Assembly (NCBI RefSeq): GCF_019237615.1
Contig: NZ_JAFAGT010000029.1
Span: 1 to 43,156 of the forward strand
Length of the DNA: 43,156 nucleotides
Source of the DNA: Roseateles sp.
GTDB lineage: Bacteria > Pseudomonadota > Gammaproteobacteria > Burkholderiales > Burkholderiaceae_C
Reading direction: 5' to 3'
The notes beneath the pieces were generated by a model. That model saw only the letters and a program-made list of their open reading frames with translations, was not told the DNA's origin and searched no databases. Within the stretch, counting starts at the first letter, position 1. Every line of letters starts with the position of its first letter. Of this stretch, positions 1 to 43,156 are shown in pieces. Position numbers and translations under genes: made by a program.

Positions 1-899
1 GCGGCGCCATGACGCACACCACCAAGAGCGGCGTGGCCGACATGGCGTTCGAGAACGACGTGGAGGCGCTCATGATGCTGCGGCGCCTGTACAACTACCT
101 GCCGCTCAACAACAAGGAAAAGGCGCCCGTGCGCCCGAGCAACGACCCGGCCGACCGCATGGACCTGAGCCTGGACACCCTGGTGCCCGACAACCCCAAC
201 AAGCCCTACGACATGAAGGAGCTGATCGTCAAGACGGTCGACGACGGCGACTTCTTCGAGCTCCAGCCCGACTACGCCAAGAACATCATCATCGGCTTCG
301 GCCGCATGGAGGGCCAGACTGTGGGCATCGTGGCCAACCAGCCGCTGGTGCTGGCGGGCTGCCTGGACATCAAGAGCAGCATCAAGGCCGCGCGCTTCGT
401 GCGCTTCTGCGACGCCTTCCACATTCCCGTCATCACCTTCGTCGACGTGCCCGGCTTCATGCCCGGCACCTCGCAGGAGTACGGCGGCATCATCAAGCAT
501 GGTGCGAAGCTGCTGTACGCCTACGCCGAGGCGACGGTTCCCAAGATCACCGTCATCACGCGCAAGGCCTACGGCGGCGCCTACGACGTGATGGCTTCCA
601 AGCACCTGCGCGGCGACGTCAACTTCGCCTGGCCCAATGCCGAGATCGCCGTGATGGGCGCCAAGGGGGCGGTGGAGATCATCTTCCGCGAGGACAAGGG
701 CGACCCGGAGAAGCTTGCGGCCCGCGAGGCCGAGTACAAGGCCCGCTTCGCCAACCCCTTCGTTGCCGGCAGCCGCGGCTTCATCGACGACGTGATCCAG
801 CCGCACGAGACGCGCAAGCGCGTCTGCCGCTCGCTGGCGATGCTGAAGGACAAGAAGCTCGAGAACCCGTGGCGCAAGCACGGAAACATCCCGTTGTAA
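1..899 (+). CDS. pccB: Propionyl-CoA carboxylase beta chain, C-terminal part (cut by window start)
   Basis: Carboxyltransferase subunit that moves CO2 from carboxybiotin to propionyl-CoA, giving methylmalonyl-CoA in the cytoplasm. The reading frame is already open at base 3, so the first ATG at 9 is internal. About 299 codons are visible, against roughly 510 residues for a full PccB. Visible family blocks are [43 protein letters not shown] and [12 protein letters not shown], which include the glycine-rich acyl-CoA/biotin oxyanion regions of the crotonase-like carboxyltransferase fold. Assignment to PccB rather than the methylcrotonyl enzyme rests on these blocks and on pccA downstream. A GST gene follows after 12 bp, so the cluster is probably one operon. 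Confidence 0.93.
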
Positions 900-911
900 C
901 CAGGAGCGACC

Positions 912-1532
912 ATGACCATCCGCCTGTACTACCACCCGTACTCCCGCGCCGCGGGCACGCTCTGGGCGCTCGAGGAAGCGGGCGTGCCCTACGAGCTGCA
1001 AGTCACCGACATCATGAGGGGCGAGCAGAAGGCTCCCGAGCTGCTGGCGAAGAACGCGATGGGCAAGCTGCCGACGCTGGTCGACGGCGACGTGGTGGTG
1101 ACCGAGGCCGCCGCCATCTGCCTGTACCTGGCCGACCGCTATGCCGCCGGCCGCCTGGCCCCGGCGCTCGACGATCCGCGGCGCGGCACCTATCTGCGCT
1201 GGTCGTTTTTCGCGCCCGGTGTCATCGAGCCCGCCGTCATGGCCCACAGCGGCAAATGGGAAGTGCGCGAGGTCGCGGCGGGCTGGGGCAATTACGCGGC
1301 CATGCTCGCCGCCGCGCATAGCGCCATTGCTGACCGACCCTATGTGCTGGGCGACGAGTTCTCCATGGCAGATGTGGTGTTCGGCGGCACGCTGCGCTTC
1401 ATGCTGGAGTTCAAGCAGATCGAGCCGACGCCGCTGTTCCAGGCCTATGTCGATCGCCTGAACGCGCGCCCTGCCTACCAGCGCGCCCATGAGCGCAATC
1501 AGGCCATGCGCAAGCAGCTGGGGCTGCAGTGA
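912..1532 (+). CDS. Glutathione S-transferase family protein
   Basis: A 206-residue soluble protein with an N-terminal thioredoxin-like domain (about residues 1-80) and an all-helical C-terminal domain. The N-terminus YYHPYSRAAGTLWALEEAG and the segment GKLPTLVDGDVVVTEAAAI match the GST glutathione-binding layout, with the cis-Pro region at KLPTL. The usual E-S pair that binds the gamma-glutamyl group reads E-A here. AGGAG at 902-906 is a good ribosome site for the ATG at 912. It lies between pccB and pccA, so it is probably co-expressed with propionyl-CoA carboxylase. Its substrate cannot be told from sequence; a detoxification role is the family default. Confidence 0.88.
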   Translation: MTIRLYYHPYSRAAGTLWALEEAGVPYELQVTDIMRGEQKAPELLAKNAMGKLPTLVDGDVVVTEAAAICLYLADRYAAGRLAPALDDPRRGTYLRWSFFAPGVIEPAVMAHSGKWEVREVAAGWGNYAAMLAAAHSAIADRPYVLGDEFSMADVVFGGTLRFMLEFKQIEPTPLFQAYVDRLNARPAYQRAHERNQAMRKQLGLQ

Positions 1533-1825
1533 GCATGCCCAAGGCGACCTTGGCCGACCAGGCGCGCCAGCTGACCGACATCCCCAACATCGGCAAGGCC
1601 ATGGCCGCCGACCTGGTGGGGCTGGGCATCGCGACGCCCGCCGACGTGAAGCGCATGGATCCTTTTGAGACGTATGACCGCCTGCGCGACCCCATGGGCC
1701 GGCGGCATGACCCCTGCGTGCTGGACACCTTCCTGGCCGCGCACGACTTCATGAACGGCGGGCCTGCCCAGCCGTGGTGGAACTTCACCGAGCGGCGCAA
1801 GAAGCTGCTCGGCACAAAGAAATAA
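1529..1825 (+). CDS. Small helix-hairpin-helix protein, Cdd1/pathogenicity-locus type
   Basis: A 98-residue protein whose first half, with TDIPNIGKAMAADLVGLGI, is a helix-hairpin-helix motif of the kind used for non-specific DNA contact. The second half, with DPFETYDRLRDPMGRRHDPC and a WWNFTERRK tail, resembles the Cdd1 'pathogenicity locus' family often named mitomycin-resistance-like. The GTG at 1529 overlaps the GST stop in a GTGA junction; an in-frame ATG at 1535 is the alternative start and would shorten the protein by two residues. Function is unproven. Position inside the pcc cluster suggests co-transcription but not a shared pathway. Confidence 0.82.
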   Translation: MSMPKATLADQARQLTDIPNIGKAMAADLVGLGIATPADVKRMDPFETYDRLRDPMGRRHDPCVLDTFLAAHDFMNGGPAQPWWNFTERRKKLLGTKK

Positions 1826-1836
1826 CGAGGCTCAAC

Positions 1837-3882
1837 ATGTTCACCAAGATCCTCATTGCCAACCGTGGCGAGATCGCCTGCCGCGTGATCGCCACGGCCC
1901 GCAAGATGGGCATCCAGACCGTCGCCGTCTACTCCGAGGCCGACAAGGACGCCCGTCACGTGGAGCTGGCCGACGAGGCCGTGCTTCTGGGGCCGGCGCC
2001 ATCGCGGGAGAGCTATCTCGTGGCTGACAAGATCATTGCCGCCTGCAAGGCCACCGGCGCCCAGGCCCTGCATCCGGGCTATGGCTTCCTGTCCGAGAAC
2101 GAGGACTTCGCGCGCCGCTGCGAGGCCGAGGGCATTGTCTTCATCGGCCCCAAGCACCACAGCATCGCTGCCATGGGCGACAAGATCGCGTCCAAGAAGC
2201 TGGCCAACGAGGCCAAGGTCTCCACCATCCCAGGGCACAACGAGCCCATCCTGTCGCCCGAGGAGGCGGTGCAGATCGCCAAGCGCATCGGCTACCCGGT
2301 GATGATCAAGGCCAGCGCGGGCGGCGGCGGCAAGGGCCTGCGCGTGGCCTTCAATGACAAGGACGCCTTCGACGGATTCACGTCCTGCCGCAATGAGGCG
2401 CGCAACAGCTTCGGCGACGACCGCGTCTTCATGGAGAAGTTCGTCGAGCAGCCGCGCCACATCGAGATCCAGGTGCTGGGAGACTCGCAGGGCAACGTCG
2501 TCTACCTGCACGAGCGCGAGTGCTCCATACAGCGCCGCCACCAGAAGGTCATCGAGGAGGCGCCGTCGCCCTTCATCAGCGAGGCCACCCGTCGCGCCAT
2601 GGGCGAGCAGGCCGTGGCCCTGGCCAAGGCCGTCAACTACCAGAGCGCCGGAACGGTGGAGTTCGTCGTCGGCAAGGACCAGGACTTCTACTTCCTGGAG
2701 ATGAACACGCGGCTGCAGGTGGAGCATCCGGTCACCGAATGCATCACGGGGCTGGACCTCGTCGAGCAGATGATCCGCGTCGCGGCCGGCGAGGCGCTCG
2801 CCTTCACGCAGGCCGACATCAAGCGTGACGGCTGGGCCATCGAGTGCCGCATCAACGCGGAAGACCCCTTCCGCAACTTCCTGCCGTCAACCGGTCGCCT
2901 GGTGCGCTACCAGCCGCCGGAAACCACCATGCAGCAGGCCGAGCCGCAGCGCTTTGGCGTGCGCGTGGACACCGGCGTCTACGAGGGCGGCGAGATCCCG
3001 ATGTTCTACGACTCGATGATCGCCAAGCTCATCGTGCACGGGCAGGATCGCACCGAGGCCATCGCCAAGATGTGCGAGGCGCTGAACGGCTTCGTCATCC
3101 GCGGCGTGTCCAGCAACATTCCCTTCCAGGCGGCGCTGCTGTCCCATCCGGACTTCGCGACCGGCAACTTCAACACCGGCTTCATCGCCCAGCACTATGC
3201 CGGCGGCTTCAAGGCCGAGGACGTGCCGCATGCCGACCCGCTGTTCCTCGTCGCACTGGCCGGCTTCATCCGCCGCAAGGCACGCGAGCGTGAGGCCGGC
3301 ATCAGCGGCCAGATGCCGGGCCACGAGGTGAAGATCGAGCATGACTATGTCGCCGTCGTGAACCTGGGCGGGGGGCGCAGCGAGCAGCATGCGCTGCGCA
3401 TCACCGAATTCGCCGGTGCCCTGGGCGAAGCGCGGGTGCAGGTGGGCGGCAAGGACTACCGCATCGTCTCCGGCTCGCGGCTCAACGATGTGCGCATCAC
3501 GGGTACCGTCAACGGCCTGGCCTTCACGGCCCAGGCCGAGCGCGGCACGGCCAGGAACCCGCTGGCATATCGCATCCAGCATGGCGGCCGCTCCGTCGAG
3601 CTGACCGTGCTGAGCCCGCGTGCGGCCGAGCTGCAGGCGCTGATGCCCTACAAGGCACCGCCCGACACCTCCAAGCTGCTGCTGTCGCCCATGCCGGGCC
3701 TGCTCGTGCACCTGGCCGCCCAGGTGGGCCAGACCGTGCAGGCCGGCGAGCGGCTGGCCGTCATCGAGGCGATGAAGATGGAGAACATCCTGGCGGCCCA
3801 GCAGGACGTGACGATCGCCGAGATCCTGGCCAAGCCGGGTGAGAGCCTGTCGGTGGACCAGCCCATCCTGCGCTTTGCCTGA
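1837..3882 (+). CDS. pccA: Propionyl-CoA carboxylase alpha chain (biotin carboxylase + BCCP)
   Basis: A 681-residue cytoplasmic subunit that carboxylates biotin with ATP and bicarbonate. The N-terminal biotin carboxylase starts with KILIANRGEIACR. It has the ATP-grasp glycine loop KASAGGGGKGLRV at about residues 156-168 and EMNTRLQVEHPVTE at about 288-301. A linker/BT domain (about 500-600) is followed by the biotinyl domain, where Lys647 in EAMKMEN is the biotin acceptor. The ATG at 1837 is preceded by GAGG (1826-1830) and begins exactly at the conserved N-terminus; a longer frame to 1774 overlaps the upstream gene and is not needed. Length and the BT insert favour PccA over a stand-alone AccC. 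Confidence 0.95.
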   Translation: MFTKILIANRGEIACRVIATARKMGIQTVAVYSEADKDARHVELADEAVLLGPAPSRESYLVADKIIAACKATGAQALHPGYGFLSENEDFARRCEAEGIVFIGPKHHSIAAMGDKIASKKLANEAKVSTIPGHNEPILSPEEAVQIAKRIGYPVMIKASAGGGGKGLRVAFNDKDAFDGFTSCRNEARNSFGDDRVFMEKFVEQPRHIEIQVLGDSQGNVVYLHERECSIQRRHQKVIEEAPSPFISEATRRAMGEQAVALAKAVNYQSAGTVEFVVGKDQDFYFLEMNTRLQVEHPVTECITGLDLVEQMIRVAAGEALAFTQADIKRDGWAIECRINAEDPFRNFLPSTGRLVRYQPPETTMQQAEPQRFGVRVDTGVYEGGEIPMFYDSMIAKLIVHGQDRTEAIAKMCEALNGFVIRGVSSNIPFQAALLSHPDFATGNFNTGFIAQHYAGGFKAEDVPHADPLFLVALAGFIRRKAREREAGISGQMPGHEVKIEHDYVAVVNLGGGRSEQHALRITEFAGALGEARVQVGGKDYRIVSGSRLNDVRITGTVNGLAFTAQAERGTARNPLAYRIQHGGRSVELTVLSPRAAELQALMPYKAPPDTSKLLLSPMPGLLVHLAAQVGQTVQAGERLAVIEAMKMENILAAQQDVTIAEILAKPGESLSVDQPILRFA

Positions 3883-5074
3883 CGGGTCGGTCGCCATCGT
3901 CGGCGCGGGCGTCGCCGGCGCGGCGGCGGCCGCCCGGCTGGCCGAGCGCGGTATCGAGGTCGACGTCTACGAGGCCGTGCCCGAGCCGCGCCCCATAGGT
4001 GCCGGCCTGCTGCTGCAGCCCACCGGCCAGCGCGTGCTGGCCGCGATGGGCCTGCTGGACGAGGCGCTGGCGCTGGGCACGCGCGTGGACCGGCTGTTCG
4101 GCGACACGCCCGCGGGCCGCACGGTGCTGGACATGAGCTATCGCCGCTTCCACCCCGAGGCTTATGGCCTGGGCATACAGCGCGGTGCGCTGATGGGCCT
4201 GCTGTGGGGGCGCCTGCGCGAACTGGGCGTGCGCTGGCATTGCGGCGTGGCGGTCGATGGCTTCGATCAGGACGTCCGGGGCGTGACGCTGCGCCTGGCT
4301 GGGCGGGAAACCGAGCGCCATTCCGCCCTGGTCCTTGCCAATGGCAGCTTTTCCAGGCTGCGCGAAGGCATGAACGTCGGGCAGAGCGCCCGGCCGTTTC
4401 CCTGGGGCGCCGTCTGGACCGTGCTGCCCGCGCCCGCGGGCTTTGCGCAGATCGAGCTGCGCCAGCGCTTTCGCTCGGCCTCGCAGATGCTGGGCCTGAT
4501 GCCCGTCGGCCGGGCGACCCATGCCGACGCGCAGAGCGGCGTCAACCTGTTCTGGAGCCTGCCTGTGGCCGAGCTGGACGGCTGGTCCACGCGCATGGGC
4601 CTGGACCGGCTCAAGCAGCAGATGGCCGAACTCTTCCCCGACGTGGCGCCGCTGATCGCGGGCCTGACCGACGCGGCCCAGCTGCGCGAGGCGCGCTATG
4701 CCGATGTCTGGATGCGGCGCTGGCACGATGGCCGCGTGCTGGCCATCGGCGACTGCGCCCATGGCATGAGCCCGCAACTGGGGCAGGGCGCCAACATGGC
4801 CCTCATCGATGCGCATGAACTCGCCGCCGAAGTCGGAGGCGACTGGCCGCAGGTCTTCGAGCGCTACACACGCCGCCGCCGCGCCCACCTGCGCTTCTAC
4901 GGCCAGGCCAGCAAGGGCCTGACGCCGATGTTCCAGTCTCACGCCGTGGTGGCCCCCTGGCTGCGCGACCGTTTCTTCGGCTGGGGTGGCCGGCTGCCCT
5001 ACATCCATCAACAATCCATCGCCACCCTGGCCGGCGTCAAGACCGGCTGGCTGTGGGGACGGCTCAAACTGTGA
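3875..5074 (+). CDS. FAD-dependent monooxygenase (UbiH/PHBH-like fold)
   Basis: About 399 residues of the flavin aromatic-hydroxylase superfamily. The Rossmann dinucleotide motif [26 protein letters not shown] is at the very N-terminus, and the second FAD motif [18 protein letters not shown] is near residues 290-310. The usual middle ADG motif reads ANGSFSRLR, a variant. No good ATG exists upstream of the Rossmann motif. A TTG at 3875 overlapping the pccA stop gives [12 protein letters not shown], and a GTG at 3839 would add 12 residues lying inside pccA. It probably hydroxylates a small organic substrate with NAD(P)H and O2, but the substrate is unknown. The overlap with pccA implies translational coupling. 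Confidence 0.85.
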
Positions 5075-5082
5075 CGACGACC

Positions 5083-5550
5083 ATGAGCAACACCCGACCT
5101 TTCCAAGTCCTCGGCCTGCAGCAGATCGCCATCGGCGGCCTCGACAAGGCCAAGCTGCGCCACCTTTGGGTGGACCTGCTGGGCGTGCCTGTGACCGGCA
5201 ACTTCAAGAGCGAGCGCGAGAACGTCGACGAGGACATCTGCACGCTGGGGCAGGGCGCCCACGCCGTGGAGGTGGACCTGATGCAGCCGCTGGACCCCGA
5301 GAAGAAGCCGGCCGTCCACGCGACGCCGCTGAACCACATCGGCCTGTGGGTGGACGATCTGCCCACGGCCGTGCAGTGGCTGGAGTCGCAGGGCCTGCGC
5401 TTCGCACCGGGCGGCATCCGCCGCGGTGCGGCCGGCCACGACATCTGCTTCGTCCACCCCAAGGGCAACGAGCAGTTCCCGTTCGGCGGCGAGGGTGTGC
5501 TGATCGAGCTGGTGCAGGCGCCGCCGGAGGTGGTGAAGGCCCTGGGCTGA
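5083..5550 (+). CDS. VOC-family protein, methylmalonyl-CoA epimerase-like
   Basis: A 155-residue protein made of two vicinal-oxygen-chelate repeats (about 8-75 and 83-150). The second repeat, [22 protein letters not shown] followed by [12 protein letters not shown] and [10 protein letters not shown], resembles methylmalonyl-CoA epimerase, which interconverts the methylmalonyl-CoA isomers downstream of propionyl-CoA carboxylase. His in LNHIG and Glu in LIELV fit metal ligands. The first-repeat position that is His in the epimerase (D-H-I-G) appears here as Gln in LQQIAIG. The pcc genes upstream support the pathway link, but a different VOC activity is possible. The ATG at 5083 is chosen; GTG at 5071, overlapping the previous stop, is an alternative. 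Confidence 0.72.
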
Positions 5551-5551
5551 G

Positions 5552-5590
5552 CCGGGCGATCGTCGGTCACCGGGCTGGCTCATCGCCCGG
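5552..5590 (+). other. Inverted repeat after the VOC gene
   Basis: CCGGGCGAT at 5552-5560 is exactly complementary to ATCGCCCGG at 5582-5590, leaving a loop of 21 bases. It begins at the VOC stop codon. There is no T-run after it, so a Rho-independent terminator is unlikely; it may be an mRNA 3' stabiliser or nothing. Confidence 0.35.
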
Positions 5591-5672
5591 GGAGTTGGCT
5601 CGTCGCACAGCGCCCCGGGCTGAACGGGGCCGCCGCACAGTGGCGACGTCATCCACTACTTCGAAAGCTTCC

Positions 5673-6344
5673 ATGGACTGGAAAATATTCGCCGCCGCCC
5701 CGCTCGCGGCGGCGCTGCTGGTGGCCAGCGCTGCACCGCTGTCGCCGCTCAATGGCTGGTCGTCCGGGTCGATGGGCATCTCGTCCAAGGCCTACCAGAT
5801 GGGCATAGACAACGGCGTGCAGTTCCAGGGGCAGCGCAGCGTGTCGGTGCAGTCCCAGGAGGGGCTGACCAAGGCGGACTCGCATGGCGCGGTCATCCAG
5901 AACGCCTTCGGCTACCAGGGGCGACGCGTGCGCTTCAGTGGCTGGATGCGCAGTGCTGACGTCAAGCAGTGGGCGGGCGCATTCCTGCGCGTGGATGCGG
6001 AAGGGACGGAGCGTTTCTTCGGCTCAGGTCGGTCGGACCTGAAGACTGAGGACCTGCCGTTTGGCGCCGGCAGTGCCGCGGCCCAGGATCGCTGGGTCGA
6101 GGTGAGTATCGTGGCCGACGTACCCAACACGCCGGCAGCCATGGTGTCGATGGGCGCCATGGTGGTTGGCGAGGGCAAGGTGTGGTTGAGTGCAATGCGG
6201 TTCGAGGAGGTCGGCCCAGAGGTGCCCGTGACGTCGGCGCGCATCGGCATGCCGTTGCCGACCTCGGCGCAGCGTGAGGCCGAAGCCCGCCGGCTGGTAG
6301 AGAAGGCATCACGTCGCATCCCGCCCAACCTGAGCCTTGAATGA
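5673..6344 (+). CDS. Exported jelly-roll-like protein of unknown function, partner of the histidine kinase
   Basis: A 223-residue protein with a signal peptide (residues 1 to about 22, hydrophobic core AAAPLAAALLVASAAP). The rest matches by eye a domain found in many regulator-linked proteins: a start like MGISSKAYQMGID, a GYQGRRVRFSGWMRSADVKQWAGAFLRVD core, then RWVEVSIVADVP and GEGKVWLSAMRFEEV. That layout is typical of a beta-sandwich of the carbohydrate-binding type. The stop overlaps the start of the downstream kinase gene (ATGA at 6341), so the two are coupled, and a periplasmic ligand-sensing role is a reasonable inference. The frame continues upstream to 4986, but that part is a shadow of the FAD and VOC genes. 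No strong ribosome site is visible. Confidence 0.78.
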   Translation: MDWKIFAAAPLAAALLVASAAPLSPLNGWSSGSMGISSKAYQMGIDNGVQFQGQRSVSVQSQEGLTKADSHGAVIQNAFGYQGRRVRFSGWMRSADVKQWAGAFLRVDAEGTERFFGSGRSDLKTEDLPFGAGSAAAQDRWVEVSIVADVPNTPAAMVSMGAMVVGEGKVWLSAMRFEEVGPEVPVTSARIGMPLPTSAQREAEARRLVEKASRRIPPNLSLE

Positions 6345-7414
6345 GCCGGCCGGCTGTCGAGCTGTTGCACGACTATCGGCCGCGCCGTGCGCACCTGCTG
6401 CCGGCTGCGCTGTTCTGGCTGGCGTGGGCGCTGCTGCGATGGCAACTCCCCGCAGGCCCGCCGCAGCGCGCCATGGGCCTCGCGGCGCAGTTTTGGATCG
6501 CCTACGCCCTGGTGTGGTGGGCCTTGTCCGGGCTGGCGGTGAGTCGCCGCGTCTGGCCGGGCGGATGGGTGCCGGCGGGCCTGTTGCTGGCGGCCACGCT
6601 TGGCGCGCTGCTGGGGCTTCCGTTGACGGCTGACTTTTCCTGGCACCGGCTCGTCGCGGGGCCTGCGCTCGCCATGCAATTGCTGCCGGCCATCAGCCTC
6701 GCGCTGGCCCTGCATCTGCTGCCGCTTGCGGCTCGCTGGAGAGAGCGGCGCAAACACGCCGCCGAGGCCTCGCGACTGCGGCAGGCCGCGGCGGTGGCCG
6801 ACCTGTCAAGGCAGGTCACGCTGGCGGAGCTGAAGACTCTGCAGGCCCAGGTCGAGCCGCACTTCCTCTACAACACGCTGGCCGGCATCCAGTACTTGGT
6901 GCGGCACAACGCCGTGCTGGCCGACCGCATGCTGGGCCGCCTGCACGACTATCTGCGCCTGGCCCTGCCTGCGATGCGTCAGCCCATGTCCACGCTGGGC
7001 AGCGAGTTCGCGCTGGCGGACGCCTATCTTGCGCTGATGCAGATGCGGCTGGGTGAGCGCCTGCGGGTCACGATCGACCTGCCCCAGGCGCTGGCCGGCC
7101 GCCCGTTTCCGCCACTGATGCTGGGCAACCTGATCGAGAACGCCGTCCAGCATGGCATCGAGCCCAAGCCCGGCGGCGGCGCGCTGCACGTCCAGGCGCG
7201 GGCGCGGGAGGGTGGGCTTGAGCTGGAGGTCAGCGACAGCGGCGTCGGCTTGCAGGCCGCGGCGCTCGGCCAGTCGGCCGGTAGCGGCCTGGGCCTCAGC
7301 AGCCTGCGTGAACGCCTGCTGCTGCTTTACGGCCAGGCGGCCCGCCTCGACGTCGGGGCCAATGCGCAGGGGGGCGTCAGCGCAGTCATCTGGGTGCCCC
7401 ATCAGGACTCTTGA
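6341..7414 (+). CDS. Membrane sensor histidine kinase, LytS/YesM type
   Basis: A 357-residue inner-membrane kinase. Residues about 18-125 hold several hydrophobic segments, probably four membrane spans, with no large periplasmic domain, so sensing may need a partner protein. The kinase core begins with the His_kinase motif QVEPHFLYNTLAGIQYLVR, with phospho-acceptor His174. The ATP-binding part follows with LMLGNLIENAVQHGIEP (N box), DSGVGL (G1) and GSGLGLSSLRERL (G2). It is coupled by a 4-base overlap to the exported protein upstream and is followed after 4 bp by its LytTR response regulator. The stimulus is unknown. Confidence 0.92.
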   Translation: MSRPAVELLHDYRPRRAHLLPAALFWLAWALLRWQLPAGPPQRAMGLAAQFWIAYALVWWALSGLAVSRRVWPGGWVPAGLLLAATLGALLGLPLTADFSWHRLVAGPALAMQLLPAISLALALHLLPLAARWRERRKHAAEASRLRQAAAVADLSRQVTLAELKTLQAQVEPHFLYNTLAGIQYLVRHNAVLADRMLGRLHDYLRLALPAMRQPMSTLGSEFALADAYLALMQMRLGERLRVTIDLPQALAGRPFPPLMLGNLIENAVQHGIEPKPGGGALHVQARAREGGLELEVSDSGVGLQAAALGQSAGSGLGLSSLRERLLLLYGQAARLDVGANAQGGVSAVIWVPHQDS

Positions 7415-7418
7415 ATCC

Positions 7419-8177
7419 ATGCCGACGGCCGTACTGATCGAAGACGAAGCGCTGCCCCGCGCCGACCTGCGCGAGCAACTGGAACGGCTCTGGCCCGAAC
7501 TGGAAATCGTCGGTGAAGCCGAGGACGGGCTGCAGGGGTTGGCGTTGGTGAGCGCGCGGCGGCCCGACATCGCGTTCGTGGACATTCGCCTGCCAGGCAT
7601 GAGTGGCATCGAGCTGGCCCAGGGCATCAGCCGCCACGTGCATCTGGTATTCGTCACCGCGCTGGACCAGCATGCGCTGGCCGCCTTCGAGCAGGGCGCG
7701 GTCGACTACCTGCTCAAGCCCCTGCAGCCGGCCCGCCTGGCGCAGACGGTGCAGCGGCTCAGGCAACGGCTGCAGCAGGCGCCACCCGATCTCGGCGGCC
7801 TGTTGCGCGCACTGCAGGCGGGCGCCGCCGGCACCGACACGGGCACGACCGGGCCGCTGCGCTGGCTGCAGGTGGGGCAGGGTGATCAGCTGCGGCTGAT
7901 CACCGTCGGCGACGTGCTGTTCTTTCGTGCCGAGACCAAGTACACGCAGGTGGTCACCGGCGGCGGCAGCTGGTGGGTGCGACTGTCGTTGAAGGAACTG
8001 GTCGAGCGGCTGGATGGCCAGCAGTTCTGGCAGGTTCATCGCAACGCCATCGTCAACCTCGCGCATGTCGACTGGGTGGAGCGCAACGCGCTGGGCCACA
8101 TGACCGTCCACCTCAAGAACCATCCCGAGAGGCTGGGCATCAGTCAGAGTTTTCAGGCGCGCTTCAAGCAGATGTAG
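7419..8177 (+). CDS. LytTR-family response regulator
   Basis: A 252-residue two-component regulator. The receiver domain (1 to about 120) shows the acidic pocket IEDE, phospho-acceptor Asp55 in AFVDIRLPG, the conserved Thr in LVFVTA, and Lys in YLLKPL. The LytTR DNA-binding domain (about 145-250) contains DVLFFRAETKYTQV and FWQVHRNAIVNLAHVDWVER. Such proteins bind direct repeats near promoters. The start follows the kinase stop by 4 bp, so it is its cognate partner. The closely packed gene order suggests the system may control its own operon or nearby secreted products. Targets cannot be read from the sequence. Confidence 0.93.
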   Translation: MPTAVLIEDEALPRADLREQLERLWPELEIVGEAEDGLQGLALVSARRPDIAFVDIRLPGMSGIELAQGISRHVHLVFVTALDQHALAAFEQGAVDYLLKPLQPARLAQTVQRLRQRLQQAPPDLGGLLRALQAGAAGTDTGTTGPLRWLQVGQGDQLRLITVGDVLFFRAETKYTQVVTGGGSWWVRLSLKELVERLDGQQFWQVHRNAIVNLAHVDWVERNALGHMTVHLKNHPERLGISQSFQARFKQM

Positions 8178-8384
8178 CTTTGGCGAAGTGCGGGTTGCGC
8201 AATCGCGGCTTCTGCGCGCGCCTGCCGGCGCCTAATCTGCGGAACAGCAAGACTTGCGCGTGCCTCGCTGGGCTGACCGGCCCGTGGCACACCGGGAGGC
8301 GGGGCGGCCACAAGCTGCTTCGTGGATTCGGTCGCAAGGCTTTGCGCGGGCCAGAATCGGCGCCTCCGAATTCCGAGCCGCCCC

Positions 8385-9725
8385 ATGCGCCTTGCCCTTG
8401 TCACGTTGACCCTGCTGCTGCCCGCCCTAGCGCAGGCCTGGGGTAACCACACACCCATGTGCTATCGCGCCTTCGAGCGCATGCCCGAGGTCGCGAACGC
8501 AGCGCCGGTGAAGGCCGAGTCCCTGGCGGATTTCCTGCGCGACCAGGAGCCGGCCATCGCCCGTGCGCTGGATGCGCAGGAGGACTGGGCGCGCGAGTAC
8601 CTGAAAGGCCATGCGCCACGCCCCGCGTCCTTGCGCTTCATGCCCGATGCCGGGCGCAGCGACGCCGACCGCCGTGCCGCCTTCCTGCGCGCACTGCGCC
8701 TGTCGCCGCAGTCCCGGCTGGCCCTGTATCTGCAGCCGGACCCGCGCGAGGCTGCGTCGATGCGGCCGCCCATCGATGCGCCCCTCGTCACCGCCGCCAA
8801 GCCGGGGGCTGGCGCCACGCAGCGTTTTGTCGCGCTGCGGCCGGGCGAGGCGGTCCCGGCCCTGGCCGTGCTGGCGTCGGCCTGCGACGAGCCCGACTAC
8901 GGCCACGACCTCAACCTCTTCGACGACAACCCGGGCCACCCCGACAACCCGCCCTATGGCTTCGGCAGGCAGCCCTTCGGCAACCCGGCCGTTGCCATCG
9001 GCTCGCAGGCGCCCTTCCACATGGGCTTCTTCCACCAGGGCGGCATCTTCAACACGCTGGCGCCCAGTTTTGCGCGCACCTTCACCGAGCTGCGCGTGCA
9101 GCAGTACGGTGGCCTGGCCGTGCTGGCCTGGCAGACCGGCCATGCCTACTGGGGCTGGCGCTTTGCCGGCATGGCGCTGCACCATGTCGAGGACATGACC
9201 CAGCCCTACCATGCCAGCGCCGCGCCGGGCGCCACGTTGGGCCGCATGATGTGGGTCAACCTCAAGGCACAGCTCGGCGCGCCGGCGGACCGCCAGGGGC
9301 TGGTGGTGCTGCAGGGCAACCGCCACTTCGTGCTGGAGGAGTTCCAGACGCGCTGGATCATGGACGGCGCCCGCCAGCGCCGTGACGGGCCGCTGGAGCT
9401 GGCCCTGCGGGACGCGGCCCGCGACGCGCGCTACCCGGCCTGGAGCGCCGGCTATGTGCGTGACACCGTGGCCGCCGAGGCCTTCCAGGCCGGCCTGGCG
9501 ACGGATGCGGCCATCGTTGTCGGCGCGCCGGCGAAATTCGTCACCGACCCCAATTTCGACTTCGCCGCCAACGAGGATCGCTTCGGCCCCGAACTGGTGC
9601 GTGACCTGCAGGGCCAGCGCGACGGCCTGCATGCTGCCGTCGCCGAACTCCTGGGGCATTTCGGTGCCCACAGCCGCAACGCCTTGCGCGGGCTGTTGAA
9701 GCAGGCTGGCCAGATCCTGCAGTGA
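8385..9725 (+). CDS. Exported phospholipase C / S1-P1 nuclease-like protein
   Basis: A 446-residue protein with a clear signal peptide (residues 1-18, MRLALVTLTLLLPALAQA) and a predicted cleavage that leaves a mature N-terminal Trp in AWGNHTPMCYRAF. In zinc-dependent phospholipase C and P1 nuclease the mature N-terminal Trp itself binds zinc. A downstream helix carries HAYWGWRFAGMALHHVEDM followed by TQPYHAS, matching the H-x3-D...QP-x-H zinc-ligand pattern of that superfamily. It is longer than typical bacterial enzymes (about 250-300 residues), with an insert at about 60-220. Substrate (phospholipid or nucleic acid) is open. It stands alone, after 207 bp in which I see no other gene. Confidence 0.72.
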   Translation: MRLALVTLTLLLPALAQAWGNHTPMCYRAFERMPEVANAAPVKAESLADFLRDQEPAIARALDAQEDWAREYLKGHAPRPASLRFMPDAGRSDADRRAAFLRALRLSPQSRLALYLQPDPREAASMRPPIDAPLVTAAKPGAGATQRFVALRPGEAVPALAVLASACDEPDYGHDLNLFDDNPGHPDNPPYGFGRQPFGNPAVAIGSQAPFHMGFFHQGGIFNTLAPSFARTFTELRVQQYGGLAVLAWQTGHAYWGWRFAGMALHHVEDMTQPYHASAAPGATLGRMMWVNLKAQLGAPADRQGLVVLQGNRHFVLEEFQTRWIMDGARQRRDGPLELALRDAARDARYPAWSAGYVRDTVAAEAFQAGLATDAAIVVGAPAKFVTDPNFDFAANEDRFGPELVRDLQGQRDGLHAAVAELLGHFGAHSRNALRGLLKQAGQILQ

Positions 9726-9753
9726 TTTCGTGAGCGGCGAAACAAAAGTCGCT

Positions 9754-9766
9754 TTCTGGCGCAGAA
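9754..9766 (+). promoter_or_regulatory. Candidate LysR-type operator (T-N11-A dyad)
   Basis: TTCTG-GCG-CAGAA is a perfect 5-bp dyad with the T-N11-A spacing typical of LysR-type sites, 40 bp upstream of the LysR start. A second perfect palindrome, GAATCGCGCGATTC (9764-9777), overlaps it. CAGAAT at 9762-9767 could be a -10 element. Autoregulation of the LysR-leu operon is inferred. Confidence 0.45.
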
Positions 9767-9806
9767 TCGCGCGATTCGCGAAGGCTATGCTGGAGTCCGA
9801 CTCATC

Positions 9807-10700
9807 ATGCGACACGACCTCACCACCCTCAACCTCGTGCTGGCCATCGAGCAGACCCGCTCGATCACGCGCGGCGCCGCCCAGGAGCACCTGGCGCTGG
9901 CTGCCGCCAGCAAGCGTCTCTCGGACCTGGAAAGCCGCCTGGGCGTGCAACTCTTCGAGCGGCGCGCGCGCGGCGTCGAGCCGACCGAGGCGGGGCGGGC
10001 GCTGGTGCGTCACATACGTTCGCTGCATGCGTCGCTCTATGCCCTCGAGACCGAGGTCATGGAGTTCTCGCGCGGCATCAAGGGGCATCTGCGCATAGCC
10101 GCCAACAGCAGCGCCATCACCGAGGCGCTGCCGCCCCATCTGGTGGGCTTTTCGCAGGCCCATGCGCAGATCCGCATCAGCCTGGAAGACCTGACCAGCG
10201 CCGAGGTGCAGGCCGCGGTGGCGGAGGGGCGCGCCGACGTGGGCGTCTTCACGCCGCCGCTGCTGGACAACCGGCTGCAGACCTGGGTCTTCGCCCATGG
10301 CCGGCTGGCCGCGCTGGTGCCGCTGAAGCATCCGCTGGCGCAGCGCGAGGAGGTGAGGTTCGACGACCTGCTGTCCTACGACCTCATCGGGCTGCATGCC
10401 GGCGCCAGCGCGCAGGAGCTGATGCGCGAGCAGGCGGCTGCGCGCGGCAAGACGCTGAACGCGCGCTGGCAGGTGCGCGGCTTCGATGCCATCGCCCAGC
10501 TCGTCGAGGCGGGCCTGGGCGTGGCCGTGCTGCCCGAGCAGCCGGCCGAACGCTTCACGCGCGTTTTCGGCGTGCGTGCGCTGCGGCTGGAAGAACCCTG
10601 GGCCGAGCGCGAATATGTATTGGGCGTGTTGCGCCAACAGCGGCTGCCGACGGTCGTGCAGCGCTTCGTCGACACGCTGATTCCACGAGACAAGCAATGA
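9807..10700 (+). CDS. LysR-family transcriptional regulator, coupled to leuC
   Basis: A 297-residue LysR-type regulator. The N-terminal winged helix-turn-helix (about 1-62) contains [34 protein letters not shown] with the usual [15 protein letters not shown] wing. The co-inducer-binding domain (about 90-297) has [12 protein letters not shown] and [12 protein letters not shown]. Its stop overlaps the leuC start by four bases (ATGA at 10697), so regulator and leucine genes share a transcript. That suggests it responds to a leucine-pathway intermediate or to a neighbouring carboxylic-acid pathway, but the ligand is unknown. Confidence 0.92.
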
Positions 10701-12109
10701 CTTCCCGCACTCTCTACGACAAGCTCTGGGATGAGCATGTCGTGCACACCGGGCCTGACGGCACGGCGCTGCTCTACATTGACCGTCACCTCGTCCACGA
10801 GGTGACCAGCCCGCAGGCCTTCGAGGGCCTGGACCTGGCCGGCCGCAAGGTCTGGCGCCTTTCGGCCAACCTGGCCGTCAGCGACCACAACGTGCCGACG
10901 ACGGACCGCAGCGCCGGCATCGCCGACCCGGTCTCGCGTCTGCAGGTGGACACGCTGGACGCCAACTGCGACCGCTTCGGCATCACGCAGTTCAAGATGA
11001 GCGACCGCCGGCAGGGCATCGTGCACGTCATCGGCCCGGAGCAGGGCGCGACGCTGCCCGGCATGACGGTGGTCTGCGGCGACAGCCACACGTCCACGCA
11101 TGGTGCGTTCGGCGCGCTGGCGCATGGCATAGGCACCAGCGAGGTGGAGCATGTGCTGGCCACGCAGACGCTGTCGGCCAAGAAGGCCAGGAACCTGCTC
11201 GTCAGGGTGGAAGGCCAGCTGCCCAAGGGCGTCGGCGCCAAGGACATCGTGCTTGCCATCATCGGCAGGATCGGCACCGCTGGCGGCACGGGCTACACCA
11301 TCGAGTTCGCTGGCTCCGCCATCCGTGCGCTGAGCATGGAAGGCCGTATGACGGTCTGCAACATGGCCATCGAGGCCGGCGCCCGCGCCGGCCTGATCGG
11401 CGTGGACGACACGACCATTGCCTACGTGAAGGGCCGCCCCTTCTCGCCGCAAGGCGTGGAGTGGGAGCAGGCTGTCGCCTACTGGCGCACGCTGCACTCC
11501 GACCCCGGCGCGCATTTCGACAAGGTCGTCGAGATAGCCGCCGACCAGATCCGCCCGCAGGTCACCTGGGGTACCTCGCCCGAGATGGTGCTGTCCATCG
11601 ATGATCGCGTGCCCGACCCCGACAAGGAGAAGGACGACGTCAGGCGCGGCGCCATCGAGCGTGCGCTGACCTATATGGCGCTTGAGCCCAACAAGGCCAT
11701 CGCCGACATCCACGTCGACAAGGTCTTCATCGGGTCCTGCACCAACAGCCGCATCGAGGACATGCGCGAGGCCGCGGCCATCGTGCGCCGCGTCGGCGGA
11801 CGCGTGGCCCGCAACATCAAGCTGGCGCTGGTCGTGCCGGGCTCCGGCCTCGTGAAGGCCCAGGCCGAGGCCGAAGGGCTGGACCAGGTCTTCAAGGCCG
11901 CCGGCTTCGAATGGCGGGAGCCGGGCTGCTCCATGTGCCTGGCGATGAACGCCGACCGGCTGGAGCCGGGCGAGCGCTGCGCATCCACCAGCAACCGCAA
12001 TTTCGAAGGCCGGCAGGGCGCCGGTGGTCGTACCCATCTCGTCAGCCCGGCGATGGCCGCTGCCGCCGCGATGACCGGCCATTTCGTCGACGTCCGAACC
12101 TTCGCCTGA
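10697..12109 (+). CDS. leuC: 3-isopropylmalate dehydratase large subunit
   Basis: A 470-residue aconitase-family subunit that, with LeuD, isomerises 2-isopropylmalate to 3-isopropylmalate in leucine synthesis. The [4Fe-4S] cysteines are visible in [13 protein letters not shown] and [11 protein letters not shown]. Other blocks are [34 protein letters not shown] and the C-terminal [13 protein letters not shown]. Length is normal. The ATG overlaps the LysR stop and leuD follows after 5 bp. Confidence 0.97.
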
Positions 12110-12114
12110 CCGCC

Positions 12115-12762
12115 ATGGACAAGTTCATCCTCCACAAGGGCCTGGTCGCACCCATGGACCGCGAGAACGTCGACACCGACGCGATCATCCCCAAGCAGTT
12201 CCTGAAGTCGATCAAGCGCAGCGGCTTCGGCCCCAACCTGTTCGACGAGTGGCGCTACCTGGACCATGGCGAGCCCGGGCAGGACCCGGCCAGCCGTCGG
12301 CCCAATCCCGACTTCGTGTTGAACCAGCCGCGCTACGCGGCGGCAAGCGTGCTGATCGCGCGCCAGAACTTCGGCTGCGGCTCCAGCCGCGAGCACGCGC
12401 CCTGGGCGCTGCAGCAGTACGGCTTCCGCGCCATCCTGGCGCCCAGCTTCGCCGACATCTTCTTCAACAACTGCTTCAAGAACGGCCTGCTGCCCATCGT
12501 GATGCCGGCGTCCGCGATGAACCAGCTGTTCGACGAGGTGAAGGCCTTCCCGGGCTACCAGCTCGTCGTCGACCTGCCGCGCCAGGTCGTCGTGAAGCCC
12601 GATGGCGCGGAGATCCCGTTCGACATCGAGCCCTTCCGCAAGGAATGCCTGCTGGGGGGCCTGGACGAGATCGGCCTCACGCTGCAGCACGCCGACAAGA
12701 TCCGCGCCTTCGAGGCCGCCCGCATCGCTGCCAAGCCCTGGCTGAACAACCGAGTGATTTGA
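12115..12762 (+). CDS. leuD: 3-isopropylmalate dehydratase small subunit
   Basis: A 215-residue swivel-domain subunit of isopropylmalate isomerase. Diagnostic segments are [23 protein letters not shown] near the N-terminus, [20 protein letters not shown] in the middle, and [18 protein letters not shown]. It completes the active site with the LeuC iron-sulfur cluster. Its TGA shares a base with the leuB ATG (TGATG at 12760-12764), so translation of leuB is coupled. Confidence 0.97.
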
Positions 12763-13856
12763 TGAAGAAGATTGCAGTCCTTCCGGGCGATGGCATTGGC
12801 CCGGAGATCATGGCCGAGGCGGTCAAGGTGCTGAATGCGCTGGATCTGCCGCTGCAACTGGCATGGGCCGACGTCGGCGGCAAGGCCTACGAGACCAGCG
12901 GCCACCCGCTGCCGCCCGCCACGCTCAAGCTGGCCCAGGAGGCCGACGCGGTGCTGTTCGGCGCCGTGGGCGACTGGAAGTACGACAAGCTGGAGCGTGC
13001 ATTGCGGCCCGAGCAGGCCATCCTGGGCCTGCGCAAGGCGCTGGGCCTGTTTGCCAACTTCCGCCCGGCGATCTGCTACGAGCAGCTGACGCATGCGTCG
13101 TCGCTCAAGCCCGAACTGGTGGCGGGCCTGGACATCCTCATCATCCGCGAGCTGACCGGCGACATCTACTTCGGCCAACCGCGCGGCCGCCGCACGGCGG
13201 TGGACGGCCACTTCCCCGGCGCCGACGAGGCGTTCGACACGATGCGCTACTCGCGTCCCGAGATCGAGCGCATCGCCCACGTCGCCTTCCAGGCCGCGCG
13301 TCTGCGGTCCAGGCGTCTGACCAGCGTCGACAAGGCCAATGTGCTGGAGACCTCGCAGCTCTGGAAAGACGTCGTCATCGAGGTCCACGCCCAGTACCCC
13401 GACGTCGAGCTGGACCACATGTATGTGGACAACGCCGCCATGCAGCTCGTCAAGGCGCCCAAGAAGTTCGACGTCGTCGTGACCGGCAACATGTTCGGCG
13501 ACATCCTTTCCGACGAGGCCGCGATGCTGACCGGTTCCATCGGCATGCTGCCGTCCGCCTCGTTGGATGCGAACAACAAGGGCCTCTACGAGCCGAGCCA
13601 TGGCAGCGCGCCGGACATCGCGGGCAAGGGGATTGCCAACCCTCTGGCTACAATCCTCTCCGCTGCCATGATGCTCAAGTTCTCGCTCAACCTGCCCGAC
13701 GCTGCCGCTCGTATCGAGGCGGCCGTGCAGTCGGTGCTGGCTGAGGGCTTGCGCACCGCCGACATCTGGAGTGAAGGTACCTCGAAGGTCACGACCCTCG
13801 AGATGGGCGACGCTGTCGTCAAAGCCATCACGACCACCAAAACCATCAAGAGCTGA
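12762..13856 (+). CDS. leuB: 3-isopropylmalate dehydrogenase
   Basis: A 364-residue NAD-dependent decarboxylating dehydrogenase, third step of the leucine branch. It starts with [19 protein letters not shown]. The substrate region [15 protein letters not shown] and the metal/NAD region [26 protein letters not shown] followed by [21 protein letters not shown] are intact. Length fits the family. It ends 94 bp before asd. Confidence 0.97.
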
Positions 13857-13950
13857 TCGCTCCGTCTCGTCTCGCCCCGACCAAACCCGGCGAACGAGCC
13901 GGGGCCCAAAGTGGATGGGGTTTGGTGACTGAACGACAAAGGATTTGAAG

Positions 13951-15063
13951 ATGACGACCTTGGTAGGCCTTGTAGGCTGGCGCGGCATGGTGGGTTCGGT
14001 GCTCATGGAGCGCATGACCGCCGAGCGCGATTTCGACCTCATCGAGCCGCTGTTCTTCTCCACCTCCAACGCCGGCGGCGCCGCCCCGGCCCAGGCCAGG
14101 AACGAGAAGTCGCTGCAGAACGCCTATGACGTGGAGCAGCTCAAGCGCTGCGACATCATCATCACCGCCCAGGGTGGCGACTACACGACCGAGGTCTACC
14201 CCAAGCTGCGCGCCGCGGGCTGGTCCGGCCACTGGATCGACGCCGCCTCCACGCTGCGCATGGCCGATGACGCCGTCATCATCCTCGACCCCGTCAACCG
14301 TCCCGTCATCGACCAGGCGCTGAGCCAGGGTGGCAAGAACTGGATCGGCGGCAACTGCACGGTGTCGTGCATGCTGATGGGGGTGGGCGCGCTGTACAAG
14401 GCCGGCCTCGTCGAGTGGATGTCCACGCAGACCTACCAGGCCGCGTCCGGCGGTGGCGCGCAGCACATGCGCGAACTGCTGACGCAGTACGGCACGCTGA
14501 ACGCCGCCGTGAGGCCGCTGCTGGACGACCCCAAGAGCGCCATCCTGGAGATCGACCGTCAGGTCATCGCCAAGCAGCGTGCACTGTCCGCCGACGAGAC
14601 GGCCAACTTCGGCGTGCCGCTGGGCGGCTCGCTGATCCCGTGGATCGACAAGGACCTGGGCAACGGCATGTCCAAGGAGGAGTGGAAGGGCATGGCCGAG
14701 ACGAACAAGATCCTCGGCTCCGGCGCCATTCCTGTCGATGGTTTTTGCGTGCGCGTGGGCGCCATGCGCTGCCACAGCCAGGCGCTGACCTTCAAGCTGA
14801 AGAAGGACGTGCCGCTGGCCGATATCGAGGCCATGATCGCCGCCGACAACGCCTGGGTGAAGGTGGTGCCCAACACGCGCGAGGCCACCCTCCGTGACCT
14901 GACGCCCGTGGCCGTCACCGGGACCATGACCATCCCCGTGGGTCGCCTGCGCAAGCTGGCCATGGGCCCGGAGTACCTGGGTGCCTTCACCATCGGTGAC
15001 CAGCTGCTGTGGGGCGCCGCCGAGCCGCTGCGCCGCATGCTGCGCATCCTGCTGGAGCGCTGA
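13951..15063 (+). CDS. asd: Aspartate-semialdehyde dehydrogenase
   Basis: A 370-residue NADPH enzyme that reduces aspartyl phosphate to aspartate semialdehyde for lysine/diaminopimelate, threonine and methionine. It begins with the nucleotide-binding [18 protein letters not shown]. Catalytic Cys136 lies in [12 protein letters not shown], and the substrate segments [19 protein letters not shown] are present. The length and Cys position match the proteobacterial type (E. coli about 367 residues). The ATG at 13951 has AAAGGA 7 bases upstream; a TTG two codons earlier (13945) is less likely. A strong hairpin just after the stop ends the leu-asd unit. Confidence 0.97.
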
Positions 15064-15075
15064 GCCGGGATCGGG

Positions 15076-15102
15076 AACAGGCCCCTGCCGGGGCCTGTTT
15101 GA
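15076..15102 (+). terminator. Intrinsic terminator after asd
   Basis: AACAGGCCCC at 15076-15085 pairs perfectly with GGGGCCTGTT at 15090-15099 around a TGCC loop, 12 bases after the asd stop. The T-tract is short. Confidence 0.75.
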
Positions 15103-15419
15103 CGCCCGACGCAGGGCTGGTCCATACAGGCGCAGGGTGGGAATCTGCTTACGGTCTTTTACGCTTGGACCTAGGGTTCACCCGAACATCGATATTGAAA
15201 CCAAACTACACATGAGGTATCGCGTGAGCATTTCCGCGTATATGCTTGATGCCGTTGTGTTTTTGATTCGAAACTCGATGCATGCCACACCGTGCAGACC
15301 AGGTTCATGCAGCGCGTGCTGAAGATCGAGACAGGCGGGGCCCTCATCAGCCCCGCCTTGTTGCTTTGGGGAATGCCTTGAAAGACCACATCCGCGACGC
15401 ATTCGAGGGAGTTCGACCC
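15103..15419 (+). promoter_or_regulatory. Long non-coding leader region of fimV, with a terminator-like hairpin
   Basis: This stretch of more than 300 bases holds no convincing gene. It is more A/T-rich from about 15150 to 15290 than its surroundings, as expected of a promoter region, but I cannot fix a -35/-10 pair. AGGCGGGGC at 15333-15341 pairs perfectly with GCCCCGCCT at 15350-15358 around an 8-base loop and is followed by TGTTGCTTT. It resembles a weak attenuator 60 bases before the fimV ATG. GAGGGAG at 15405-15411 is the ribosome site. Confidence 0.5.
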
Positions 15420-17900
15420 ATGGGCTTCGCTCGCCATCACCTCGCGCTTGCCGCACTGCTCATGGTCAGCGGCGGTGCGCAGGCCCTGGGCCTGGGCAAG
15501 CTCAACGTGCAGTCGGCCCTCGGCGAGGCCATGCGCGCCGAGATCGACGTCACCAGCCTGACGCCCGAGGAAGCCGCCACGCTCAAGGCGCGCATCGCGC
15601 TGCCCGATGCCTACCGCGCCACCGGCATCGACTACAACCCGGTGCTGACCTCGACCCATGTCCAGGTCGTGCGCAACAACGGCCGCACCGTGCTGCGCGT
15701 CAGCAGCGACCGCTCGGTGCAGGAGCCCTTCGTCGATGTCATCCTCGAGCTGAGCTGGTCCAGCGGCCGCCTGGTGCGCGAATACACGCTGCTGTTCGAC
15801 CCGCCCAGCCTGACCAAGCCGGCCCCCGTCATCACCGCGCCGCCGGCCATCGCCGCCGCGCCTGCACCCGCCGCGGCCGCCTCCAGCGAGGCCGTACCCG
15901 CGCCGGCACCGGCCGCCACGGTGGCGTTGCCGCGCAACGCGGCCGCACCGGCGCCGGTCGCCGCGACGCGTGCGCCGGCCCCGGCCGCCGAGGTCCAGCG
16001 CCCACCCGTCACCGCGGCCTCCGAGTACGCGGTGCGCTCGGGCGATTCGCTGTCCAAGGTCGCGGCCCGGACCCAGGTCAGCGGCATCTCCCTGGACCAG
16101 ATGCTGGTGGGCCTGTTCCGCAACAACCCCGACGCCTTCATCGACGGCAACATGAACCGGCTCAAGGCCGGCTCGACGCTGCGCGTGCCGGGCAGCGACA
16201 CGCTGGCCGCCATCTCCCACGGCGAGGCGCGCCAGGTCATCCAGGCCCAGAGCGCCGATTTCTCCGCCTATCGCCAGCGCCTTGCGTCAGCCGCGCCGAC
16301 GCTGCAGAACACCGAGAGCGAGCGCCAGTCCAAGGGGCAGGTGCAGGCCGCCATCGAAGACCGCAGGCCCGCCGCGGCCCCCACCCCCGACAAGCTCACC
16401 CTCAGCAAGGCCGGTGGCGCCGCCGCCAGCGCCGCCGAGGCCAAGCTGTCGAAGGACGCGGAGAAGAAGGACGCCGCGGCGCGGGTCGCCGAGCTGACGC
16501 GCAACGTCGAGGAACTGAAGAAGCTCTCCAGCGCCACCAAGCCCGCGACGCCCGGTGCTTCCGCATCGGGCGCGGCGCTGCCGGCCCCTGCGCCGCTGGT
16601 GGCCGCCGCCGAGGCCGCATCGGCGACGATGCCGGCCGCGGCCAGCGCGGCTGCTTCCAGGCCAGCCGTCCGCGCCAGCGCGCCGCTGGCCCCGCCGCCG
16701 GCCGCGGAGCCGCCGGGCTTCATCGAACAACTGCTGGACAGCCCCATCGTGCTGCCGCTGGCCGGCGTCCTCGTGGCCGTGCTGGGCGGCCTGGGCCTGT
16801 ACCGCCTGCGTTCGCGTCGTCCGGCGCATGCGGTGGAAACCGGCTTCCACGAAAGCCGGATGCAGCCGGACTCCTTCTTCGGCGGCACCGGCGGCCAGCG
16901 CGTCGACACGCGCGACACGCAGAACAGCGGCCAGTCGTCGATGAGCTACTCGCTCAGCCAGCTGGACGCCATCGGCGACGTGGACCCGGTCGCCGAGGCC
17001 GATGTCTACCTGGCCTATGGCCGCGACCTGCAGGCCGAGGAAATCCTCAAGGAAGCACTGCGCGCCAACCCGACGCGGCTGGCCATCCGCCTCAAGCTGC
17101 TGGAGGTCTATGCCAAGCGTCGCGACGCCAAGGGCTTCGAGCAACTGGCCGTGCAGCTCTTCGCCGAGACCAAGGGCACGGGCGAGGACTGGGCCAAGGC
17201 CCAGGAGCTGGGCCGCGGCATCGATCCGGACAACCCGCTCTACCAGCCTGGCGGCGCCCCCGCCCTGGCCGAGACCGGCCCCGAACTGCGTCCCGAGCCG
17301 ATGAACGCCAGCACGCTGCCGCAAACGGCGCTGCCGCCGAACGTTGTGGCCGCCGCCACTGGGGCCCATCTGGCGACCGACGTGATGCGCGGCGGCCCGG
17401 ACACGGGCCCCGTGAGCGGCTTCGACCTTGCCCTGGACCTGGACCTGGACGCGCCGGAGCCGGTGTCGCCGACGGCGATGGCCGCCACGCAGGCCATGCC
17501 GGCCTCGGTGGAGCAGGCGCCGATGAAGATGGACTTTGACATCTCCAGCCGGGGCACCCGCACGGCGCCGCCCGCGCCGGACCTGAACTTCGACCTCAGC
17601 GGCATGGGCGACCTGCCGGTCAACGCGGCGCCGGCGCCCATGTCCGCGGCGACCGATCTGGACTTCGATCTGGGCGAGCTCATCCCCGCCGGCGAGGGCG
17701 GCACGGATCCGCTCGGGCAGGCCCTGAAGGCGCTGGGCGACGACGAGGGCGACCCGCTGCTGCGCCAGCTGGAGCTGGCCGACGAGTTCCGCCAGATCGG
17801 CGACACCGAAGGCGCCCGCGAGGTGCTGCAGGAGCTGGTCCAGCGCTCCAGCGGTGCGCTGCGCGACAAGGCGCGGGCCATGCTGGGCGAGCTTCGCTGA
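15420..17900 (+). CDS. fimV: FimV/TspA-type peptidoglycan-binding pilus-assembly hub protein
   Basis: An 826-residue inner-membrane protein that in relatives organises type IV pili, twitching and polar assembly. Residues 1-22 form a signal peptide ending in AQALGLG, followed by the FimV N-terminal domain (GKLNVQSALGEAMRAEIDV). After an Ala/Pro-rich linker comes a LysM domain (about 201-260, from YAVRSGDSLSKVA), then a coiled-coil-prone stretch. One membrane span lies at about 443-463. The cytoplasmic part has a TPR-like stretch from about 528 and the FimV C-terminal domain at about 774-826 (LLRQLELADEFRQIGDTEGA). The ATG at 15420 gives a clean signal peptide; upstream in-frame starts add non-conserved residues. 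Confidence 0.93.
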   Translation: MGFARHHLALAALLMVSGGAQALGLGKLNVQSALGEAMRAEIDVTSLTPEEAATLKARIALPDAYRATGIDYNPVLTSTHVQVVRNNGRTVLRVSSDRSVQEPFVDVILELSWSSGRLVREYTLLFDPPSLTKPAPVITAPPAIAAAPAPAAAASSEAVPAPAPAATVALPRNAAAPAPVAATRAPAPAAEVQRPPVTAASEYAVRSGDSLSKVAARTQVSGISLDQMLVGLFRNNPDAFIDGNMNRLKAGSTLRVPGSDTLAAISHGEARQVIQAQSADFSAYRQRLASAAPTLQNTESERQSKGQVQAAIEDRRPAAAPTPDKLTLSKAGGAAASAAEAKLSKDAEKKDAAARVAELTRNVEELKKLSSATKPATPGASASGAALPAPAPLVAAAEAASATMPAAASAAASRPAVRASAPLAPPPAAEPPGFIEQLLDSPIVLPLAGVLVAVLGGLGLYRLRSRRPAHAVETGFHESRMQPDSFFGGTGGQRVDTRDTQNSGQSSMSYSLSQLDAIGDVDPVAEADVYLAYGRDLQAEEILKEALRANPTRLAIRLKLLEVYAKRRDAKGFEQLAVQLFAETKGTGEDWAKAQELGRGIDPDNPLYQPGGAPALAETGPELRPEPMNASTLPQTALPPNVVAAATGAHLATDVMRGGPDTGPVSGFDLALDLDLDAPEPVSPTAMAATQAMPASVEQAPMKMDFDISSRGTRTAPPAPDLNFDLSGMGDLPVNAAPAPMSAATDLDFDLGELIPAGEGGTDPLGQALKALGDDEGDPLLRQLELADEFRQIGDTEGAREVLQELVQRSSGALRDKARAMLGELR

Positions 17901-17920
17901 GGCGCAGCCGCGATACTTCG

Positions 17921-17946
17921 ACGCCCGGCCTTGGCCGGGCGTTTTT
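17921..17946 (+). terminator. Intrinsic terminator between fimV and truA
   Basis: ACGCCCGGCC (17921-17930) pairs with GGCCGGGCGT (17933-17942), followed by TTTT. The truA start codon is only 12 bases beyond the T-run, leaving no room for a normal promoter after the terminator. Confidence 0.85.
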
Positions 17947-17958
17947 ACTTTGGAGCCC

Positions 17959-18741
17959 ATGAGAGTCGCACTAGGAGTCAGCTACCGCGGAGGCGGCTAC
18001 AACGGCTGGCAGAGCCAGCCCGACGGTCGCACCGTCCAGGACGCGCTGGAGAAAGGCCTGTCTGCCTTCGCGGCCCGGCCCATCCGCACCCTCTGCGCCG
18101 GCCGGACCGACGCCGGCGTGCACGGCATCAACCAGGTCGTGCACTTCGATACCGAGGTCGATCGCGAGCCCTTCTCCTGGGTGCGCGGCAGCAACCGATA
18201 TCTGCCACCCGACATCGCCATCCAGTGGTGCCGCTTCCCTGGCGACGATTTCCATGCCCGCAACTCGGCGCGCGGCCGGCGCTATGCCTATCTGCTGCTG
18301 GAGTCGGCCGTGCGGCCGGCCATCGAGTCCGGCCAATGCGGCTGGGTGTTCCGGCCGCTGGACCAGGCTGCGCTGGAGGCCGCCGCCGAGCGCCTGATCG
18401 GCGAGCACGACTTCTCGTCCTTCCGCTCGTCCGAATGCCAGGCCGCGTCGCCGGTGAAGACGCTGCGGGAGATCAACGTGCAGCGGCGCGGCGCCTACTG
18501 GCGCTTCGAGTTCGAGGCCAGCGCCTTCTTGCACCACATGGTGCGCAACCTGATGGGCTGCCTGCTCGCGGTGGGCAGCGGCACGCGCGCGCCGGACTGG
18601 GTCACCGAGGTGCTTGCCGCCCGCGACCGCAAGGCCGCGGCGCCGACATTTGCCCCCGACGGCCTCTATTTCCTCGGCCCGACCTACGATGCCGAGCTGG
18701 ACATCCCGCGGCATGTGGCCGCGCTCGACTGGTTGCCATGA
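17959..18741 (+). CDS. truA: tRNA pseudouridine(38-40) synthase
   Basis: A 260-residue enzyme that converts uridines 38-40 of many tRNA anticodon arms to pseudouridine. It opens with RVALGVSYRGGGYNGWQ. The catalytic Asp51 is in CAGRTDAGVHG, and the C-terminal part has FLHHMVRNLMGCLLAVGSG. Upstream GGAG (17952-17955) serves the ATG at 17959. Placement between fimV and trpF is a conserved betaproteobacterial order. Its stop overlaps the trpF start by four bases. Confidence 0.96.
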   Translation: MRVALGVSYRGGGYNGWQSQPDGRTVQDALEKGLSAFAARPIRTLCAGRTDAGVHGINQVVHFDTEVDREPFSWVRGSNRYLPPDIAIQWCRFPGDDFHARNSARGRRYAYLLLESAVRPAIESGQCGWVFRPLDQAALEAAAERLIGEHDFSSFRSSECQAASPVKTLREINVQRRGAYWRFEFEASAFLHHMVRNLMGCLLAVGSGTRAPDWVTEVLAARDRKAAAPTFAPDGLYFLGPTYDAELDIPRHVAALDWLP

Positions 18742-19379
18742 CCCGAATCAAGATCTGCGGCCTCACGCGCGAGGCCGATGTCGAGGCCGCCGTCGAGGCC
18801 GGCGCCGATGCCATCGGCTTCGTCTTCTACGCCAAGAGCCCGCGCGCCGTGACGCCGGAGAGGGCGAGGGCGCTGGCCAGGCTGCTGCCGCCCTTCGTGA
18901 CGCCGGTGGGCCTGTTCGTCAACGCGACCGATGCCGAGCTGCAGGCGGGCCTGGAGGCGCTGCCCAACATGCTGGTGCAGTTCCACGGCGACGAAACGCC
19001 CGCCGACTGCGACCGCATGCGCCGCCCCTATCTGCGCGCCGCCCGCATGGCGCCGGGAGTCGATTTGCTAGACTTCGCAACACGTTTTTCCAACGCCCAG
19101 GCCATCCTGCTCGACGCCCATGTCGACGGCTATGGCGGCGGCGGCAAGGTCTTCGATTGGTCACTCGTTCCTCCAAGCGTCAGCTCTCGCCTCGTTTTGT
19201 CTGGTGGGTTGAATGCTGCCAACGTAGCCGATGGCATCGCCCGGGTGCGGCCCTGGGCCGTTGATGTGAGTTCCGGCGTCGAGGTGTCCAAGGGCATCAA
19301 GAGCGCCGACCTGATCCACGAGTTCTGCAACGCGGTCCGTCTCGCCGATGGGCGCGCCGATGCCGAACCGACCCGCTAG
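18738..19379 (+). CDS. trpF: Phosphoribosylanthranilate isomerase
   Basis: A 213-residue TIM-barrel enzyme that turns phosphoribosylanthranilate into CdRP in tryptophan synthesis. It starts [31 protein letters not shown], with the catalytic Cys in KICGLT and the catalytic Asp in [18 protein letters not shown]. Phosphate-binding segments [11 protein letters not shown] and [15 protein letters not shown] are present. It is a stand-alone TrpF, not the TrpCF fusion of enterics. It overlaps truA (ATGA) and is followed by trpB after 8 bp. Confidence 0.97.
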
Positions 19380-19387
19380 GAAAGACC

Positions 19388-20650
19388 ATGTTTGCCTACG
19401 ACCAGCCCGATGCGACCGGGCATTTCCGCCATGCCGGCGCGCCCACCTATGGCGGCAGCTTCGTCTCCGAGACCCTCGTCCATGCGCTGGACCAGCTCAG
19501 GGATGCCTACGCCCATTACCGCGATGACGCGGAATTCATCAAGGAGTTCCAGAAGGAGCTCAAGCATTTCGTCGGCCGCCCCAGCCCCATCTACCACGCC
19601 GAGCGCCTGAGCCAGGAACTGGGCGGCGCACAGATCTACCTGAAGCGCGAGGACCTGAACCACACCGGCGCGCACAAGATCAACAATGTCATCGGCCAGG
19701 CCCTCTTGGCCAAGCGCATGGGCAAGCCGCGGGTCATCGCCGAGACCGGCGCCGGCCAGCATGGCGTGGCCACCGCCACCATCTGCGCGCGGTACGGCCT
19801 GGAATGCGTCGTGTACATGGGCAGCGAGGACGTCAAGCGCCAGTCGCCCAATGTCTACCGCATGAAGCTGCTCGGCGCGACGGTCGTGCCGGTGGAGAGC
19901 GGCAGCAAGACGCTGAAGGACGCGCTCAACGAGGCCATGCGCGACTGGGTCACCAATGTCGAGAACACCTTCTACATCATCGGCACCGTGGCCGGCCCGC
20001 ATCCCTATCCGATGATGGTGCGGGACTTCCAGCGCATCATCGGCCTGGAGTGCCTGGAGCAGATGCCCGAGCTGGCCGGTCGCCAGCCCGACGCCGTCAT
20101 CGCCTGCGTGGGTGGGGGGTCGAATGCCATCGGCATCTTCCACCCCTACATCCCCCATGAGAACGTGCGTCTCATCGGCGTCGAGGCCGAAGGGCAGGGC
20201 GTCGCCAGCGGCAAGCATGCCGCGACGCTGACCGCCGGCAGTCCCGGCGTGCTGCATGGCAACCGCACCTATCTGCTGCAGGACGAGAACGGCCAGATCA
20301 TCGAGACGCATTCCATTTCCGCCGGCCTGGACTACCCCGGCGTGGGCCCCGAGCATGCCCATCTGAAGGACATCGGTCGCGCCGAGTATGTGGGCATCAC
20401 GGACAGCGAGGCGCTGGCCGCCTTCCACAGGCTCTGCCGCACGGAAGGCATCATCCCGGCGCTCGAATCCAGCCATGCCGTCGCGCATGCGATGAAGCTC
20501 GCCCCGACGCTTGCCAAGGACAAGGTGCTGCTCGTGAACCTCAGCGGCCGTGGCGACAAGGACATCGGCACCGTCGCCGACCTGTCCGGCGCAGCCTATT
20601 TCGACCGCCCCTCGCAGGCCGGCGAAAAGGTCAAGGGAGGTGTGCAATGA
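19388..20650 (+). CDS. trpB: Tryptophan synthase beta chain
   Basis: A 420-residue PLP enzyme that joins indole and serine to tryptophan. Lys97 in [11 protein letters not shown] carries PLP. The ammonia/indole region [13 protein letters not shown] and the phosphate loop [12 protein letters not shown] are intact, as is the C-terminal GRGDKD. Length is normal for TrpB1. It overlaps trpA by four bases, as usual for the stoichiometric alpha-beta complex. Confidence 0.98.
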
Positions 20651-21447
20651 GCCGCATCAAGACCACCTTCGACGCGCTCAAGGCGAGCGGCCGCAAGGCG
20701 CTGATCCCCTTCGTCACCGCCGGTGATCCGCACCCGACGGCCACGGTGGACCTGCTGCTGGCCATGGCCGAGGCCGGCGCCGACGTCATCGAGTTGGGCG
20801 TGCCGTTCTCTGACCCCATGGCCGACGGCCCCGTCATCCAGCGTGCCGGCGAGCGCGCCCTGAAGCAGGGCGTCAGTCTGCGTACGGTGCTGGCCTATGC
20901 GCGAGAGTTCCGCGCCCGCAACGACAGGACGCCGTTGGTGCTGATGGGCTATGCCAACCCGGTCGAGCGCTACGGCCTGGACGCCTTCGTGGCCGATGCC
21001 AAGGCGGCCGGCGTCGACGGTGTGCTCATCGTCGACTACCCGCCCGAGGAGTGCGAGGAGTTCGCCGCCAGGTTGCGCGCCGCCGGCATGGACGCGATCT
21101 TCCTGCTCGCGCCGACGTCCACCGAGGCCCGCATGGCCCAGGTGGGGCGGCTCGCCAGCGGCTACGTCTACTACGTGTCGCTGAAGGGCGTGACCGGTGC
21201 CGGCCACCTGGACACGGCCGCCGTGGCGGAAGCCGTGCCCCGCATACGCCGGCATGTCAGCGTGCCGGTGGGCGTGGGCTTCGGCATCCGCGACGGCGTG
21301 ACGGCACGGGCGGTGGCCGACGTTTCGGACGCCGTGGTCATCGGTTCCAAGCTGGTCGAGTTGCTGGAGCGCCAGCCAGCCGATAATGTCGCCTTGACTG
21401 GCGCGGCCTTCATCCGTGAAATCCGCGCCGCACTCGACAAGGACTGA
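20647..21447 (+). CDS. trpA: Tryptophan synthase alpha chain
   Basis: A 266-residue TIM barrel that cleaves indole-glycerol phosphate and passes indole to TrpB. Catalytic Glu49 ([11 protein letters not shown]) and Asp60 (MADGPVIQ) fall at the canonical numbers. The phosphate-binding loops GVTGAG and [10 protein letters not shown] are present. Its ATG overlaps the trpB stop and accD follows after 3 bp, so trpFBA and accD form one operon. Confidence 0.98.
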
Positions 21448-21450
21448 GAC

Positions 21451-22323
21451 ATGAGTTGGCTCGACAAACTGCTCCCGCCCAAGATCCAGCAAGGCGACCC
21501 GGCAGACCGGCGCACCGTGCCGGAAGGGCTGTGGATCAAGTGCCCCAGCTGCGAGACGGTGCTCTACAAGACTGACCTGGAGCAGAACATCAACGTCTGC
21601 CCCAAGTGCTCGCATCACCACCGCATCGGCGCGCGTGCGCGCCTGGACGCCTTTCTCGACGGCGAGGGTCGCTACGAGATCGGTCAAGAGGTGCTGCCGG
21701 TCGACGCGCTGAAGTTCAAGGACAGCAAGAAGTACCCTGACCGCCTGAAGGAAGCGCTGGAGAACACCGGCGAGACCGACGCGCTGGTCGTCATGGGCGG
21801 CGCCATCATGAGCGTGCCGGTCGTCGCGGCCTGCTTCGAGTTCGACTTCATGGGCGGCTCCATGGGTTCCGTCGTTGGCGAGCGCTTCGTGCGCGGCGTC
21901 GAGACGGCCATAGAGCAGAAGACGCCCTTCATCTGCTTCACCGCCACCGGCGGCGCGCGCATGCAGGAAGGCCTGCTGTCGCTGATGCAGATGGCCAAGA
22001 CGAACGCGGCGCTGACCCGCCTGGCCAAGGCCAAGCTGCCCTATATCAGCGTGCTGACCGACCCGACCATGGGCGGCGTGTCGGCCTCGTTCGCGTTCGT
22101 CGGCGACATCGTGCTGGCCGAACCCAAGGCGCTGATCGGCTTCGCCGGCCCGCGGGTCATCGAGAACACCGTGCGCGAGAAGCTGCCGCCGGGCTTCCAG
22201 CGCGCCGAGTTCCTGCTGGAGAAGGGTGCCGTCGACATGATCGTGGACCGTCGCCAACTGCGCGAAACGATCGCCCGCCAGCTCGCCATGCTTCAGCGTC
22301 AGAGCGCCGACGCGGTGGCCTGA
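21451..22323 (+). CDS. accD: Acetyl-CoA carboxylase carboxyltransferase beta subunit
   Basis: A 290-residue subunit of the heteromeric acetyl-CoA carboxylase, making malonyl-CoA for fatty acids. The N-terminal zinc ribbon has Cys31, Cys34, Cys50 and Cys53 (CPSC...CPKC). The crotonase-like carboxyltransferase core includes [21 protein letters not shown] and [21 protein letters not shown], then [18 protein letters not shown]. It differs from PccB by carrying the zinc ribbon. It ends the trp-accD unit, with a terminator 20 bases later. Confidence 0.98.
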
Positions 22324-22343
22324 GCGTCGTCCCCAGAGTTCCG

Positions 22344-22375
22344 AGCCAGGCCCCCGTGCCTGGCTTTGTTTTTTT
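22344..22375 (+). terminator. Intrinsic terminator after accD
   Basis: AGCCAGGC (22344-22351) pairs with GCCTGGCT (22358-22365); TTGTTTTTTT follows. It stands directly before folC, whose ATG is 10 bases after the T-run. Confidence 0.9.
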
Positions 22376-22384
22376 CGATCCGCC

Positions 22385-23695
22385 ATGACGCTTGAAGACT
22401 GGCTCGCGCACTGCGAGCGCCTGCATCCCAAGACCATCGACATGACGCTGGACCGCGTGGCGACGGTGAAGCGGCGGCTGGGCATCGCCTTTGACTGTCC
22501 CACCATCGTCGTCGCCGGCACCAACGGCAAGGGCTCGACATGCGCGATGCTGGAGTCCATCGCGCTGCATGCGGGCTATCGCGTGGGGTTGTACATCAAG
22601 CCCCATCTCGTGCATTTCCAGGAGCGCTGCCGCGTCGGCGGCGCGCCGGTGGCAGCCGAGTCGCTGGAGCCGCATTTCGAGGCCGTCGAGGCCGCGCGCG
22701 GCGACATCACGCTGACTTACTTCGAGTTCACCACGCTGGCCATCATGCGCCGGCTGCAGCACGAGCCGCTGGACCTGGTCATCCTCGAGGTGGGCCTGGG
22801 CGGGCGGCTGGACGCCGTCAACGTCATCGACGCCGACTGCGCCGTCATCACCAGCATCGACCTGGATCACACCGAGTTCCTCGGCCCGGACCGTGACAGC
22901 GTCGGCCGCGAGAAGGCCGGCATCATGCGCACCGGCCGGCCGGTCGTCGTCAGCGACCCCATGCCGCCGGCCTCGCTGGCTGAGCGGGCGCTGGAGATCG
23001 GCGCCGACCTGCGCCAACTGGGGCGCGACTTCACGTTCAGCGGCGACCGCACCCAGTGGCAATGGGCCGGGCGCGACAAGCGCTTCTCCGGCATGGCCTA
23101 CCCGGCGTTGCGCGGCGTGAACCAGTTGCTGAACGCGTCCGGCGTGCTGGCCGCCTTCGAGGCGCTGGCCGATCGCCTGCCCATCAGCGCCCAGGCCGTG
23201 CGCACCGGCCTGGCCCTGGTCGAGCTGCCCGGCCGCTTCCAGGTGCTGGCCGGCCAGCCGGCCGTCGTTCTGGACGTGGCCCACAACCCGCACGCCGTGG
23301 CGGCACTGGCACAAAACCTGGACCAGATGGGTTTCTTCCCGCGCACCCATGCCGTCTTCGGCGCGATGGCGGACAAGGATCTGGCCGGCATCCTGGCCCG
23401 GATCGCGCCGCTGGTGGATGTCTGGCACTTCACCGACCTGCCCATCCCGCGCGCCGCGACAGCCGGGCAGCTGCAGGCCGCCTTCCTCGCCGCCGGCCTG
23501 AAGACGCCGCCCGGCGTGGCGACGCATACCCATGCCAACCCTCTCGACGCCCTGCATGCTGCGGCGACCGGCGCGACCACGGCCGATAGAATCCTCGTCT
23601 TCGGATCCTTCTACACCGTGGGGGGCGTGTTGCAGCAGGGCCTGCCCCGCGTGACCGCCGGCGCCGCCGAACCTCAGCCTCCCACCCTCCACTGA
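22385..23695 (+). CDS. folC: Bifunctional dihydrofolate synthase / folylpolyglutamate synthase
   Basis: A 436-residue Mur-ligase-family enzyme that adds glutamate to dihydropteroate and folates using ATP. The P-loop VVAGTNGKGSTCAMLESI lies near residues 37-54. HLVHFQERCRVGG follows, then LEVGLGGRLDAVNVID and ITSIDLDHTEFLG with the metal-binding His. The C-terminal domain has VVLDVAHNPHAVAALAQNL. Length is typical. The ATG at 22385 is placed by the conserved N-terminus, although no clear ribosome site fits between the accD terminator and the start. Confidence 0.96.
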   Translation: MTLEDWLAHCERLHPKTIDMTLDRVATVKRRLGIAFDCPTIVVAGTNGKGSTCAMLESIALHAGYRVGLYIKPHLVHFQERCRVGGAPVAAESLEPHFEAVEAARGDITLTYFEFTTLAIMRRLQHEPLDLVILEVGLGGRLDAVNVIDADCAVITSIDLDHTEFLGPDRDSVGREKAGIMRTGRPVVVSDPMPPASLAERALEIGADLRQLGRDFTFSGDRTQWQWAGRDKRFSGMAYPALRGVNQLLNASGVLAAFEALADRLPISAQAVRTGLALVELPGRFQVLAGQPAVVLDVAHNPHAVAALAQNLDQMGFFPRTHAVFGAMADKDLAGILARIAPLVDVWHFTDLPIPRAATAGQLQAAFLAAGLKTPPGVATHTHANPLDALHAAATGATTADRILVFGSFYTVGGVLQQGLPRVTAGAAEPQPPTLH

Positions 23696-23710
23696 AGCCA
23701 GACGCCGCCG

Positions 23711-24535
23711 ATGGGCCTGTTTTCCTTCCTCAAGCGCGATGCCGCCGCCACCGCGGCGGCGCCCAAGAAGTCGGCCAAGTCCGGCGCCAAGGCCTCCGCG
23801 GCCGAGGACGTGCAGGTGCTGCGCGTCCGCGCCCGCCGCCGCCTCATCGGTGCGGCGGTGCTGGTGGCGGCCGGCGTGGTGGGTTTTCCGCTCATCTTCG
23901 AGACGCAGCCGCGGCCCATTCCCGTGGACTTGCCCATAGACATCCCGCGCAAGGAGACCGCACCGCCGCTGGTCGTGCCCACGCGCGAGCCGCTGGCGCA
24001 GGCCGAACCGGCGTCGACGCCCGAGCCGGTGGTGGCAGCGGCCAGCCCGCCGCCGATGGCCGAGAAGGCCGTTGAAAAGCCGGTCGAAAGGCCCGTCGAG
24101 AAGCCGGCAGAGAAGCCGCTCGAGAAGCCCGCCGAGAAGCCGGTGGCCGAGAGGTCGCAGGAGAAGCCTCCCGTCAAGGTCGCCGAGAAGCACGTCGAGA
24201 AGTCCGGCGACAAGCCCGTCGACAAGCCCAAGCCCCACGCCGCCGACGGTGCCCGCGCCCAGGCGCTGCTGGACGGCAAGGAGCCGGCCGCCGCGCCGGC
24301 CGTGGCCGGCCGCTTCATCGTGCAGGTGGGTGCCTATGGCGAGAACAAGGCCGCCCAGGACATGCGCAGCAAGGTCGAGAAGCTGGGCCTCAAGACCTAT
24401 GCCCAGGCCGTGGACACGGCTGACGGCCGCCGCGTGCGCGTGCGCCTGGGCCCGTTCGCCAGCCGCGACGAGGCCGAGCGTGCTGCCGCCAAGCTCAAGG
24501 GTGCGGGCCTGCCCGGCGCCATCCTGACGCTGTAA
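23711..24535 (+). CDS. SPOR-domain inner-membrane protein (DedD/FtsN-like)
   Basis: A 274-residue single-span protein. The cytoplasmic N-terminus is short and basic, the membrane span is at about 45-63 ([19 protein letters not shown]), then comes a periplasmic linker. Residues about 118-175 are a low-complexity repeat of E-K-P-[VA] units. The SPOR domain (about 197-274, [23 protein letters not shown] to GAILTL) binds denuded septal peptidoglycan. The folC-SPOR-cvpA-purF order matches enterobacterial folC-dedD-cvpA-purF, which supports a DedD-like cell-division role. Confidence 0.9.
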
Positions 24536-24545
24536 GGACGCTGCC

Positions 24546-25079
24546 ATGGACGTCGCGCTGAGCTGGGTCGACCTCGCGCTGCTCGCGCTGCTGCTGATCT
24601 CCATCGGCATCGGCCTGTGGCGCGGCCTCGTGTTCGAGGTCATGTCGCTGGCCGGCTGGGTCGTCGCCTATTTCGCCGCGCCGCCGCTGGCGCCCGTCGT
24701 GGAGGCCTTGCTGCCCCAGGACAAGTTCGGCCCCGCCGCGCTGCACCTCGTTGCGCTGGTGCTGGCTTTCTGCTGCGTGCTGGTCGTGTGGAGCCTGGCC
24801 ACGCGCCTCGTCAAGACGCTCATCCATGCCACGCCGCTGTCCGTGCTGGACCGCCTTGGCGGCGCCGGCTTCGGCGCGCTGCGCGGCGTCTTCATCGCGC
24901 TGCTGCTGGTGCTGGTCATCGGCGCGTCGCCCCTGGCCCAGTCGACCACCTGGCAGGCCTCGCGCGCCGCGCCCCTGCTGGCCGGCGTGCTGCGCGACGT
25001 CACGCCGCTGCTGCCCGAACCCGTTGCCCGTTTCATTTCCCGCTCGATGACCCCATCTGAGGCGGAATCGACCGAATAA
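24546..25079 (+). CDS. cvpA: CvpA family inner-membrane protein
   Basis: A 177-residue protein with about four hydrophobic segments (roughly 8-28, 32-50, 62-85, 103-125) in the CvpA pattern: [21 protein letters not shown] near the start, [15 protein letters not shown], and a glycine-rich [12 protein letters not shown] before the last span. CvpA was named for colicin V production and is linked to purF expression in enterics. Here purF follows after 11 bp. GTAAGGA provides the ribosome site. Its molecular role remains uncertain in the family. Confidence 0.93.
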
Positions 25080-25090
25080 GGACCCCTGCC

Positions 25091-26602
<1,512 letters not shown>

Positions 26603-26613
26603 GGGGCTGACCC

Positions 26614-27834
26614 ATGAGCGACCACCGCCCCCTGCCCGAAGGACTGCGGCCAGAGACCTTGGCCGTGCGCACGGCGCTGGCGCCCAGCCAGCACGGCGAG
26701 AACTCCGAGGCCTTGTTCCTGACGACGGCCTACGTGCAGTCGGATGCCGAGACCTCGGCGCGCAAGTTCTCCAACTCCGAGGACTTCACCTACTCGCGCA
26801 CCAGCAACCCGACCGTGCGCAGCCTGGAGGCCCGCCTGGCCGCGATGGAGGGCACCGAGGCCGCCATCGCGACGTCCACCGGCATGAGCGCCATCCTGCT
26901 GCTGGGCATGGGCGTGCTGAAGGCAGGCGACCATGTCGTCTGCTCGCGCTCGGTGTTCGGCTCCACGATCAACCTGTTCGCCAAGGAATTCGGCAAGTTC
27001 GGCGTCGAGACGACGTTCGTGTCGCAGACTGACCTGGCCGAATGGCGCGCGGCCATCAAGCCGACGACCAGGCTCTTGTTCGCCGAGACGCCCACGAACC
27101 CGCTGACCGAGGTCTGCGACATCCGCGCGCTGGCCGAGCTGGCCCATGGCGCGGGCGCCATCCTGGCGGTCGACAACACCTATTCGACGCCAGCCCTGCA
27201 GCGCCCGGCCGGCATGGGCGCCGACATCGTCATGCACTCGGCCACCAAGTACATGGATGGCCAGGGCCGCGTGATGGCCGGTGCGCTGTGCGGCCCCAAC
27301 AAGCTGATCCGCGACGTCTTCGGCCCCATCCTGCGCACGGTGGGCATGACCCTGGCGCCGTTCAACGCGTGGGTCGTGCTGAAGGGCCTGGAGACCTTGT
27401 CGCTGCGCATGAAGGCGCAGAGCGAGCAGGCGCTGGCCGTCGCGCGCTGGCTCGAAGCCCAGCCCGAGGTCGACCGCGTCTACTACCCGGGCCTGGCCTC
27501 GCACCCCCAGCATGAACTGGCCATGCGCCAGCAGAGCGGGCAGGGCGGGGCGGTGGTGTCGTTCGACCTCAAGGGCGACACGCCCGAGGCCCAACGCGCC
27601 GCGGCCTTCCACGTCATCGACAGCACGCGCGTTGTCTCCATCGCCACCAACCTGGGCGACACCAAGACCATCATCACCCACCCCGCGACGACCTCGCACG
27701 GCCGCCTCAGCGAGGCGCAGCGCCAGGCCGCGGGCATAGGCCAGGGCCTGATCCGCCTGGCCGTCGGCCTGGAGCATGTCGACGACATCTGCGACGACCT
27801 GCTGCGCGGCCTTTCCACCCTCACGACCCGATGA
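26614..27834 (+). CDS. metZ: O-succinylhomoserine sulfhydrylase
   Basis: A 406-residue Cys/Met-metabolism PLP enzyme that makes homocysteine from O-succinylhomoserine and sulfide. Lys212 in [18 protein letters not shown] is the PLP lysine. Other conserved blocks are [27 protein letters not shown] (residues 50 onward), [13 protein letters not shown] and [11 protein letters not shown]. MetZ is favoured over MetB/MetC by the [12 protein letters not shown] start and by its purF neighbour, a placement common in beta- and gammaproteobacteria. Its stop overlaps gltX by four bases. Confidence 0.93.
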
Positions 27835-29234
27835 CTTCCCAATTCGACAAGGTCCGCACGCGCATCGCGCCGTCGCCGACTGGCTTCCTGCACCTGGGCA
27901 CGGCCCGCACCGCGCTCTATTCCTGGGCCTATGCCCGCCACCATGGCGGCGAGTTCGTGCTGCGCATCGAGGACACCGACGTCGCGCGCTCCACGCAGGA
28001 CTCGGTGGACCAGATCATCGCGGCGATGAACTGGCTGGGCCTCTCCTACGACGAGGGCCCGATCTACCAGATGCAACGCCTGGACCGTTACCAGGCCGTC
28101 ATCGAGCAGTTGATCGCCGAAGGCAAGGCCTACCACTGCTACGCCACGCCGGCGGAGCTGGACGCCATGCGCGAGGCCCAGCGTGCCCGCGGCGAGAAGA
28201 CGCTGTACGACCGCCGCTGGCGCCCGGAGCCCGGCAAGCTGCTGCCTGTGCCGCCCGAGGGCGTGAAGCCGGTCGTGCGCTTCGCCAACCCCGTCGATGG
28301 CGACGTGACTTGGGACGATGTCGTCAAGGGTTCGATCACGATCAACAACCGCGAGATCGACGATCTCATCATCGCCCGTGCCGATGGCGTGCCGACCTAC
28401 AACTTCGCCGTCGTCGTCGACGACTGGGACATGCGCATCAGCCATGTGTTCCGCGGCGACGAGCATGTCAACAACACGCCCTGGCAGATCAACATCTTCA
28501 ACGCGCTGGGCGCGCCGCTGCCTGCCTTCGGCCACCTGCCCATCATCCTGGGCGACGACGGCCTGAAGCTGTCCAAGCGCCGTGGCGCCGTCAGCGTGAT
28601 GGACTACGCCGCCAACGGCTACCTGCCCGAGGCCATGCTGAACTACCTGGCCCGCCTGGGCTGGAGCCATGGCGATGACGAGCTGTTCTCGGCCGCGCAG
28701 ATGGTGAGCTGGTTCGACGGCTCGCACCTTTCCAAGAGTCCTGCGCAATGGGACCCGGCCAAGCTGGACTGGGTCAACGGCCACTACGTGAAGCAGATCG
28801 ACGAAACCCGGCTGGCAGAGCTGGCCGTGGTGCAGCTGGCAGCCCAGGGCATCGCCGTGACGCTGGAGCAGGTCCAGCCCAAGGTCGGGCTGTTCAAGGA
28901 GCGCTGCGCGACCGTTGCGGCGCTGGCCGGCTGGCTGGCCATGTACTTCGCGCCGGTCGCACCCTCCGCGGAGGACCGGGCGGCCCACGTCACGGATGCG
29001 GTGCGCCCCGCGCTGGCCATGCTGGCCGAGCGCCTGGCTGCCCTGACGGAGTGGAGCAAATCCGGCATCCAGCAGGCGCTGAAGGACACGCTGGCGGCGA
29101 CCGGATTGAAGATGCCGCAACTGGCGGTGCCGGTGCGCGTGCTGGTGTGCGGCCGCACGCAGACGCCCAGCCTGGATGCGGTGCTGGAGCACTTCGAACA
29201 GAAAAAAGTTCTCGATCGCTTGCAATCCACCTGA
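27831..29234 (+). CDS. gltX: Glutamyl-tRNA synthetase
   Basis: A 467-residue class I synthetase charging tRNA-Glu. The HIGH-equivalent motif is [22 protein letters not shown] and the KMSKS-equivalent is [12 protein letters not shown]. The catalytic domain has [12 protein letters not shown] and the helical anticodon-binding domain makes up the C-terminal third. Length is normal. It overlaps metZ (ATGA) and is followed by a cluster containing two tRNA-Glu genes, its own substrate. The last codons contain the -35 element of the tRNA promoter. Confidence 0.97.
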
Positions 29235-29249
29235 ATTTCGTCATATACT
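29220..29249 (+). promoter_or_regulatory. Sigma70-type promoter of the tRNA cluster
   Basis: TTGCAA (29220-29225) and TATACT (29244-29249) are separated by 18 bp. The -35 lies inside the end of gltX. The start site would be near 29256, giving a leader of about 80 bases before tRNA-Ala. Confidence 0.7.
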
Positions 29250-29337
29250 CTTGGTCTCGCTTGAACAGCGCTGCAAACGAAGCGATGAGCGATTGAGTCG
29301 GTAACGACAAGATCGCAAATCAAAACGTAAGCACATT

Positions 29338-29413
<76 letters not shown>

Positions 29414-29464
29414 AGAATCCTTAGGGGTTTTTGAGTGGCGCGCAGTTCAAGTCGCGAAGGTTTC

Positions 29465-29540
29465 GTCCCCTTCGTCTAGAGGCCTAGGACACCACCCTTT
29501 CACGGTGATTACAGGGGTTCGAATCCCCTAGGGGACGCCA
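29465..29540 (+). tRNA. tRNA-Glu (anticodon TTC), copy 1
   Basis: A 76-base tRNA with encoded CCA: 5' GTCCCCTTCGTCTAGAGG, anticodon loop CTTTCAC (anticodon TTC), T arm AGGGGTTCGAATCCCCT, 3' GGGGACGCCA. Confidence 0.97.
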
Positions 29541-29592
29541 AGTTTGATGAGCTTGGATATTGTCGAAAGACGGTATTAAAATCATCCCACGC

Positions 29593-29669
29593 GGAGTGGT
29601 AGTTCAGTTGGTTAGAATACCGGCCTGTCACGCCGGGGGTCGCGGGTTCGAGCCCCGTCCACTCCGCCA
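29593..29669 (+). tRNA. tRNA-Asp (anticodon GTC), copy 1
   Basis: A 77-base tRNA with encoded CCA: 5' GGAGTGGTAGTTCAGTTGG, anticodon loop CTGTCAC (GTC), T arm CGCGGGTTCGAGCCCCGT, 3' CACTCCGCCA. Confidence 0.97.
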
Positions 29670-29698
29670 AGGATTCCATCGGGTTCGCCCGATAAATG

Positions 29699-29725
29699 AA
29701 CGGCCAATACGGCCGTTTATTTTTT
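29699..29725 (+). terminator. Terminator-like hairpin between the two tRNA units
   Basis: AACGGCC (29699-29705) pairs with GGCCGTT (29711-29717) around AATAC, followed by TATTTTTT. Only 16 bases separate it from tRNA-Ala copy 2, so copy 2 has no room for its own promoter unless the hairpin is leaky or is an RNA-processing signal. Confidence 0.65.
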
Positions 29726-29741
29726 GCGACCGTCATTTGAC

Positions 29742-29817
<76 letters not shown>

Positions 29818-29865
29818 GATATCCCTTGGGATATTCGGTGGCTTCGCAGTAGTTTTGAAAATTCA

Positions 29866-29941
29866 GTCCCCTTCGTCTAGAGGCCTAGGACACCACCCTT
29901 TCACGGTGATTACAGGGGTTCGAATCCCCTAGGGGACGCCA
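29866..29941 (+). tRNA. tRNA-Glu (anticodon TTC), copy 2
   Basis: Identical by eye to the copy at 29465, with anticodon TTC and encoded CCA. Confidence 0.97.
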
Positions 29942-29993
29942 AGTTTGATGAGCTTGGATATTGTCGAAAGACGGTATCGAATTCATCCCACGC

Positions 29994-30070
29994 GGAGTGG
30001 TAGTTCAGTTGGTTAGAATACCGGCCTGTCACGCCGGGGGTCGCGGGTTCGAGCCCCGTCCACTCCGCCA
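29994..30070 (+). tRNA. tRNA-Asp (anticodon GTC), copy 2
   Basis: Identical by eye to the copy at 29593, with anticodon GTC and encoded CCA. Confidence 0.97.
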
Positions 30071-30077
30071 AAATGCC

Positions 30078-30118
30078 AATGCGCCGAAGCCCTCGCGGGC
30101 CTCGGCGCATTTTCTTTT
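30078..30118 (+). terminator. Intrinsic terminator ending the tRNA cluster
   Basis: AATGCGCCGA (30078-30087) pairs with TCGGCGCATT (30102-30111), with further pairing inside (GCCC/GGGC), followed by a TTTTCTTTT tract. It starts 8 bases after the last tRNA. Confidence 0.88.
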
Positions 30119-30141
30119 GGGCTCGAGAGGTATGGGGATCG

Positions 30142-30399
30142 TCAGGAGACTCCGCGTGAGGGCGCCGGCGCCGTGCCGGCCTCATCGGTGCCACCGTCAC
30201 TGCCATGGGCTTGCGGGCCGGCGGTGCCGGCCGGGCGGGACTCGGCGGAACTGGTGCGCGGAGCTTCGCTGGGGCTGCGCTTGCCGCTGACGACCAGGCG
30301 CGCCAGCTTGACGACCTCGCTGGCCTGCGCTGGAAAGCCGCCAGCCACCAGGCCGAGCGCCAGGCACAGGCTCATCCATCCCCTAAGCAGTCGCGTCAT
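30142..30399 (-). CDS. Small secreted protein of unknown function
   Basis: An 85-residue protein with a clear signal peptide (MTRLLRGWMSLCLALGLVAGGFPAQA), predicted cleavage after AQA, and a short mature chain starting SEVVKLARLVVSGKRS. The remainder is Ser/Gly/Ala/Pro-rich and probably disordered. The start at 30399 is chosen over an upstream in-frame ATG at 30543 because a strong ribosome site GGGAGGT (30404-30410 complement) lies 4 bases before it and the signal peptide then begins at residue 1. The mRNA has a 7-bp hairpin next to that site. I do not recognise the family, and no functional neighbour is apparent. Confidence 0.75.
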   Translation of the reverse strand: MTRLLRGWMSLCLALGLVAGGFPAQASEVVKLARLVVSGKRSPSEAPRTSSAESRPAGTAGPQAHGSDGGTDEAGTAPAPSRGVS

Positions 30400-30410
30400 C
30401 TCTACCTCCC

Positions 30411-30429
30411 GCCTTGCAGACGGCAAGGC
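30411..30429 (-). other. Hairpin beside the ribosome site of the small secreted protein
   Basis: GCCTTGC (30411-30417) pairs with GCAAGGC (30423-30429) around a 5-base loop, directly upstream of the GGGAGGT site on the minus-strand mRNA. It could affect translation or mRNA stability. Confidence 0.5.
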
Positions 30430-30470
30430 ACGCGTTGCAGTGTTCAGCATGTGAGGCCGGCAAGCCAGCG

Positions 30471-30517
30471 TCGAGCGACGAATTGCGCTTTCCCGGGGAC
30501 GAATTGCAGTCGAGCGA
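30471..30517. repeat. Direct repeats upstream of the small secreted protein gene
   Basis: GACGAATTGC occurs at 30477-30486 and 30498-30507, a 21-bp offset (two helical turns). TCGAGCGA flanks the pair at 30471-30478 and 30510-30517. The arrangement resembles a regulator binding array upstream of the minus-strand gene starting at 30399. Confidence 0.5.
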
Positions 30518-30536
30518 TGCGAATGGAGCGGCGCGG

Positions 30537-30565
30537 AAAGCAAAACGGGCCCTGAGGGGCCCGTT
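30537..30565 (-). terminator. Intrinsic terminator after tRNA-Ser
   Basis: On the minus strand AACGGGCCC pairs with GGGCCCGTT (30544-30565) around a 4-base loop, followed by TTGCTTT. It begins 7 bases after the tRNA-Ser 3' end. Confidence 0.82.
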
Positions 30566-30567
30566 CA

Positions 30568-30662
<95 letters not shown>

Positions 30663-30674
30663 TGCAAGCCCGCC

Positions 30675-30706
30675 ATCATAGCGCAATACGAGGCTCATGC
30701 CTGCAA
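30675..30706 (-). promoter_or_regulatory. Possible promoter of tRNA-Ser
   Basis: On the minus strand TATGAT (30675-30680) lies 12 bases before the tRNA 5' end and is a good -10 element. The nearest -35-like hexamer, TTGCAG (30701-30706), is 20 bp away, which is long. It lies across the 3' end of the 131-residue gene. Confidence 0.45.
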
Positions 30707-31090
30707 ATTACGGGTTCGATTTGCGCCGCGCCTGTCCAATGCATCGCGCCAGTCGAGTTGATGGATGACATTGTTGAGGTGCAGCATGCGGCGCGAGCGT
30801 GCCAGCGTATGCCCGTGGCCATCAATCAGCGCGACATTGCAGAGGATGTTCATCGGATCGAACAGCGCGACGACGTCAGGTTGGATCTCGGTCCACTCCC
30901 AGGCGATCTGGATGGGCTCGCCGCCATCCGACGTGGCCCAGACCTCCTGCCCAGAACGCAGCCCAGAGCGTGAATCGTGCACTCTGACACTACTTCCCAC
31001 TTGCCGCAGCTCATGGGTCGCTAATTCGAACTCGTTTACAGTCTTGACGACCGTCTCGCAGGCCATCAGTTGCCAAGCTGCAATCTGCAT
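30695..31090 (-). CDS. 131-residue protein of unknown function, divergent from the LuxR regulator
   Basis: A small soluble protein with no signal peptide or membrane span. The N-terminal half contains QIAAWQLMACETVVKTVNEF. The more hydrophobic C-terminal half (ALFDPMNILCNVALID, then RRMLHLNNVIHQLDWRDALD) suggests a mixed alpha/beta fold. It is too short to be, and does not resemble, a LuxI-type synthase. GAGAGGAG is a strong ribosome site 6 bases before the ATG at 31090. Its predicted promoter carries the same 16-bp dyad and CAAACTGC octamer as that of the 17-codon ORF beyond luxR, so it is probably a direct target of the LuxR protein. Base composition is more A/T-rich than the flanking housekeeping genes. 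Confidence 0.75.
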   Translation of the reverse strand: MQIAAWQLMACETVVKTVNEFELATHELRQVGSSVRVHDSRSGLRSGQEVWATSDGGEPIQIAWEWTEIQPDVVALFDPMNILCNVALIDGHGHTLARSRRMLHLNNVIHQLDWRDALDRRGANRTRNLQA

Positions 31091-31117
31091 TCGGGACTCC
31101 TCTCATTTGGATGGTTT

Positions 31118-31164
31118 GCAGTTTGCGTTCACCCGGGCCAGGCTGCTCCTACCAACCCTAGTAG
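31118..31164 (-). promoter_or_regulatory. Predicted LuxR-activated promoter of the 131-residue gene
   Basis: Read on the minus strand: dyad CTACTAGGGTTGGTAG (31164-31149), 23 bp, then CAAACTGC (31125-31118). If CAAACT is the -10 hexamer, the start site is near 31113, the leader is about 23 bases and the dyad is centred near -43.5, the position used by LuxR-type class II activators. The dyad ends 3 bases before the luxR start codon on the other strand. Confidence 0.65.
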
Positions 31165-31167
31165 CGC

Positions 31168-31884
31168 ATGAACCTGCAGCGGTACGAACAAGTCAGTCAA
31201 GCGGAAGATTTCGCGTCCTTCAAGCAAGGGCTGATCGACTTCGCCAATGACCTGGACTTTGGTTTGATTGCAGGAGTTCTGGCCTATGAGCACCGTGGGC
31301 CGGGGGCCAAGACCGAATACGTCACGATCAGCAACACGCCGACTGCTTTCCTGGAAGCGTTCAATGACGCGTCGAACGCCAAGAGGGATCCGGTCCACCA
31401 GCATGTGATGCGGCATTCAACGCCGCTGATCTACGACCAAAGCCTCTACGTCAACGCCGACGCCGGCGATCTATGGGAAATGCAGGCCCCGTTCGGGTAT
31501 AGGGCAGGTCTGGCGGTCAGCGTTCACATGCCCGGCTATCGACGGTTTCTGCTCGGCGTCGACCGCGACAAGGCGCTGCCGAAGGACTCGGTCAAGCTCA
31601 ATCGGATGATTGCCGATCTTCAGCTTCTGGCGGTTCATGCTCAGGACGCGGCAGCGCGGCTGCTGTTGTCGTCCAAGGGCCAGGACAACAAGCCGAAGCT
31701 GTCTGTGCGTCAGCTTGAGATCCTCAAGCTGACGATGGAAGGCAAAAGTGCCTGGGTCGTAGGCAGCATCCTCGGCATCAGCGAGAACACGGTCAATTAC
31801 CACATGAAGCAGCTCTTCAAGGAGCTGGATGTTTCGAACAAGCCTCACGCCGTTTTGAAGGCGATGGAGTTGGGCCTGCTTTGA
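31168..31884 (+). CDS. LuxR-family regulator with autoinducer-binding-type domain (LuxR solo)
   Basis: A 238-residue quorum-sensing-type regulator. The N-terminal ligand domain (about 15-165) has the family landmarks DPV (AKRDPVHQHV) and FGYRAGLAVSVHMPG. The C-terminal HTH_LUXR (about 176-235) is standard: LSVRQLEILKLTMEGKSAWVVGSILGISENTVNYHMKQL. Aligned by eye with TraR/LuxR, the pocket residues W57, Y61 and W85 appear as Phe (AFLEAF), Phe and Tyr (PLIYDQ), while D70, P71 and G113 are kept. That pattern is seen in LuxR solos that bind ligands other than acyl-homoserine lactones. No luxI-like gene is in the window. In-frame TAG codons just upstream fix the ATG at 31168, yet no clear ribosome site precedes it. 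Confidence 0.92.
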   Translation: MNLQRYEQVSQAEDFASFKQGLIDFANDLDFGLIAGVLAYEHRGPGAKTEYVTISNTPTAFLEAFNDASNAKRDPVHQHVMRHSTPLIYDQSLYVNADAGDLWEMQAPFGYRAGLAVSVHMPGYRRFLLGVDRDKALPKDSVKLNRMIADLQLLAVHAQDAAARLLLSSKGQDNKPKLSVRQLEILKLTMEGKSAWVVGSILGISENTVNYHMKQLFKELDVSNKPHAVLKAMELGLL

Positions 31885-31892
31885 ATGCGCCC

Positions 31893-31939
31893 CTACCAGG
31901 GTTTGTAGTTCCCTGCCGAGCGACCCTCCGACAAACTGC
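31893..31939 (+). promoter_or_regulatory. Predicted LuxR-activated promoter of the 17-codon ORF transcript
   Basis: Dyad CTACCAGGGTTTGTAG (31893-31908), 23 bp, then CAAACTGC (31932-31939). Dyad and octamer match those of the divergent 131-residue gene (14/16 and 8/8) at identical spacing. With CAAACT as -10, transcription would start near 31944, leaving a 37-base leader with GGGAG before the ATG at 31981. Confidence 0.65.
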
Positions 31940-31980
31940 GCTCATCTGTGTACGGCCCGATGGCCAGATGGGAGCAAGTT

Positions 31981-32034
31981 ATGTGGACACTGATTGCCGA
32001 ATTGTTGGGTCTGCCTTACGGCGGTGGTAACTAA
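31981..32034 (+). CDS. 17-residue micropeptide downstream of luxR
   Basis: The ORF encodes MWTLIAELLGLPYGGGN and stops at TAA. GGGAG at 31970-31974 sits 6 bases before the ATG, an ideal ribosome site. The peptide is a hydrophobic, helix-prone segment ending in a glycine-rich tail, with one acidic and no basic side chain. There is no signal peptide or obvious exporter or protease neighbour. It is the only ORF on a predicted 215-base transcript that has its own LuxR-type promoter and terminator. It could be a signal precursor, a membrane-active peptide, a leader peptide, or incidental within a small RNA. I do not recognise a family. Confidence 0.5.
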   Translation: MWTLIAELLGLPYGGGN

Positions 32035-32119
32035 GCCTGCAGCGAGACCTTTGACAGGACCCTTAACAGGAAAAGCGACACCTCCATCGCTTTCGTTCGG
32101 CGCCCCCCGAACGTCTTGC

Positions 32120-32158
32120 ACCCGCGACCGCCCTTAGGGCGGCTTCGCGGGTTTTTTT
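32120..32158 (+). terminator. Intrinsic terminator of the luxR-peptide region
   Basis: ACCCGCGA (32120-32127) pairs with TCGCGGGT (32145-32152), with an inner CCGCC/GGCGG stem, followed by TTTTTTT. The direction is plus. It also separates this locus from qmcA, which ends at 32170 on the other strand. Confidence 0.92.
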
Positions 32159-32169
32159 ATTTTCAGGTC

Positions 32170-33081
32170 TCAGGGTTTCACGCCGCCCTTGAGCAGCGCC
32201 ATGGCGGTGCCGATCAGGCCGGCGACCTCGGTCATGTTGCCCGGCACGATCATCGTGTTGTTCTTCTGTGCCAGGTGGGCGTAGGCATCGACGGCCTTCT
32301 CGGCGACCTTGAGCTGCACGGCCTGTCCACCGCCCGGCTGCTCGATGGCGGCGGCGATCTTGCGGATCGCGTCGGACGTCGCATCGGCCACCGCCGTGAT
32401 GGCGGCCGCCTCGCCCTGGGCCTTGTTGATCTCGGCCTGCTTCTGGCCTTCGGACTTCGCGATCGCCGCCTCGCGCTCGCCGGTGGCGATGTTGATCTGC
32501 TCCTGGCGCCGGCCTTCCGATGCGGCGATCAGCGCGCGCTTTTCACGTTCGGCAGTGATCTGGGCCTGCATGGAGTGCAGGATGGCCGGCGGCGGCGTCA
32601 GGTCCTTGATCTCGTAGCGCAGCACCTTGACACCCCAGTTCAGCGCCGCCTCGTCCAGCGCCTCCACGACCGAGGTGTTGATGACGGCGCGTTCTTCGAA
32701 GGTGCGATCCAGCTCCATGCGGCCGATGACAGAGCGCAGCGTGGTCTGCGCCAGCTGCGTGATCGCGACAACGTAGTTGCTGGCGCCGTAGCTGGCGCGC
32801 ATCGGGTCGGTGACCTGGAAGTAGAGGATGCCGTCGACGGTCAGCTGCGTGTTGTCCTTGGTGATGCAGATCTGGCTGGGCACGTCGAGCGGGATTTCCT
32901 TCAGCGAGTGCCTGTACGCCAGGCGGTCGACGAAAGGTACGAGGAAGTTCAGGCCCGGCGTCAGCGTGGCGTGATATCGCCCCAGGCGCTCGACCACCCA
33001 GGCGTGCTGCTGGGGCACGACCTTGATCGAGCGGGCCACGAAGATGGCGGCGATGACGAGGATGACGAGTGCGATTTCCAT
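32170..33081 (-). CDS. qmcA: SPFH/band-7 (stomatin-like) membrane protein QmcA
   Basis: A 303-residue protein of the stomatin/prohibitin/HflK family. An N-terminal membrane span (about 2-17) is followed by the SPFH domain (VVPQQHAWVVERLGRYHATLTPGLNFLVPFVDR) to about residue 190. A Glu/Ala/Gln-rich coiled coil (about 190-245) with GEREAAIAKSEGQKQAEINKAQGEA comes next. Such proteins form membrane microdomain scaffolds, often with NfeD. The ribosome site GAGAGG precedes the ATG at 33081. nfeD lies 35 bp upstream on the same strand, giving the typical nfeD-stomatin operon. Confidence 0.93.
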   Translation of the reverse strand: MEIALVILVIAAIFVARSIKVVPQQHAWVVERLGRYHATLTPGLNFLVPFVDRLAYRHSLKEIPLDVPSQICITKDNTQLTVDGILYFQVTDPMRASYGASNYVVAITQLAQTTLRSVIGRMELDRTFEERAVINTSVVEALDEAALNWGVKVLRYEIKDLTPPPAILHSMQAQITAEREKRALIAASEGRRQEQINIATGEREAAIAKSEGQKQAEINKAQGEAAAITAVADATSDAIRKIAAAIEQPGGGQAVQLKVAEKAVDAYAHLAQKNNTMIVPGNMTEVAGLIGTAMALLKGGVKP

Positions 33082-33116
33082 GTGGCCTCTCGAACGGGTT
33101 TGCTAGGGGAGGTGGG

Positions 33117-33545
33117 TCAACGGTCCAGCAGCAGGCGGCTGCCTTCGATGGCGCGGATCACGTGCCGGCCACTTTCGGCGGGCGTCTGGCCGATGTAGCG
33201 GGCCTGCCAGGCCGCGCCGCGGTACTGGACCTGGGCCGTGCCTTCGGCCGACCAGGCCTCGACATGCACGGTCTGGCCAATGTCCAGGTTCACGTCGGGA
33301 TTGCTGGCTGCCGGCGCCGCCGGCTCGCCCCCGCGGCGGCGCATATGCCAGGCCGTAGTCGCCGCGCCGCCAACGGCGGCCGCGACCAGCATCTGGCCCG
33401 GGAGACCCAGCCCGAGATGGGCGGCCAGGGCGCCTGCCGCGGCGCCCAGGGCCAGCATCAGCAGATAGAAGGTGCCGCTGGCCAGCTCTGCGGCGACCAG
33501 TATGCCCGCGGCGATCCACCAATAGGTGCTCCAGCTCCAGTCCAT
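33117..33545 (-). CDS. NfeD family protein (short form)
   Basis: A 142-residue short NfeD with two to three membrane spans in residues 5-65 (WWIAAGILVAAELASGTFYLLMLALGAAAGALAAHLG and the next helix). A C-terminal OB-fold domain follows (about 85-142, DIGQTVHVEAW to GRHVIRAIEGSRLLL). The protease domain of long NfeD proteins is absent. GAGGGAG precedes the ATG at 33545. NfeD OB domains are thought to work with SPFH proteins, and qmcA follows directly. Confidence 0.9.
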   Translation of the reverse strand: MDWSWSTYWWIAAGILVAAELASGTFYLLMLALGAAAGALAAHLGLGLPGQMLVAAAVGGAATTAWHMRRRGGEPAAPAASNPDVNLDIGQTVHVEAWSAEGTAQVQYRGAAWQARYIGQTPAESGRHVIRAIEGSRLLLDR

Positions 33546-33575
33546 GCCGTCTCCCTCGGTCTTTGTTGAAAGGTC

Positions 33576-33634
33576 AGTGTAGGGCGGCGCAGGGGCTGCG
33601 GCGACATGGCCGGGACACGCTGCGGCCCTACACT
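33576..33634. promoter_or_regulatory. Perfect inverted repeat between nfeD and the decarboxylase gene
   Basis: AGTGTAGGGC (33576-33585) is the exact complement of GCCCTACACT (33625-33634), 49 bp centre to centre. Each arm reads TACACT outward, so the arms may be the -10 elements of divergent promoters, or a paired operator. No good -35 is visible. Confidence 0.5.
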
Positions 33635-33676
33635 TCGCGGCTTCGTTTTTTTGATGCCCGCCCGCTGGAGGCCGCG

Positions 33677-35944
33677 ATGATCCGTTTTCACTTTCCCATC
33701 GTCATCATCGACGAGGACTACCGCTCCGAGAACACCTCGGGCCTGGGCATCCGTGCGTTGGCCGAGGCCATCCAAAAAGAGGGCATGGAGGTGCTGGGTG
33801 TGACGAGCTATGGCGACCTGTCGCAGTTCGCCCAGCAGCAGAGCCGCGCCTCGGCCTTCATCCTGTCCATCGACGACGAGGAGTTCACCTCCGGCCCCGA
33901 CCTCGATCCGGCCGTGCTGAACCTGCGCAAATTCATCGGCGAGATCCGCAACCGCAACCCGGACATCCCCATCTACGTCTACGGCGAGACGCGCACGAGC
34001 CAGCACCTGCCCAACGACGTGCTGCGCGAGCTGCACGGCTTCATCCACATGTTCGAGGACACGCCTGAGTTCGTGGCCCGCCACATCATCCGCGAGGCCA
34101 AGAGCTATCTCGACGGCCTGGCGCCGCCCTTCTTCAAGGCGCTGATGGACTACGCCCAGGACGGCTCCTACTCCTGGCACTGCCCGGGCCACTCGGGCGG
34201 CGTCGCCTTCCTGAAGAGCCCCGTGGGCCAGATGTTCCACCAGTTCTTCGGCGAGAACATGCTGCGCGCCGACGTCTGCAATGCGGTGGAGGAGCTCGGC
34301 CAGCTGCTGGACCACACCGGCCCGGTCGCCGCGTCGGAGAAGAACGCCGCGCGCATCTTCAATGCCGACCACTGCTTCTTCGTCACCAACGGCACGTCCA
34401 CCTCCAACAAGATGGTGTGGCACCACACGGTCGCGCCGGGCGACGTGGTCGTCATCGACCGCAACTGCCACAAGAGCAATCTGCACGCCATCATCATGTG
34501 CGGCGCCATCCCCGTCTTCATGACGCCGACGCGCAACCACTACGGCATCATCGGGCCCATCCCCGAGAGTGAGTTCAGCCCCGAGGCGATCCGCGCCAAG
34601 ATCGCCGCCAACCCGCTGCTGGCCCATGTCGACCCGGCGACCGTCAGGCCCTCCATCGTCACGCTGACGCAGAGCACCTACGACGGCGTGCTCTACAACA
34701 CCGAGACCATCAAGAAGAAGCTCGACGGGTACATCCCGACGCTGCATTTCGACGAGGCCTGGCTGCCGCACGCGGCCTTCCATGACTTCTATGGGCAGTT
34801 CCACGCGATGGGCAAGAACCGCCCGCGCCCCAAGGAGGCCATGGTCTATGCGACCCAGTCCACCCACAAGCTGCTGGCCGGCATCTCGCAGGCCTCGCAG
34901 GTGCTGGTGCAGGACTCGCAGTCGGTGAAGCTCGACAAGCACCTCTTCAATGAGGCCTACCTGATGCACACGTCGACCTCGCCGCAGTACTCCATCATCG
35001 CGAGCTGCGACGTGGCCGCCGCGATGATGGAGCCGCCCGGCGGCACGGCGCTGGTGGAGGAAAGCATCCGCGAATCGCTGGACTTCCGCCGCGCGATGCG
35101 CAAGGTGGAGGGCGACTACGGCGACGACTGGTGGTTCAAGGTCTGGGGGCCTGACTTCCTGCGTGCCGAGGAGGGTGGGGAGCCGGTGGCGGCCGACTGG
35201 ATGCTGCATGCCGACGAGGAATGGCATGGCTTCGGCGCGCTGGCCGAGGGCTTCAACATGCTGGACCCGATCAAGTCCACCATCATCACGCCGGGGCTGG
35301 ACATGGAAGGCCGCTTTGCCGCCACCGGCATCCCGGCGTCCGTCGTCACCAAGTTCCTCGTGGAGCACGGCGTGGTCGTCGAGAAGACGGGGCTGTACTC
35401 CTTCTTCATCATGTTCACCATCGGCATCACCAAGGGCCGCTGGAACACGCTGCTGACCGCACTGCAGCAGTTCAAGGACGACTATGACAAGAACGCGCCG
35501 CTGTGGCGCATCCTGCCCGAGTTCTGTGCCCAGCATCCCAAGTACGAGCGCATGGGCCTGCGCGACCTCTGCCAGGCCATCCACCAGGCCTATGCCGAGG
35601 GTGACATCGCGCGCCTGACGACGGACATGTACCTGTCCAACCTGCAGCCGGCCATGACGCCCACGGATGCCTATGCCCACATCGCGCAGCGCAAGACCGA
35701 GCGTGTCGGCATCGACGAGCTGGAAGGCCGCATCACGACCTCGCTGCTGACGCCTTACCCGCCCGGCATTCCGCTGCTGGTCCCGGGCGAGCGCTTCAAC
35801 AGGAAGATCGTCGACTACCTGAAGTTCACGCGTGGCTTCAATGCCAAGTTCCCGGGCTTTGCGACCGATGTGCACGGCCTCGTGCACGAGGTGGACGAGG
35901 AGACCGGGCGCGGCCACTACTACGTGGACTGCGTGAAGCAATAA
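33677..35944 (+). CDS. Arginine/lysine/ornithine decarboxylase (AdiA-type)
   Basis: A 755-residue fold-type I PLP decarboxylase, the same length as E. coli AdiA. Domains in order are an N-terminal wing (1 to about 125), the PLP domain with SWHCPGHSGGVAF and DHCFFVTNGTSTSNK, and a C-terminal domain. Lys398 in STHKLLAGISQASQ binds PLP, and LHFDEAW provides the cofactor Asp. The best overall resemblance is to biodegradative arginine decarboxylase, but lysine or ornithine specificity cannot be excluded. No antiporter gene lies next to it, unlike E. coli acid-resistance systems, so a polyamine role is as likely as acid resistance. The upstream frame to 33563 is not conserved. Confidence 0.9.
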   Translation: MIRFHFPIVIIDEDYRSENTSGLGIRALAEAIQKEGMEVLGVTSYGDLSQFAQQQSRASAFILSIDDEEFTSGPDLDPAVLNLRKFIGEIRNRNPDIPIYVYGETRTSQHLPNDVLRELHGFIHMFEDTPEFVARHIIREAKSYLDGLAPPFFKALMDYAQDGSYSWHCPGHSGGVAFLKSPVGQMFHQFFGENMLRADVCNAVEELGQLLDHTGPVAASEKNAARIFNADHCFFVTNGTSTSNKMVWHHTVAPGDVVVIDRNCHKSNLHAIIMCGAIPVFMTPTRNHYGIIGPIPESEFSPEAIRAKIAANPLLAHVDPATVRPSIVTLTQSTYDGVLYNTETIKKKLDGYIPTLHFDEAWLPHAAFHDFYGQFHAMGKNRPRPKEAMVYATQSTHKLLAGISQASQVLVQDSQSVKLDKHLFNEAYLMHTSTSPQYSIIASCDVAAAMMEPPGGTALVEESIRESLDFRRAMRKVEGDYGDDWWFKVWGPDFLRAEEGGEPVAADWMLHADEEWHGFGALAEGFNMLDPIKSTIITPGLDMEGRFAATGIPASVVTKFLVEHGVVVEKTGLYSFFIMFTIGITKGRWNTLLTALQQFKDDYDKNAPLWRILPEFCAQHPKYERMGLRDLCQAIHQAYAEGDIARLTTDMYLSNLQPAMTPTDAYAHIAQRKTERVGIDELEGRITTSLLTPYPPGIPLLVPGERFNRKIVDYLKFTRGFNAKFPGFATDVHGLVHEVDEETGRGHYYVDCVKQ

Positions 35945-35972
35945 AACAAGGGCTCCGAGAGGAGCCCTTGTT
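35941..35972 (-). terminator. Terminator between the convergent decarboxylase and fabI genes
   Basis: AACAAGGGCTCC (35945-35956) pairs with GGAGCCCTTGTT (35961-35972). The U-tract TTTTAT lies on the minus-strand side, so it mainly serves fabI. It overlaps the decarboxylase stop codon and may stop both directions. Confidence 0.8.
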
Positions 35973-35991
35973 GCTTGGGGAGGCGCGCGGT

Positions 35992-36771
35992 TTATTCGCC
36001 GGCGAGCGCGACGTGGCTGAAGCCGCCGTCCACGTAGAGGATCTCGGCGCTGACGCCGCCGGCCAGGTCCGACAGCAGGAAGGCCGCGGCGTTGCCCACG
36101 TCGTCGATGGTCACGTTGCGGCGGATCGGTGCGGCGCTGGCGAACTGGCTCAGCAGCTTGCCGAAGTCCTTGATGCCGGAGGCCGCCAGCGTCTTGATCG
36201 GGCCTGCCGAGATGCCGTTCACGCGCACGCCCTTGTCGCCCAGGGAGTGGGCCAGGTAGCGCACGCTGGCCTCCAGGCTGGCCTTGGCCAGGCCCATGGT
36301 GTTGTAGTTGGGCACGAAGCGGTCGGCGCCCAGGTAGCTCAGCGTCAGCAGCGACGAGCCCTGGCGCAGCCGCGGCGCGGCCAGCTTGGCCATGGCGGGG
36401 AAGCTGTAGGCCGAAATGTCGTGGGCGATGCGGAAGTTCTCGCGCGTCATGCCGTCGAGGAAGTCGCCCGCGATCGCGTCGCGCGGCGCAAAGCCGATGG
36501 AGTGGACGAAGCCGTCGAACTCCGGCCACACCTCGCCGAGCTGGTCGAACAAGGCCTGCATCTGCTCGTCGCTGGTGACGTCGCAGTCATAGATCAGGCT
36601 GGAGCCGAATTCGGCGGCGAACTCGCTGATACGGTCCTTGAAGCGCTCGCCCTGGTAGCTGAAGGCCAGCTCTGCGCCTTCGCGGTGGCAGGCGCGGGCA
36701 ATGCCGTAGGCGATGGAGCGGTTGGACAGCACGCCCGTGATCAGCAGCCGCTTGCCGGCGAGAAAGCCCAT
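35992..36771 (-). CDS. fabI: Enoyl-[acyl-carrier-protein] reductase (NADH)
   Basis: A 259-residue short-chain dehydrogenase that carries out the last reduction of each fatty-acid elongation cycle. The N-terminus [20 protein letters not shown] is the FabI nucleotide motif. The catalytic Tyr146, Tyr156 and Lys163 ([20 protein letters not shown]) are at exactly the E. coli FabI numbers. Gly93 and Met159, contact sites for triclosan-type inhibitors, are the sensitive-type residues. CAGGAG precedes the ATG at 36771. It is a single-gene unit. Confidence 0.97.
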
Positions 36772-36831
36772 TCTTGTCTCCTGTGAGGTCTCAAACAGCC
36801 CGCGATTCTGGCATGTCTAGGGGGAGGCGGC

Positions 36832-36860
36832 TTGCCGGCACGGGACTTGCACAGTACAAT
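36832..36860 (+). promoter_or_regulatory. Sigma70 promoter of the rimP-nusA-infB operon
   Basis: TTGCCG (36832-36837) and TACAAT (36855-36860) are spaced 17 bp apart, a near-consensus pair. The start site would be near 36867, leaving a leader of about 154 bases before rimP. Confidence 0.72.
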
Positions 36861-36866
36861 CCGAGC

Positions 36867-37020
36867 TTCACCAGAAACGGGAGATCTCGACAGAGGTTCC
36901 CGACGAGTACCGGACGGCATCCCCCGGTGCGCGATATCCGGTGAACGAGTGGGCGGATTCATCCAGCCCATTTTTTTTGCTTTTTCGATTTTCTTTTCGA
37001 CGCGAAGACCGTAACACCGA
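36867..37020 (+). promoter_or_regulatory. rimP leader with an intrinsic-terminator-like attenuator
   Basis: TGGGC-GGA (36950-36957) pairs with TCC-A-GCCCA (36962-36970, one bulged A), followed by eight T residues (36971-36978) and more T-rich sequence. The hairpin stands between the promoter and the rimP ATG. Upstream, ACCGG (about 36910) can pair with either of two CCGGT copies (about 36925 and 36938), which would allow alternative folds. Rfam lists a rimP leader family in gammaproteobacteria; identity with that family is not claimed. Confidence 0.6.
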
Positions 37021-37641
37021 ATGAGTTGGCAAACCGCTGTGGAAACGACCGTGACCGGCCTGGGTTACGAACTCGTGGACTGCGAACGCAGTGCCGGCGG
37101 ATTGCTGCGCGTGACGATCGACAAGCTGCCCGCGCAAGCCGACGCCGGTGAGCTGATCACGGTGGATGACTGCGAGAAGGTGACGCGCCAGTTGCAGTAT
37201 GTGCTGGAAGTCGAAGGCTTTGACTATGCCCGGCTGGAGGTTTCCTCGCCGGGGCTGGATCGGCCGTTGAAAAATACCGCGCATTACGCGCGCTTTGCCG
37301 GTCAGGAAATCGACATCACTCTGAAGTTGCCCTTCCAGGGGCGCAAGAAATACCGCGGCGTGCTCGGCGCGCAGCCCGGCGCGGCCGACGGCCAGGCCTG
37401 GCGCCTGGTGTTCGACGACGGCACGGCCGAGCAGGCGATGGACTTCACGCTGGACGAGGTGCGCGAGGCGCGCCTGGTGCCGGCCTTCAGTTTCAAGGGG
37501 CGCGGCGGCGAGCCGGCGCCCGATCGCAAGCCCGGCCAGCGGGGCGTCATCAAGCCGAAGCAGGCAGCGGCTAAGAAACAAACGGGAGAGCCCCAGGCTG
37601 CGCCCGGCCAAGACAAGGTTGACGGAGGTCTCAAGCAATGA
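37021..37641 (+). CDS. rimP: Ribosome maturation factor RimP
   Basis: A 206-residue factor for 30S subunit assembly. The N-terminal domain starts with [40 protein letters not shown] is the family signature around residues 60-82, and the C-terminal SH3-like domain follows. It is longer than E. coli RimP (about 150) because of a basic, Gln/Lys/Pro-rich tail after about residue 158. Its stop overlaps the nusA start by four bases. The rimP-nusA-infB order is conserved across bacteria. Confidence 0.95.
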
Positions 37642-39116
37642 ACCGCGAAATGTTGATGCTGGTGGACGCGATCTCGCGCGAGAAGAGCGTGGAGCGCGAT
37701 GTCGTGTTCGGTGCGGTGGAAGCCGCGCTGGCCTCGGCCACCAAGAAGATTTACGGCGGTGAAGCCGACATCCGCGTCAGCGTCGACCGCGATTCCGGCG
37801 AGTACGAGACCTTCCGCCGCTGGCATGTCGTGCCCAACGAGGCCGGCCTGCAGAACGCCGACGCCGAGATCCTGCTGTTCGAGGCCCAGGAGCAGATCGC
37901 CGACATCGAGGTGGACGACCACATCGAGGAGCCCGTCGAGTCCGTGCCCATTGGCCGCATCGGCGCGCAGGCCGCCAAGCAGGTCATCCTGCAGAAGATC
38001 CGCGACGCCGAGCGCGAGCAGTTGCTGAACGACTTCATGTCGCGCGGCGAGAAGATCTTCGTCGGCACCGTCAAGCGCCTGGACAAGGGCGACATGATCG
38101 TCGAGAGCGGTCGCGTCGAAGGCCGCCTGAAGCGCAGCGAGATGATCTCCAAGGAGAACCTGCGCACCGGTGACCGCGTGCGCGCCGTCATCCTGGGCGT
38201 GGACCCGACGCAACGCGGCCCGCAGATCATGCTGTCGCGCTCCAGCCCTGAGTTCATGAAGGAACTCTTTGCCCAGGAAGTGCCCGAGATCGAGCAAGGC
38301 CTGCTGGAGATCAAGAGCTGCGCCCGTGACAGCGGTTCGCGCGCCAAGATCGCTGTCGTCAGCCATGACCGCCGCGTCGACCCCATCGGCACCTGCGTCG
38401 GTGTGCGCGGCTCGCGCGTCAACGGCGTGACGACCGAGCTGGCCGGCGAGCGCGTCGACATCGTGCTGTGGAGCGAAGACCCCGCCCAATTCGTCATCGG
38501 CGCGCTGGCGCCGGCCAACGTGCAGTCGATCGTCGTCGATGAAGAGCGTCACGCGATGGACGTCGTTGTCGACGAGGAGAACCTCGCCATCGCCATCGGT
38601 CGTGGCGGCCAGAACGTTCGCCTGGCGTCCGAGCTGACCGGCTGGCGCATCAACATCATGTCGGCTGAGGAGTCCGCCGCCAAGCATGAGCAGGAGACCG
38701 AGAGCGTGCGCAAGCTCTTCGTCGACAAGCTCGACGTGGACGCCGAGGTCGCCGACATCCTGATCGCCGAGGGTTTCACCAGCCTGGAAGAAGTCGCCTA
38801 CGTGCCGATGCAGGAGATGCTGGAGATCGAGGCCTTCGACGAGGACACCGTTACCGAGCTGCGCACCCGTGCCAAGGACGCGCTGCTGACGATGGAAATC
38901 GCCAAGGAAGAGAAGGTCGAGGAAGTCTCCCAGGACCTGCGCGACCTGGAAGGCATGACGCCCGAGCTGCTCGCCAAGCTCGCCGAAGGCAGCATCAACA
39001 CCCGCGACGACCTGGCCGACCTGGCCGTGGACGAACTGGTCGAACTGTCCGGCATGGACGAGGCGGCCGCGCGCGCGCTGATCATGAAGGCCCGCGAACA
39101 CTGGTTCAACGCCTGA
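37638..39116 (+). CDS. nusA: Transcription termination/antitermination factor NusA
   Basis: A 492-residue RNA polymerase-binding factor for pausing, termination and antitermination. Layout: N-terminal polymerase-binding domain (1 to about 125), S1 domain (about 135-200, [22 protein letters not shown]), two KH domains (about 205-345, including [16 protein letters not shown] and [15 protein letters not shown]), and acidic helix-hairpin repeats (about 365-492, [12 protein letters not shown] and [13 protein letters not shown]). The two C-terminal repeats are the proteobacterial form. Length matches E. coli (495). Confidence 0.97.
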
Positions 39117-39165
39117 TCAAGCACTCAAGCCGCGCCGCACCGAAAGCAATTTGAAGGATCCCCAC

Positions 39166-42100
39166 ATGGCCGTGACTACCGTCGCCCAATTCGCCGCCGA
39201 GCTGAGCAAGCCGGCGGGCACGCTGCTGGAGCAGCTGCAAGCCGCGGGCGTCAAGAAGTCTTCCGTCGACGACTCGCTCAGCGAGACCGACAAGGAACGC
39301 CTGCTCGACCACCTGCGCTCTGCCCACGGCACCGCCGGCACCGAACGCAAGAAGATCACCCTCGTCAAGAAGTCGACCACCGAGATCAAGCAGGCCGATG
39401 CCTCCGGCAAGGCCCGCACCATCCAGGTCGAAGTGCGCAAGAAGCGCACCTTCGTCAAGCGTGACGAAGCCGCCGACGAAACCAGCGCCAGCACGGACGA
39501 GGCCGAGTTGCTGCGCCGCGAGGAAGAGGCTCAGGCCCAGGCCGCCGCACTGCGTGCCCAGGAGGAAGAGCTGGCTGCCAAGGTGAAGGCCCGCGAGGAG
39601 GCCGAGCGCGCCGCGCGCGAAGCCGCCGCTGCCAAGGCCGCCGCCGAAGCCGCGGCCGCGGAAGCCGCCGCCAAGGCCGCCGCCGAAGCCGCCGCGGCTG
39701 CAGCGGCAGCTGCGGCCGCCGCCAAGGCCGAAGAGAAGGTCGAAGATCAGGCCGAGGCCCGCGCCCGCAGTGCGGCAGCAGCAGCAGCCGAGGCCGCTGC
39801 CATCAACAAGGCTGCGGCCACCAAGCGCGGCGCCAAGTCCGCGCCGGCGCCTAGTGCGGTCGTGGCCCCGCCGCCGCCCGCTCCGGCCCCCGAAGTCGTG
39901 GCCCCGCCGCCGCCCGCGCCCGCCGAGGCCGCCAAGCCGGCACTGCGTGTCGTCAAGGCCGTGGATGCCGCGGCCGAGGAGAAGCAGAAGCAGGACGACC
40001 TGGCCCGCCGCCGCAAGGCCGCAGAGGACGAGGCCGCCAAGATCCGCGCGATGATGAATGCGCCCAAGAAGGTGCTGATCGCGAAGAAGCCCGAGGAGCC
40101 CAAGCCGGCCGAAGGCGCGGGCATCAAGGGCACCATCCACAAGAAGGCTGGCGCACCGGCACCGGCCGGCGCCCCCGCCAGCGCAGGCACCGGCAAGCCT
40201 GGCGACAAGAAGTCGGTCAAGTCCGAGAAGCTGTCGTCCAGCTGGGCCGATGACGCCGCCAAGAAGCGCGGCCTCAAGACCATCGGTGCCGGCCCCGCCG
40301 GCGCCGGCCGCCCGGGTGGCGGCGGCAACTGGCGTGCTCCGGCACGCGGTGCCGCGGGCCGCCGCGGCGACCGTGGTGGCAACGGGGGCTCGAGCTTCCA
40401 GGCACCGGTCGAGCAGCAGGTGCAGGAGGTCCATATCCCCGAGACCATCTCGGTGGCCGACCTCGCCCACAAGATGTCGGTCAAGGCTGCCGAGGTCATC
40501 AAGCAGCTGATGAAGCTGGGCCAGATGGTCACCATCAACCAGCAGCTGGACCAGGAAACGGCCATGATCCTCGTCGAGGAAATGGGCCACAAGGCCTTCG
40601 CTGCCAAGCTCGATGATCCGGACGCGTTCCTCGAGGAAGAGGGCGCCAGCGCCGACCAGCAGCACGAGCTGCTGCCGCGCGCACCGGTCGTCACCGTGAT
40701 GGGTCACGTCGACCACGGCAAGACCTCGCTGCTGGACTACATCCGCCGCAGCCGCGTGGCCGCAGGCGAAGCCGGTGGCATCACGCAGCACATCGGCGCC
40801 TATCACGTCGAGACGCCGCGTGGCGTGATCACCTTCCTGGACACCCCGGGTCACGCGGCCTTCACGGCCATGCGTGCCCGTGGCGCCAAGGCCACCGACA
40901 TCGTCATCCTCGTCTGCGCCGCAGACGACGGCGTGATGCCGCAGACCAAGGAAGCCATCCACCATGCCAAGGCGGCGGGCGTGCCCATCGTCGTGGCCAT
41001 GACCAAGATCGACAAGCCCGACGCCTACGTCGAGCGCGTCAAGAGCGAGCTCGTGGCCGAGGAAGTCGTGCCCGAGGACTTCGGTGGCGAGTCGCCGTTC
41101 GTGGGCGTGTCGTCCAAGACCGGCCAGGGCATCGACGAACTGCTGGAGCAAGTGCTGCTGCAGGCCGAAGTGCTGGAACTCAAGGCACCTAAGGACTCGA
41201 TGGCCAAGGGCCTCGTGATCGAAGCCAAGCTCGACAAGGGCCGCGGCCCGGTCGCGACCGTGCTGGTCCAGTCCGGCACGCTCAAGCGCGGCGACGTGGT
41301 CCTGGCCGGCTCGACCTTCGGCCGCGTGCGCGCCATGCTCGACGAGGACGGCAAGCCCTCGACCGAAGCGGGCCCGTCGATTCCGGTCGAGATCCAGGGT
41401 CTCACCGAAGTGCCGCAGGCCGGCGATGAATTCATGGTCCTCGGCGACGAACGCCGTGCCCGTGAAGTCGCAACCTTCCGCCAGGGCAAGTACCGCGACG
41501 TCAAGCTGGCCAAGCAGCAGGCCGCCAAGCTGGAGAACATGTTCTCCGACATGGCTGCCGGCGACGTGCAGACACTGCCGCTGATCGTCAAGGCCGACGT
41601 GCAGGGCTCGCAGGAAGCGCTCGCGACCTCGCTGCTCAAGCTCTCGACCGACGAGGTCAAGGTGCAGATCGTGCACGCCGCGGTCGGTGGCATCAGCGAG
41701 TCGGACGTCAATCTGGCGATCGCCTCCAAGGCCATCATCATCGGCTTCAACGTGCGTGCCGATGCCGGCGCGCGCAAGCTCGCCGAGGGCAATGGCGTCG
41801 ACCTGCGCTACTACAACATCATCTACGACGCCGTGGACGAGGTGAAGGCGGCGATGGGCGGCATGCTGGCGCCCGAGCAGCGCGAGGAAGCGCTCGGCAC
41901 GGCCGAGATCCGCGTGGTGTTCAATGCCTCGAAGATCGGCACGGTGGCCGGTTCGATGGTCACGTCGGGCCTGGTCCGCCGTGGCGCAAGGTTCCGTCTG
42001 CTGCGCGAGAACGTCGTGATCTACACCGGCGAGGTCGAATCGGTCCGCCGCGAGAAGGACGACGTCCGCGAAGTCAAGGAAGGCTTCGAGTGCGGTATCA

Positions 42101-42180
42101 AGCTGAAGAACTACAGCGACATCGCCGAAGGCGACCAGCTGGAAATCTTCGAAATCAAGGAAGTGGCCCGCACGCTGTAA
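39166..42180 (+). CDS. infB: Translation initiation factor IF-2
   Basis: A 1004-residue GTPase that places initiator tRNA on the ribosome. IF2N-type domains lie at the start ([23 protein letters not shown]) and again at about 427-480 ([31 protein letters not shown]). Between them is a long Ala/Glu/Lys coiled and Pro-rich linker (about 110-400), larger than in E. coli. The G domain has GHVDHGKTS (G513 to S521, with Lys519), [15 protein letters not shown] and SSKTGQG; domains II-IV follow. The ATG at 39166 has AAGGA 7 bases upstream; the TTG at 39151 is part of the ribosome-site region and is not the start. Confidence 0.97.
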
Positions 42181-42224
42181 AGACCGTCATCGGTCTTGGT
42201 GTAAACCCCGCCCTGGGCGGGGTT
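42181..42224 (+). other. Two hairpins between infB and rbfA
   Basis: AGACCG/CGGTCT (42181-42196) and AACCCCGCC/GGCGGGGTT (42204-42224) form stems directly after the infB stop. Neither is followed by a T-run, so they probably stabilise or process mRNA rather than terminate transcription. Confidence 0.5.
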
Positions 42225-42247
42225 CGCCACTTCTGCAGGAGTTGAAG

Positions 42248-42637
42248 ATGCGACATAAACGTGCCATCCCCAACCGCGGTTTCCGCGTGGCCGACCAGAT
42301 CCAGCGCGATCTGGCCGAGCTCATCCGCGAGCTCAAGGATCCGCGCATCAAGATGCCGACGATCTCCGCCGTCGAGGTCACGCCCGACTACGCGCACGCG
42401 AAGGTATTCTTCTCGGTGCTGATCGGCGATCCGAAGGAAACCGAAGAGGCGCTCAACGAGGCCGCCGGCTTCCTGCGCAACGGCCTGTTCAAGCGCCTGC
42501 AGATCCACACCGTGCCGACGCTGCATTTCCACTTCGACCGCACGACCGAACGGGCGGCCGAGATGAATTCGCTGATCAGCCGCGCCAATGCCATGCGCGC
42601 GGTCGATGAAGTGGCGGGCGAAGAGCCCAACGACTGA
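42248..42637 (+). CDS. rbfA: Ribosome-binding factor A
   Basis: A 129-residue KH-like factor needed for 16S 5'-end maturation and cold growth. It has [48 protein letters not shown], which covers the family signature, and [19 protein letters not shown] at the C-terminal side. GCAGGAG lies just upstream of the ATG at 42248; the in-frame TTG at 42242 is too close to that site. truB follows after 15 bp. Confidence 0.96.
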
Positions 42638-42652
42638 GCTGGCAAGACGCCG

Positions 42653-43156
42653 ATGAACGCACCGCGCGAACCCAAGCAACGCATCCAGCGCCGCCCGATC
42701 CACGGCGTGCTGCTGCTCGACAAGCCGCTCGGCCTGTCGAGCAACGATGCATTGCAGAAGGCCAAGTGGCTGCTGCGCGCTGAAAAAGCCGGCCACACGG
42801 GCACGCTCGATCCGCTCGCCACTGGCCTGCTGCCGCTGTGCTTTGGCGCGGCGACCAAGTTCGCGCAGGTCAGCCTCGATTCGGACAAGCGCTACACCGC
42901 GACGCTCCAGCTTGGCCAGACGACGACGACCGGCGACGCCGAAGGTGAACCCGTCGAGACGCGCGCGGTGGCCGTCACGCCTGAGCAGGTGCTGGCCGCC
43001 TGCGCCGCCCATACCGGGCCGATCTCGCAGCTGCCGCCGATGCACTCCGCGCTCAAGCACGAAGGCAAGGCGCTCTATGAATACGCTCGCCAGGGCGTCG
43101 AGATCCAACGCCAGCCGCGCGCCGTGACCATCCATTCCATCACCGTGCTCGAGTGG
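42653..43156 (+). CDS. truB: tRNA pseudouridine(55) synthase, N-terminal part (cut by window end)
   Basis: The first 168 codons, with the frame open at the window end; full TruB is about 300 residues. It makes pseudouridine 55 in the tRNA T loop. GVLLLDKPLGLSSNDALQKAK is the N-terminal signature, and the catalytic Asp53 lies in KAGHTGTLDPLATGLLPLCFG. KRYTATLQLGQTTTTGDAEG and ISQLPPMHSALKHEGKALYEYAR follow. It completes the conserved rimP-nusA-infB-rbfA-truB order. Confidence 0.96.
   Translation, partial: MNAPREPKQRIQRRPIHGVLLLDKPLGLSSNDALQKAKWLLRAEKAGHTGTLDPLATGLLPLCFGAATKFAQVSLDSDKRYTATLQLGQTTTTGDAEGEPVETRAVAVTPEQVLAACAAHTGPISQLPPMHSALKHEGKALYEYARQGVEIQRQPRAVTIHSITVLEW

Follow-up and report, generated by a model that had tools for sequence, protein, structure and literature searches.

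The LuxR-type regulator encoded in the window, by which we mean the whole 43,156-nt stretch of Roseateles sp. DNA that was analysed, is probably the receptor of a self-contained peptide circuit, whose autoinducer would be a ribosomal peptide encoded in the place of luxI. In textbooks, LuxR receptors sense AHLs and peptide autoinducers belong to Gram-positives; comparison of the locus with its relatives suggests peptide-based communication built on LuxR and RsaM, with binding of the peptide as its presumed step. More broadly, we lean towards the reading that there are LuxR-family receptors in the Burkholderiales that use a peptide autoinducer from a dedicated precursor gene at the luxI position, with RsaM as a built-in brake.

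An earlier note on this DNA had proposed a three-part module of luxR, a flanking gene and a micropeptide or small RNA. The module holds, and the micropeptide gene is genuine as judged by its orthologous ORFs and low dN/dS. The locus is laid out as follows.

30695..31090, minus strand: rsaM-type gene, 131 aa, DUF4902/RsaM fold (sub-cut-off PF16245 match, fold match and tryptophans)
31118..31125, minus strand: putative -10 region of the rsaM promoter, CAAACTGC (23-nt spacer from the box)
31149..31164, minus strand: lux-type box of the rsaM promoter, CT-N12-AG dyad, CTACTAGGGTTGGTAG (conserved in orthologues)
31168..31884, plus strand: luxR solo, 238 aa, Autoind_bind and GerE HTH (Pfam)
31893..31908, plus strand: lux-type box of the micropeptide promoter, CTACCAGGGTTTGTAG (conserved in orthologues)
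31932..31939, plus strand: putative -10 region of the micropeptide promoter, CAAACTGC (23-nt spacer from the box)
31970-31974, plus strand: Shine-Dalgarno-like GGGAG of the micropeptide gene (from the sequence)
31981..32034, plus strand: micropeptide gene, 17 codons, MWTLIAELLGLPYGGGN (orthologues, codon-level selection)
32072..32158, plus strand: anti-hemB-like hairpins (CACCUCC loop, C6 loop) and an intrinsic-terminator-like stem with a T run (sub-threshold Rfam match, conservation)

The luxR product matches both PF03472 (E 5.7e-18) and PF00196 (E 3.5e-14) in Pfam and thus has the two domains of LuxR-type receptors. Its closest PDB sequences are RhlR variants, RhlR, SdiA and LasR, and its AlphaFold model (pLDDT 85.7, pTM 0.67) has SdiA, QscR and RhlR as top Foldseek matches. 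Just left of the luxR locus, a tRNA-Ala/Glu/Asp set is tandemly duplicated (two copies each, window 29338-30070) and is followed by a tRNA-Ser at 30572-30662 on the minus strand.

The promoters on either side of luxR are sisters, as first noticed in the window: their dyads match at 14/16 positions and their octamers at 8/8, and both spacers are 23 nt long but different in sequence. The dyads follow the CT-N12-AG rule, which we take to be that of a lux box. A comparison across genomes, which the earlier note had recommended, found both dyads in the window and in 14/14 orthologous loci (L001-L014). Over these 15 Roseateles/Pelomonas loci the boxes average 0.976/0.961 in pairwise identity and the spacers 0.63/0.40; on these comparative grounds, chance is ruled out as the origin of the twin boxes, which are conserved while the spacers drift. 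All downstream promoters (15/15) and 14/15 of the upstream ones have the N23 spacing, L013 having N24 upstream. The presumed conservation of the octamer was borne out in part: a -10-like element is present at N23 across the loci, but it is not invariant and varies as [CG]A[ACG]ACT, with G usually the next base (15 loci). On the micropeptide side this element lies at N23 in 15/15 loci; on the rsaM side it reads CA[AC]ACT, at the same position in 14/15 loci and shifted by 1 in L013. If CA[AC]ACT is the -10 hexamer, the spacing would place the centre of the dyads at about -43.5, in agreement with the original estimate.

We derived a box pattern, CTACNARGGTTNGTAG, from these loci and searched 20 genomes of the genus for exact matches, with the reversed pattern as control. 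All 15/15 genomes with this luxR have exactly two matches, both flanking luxR, and the 5/5 genomes without it have 0; the reversed control gave 1 match over the 20 genomes. With two mismatches allowed, the pattern found 10 extra places in the own genome versus 31 for the control, so that at this stringency there is no sign of a larger regulon. The comparison strongly supports a LuxR-controlled promoter pair, each with its private box, that serves rsaM and the micropeptide gene; LuxR would bind the two boxes and switch both genes on.

The 131-residue protein, previously called unknown, was identified as RsaM (DUF4902), a known quorum-sensing brake. PF16245 scores 23.4 bits on the window protein against a cut-off of 25, and 11/15 orthologues match it at E<=0.01. 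The model of the protein (pLDDT 87.5) matches 4o2h, Burkholderia RsaM, with E 5.2e-5, probability 1.00 and TM 0.63; the two chains of 4o2h were the only significant result of the fold search (the next match, unrelated, has E 0.17), and the fold search alone found them, PDB sequence searches with RsaM giving no match. Across 60 rows W51, W66 and W114 are invariant and W64 nearly so, residues that we take to be the tryptophan quartet of the RsaM crystal structure, and the gene adjoins luxR as is usual for the RsaM family. As far as the relevant passages of a 2023 review go, RsaM (pfam16245) is a regulator of AHL quorum sensing that binds neither nucleic acids nor AHLs, and a divergent rsaM-luxR solo pair is topology 'type 6', found in Pelomonas, Thauera, Kinneretia, Albitalea and Xenophilus (PMC10710839). 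The protein half of the module is exactly this pair, in the same genus, and is already known; the claim of an undescribed system survives for the promoter pair and the peptide. These appear new in the literature searched, where no description of either was found (preprints and most subscription journals lay outside its scope). The passages of the review on type 6 mention no box pair, peptide gene or exporter, and the term 'lux box' is absent from its main text (PMC10710839).

The micropeptide ORF has a counterpart in 15/15 orthologous loci, its product ending in G[LF]P[YFIV]xG and one or two further residues. Its crude dN/dS is 0.12 over the last 13 codons of 13 orthologues (the window and L001 were excluded because their C-terminal ends differ, both ending GGGN), and the changes are mostly synonymous; on this measure the gene is under purifying selection at the codon level.

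Because a narrow RsaM profile matched just 3/300 genomes in an order-wide search, the own one included, LuxR was taken as the probe in its place. At E <= 1e-40 the LuxR profile, made from the proteins of these loci, matched in 104/399 sampled genomes and 40/141 genera of one family. In a class-wide search at 1e-30, matches outside the clade came from 3/369 genomes besides the own one and were rejected as non-members, as they carry a YPxxW-like motif as in canonical LuxRs. Merging of identical copies left 125 non-redundant loci, in which rsaM is divergent in 117, on the same strand in 1 and not recognisable in the stretch examined in 7 (L146, L158 and L160 are without a detected rsaM in that stretch). 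Good boxes were found downstream of luxR in 109 of 120 loci, upstream in 104 and on both sides in 97, and base-shuffled stretches reached a good-box score in 7 (downstream) and 5 (upstream) of 600 trials. Box and micro-ORF start are 82-102 nt apart in the middle 90% of 106 loci. With core motifs that were derived from these same loci, as they also were for the peptide count, an ATG ORF carrying such a motif lies downstream of luxR in 102/124 loci versus 53/2480 dinucleotide shuffles, and it is found in 0/124 loci upstream, on the rsaM side, and in 2/124 on the reverse strand; in several of the 22 misses the precursor extends beyond the 350-nt stretch, starts with GTG or has a different ending. 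In the peptide table, which has 120 rows after exclusion of L190, L194, L195, L196 and L197, a core-like peptide stands next to luxR in 118/120 loci from 33 genera. Peptides of L113, L136, L139, L166, L174 and L175 were read by eye and entered by hand; L112 has no recognisable micropeptide, and the stretch of L141 stops at a contig end. Almost every member belongs to a single bacterial family, so that shared ancestry accounts for part of this conservation. Several copies of the clade luxR occur near one peptide gene in L146 (G382), L158 (G521), L160 (G650), L181 (G408) and L172/L204 (G506), with up to five copies in G408 among the matches listed.

The 87-nt RNA segment behind the micro-ORF, with an anti-Shine-Dalgarno CACCUCC loop and a second hairpin with a C6 loop, offers another candidate product: a LuxR-controlled small RNA, to which the short ORF would be secondary. 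We regard this as very improbable. The hairpin region is kept in 14/15 orthologous loci, window included, with 90% mean column identity and a terminator-like stem, and it resembles anti-hemB RNA below threshold (RF02837 of Rfam, 29.2 bits on the window segment against a gathering value of 49.5), all of which would fit a functional RNA; but the region has diverged in L013, a scan of 125 loci detected the hairpin motif in 14 (13/15 orthologues, with a variant in L002, and L194 of the same genus) compared with a core-like peptide in 118/120, and codon-level selection acts on the peptide. Covariation is slight (2/27 pairs) because most columns are invariant. RF02837 members over threshold occur in 20/20 genus genomes, at least one in each, and those of the own genome among the matches listed in the genome-wide Rfam run are G000:C56:27003-27091 and C9:59262-59347; the window copy is not among them. 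We also rejected an RNA-only reading modelled on VqmA-VqmR of Vibrio, where a regulator with a LuxR-type HTH activates a neighbouring small RNA: the hairpins are confined to the genus in the loci scanned, RF02837-like RNAs also occur elsewhere in genus genomes and, unlike in Vibrio, the sensor here is Autoind_bind and a conserved peptide is encoded. The choice between micropeptide and small RNA, which the earlier note had left open, leans to the peptide, core-like in 33 genera, rather than to the hairpins, seen in one genus among the loci scanned. In the window's orthologue group the transcript may also carry the hairpin RNA as a possible output arm of the circuit. In the parts of one study that concern sRNAs, the anti-hemB transcript ncS04 of B. 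cenocepacia is listed with biofilm-expressed sRNAs, and sRNA expression in general is called unaltered in AHL-synthase mutants, with the data not shown there (PMC5688073).

In related genera the peptide is often encoded in a longer gene. Precursors of at least 40 residues were found in 73/118 peptide rows from 30 genera (45-79 residues in rows not hand-entered). Most of them have leaders of the double-glycine type (..L.L..V.GG; some GA), and their cores, such as SPKGTW, APKSGW and GPNGGW, are xPKGTW-like overall. Two or more core-like motifs are present in 23/120 precursors, with a maximum of five. At the other extreme are the near-bare-core ORFs MICLPRVGW (9 codons; L175, G502) and MQVLLPRNAW (10 codons; L136, G603). 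Each of these two lies behind a lux-type box, and they are among the shortest candidate genes seen. In many loci the gene after the precursor is HlyD-type adaptor-like by eye and is followed by a C39-peptidase ABC exporter; a domain scan of ten proteins confirmed 6/6 presumed exporters and 2/2 HlyD proteins, the remaining two being unrelated genes. We tallied 80 luxR places and 65 strong C39 places among the matches listed, with L112 excluded from the long precursors. Among the C39 matches listed, the domain lies <=5 kb downstream of luxR in 48/58 long-precursor loci versus 0/21 short-peptide loci (Fisher p 6e-12), and two of the 10/58 long-precursor loci without such an exporter have one at 7.5 and 11.6 kb. 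In a LuxR tree (fasttree) of the 116/124 full-length rows (W 80, shortR 19, shortY 17; 8 rows unclassed), the peptide-class labels cluster, with 4 changes over 116 rows, near-copies included. The bare-core ORFs and the exporter tally suggest that the core, rather than the leader, is the common unit, and that the leader is gained or lost along with the exporter. A leader-peptide/attenuator reading was put aside in view of these exporters and bare-core ORFs and of the tandem cores. By this comparison, the window holds the short version of a more widespread LuxR-RsaM-peptide system, in which an exporter is often included. The precursors of other genera, mostly with GG-type leaders and with HlyD and C39-ABC genes nearby, are like the double-glycine peptides of the colicin V and competence-peptide kind with their C39 ABC exporters; the short form in the window, in contrast, has no leader or adjacent exporter, and control here is by LuxR and RsaM.

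The peptide of the window has no GG leader, its own genome has no C39 match, and its C-terminal core, LPYGGGN, lacks the terminal Trp of cores elsewhere; its secretion therefore stays putative. For this peptide the leading alternative is a role inside the cell, given the missing leader and C39 protein. The Roseateles micropeptide would then be an unexported regulator that sets or ends expression in the cell that made it by binding LuxR or RsaM, which we consider quite unlikely. An exporter lies <=5 kb away in 0/12 tallied short-type places of the Roseateles kind, 8/15 Roseateles genomes, the window's included, are without a C39 match among the matches listed, and RsaM is small, with a mode of action that the passages of the review on it give as not established (PMC10710839). 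However, a C39 protein is present elsewhere in 7/15 Roseateles genomes, exporter genes are present in relatives of the circuit, and other carriers may still release a small unprocessed peptide.

The regulator itself is without a cognate LuxI. The own genome has one weak PF00765 match, G000:C9:33661-33831 (L016:967-1752, minus strand), which was rejected as an autoinducer synthase because it is a TIGR03694 exosortase-associated acyltransferase. Acyltransferases of the TIGR03694 kind pass the PF00765 cut-off and are a trap when LuxI genes are counted. Matches over this cut-off occur in 15/80 circuit-bearing genomes, strong in 7 (best E 5.3e-22 or lower) and weak in 8, and by the listed coordinates none of the strong matches in the 7 genomes has a clade luxR within ~130 kb on its contig.

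We compared the ligand pocket at positions numbered as in TraR (Y53, W57, Y61, W85, D70, P71 and G113), which we take from the alignment. The window LuxR has T57, F61, F65 and Y89 at the positions of Y53, W57, Y61 and W85 and thus lacks the canonical aromatic AHL contacts. Among the clade LuxRs (n=116, the full-length rows used for the tree), the Y53 position is Y in 0/116, the W57 position is W in 6/116 and mostly Y or F, the Y61 position is Y in 14, and the W85 position is W in 74 and Y in 42. Residues of AHL receptors that are kept are D70 (114/116), P71 (116/116) and G113 (116/116). As controls we examined ten LuxI loci, of which L216 has no LuxR match; the LuxRs of the other 9 are canonical at all seven positions in 9/9 cases (six of the same genomes), and none of these 9 has such a micro-ORF within 350 nt downstream. 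The locus therefore resembles the LuxI/LuxR/RsaM AHL systems (Burkholderia CepI/CepR/RsaM, Pseudomonas fuscovaginae) in its two-domain LuxR, lux box, rsaM beside luxR and autoregulatory layout, and differs from them in that there is no linked luxI, a micropeptide gene is present instead and AHL-contact residues are replaced. The retained D70, P71 and G113 and the usually aromatic W57 position weaken the peptide-ligand reading, as an AHL-like or plant ligand also fits.

These retained residues also favour a reading in which the peptide is an output: LuxR would sense a small molecule of exogenous origin, such as an AHL or a plant compound, and induce RsaM together with a secreted bacteriocin-like or host-directed peptide. 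We consider this rather unlikely. C39-ABC/HlyD exporters carry bacteriocins too, one exporter and one HlyD protein have NCBIfam bacteriocin/type I secretion models among the matches listed, all sub-cut-off, and exogenous compounds are often sensed by LuxR solos, according to part of a review. Set against this are the core-like motifs of ~6 residues, with ORFs of 9-10 residues in two loci, and the presence of each box, at exact match, on at most two promoters per genus genome, so that peptide, regulator and RsaM form a closed loop. The LuxR solo PipR has been reported to depend on a peptide transporter and to answer to a tripeptide, at relatively high concentration (PMC4981722), and PipR/OryR-type solos are similar to the regulator here in that a LuxR-type protein is proposed to sense a peptide-like signal. 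PipR differs in standing by peptidase and peptide-transporter genes and in responding to a plant signal, with no self-encoded peptide. The precedent is only partial, since a later review, in its passage on ligands, gives that of PipR as an ethanolamine derivative.

In the circuit that we favour, the micropeptide or its C-terminal core (LPYGGGN here) would be the autoinducer sensed in the altered LuxR pocket, giving positive feedback, and RsaM would damp the circuit as its family does in AHL systems. In most other genera seen, gene order and domains suggest that the core is cut from a longer precursor and exported by the nearby C39-ABC/HlyD proteins. Roseateles has neither the leader nor the adjacent exporter and keeps a short ORF, so that the peptide might work within the cell or exit another way. 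The RRNPP systems (Rgg/SHP, ComR/ComS, PlcR/PapR) also have a tiny ORF by a cytoplasmic regulator that activates it, and a short C-terminal core. The window locus shares the tiny ORF adjoining its regulator and the short core, whereas its receptor is Autoind_bind plus GerE and not TPR/RRNPP, its host is Gram-negative and its promoters have lux boxes. If the peptides are ligands, Gram-positive-style peptide signals and LuxR sensing would be joined, a large set of 'orphan' LuxRs would gain ligands, the company that RsaM keeps with LuxRs without LuxI would be explained, and genetically encodable signal-receptor pairs would be available for Gram-negative engineering.

The same genome holds a second rsaM-luxR-micropeptide cassette, found through a LuxR paralogue with 46% identity (G000:C18, L059:4689-5922). 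It has a divergent rsaM, its own boxes, CTGGCAGACTTGGCAG and CTGGCAGACTTGCTAG, and its own micropeptide, MQLIDLICEILGVPRFGG, with a crude dN/dS of 0.22 (18 rows). The pattern of the second boxes, CTRGMAGACTTGNYAG, has 30 exact matches in the 20 genus genomes, all of them flanking the second luxR; 12 genomes have two, 6 have one and 2 have none, and the control gave 1. The private boxes of both LuxRs suggest that box type, peptide type and LuxR clade travel together as cassettes and, from their sequences, the two cassettes in one cell look like insulated channels. If LuxRs of the clade do use such peptides as autoinducers, many of its 'solos' would no longer count as solos, and a genome would hold one or several private, orthogonal peptide channels. 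The second cassette is followed by a 122-codon ORF (L059:4142-4510, minus strand), whose C-terminal half resembles, by eye, an RNA polymerase alpha-CTD/helix-hairpin-helix.
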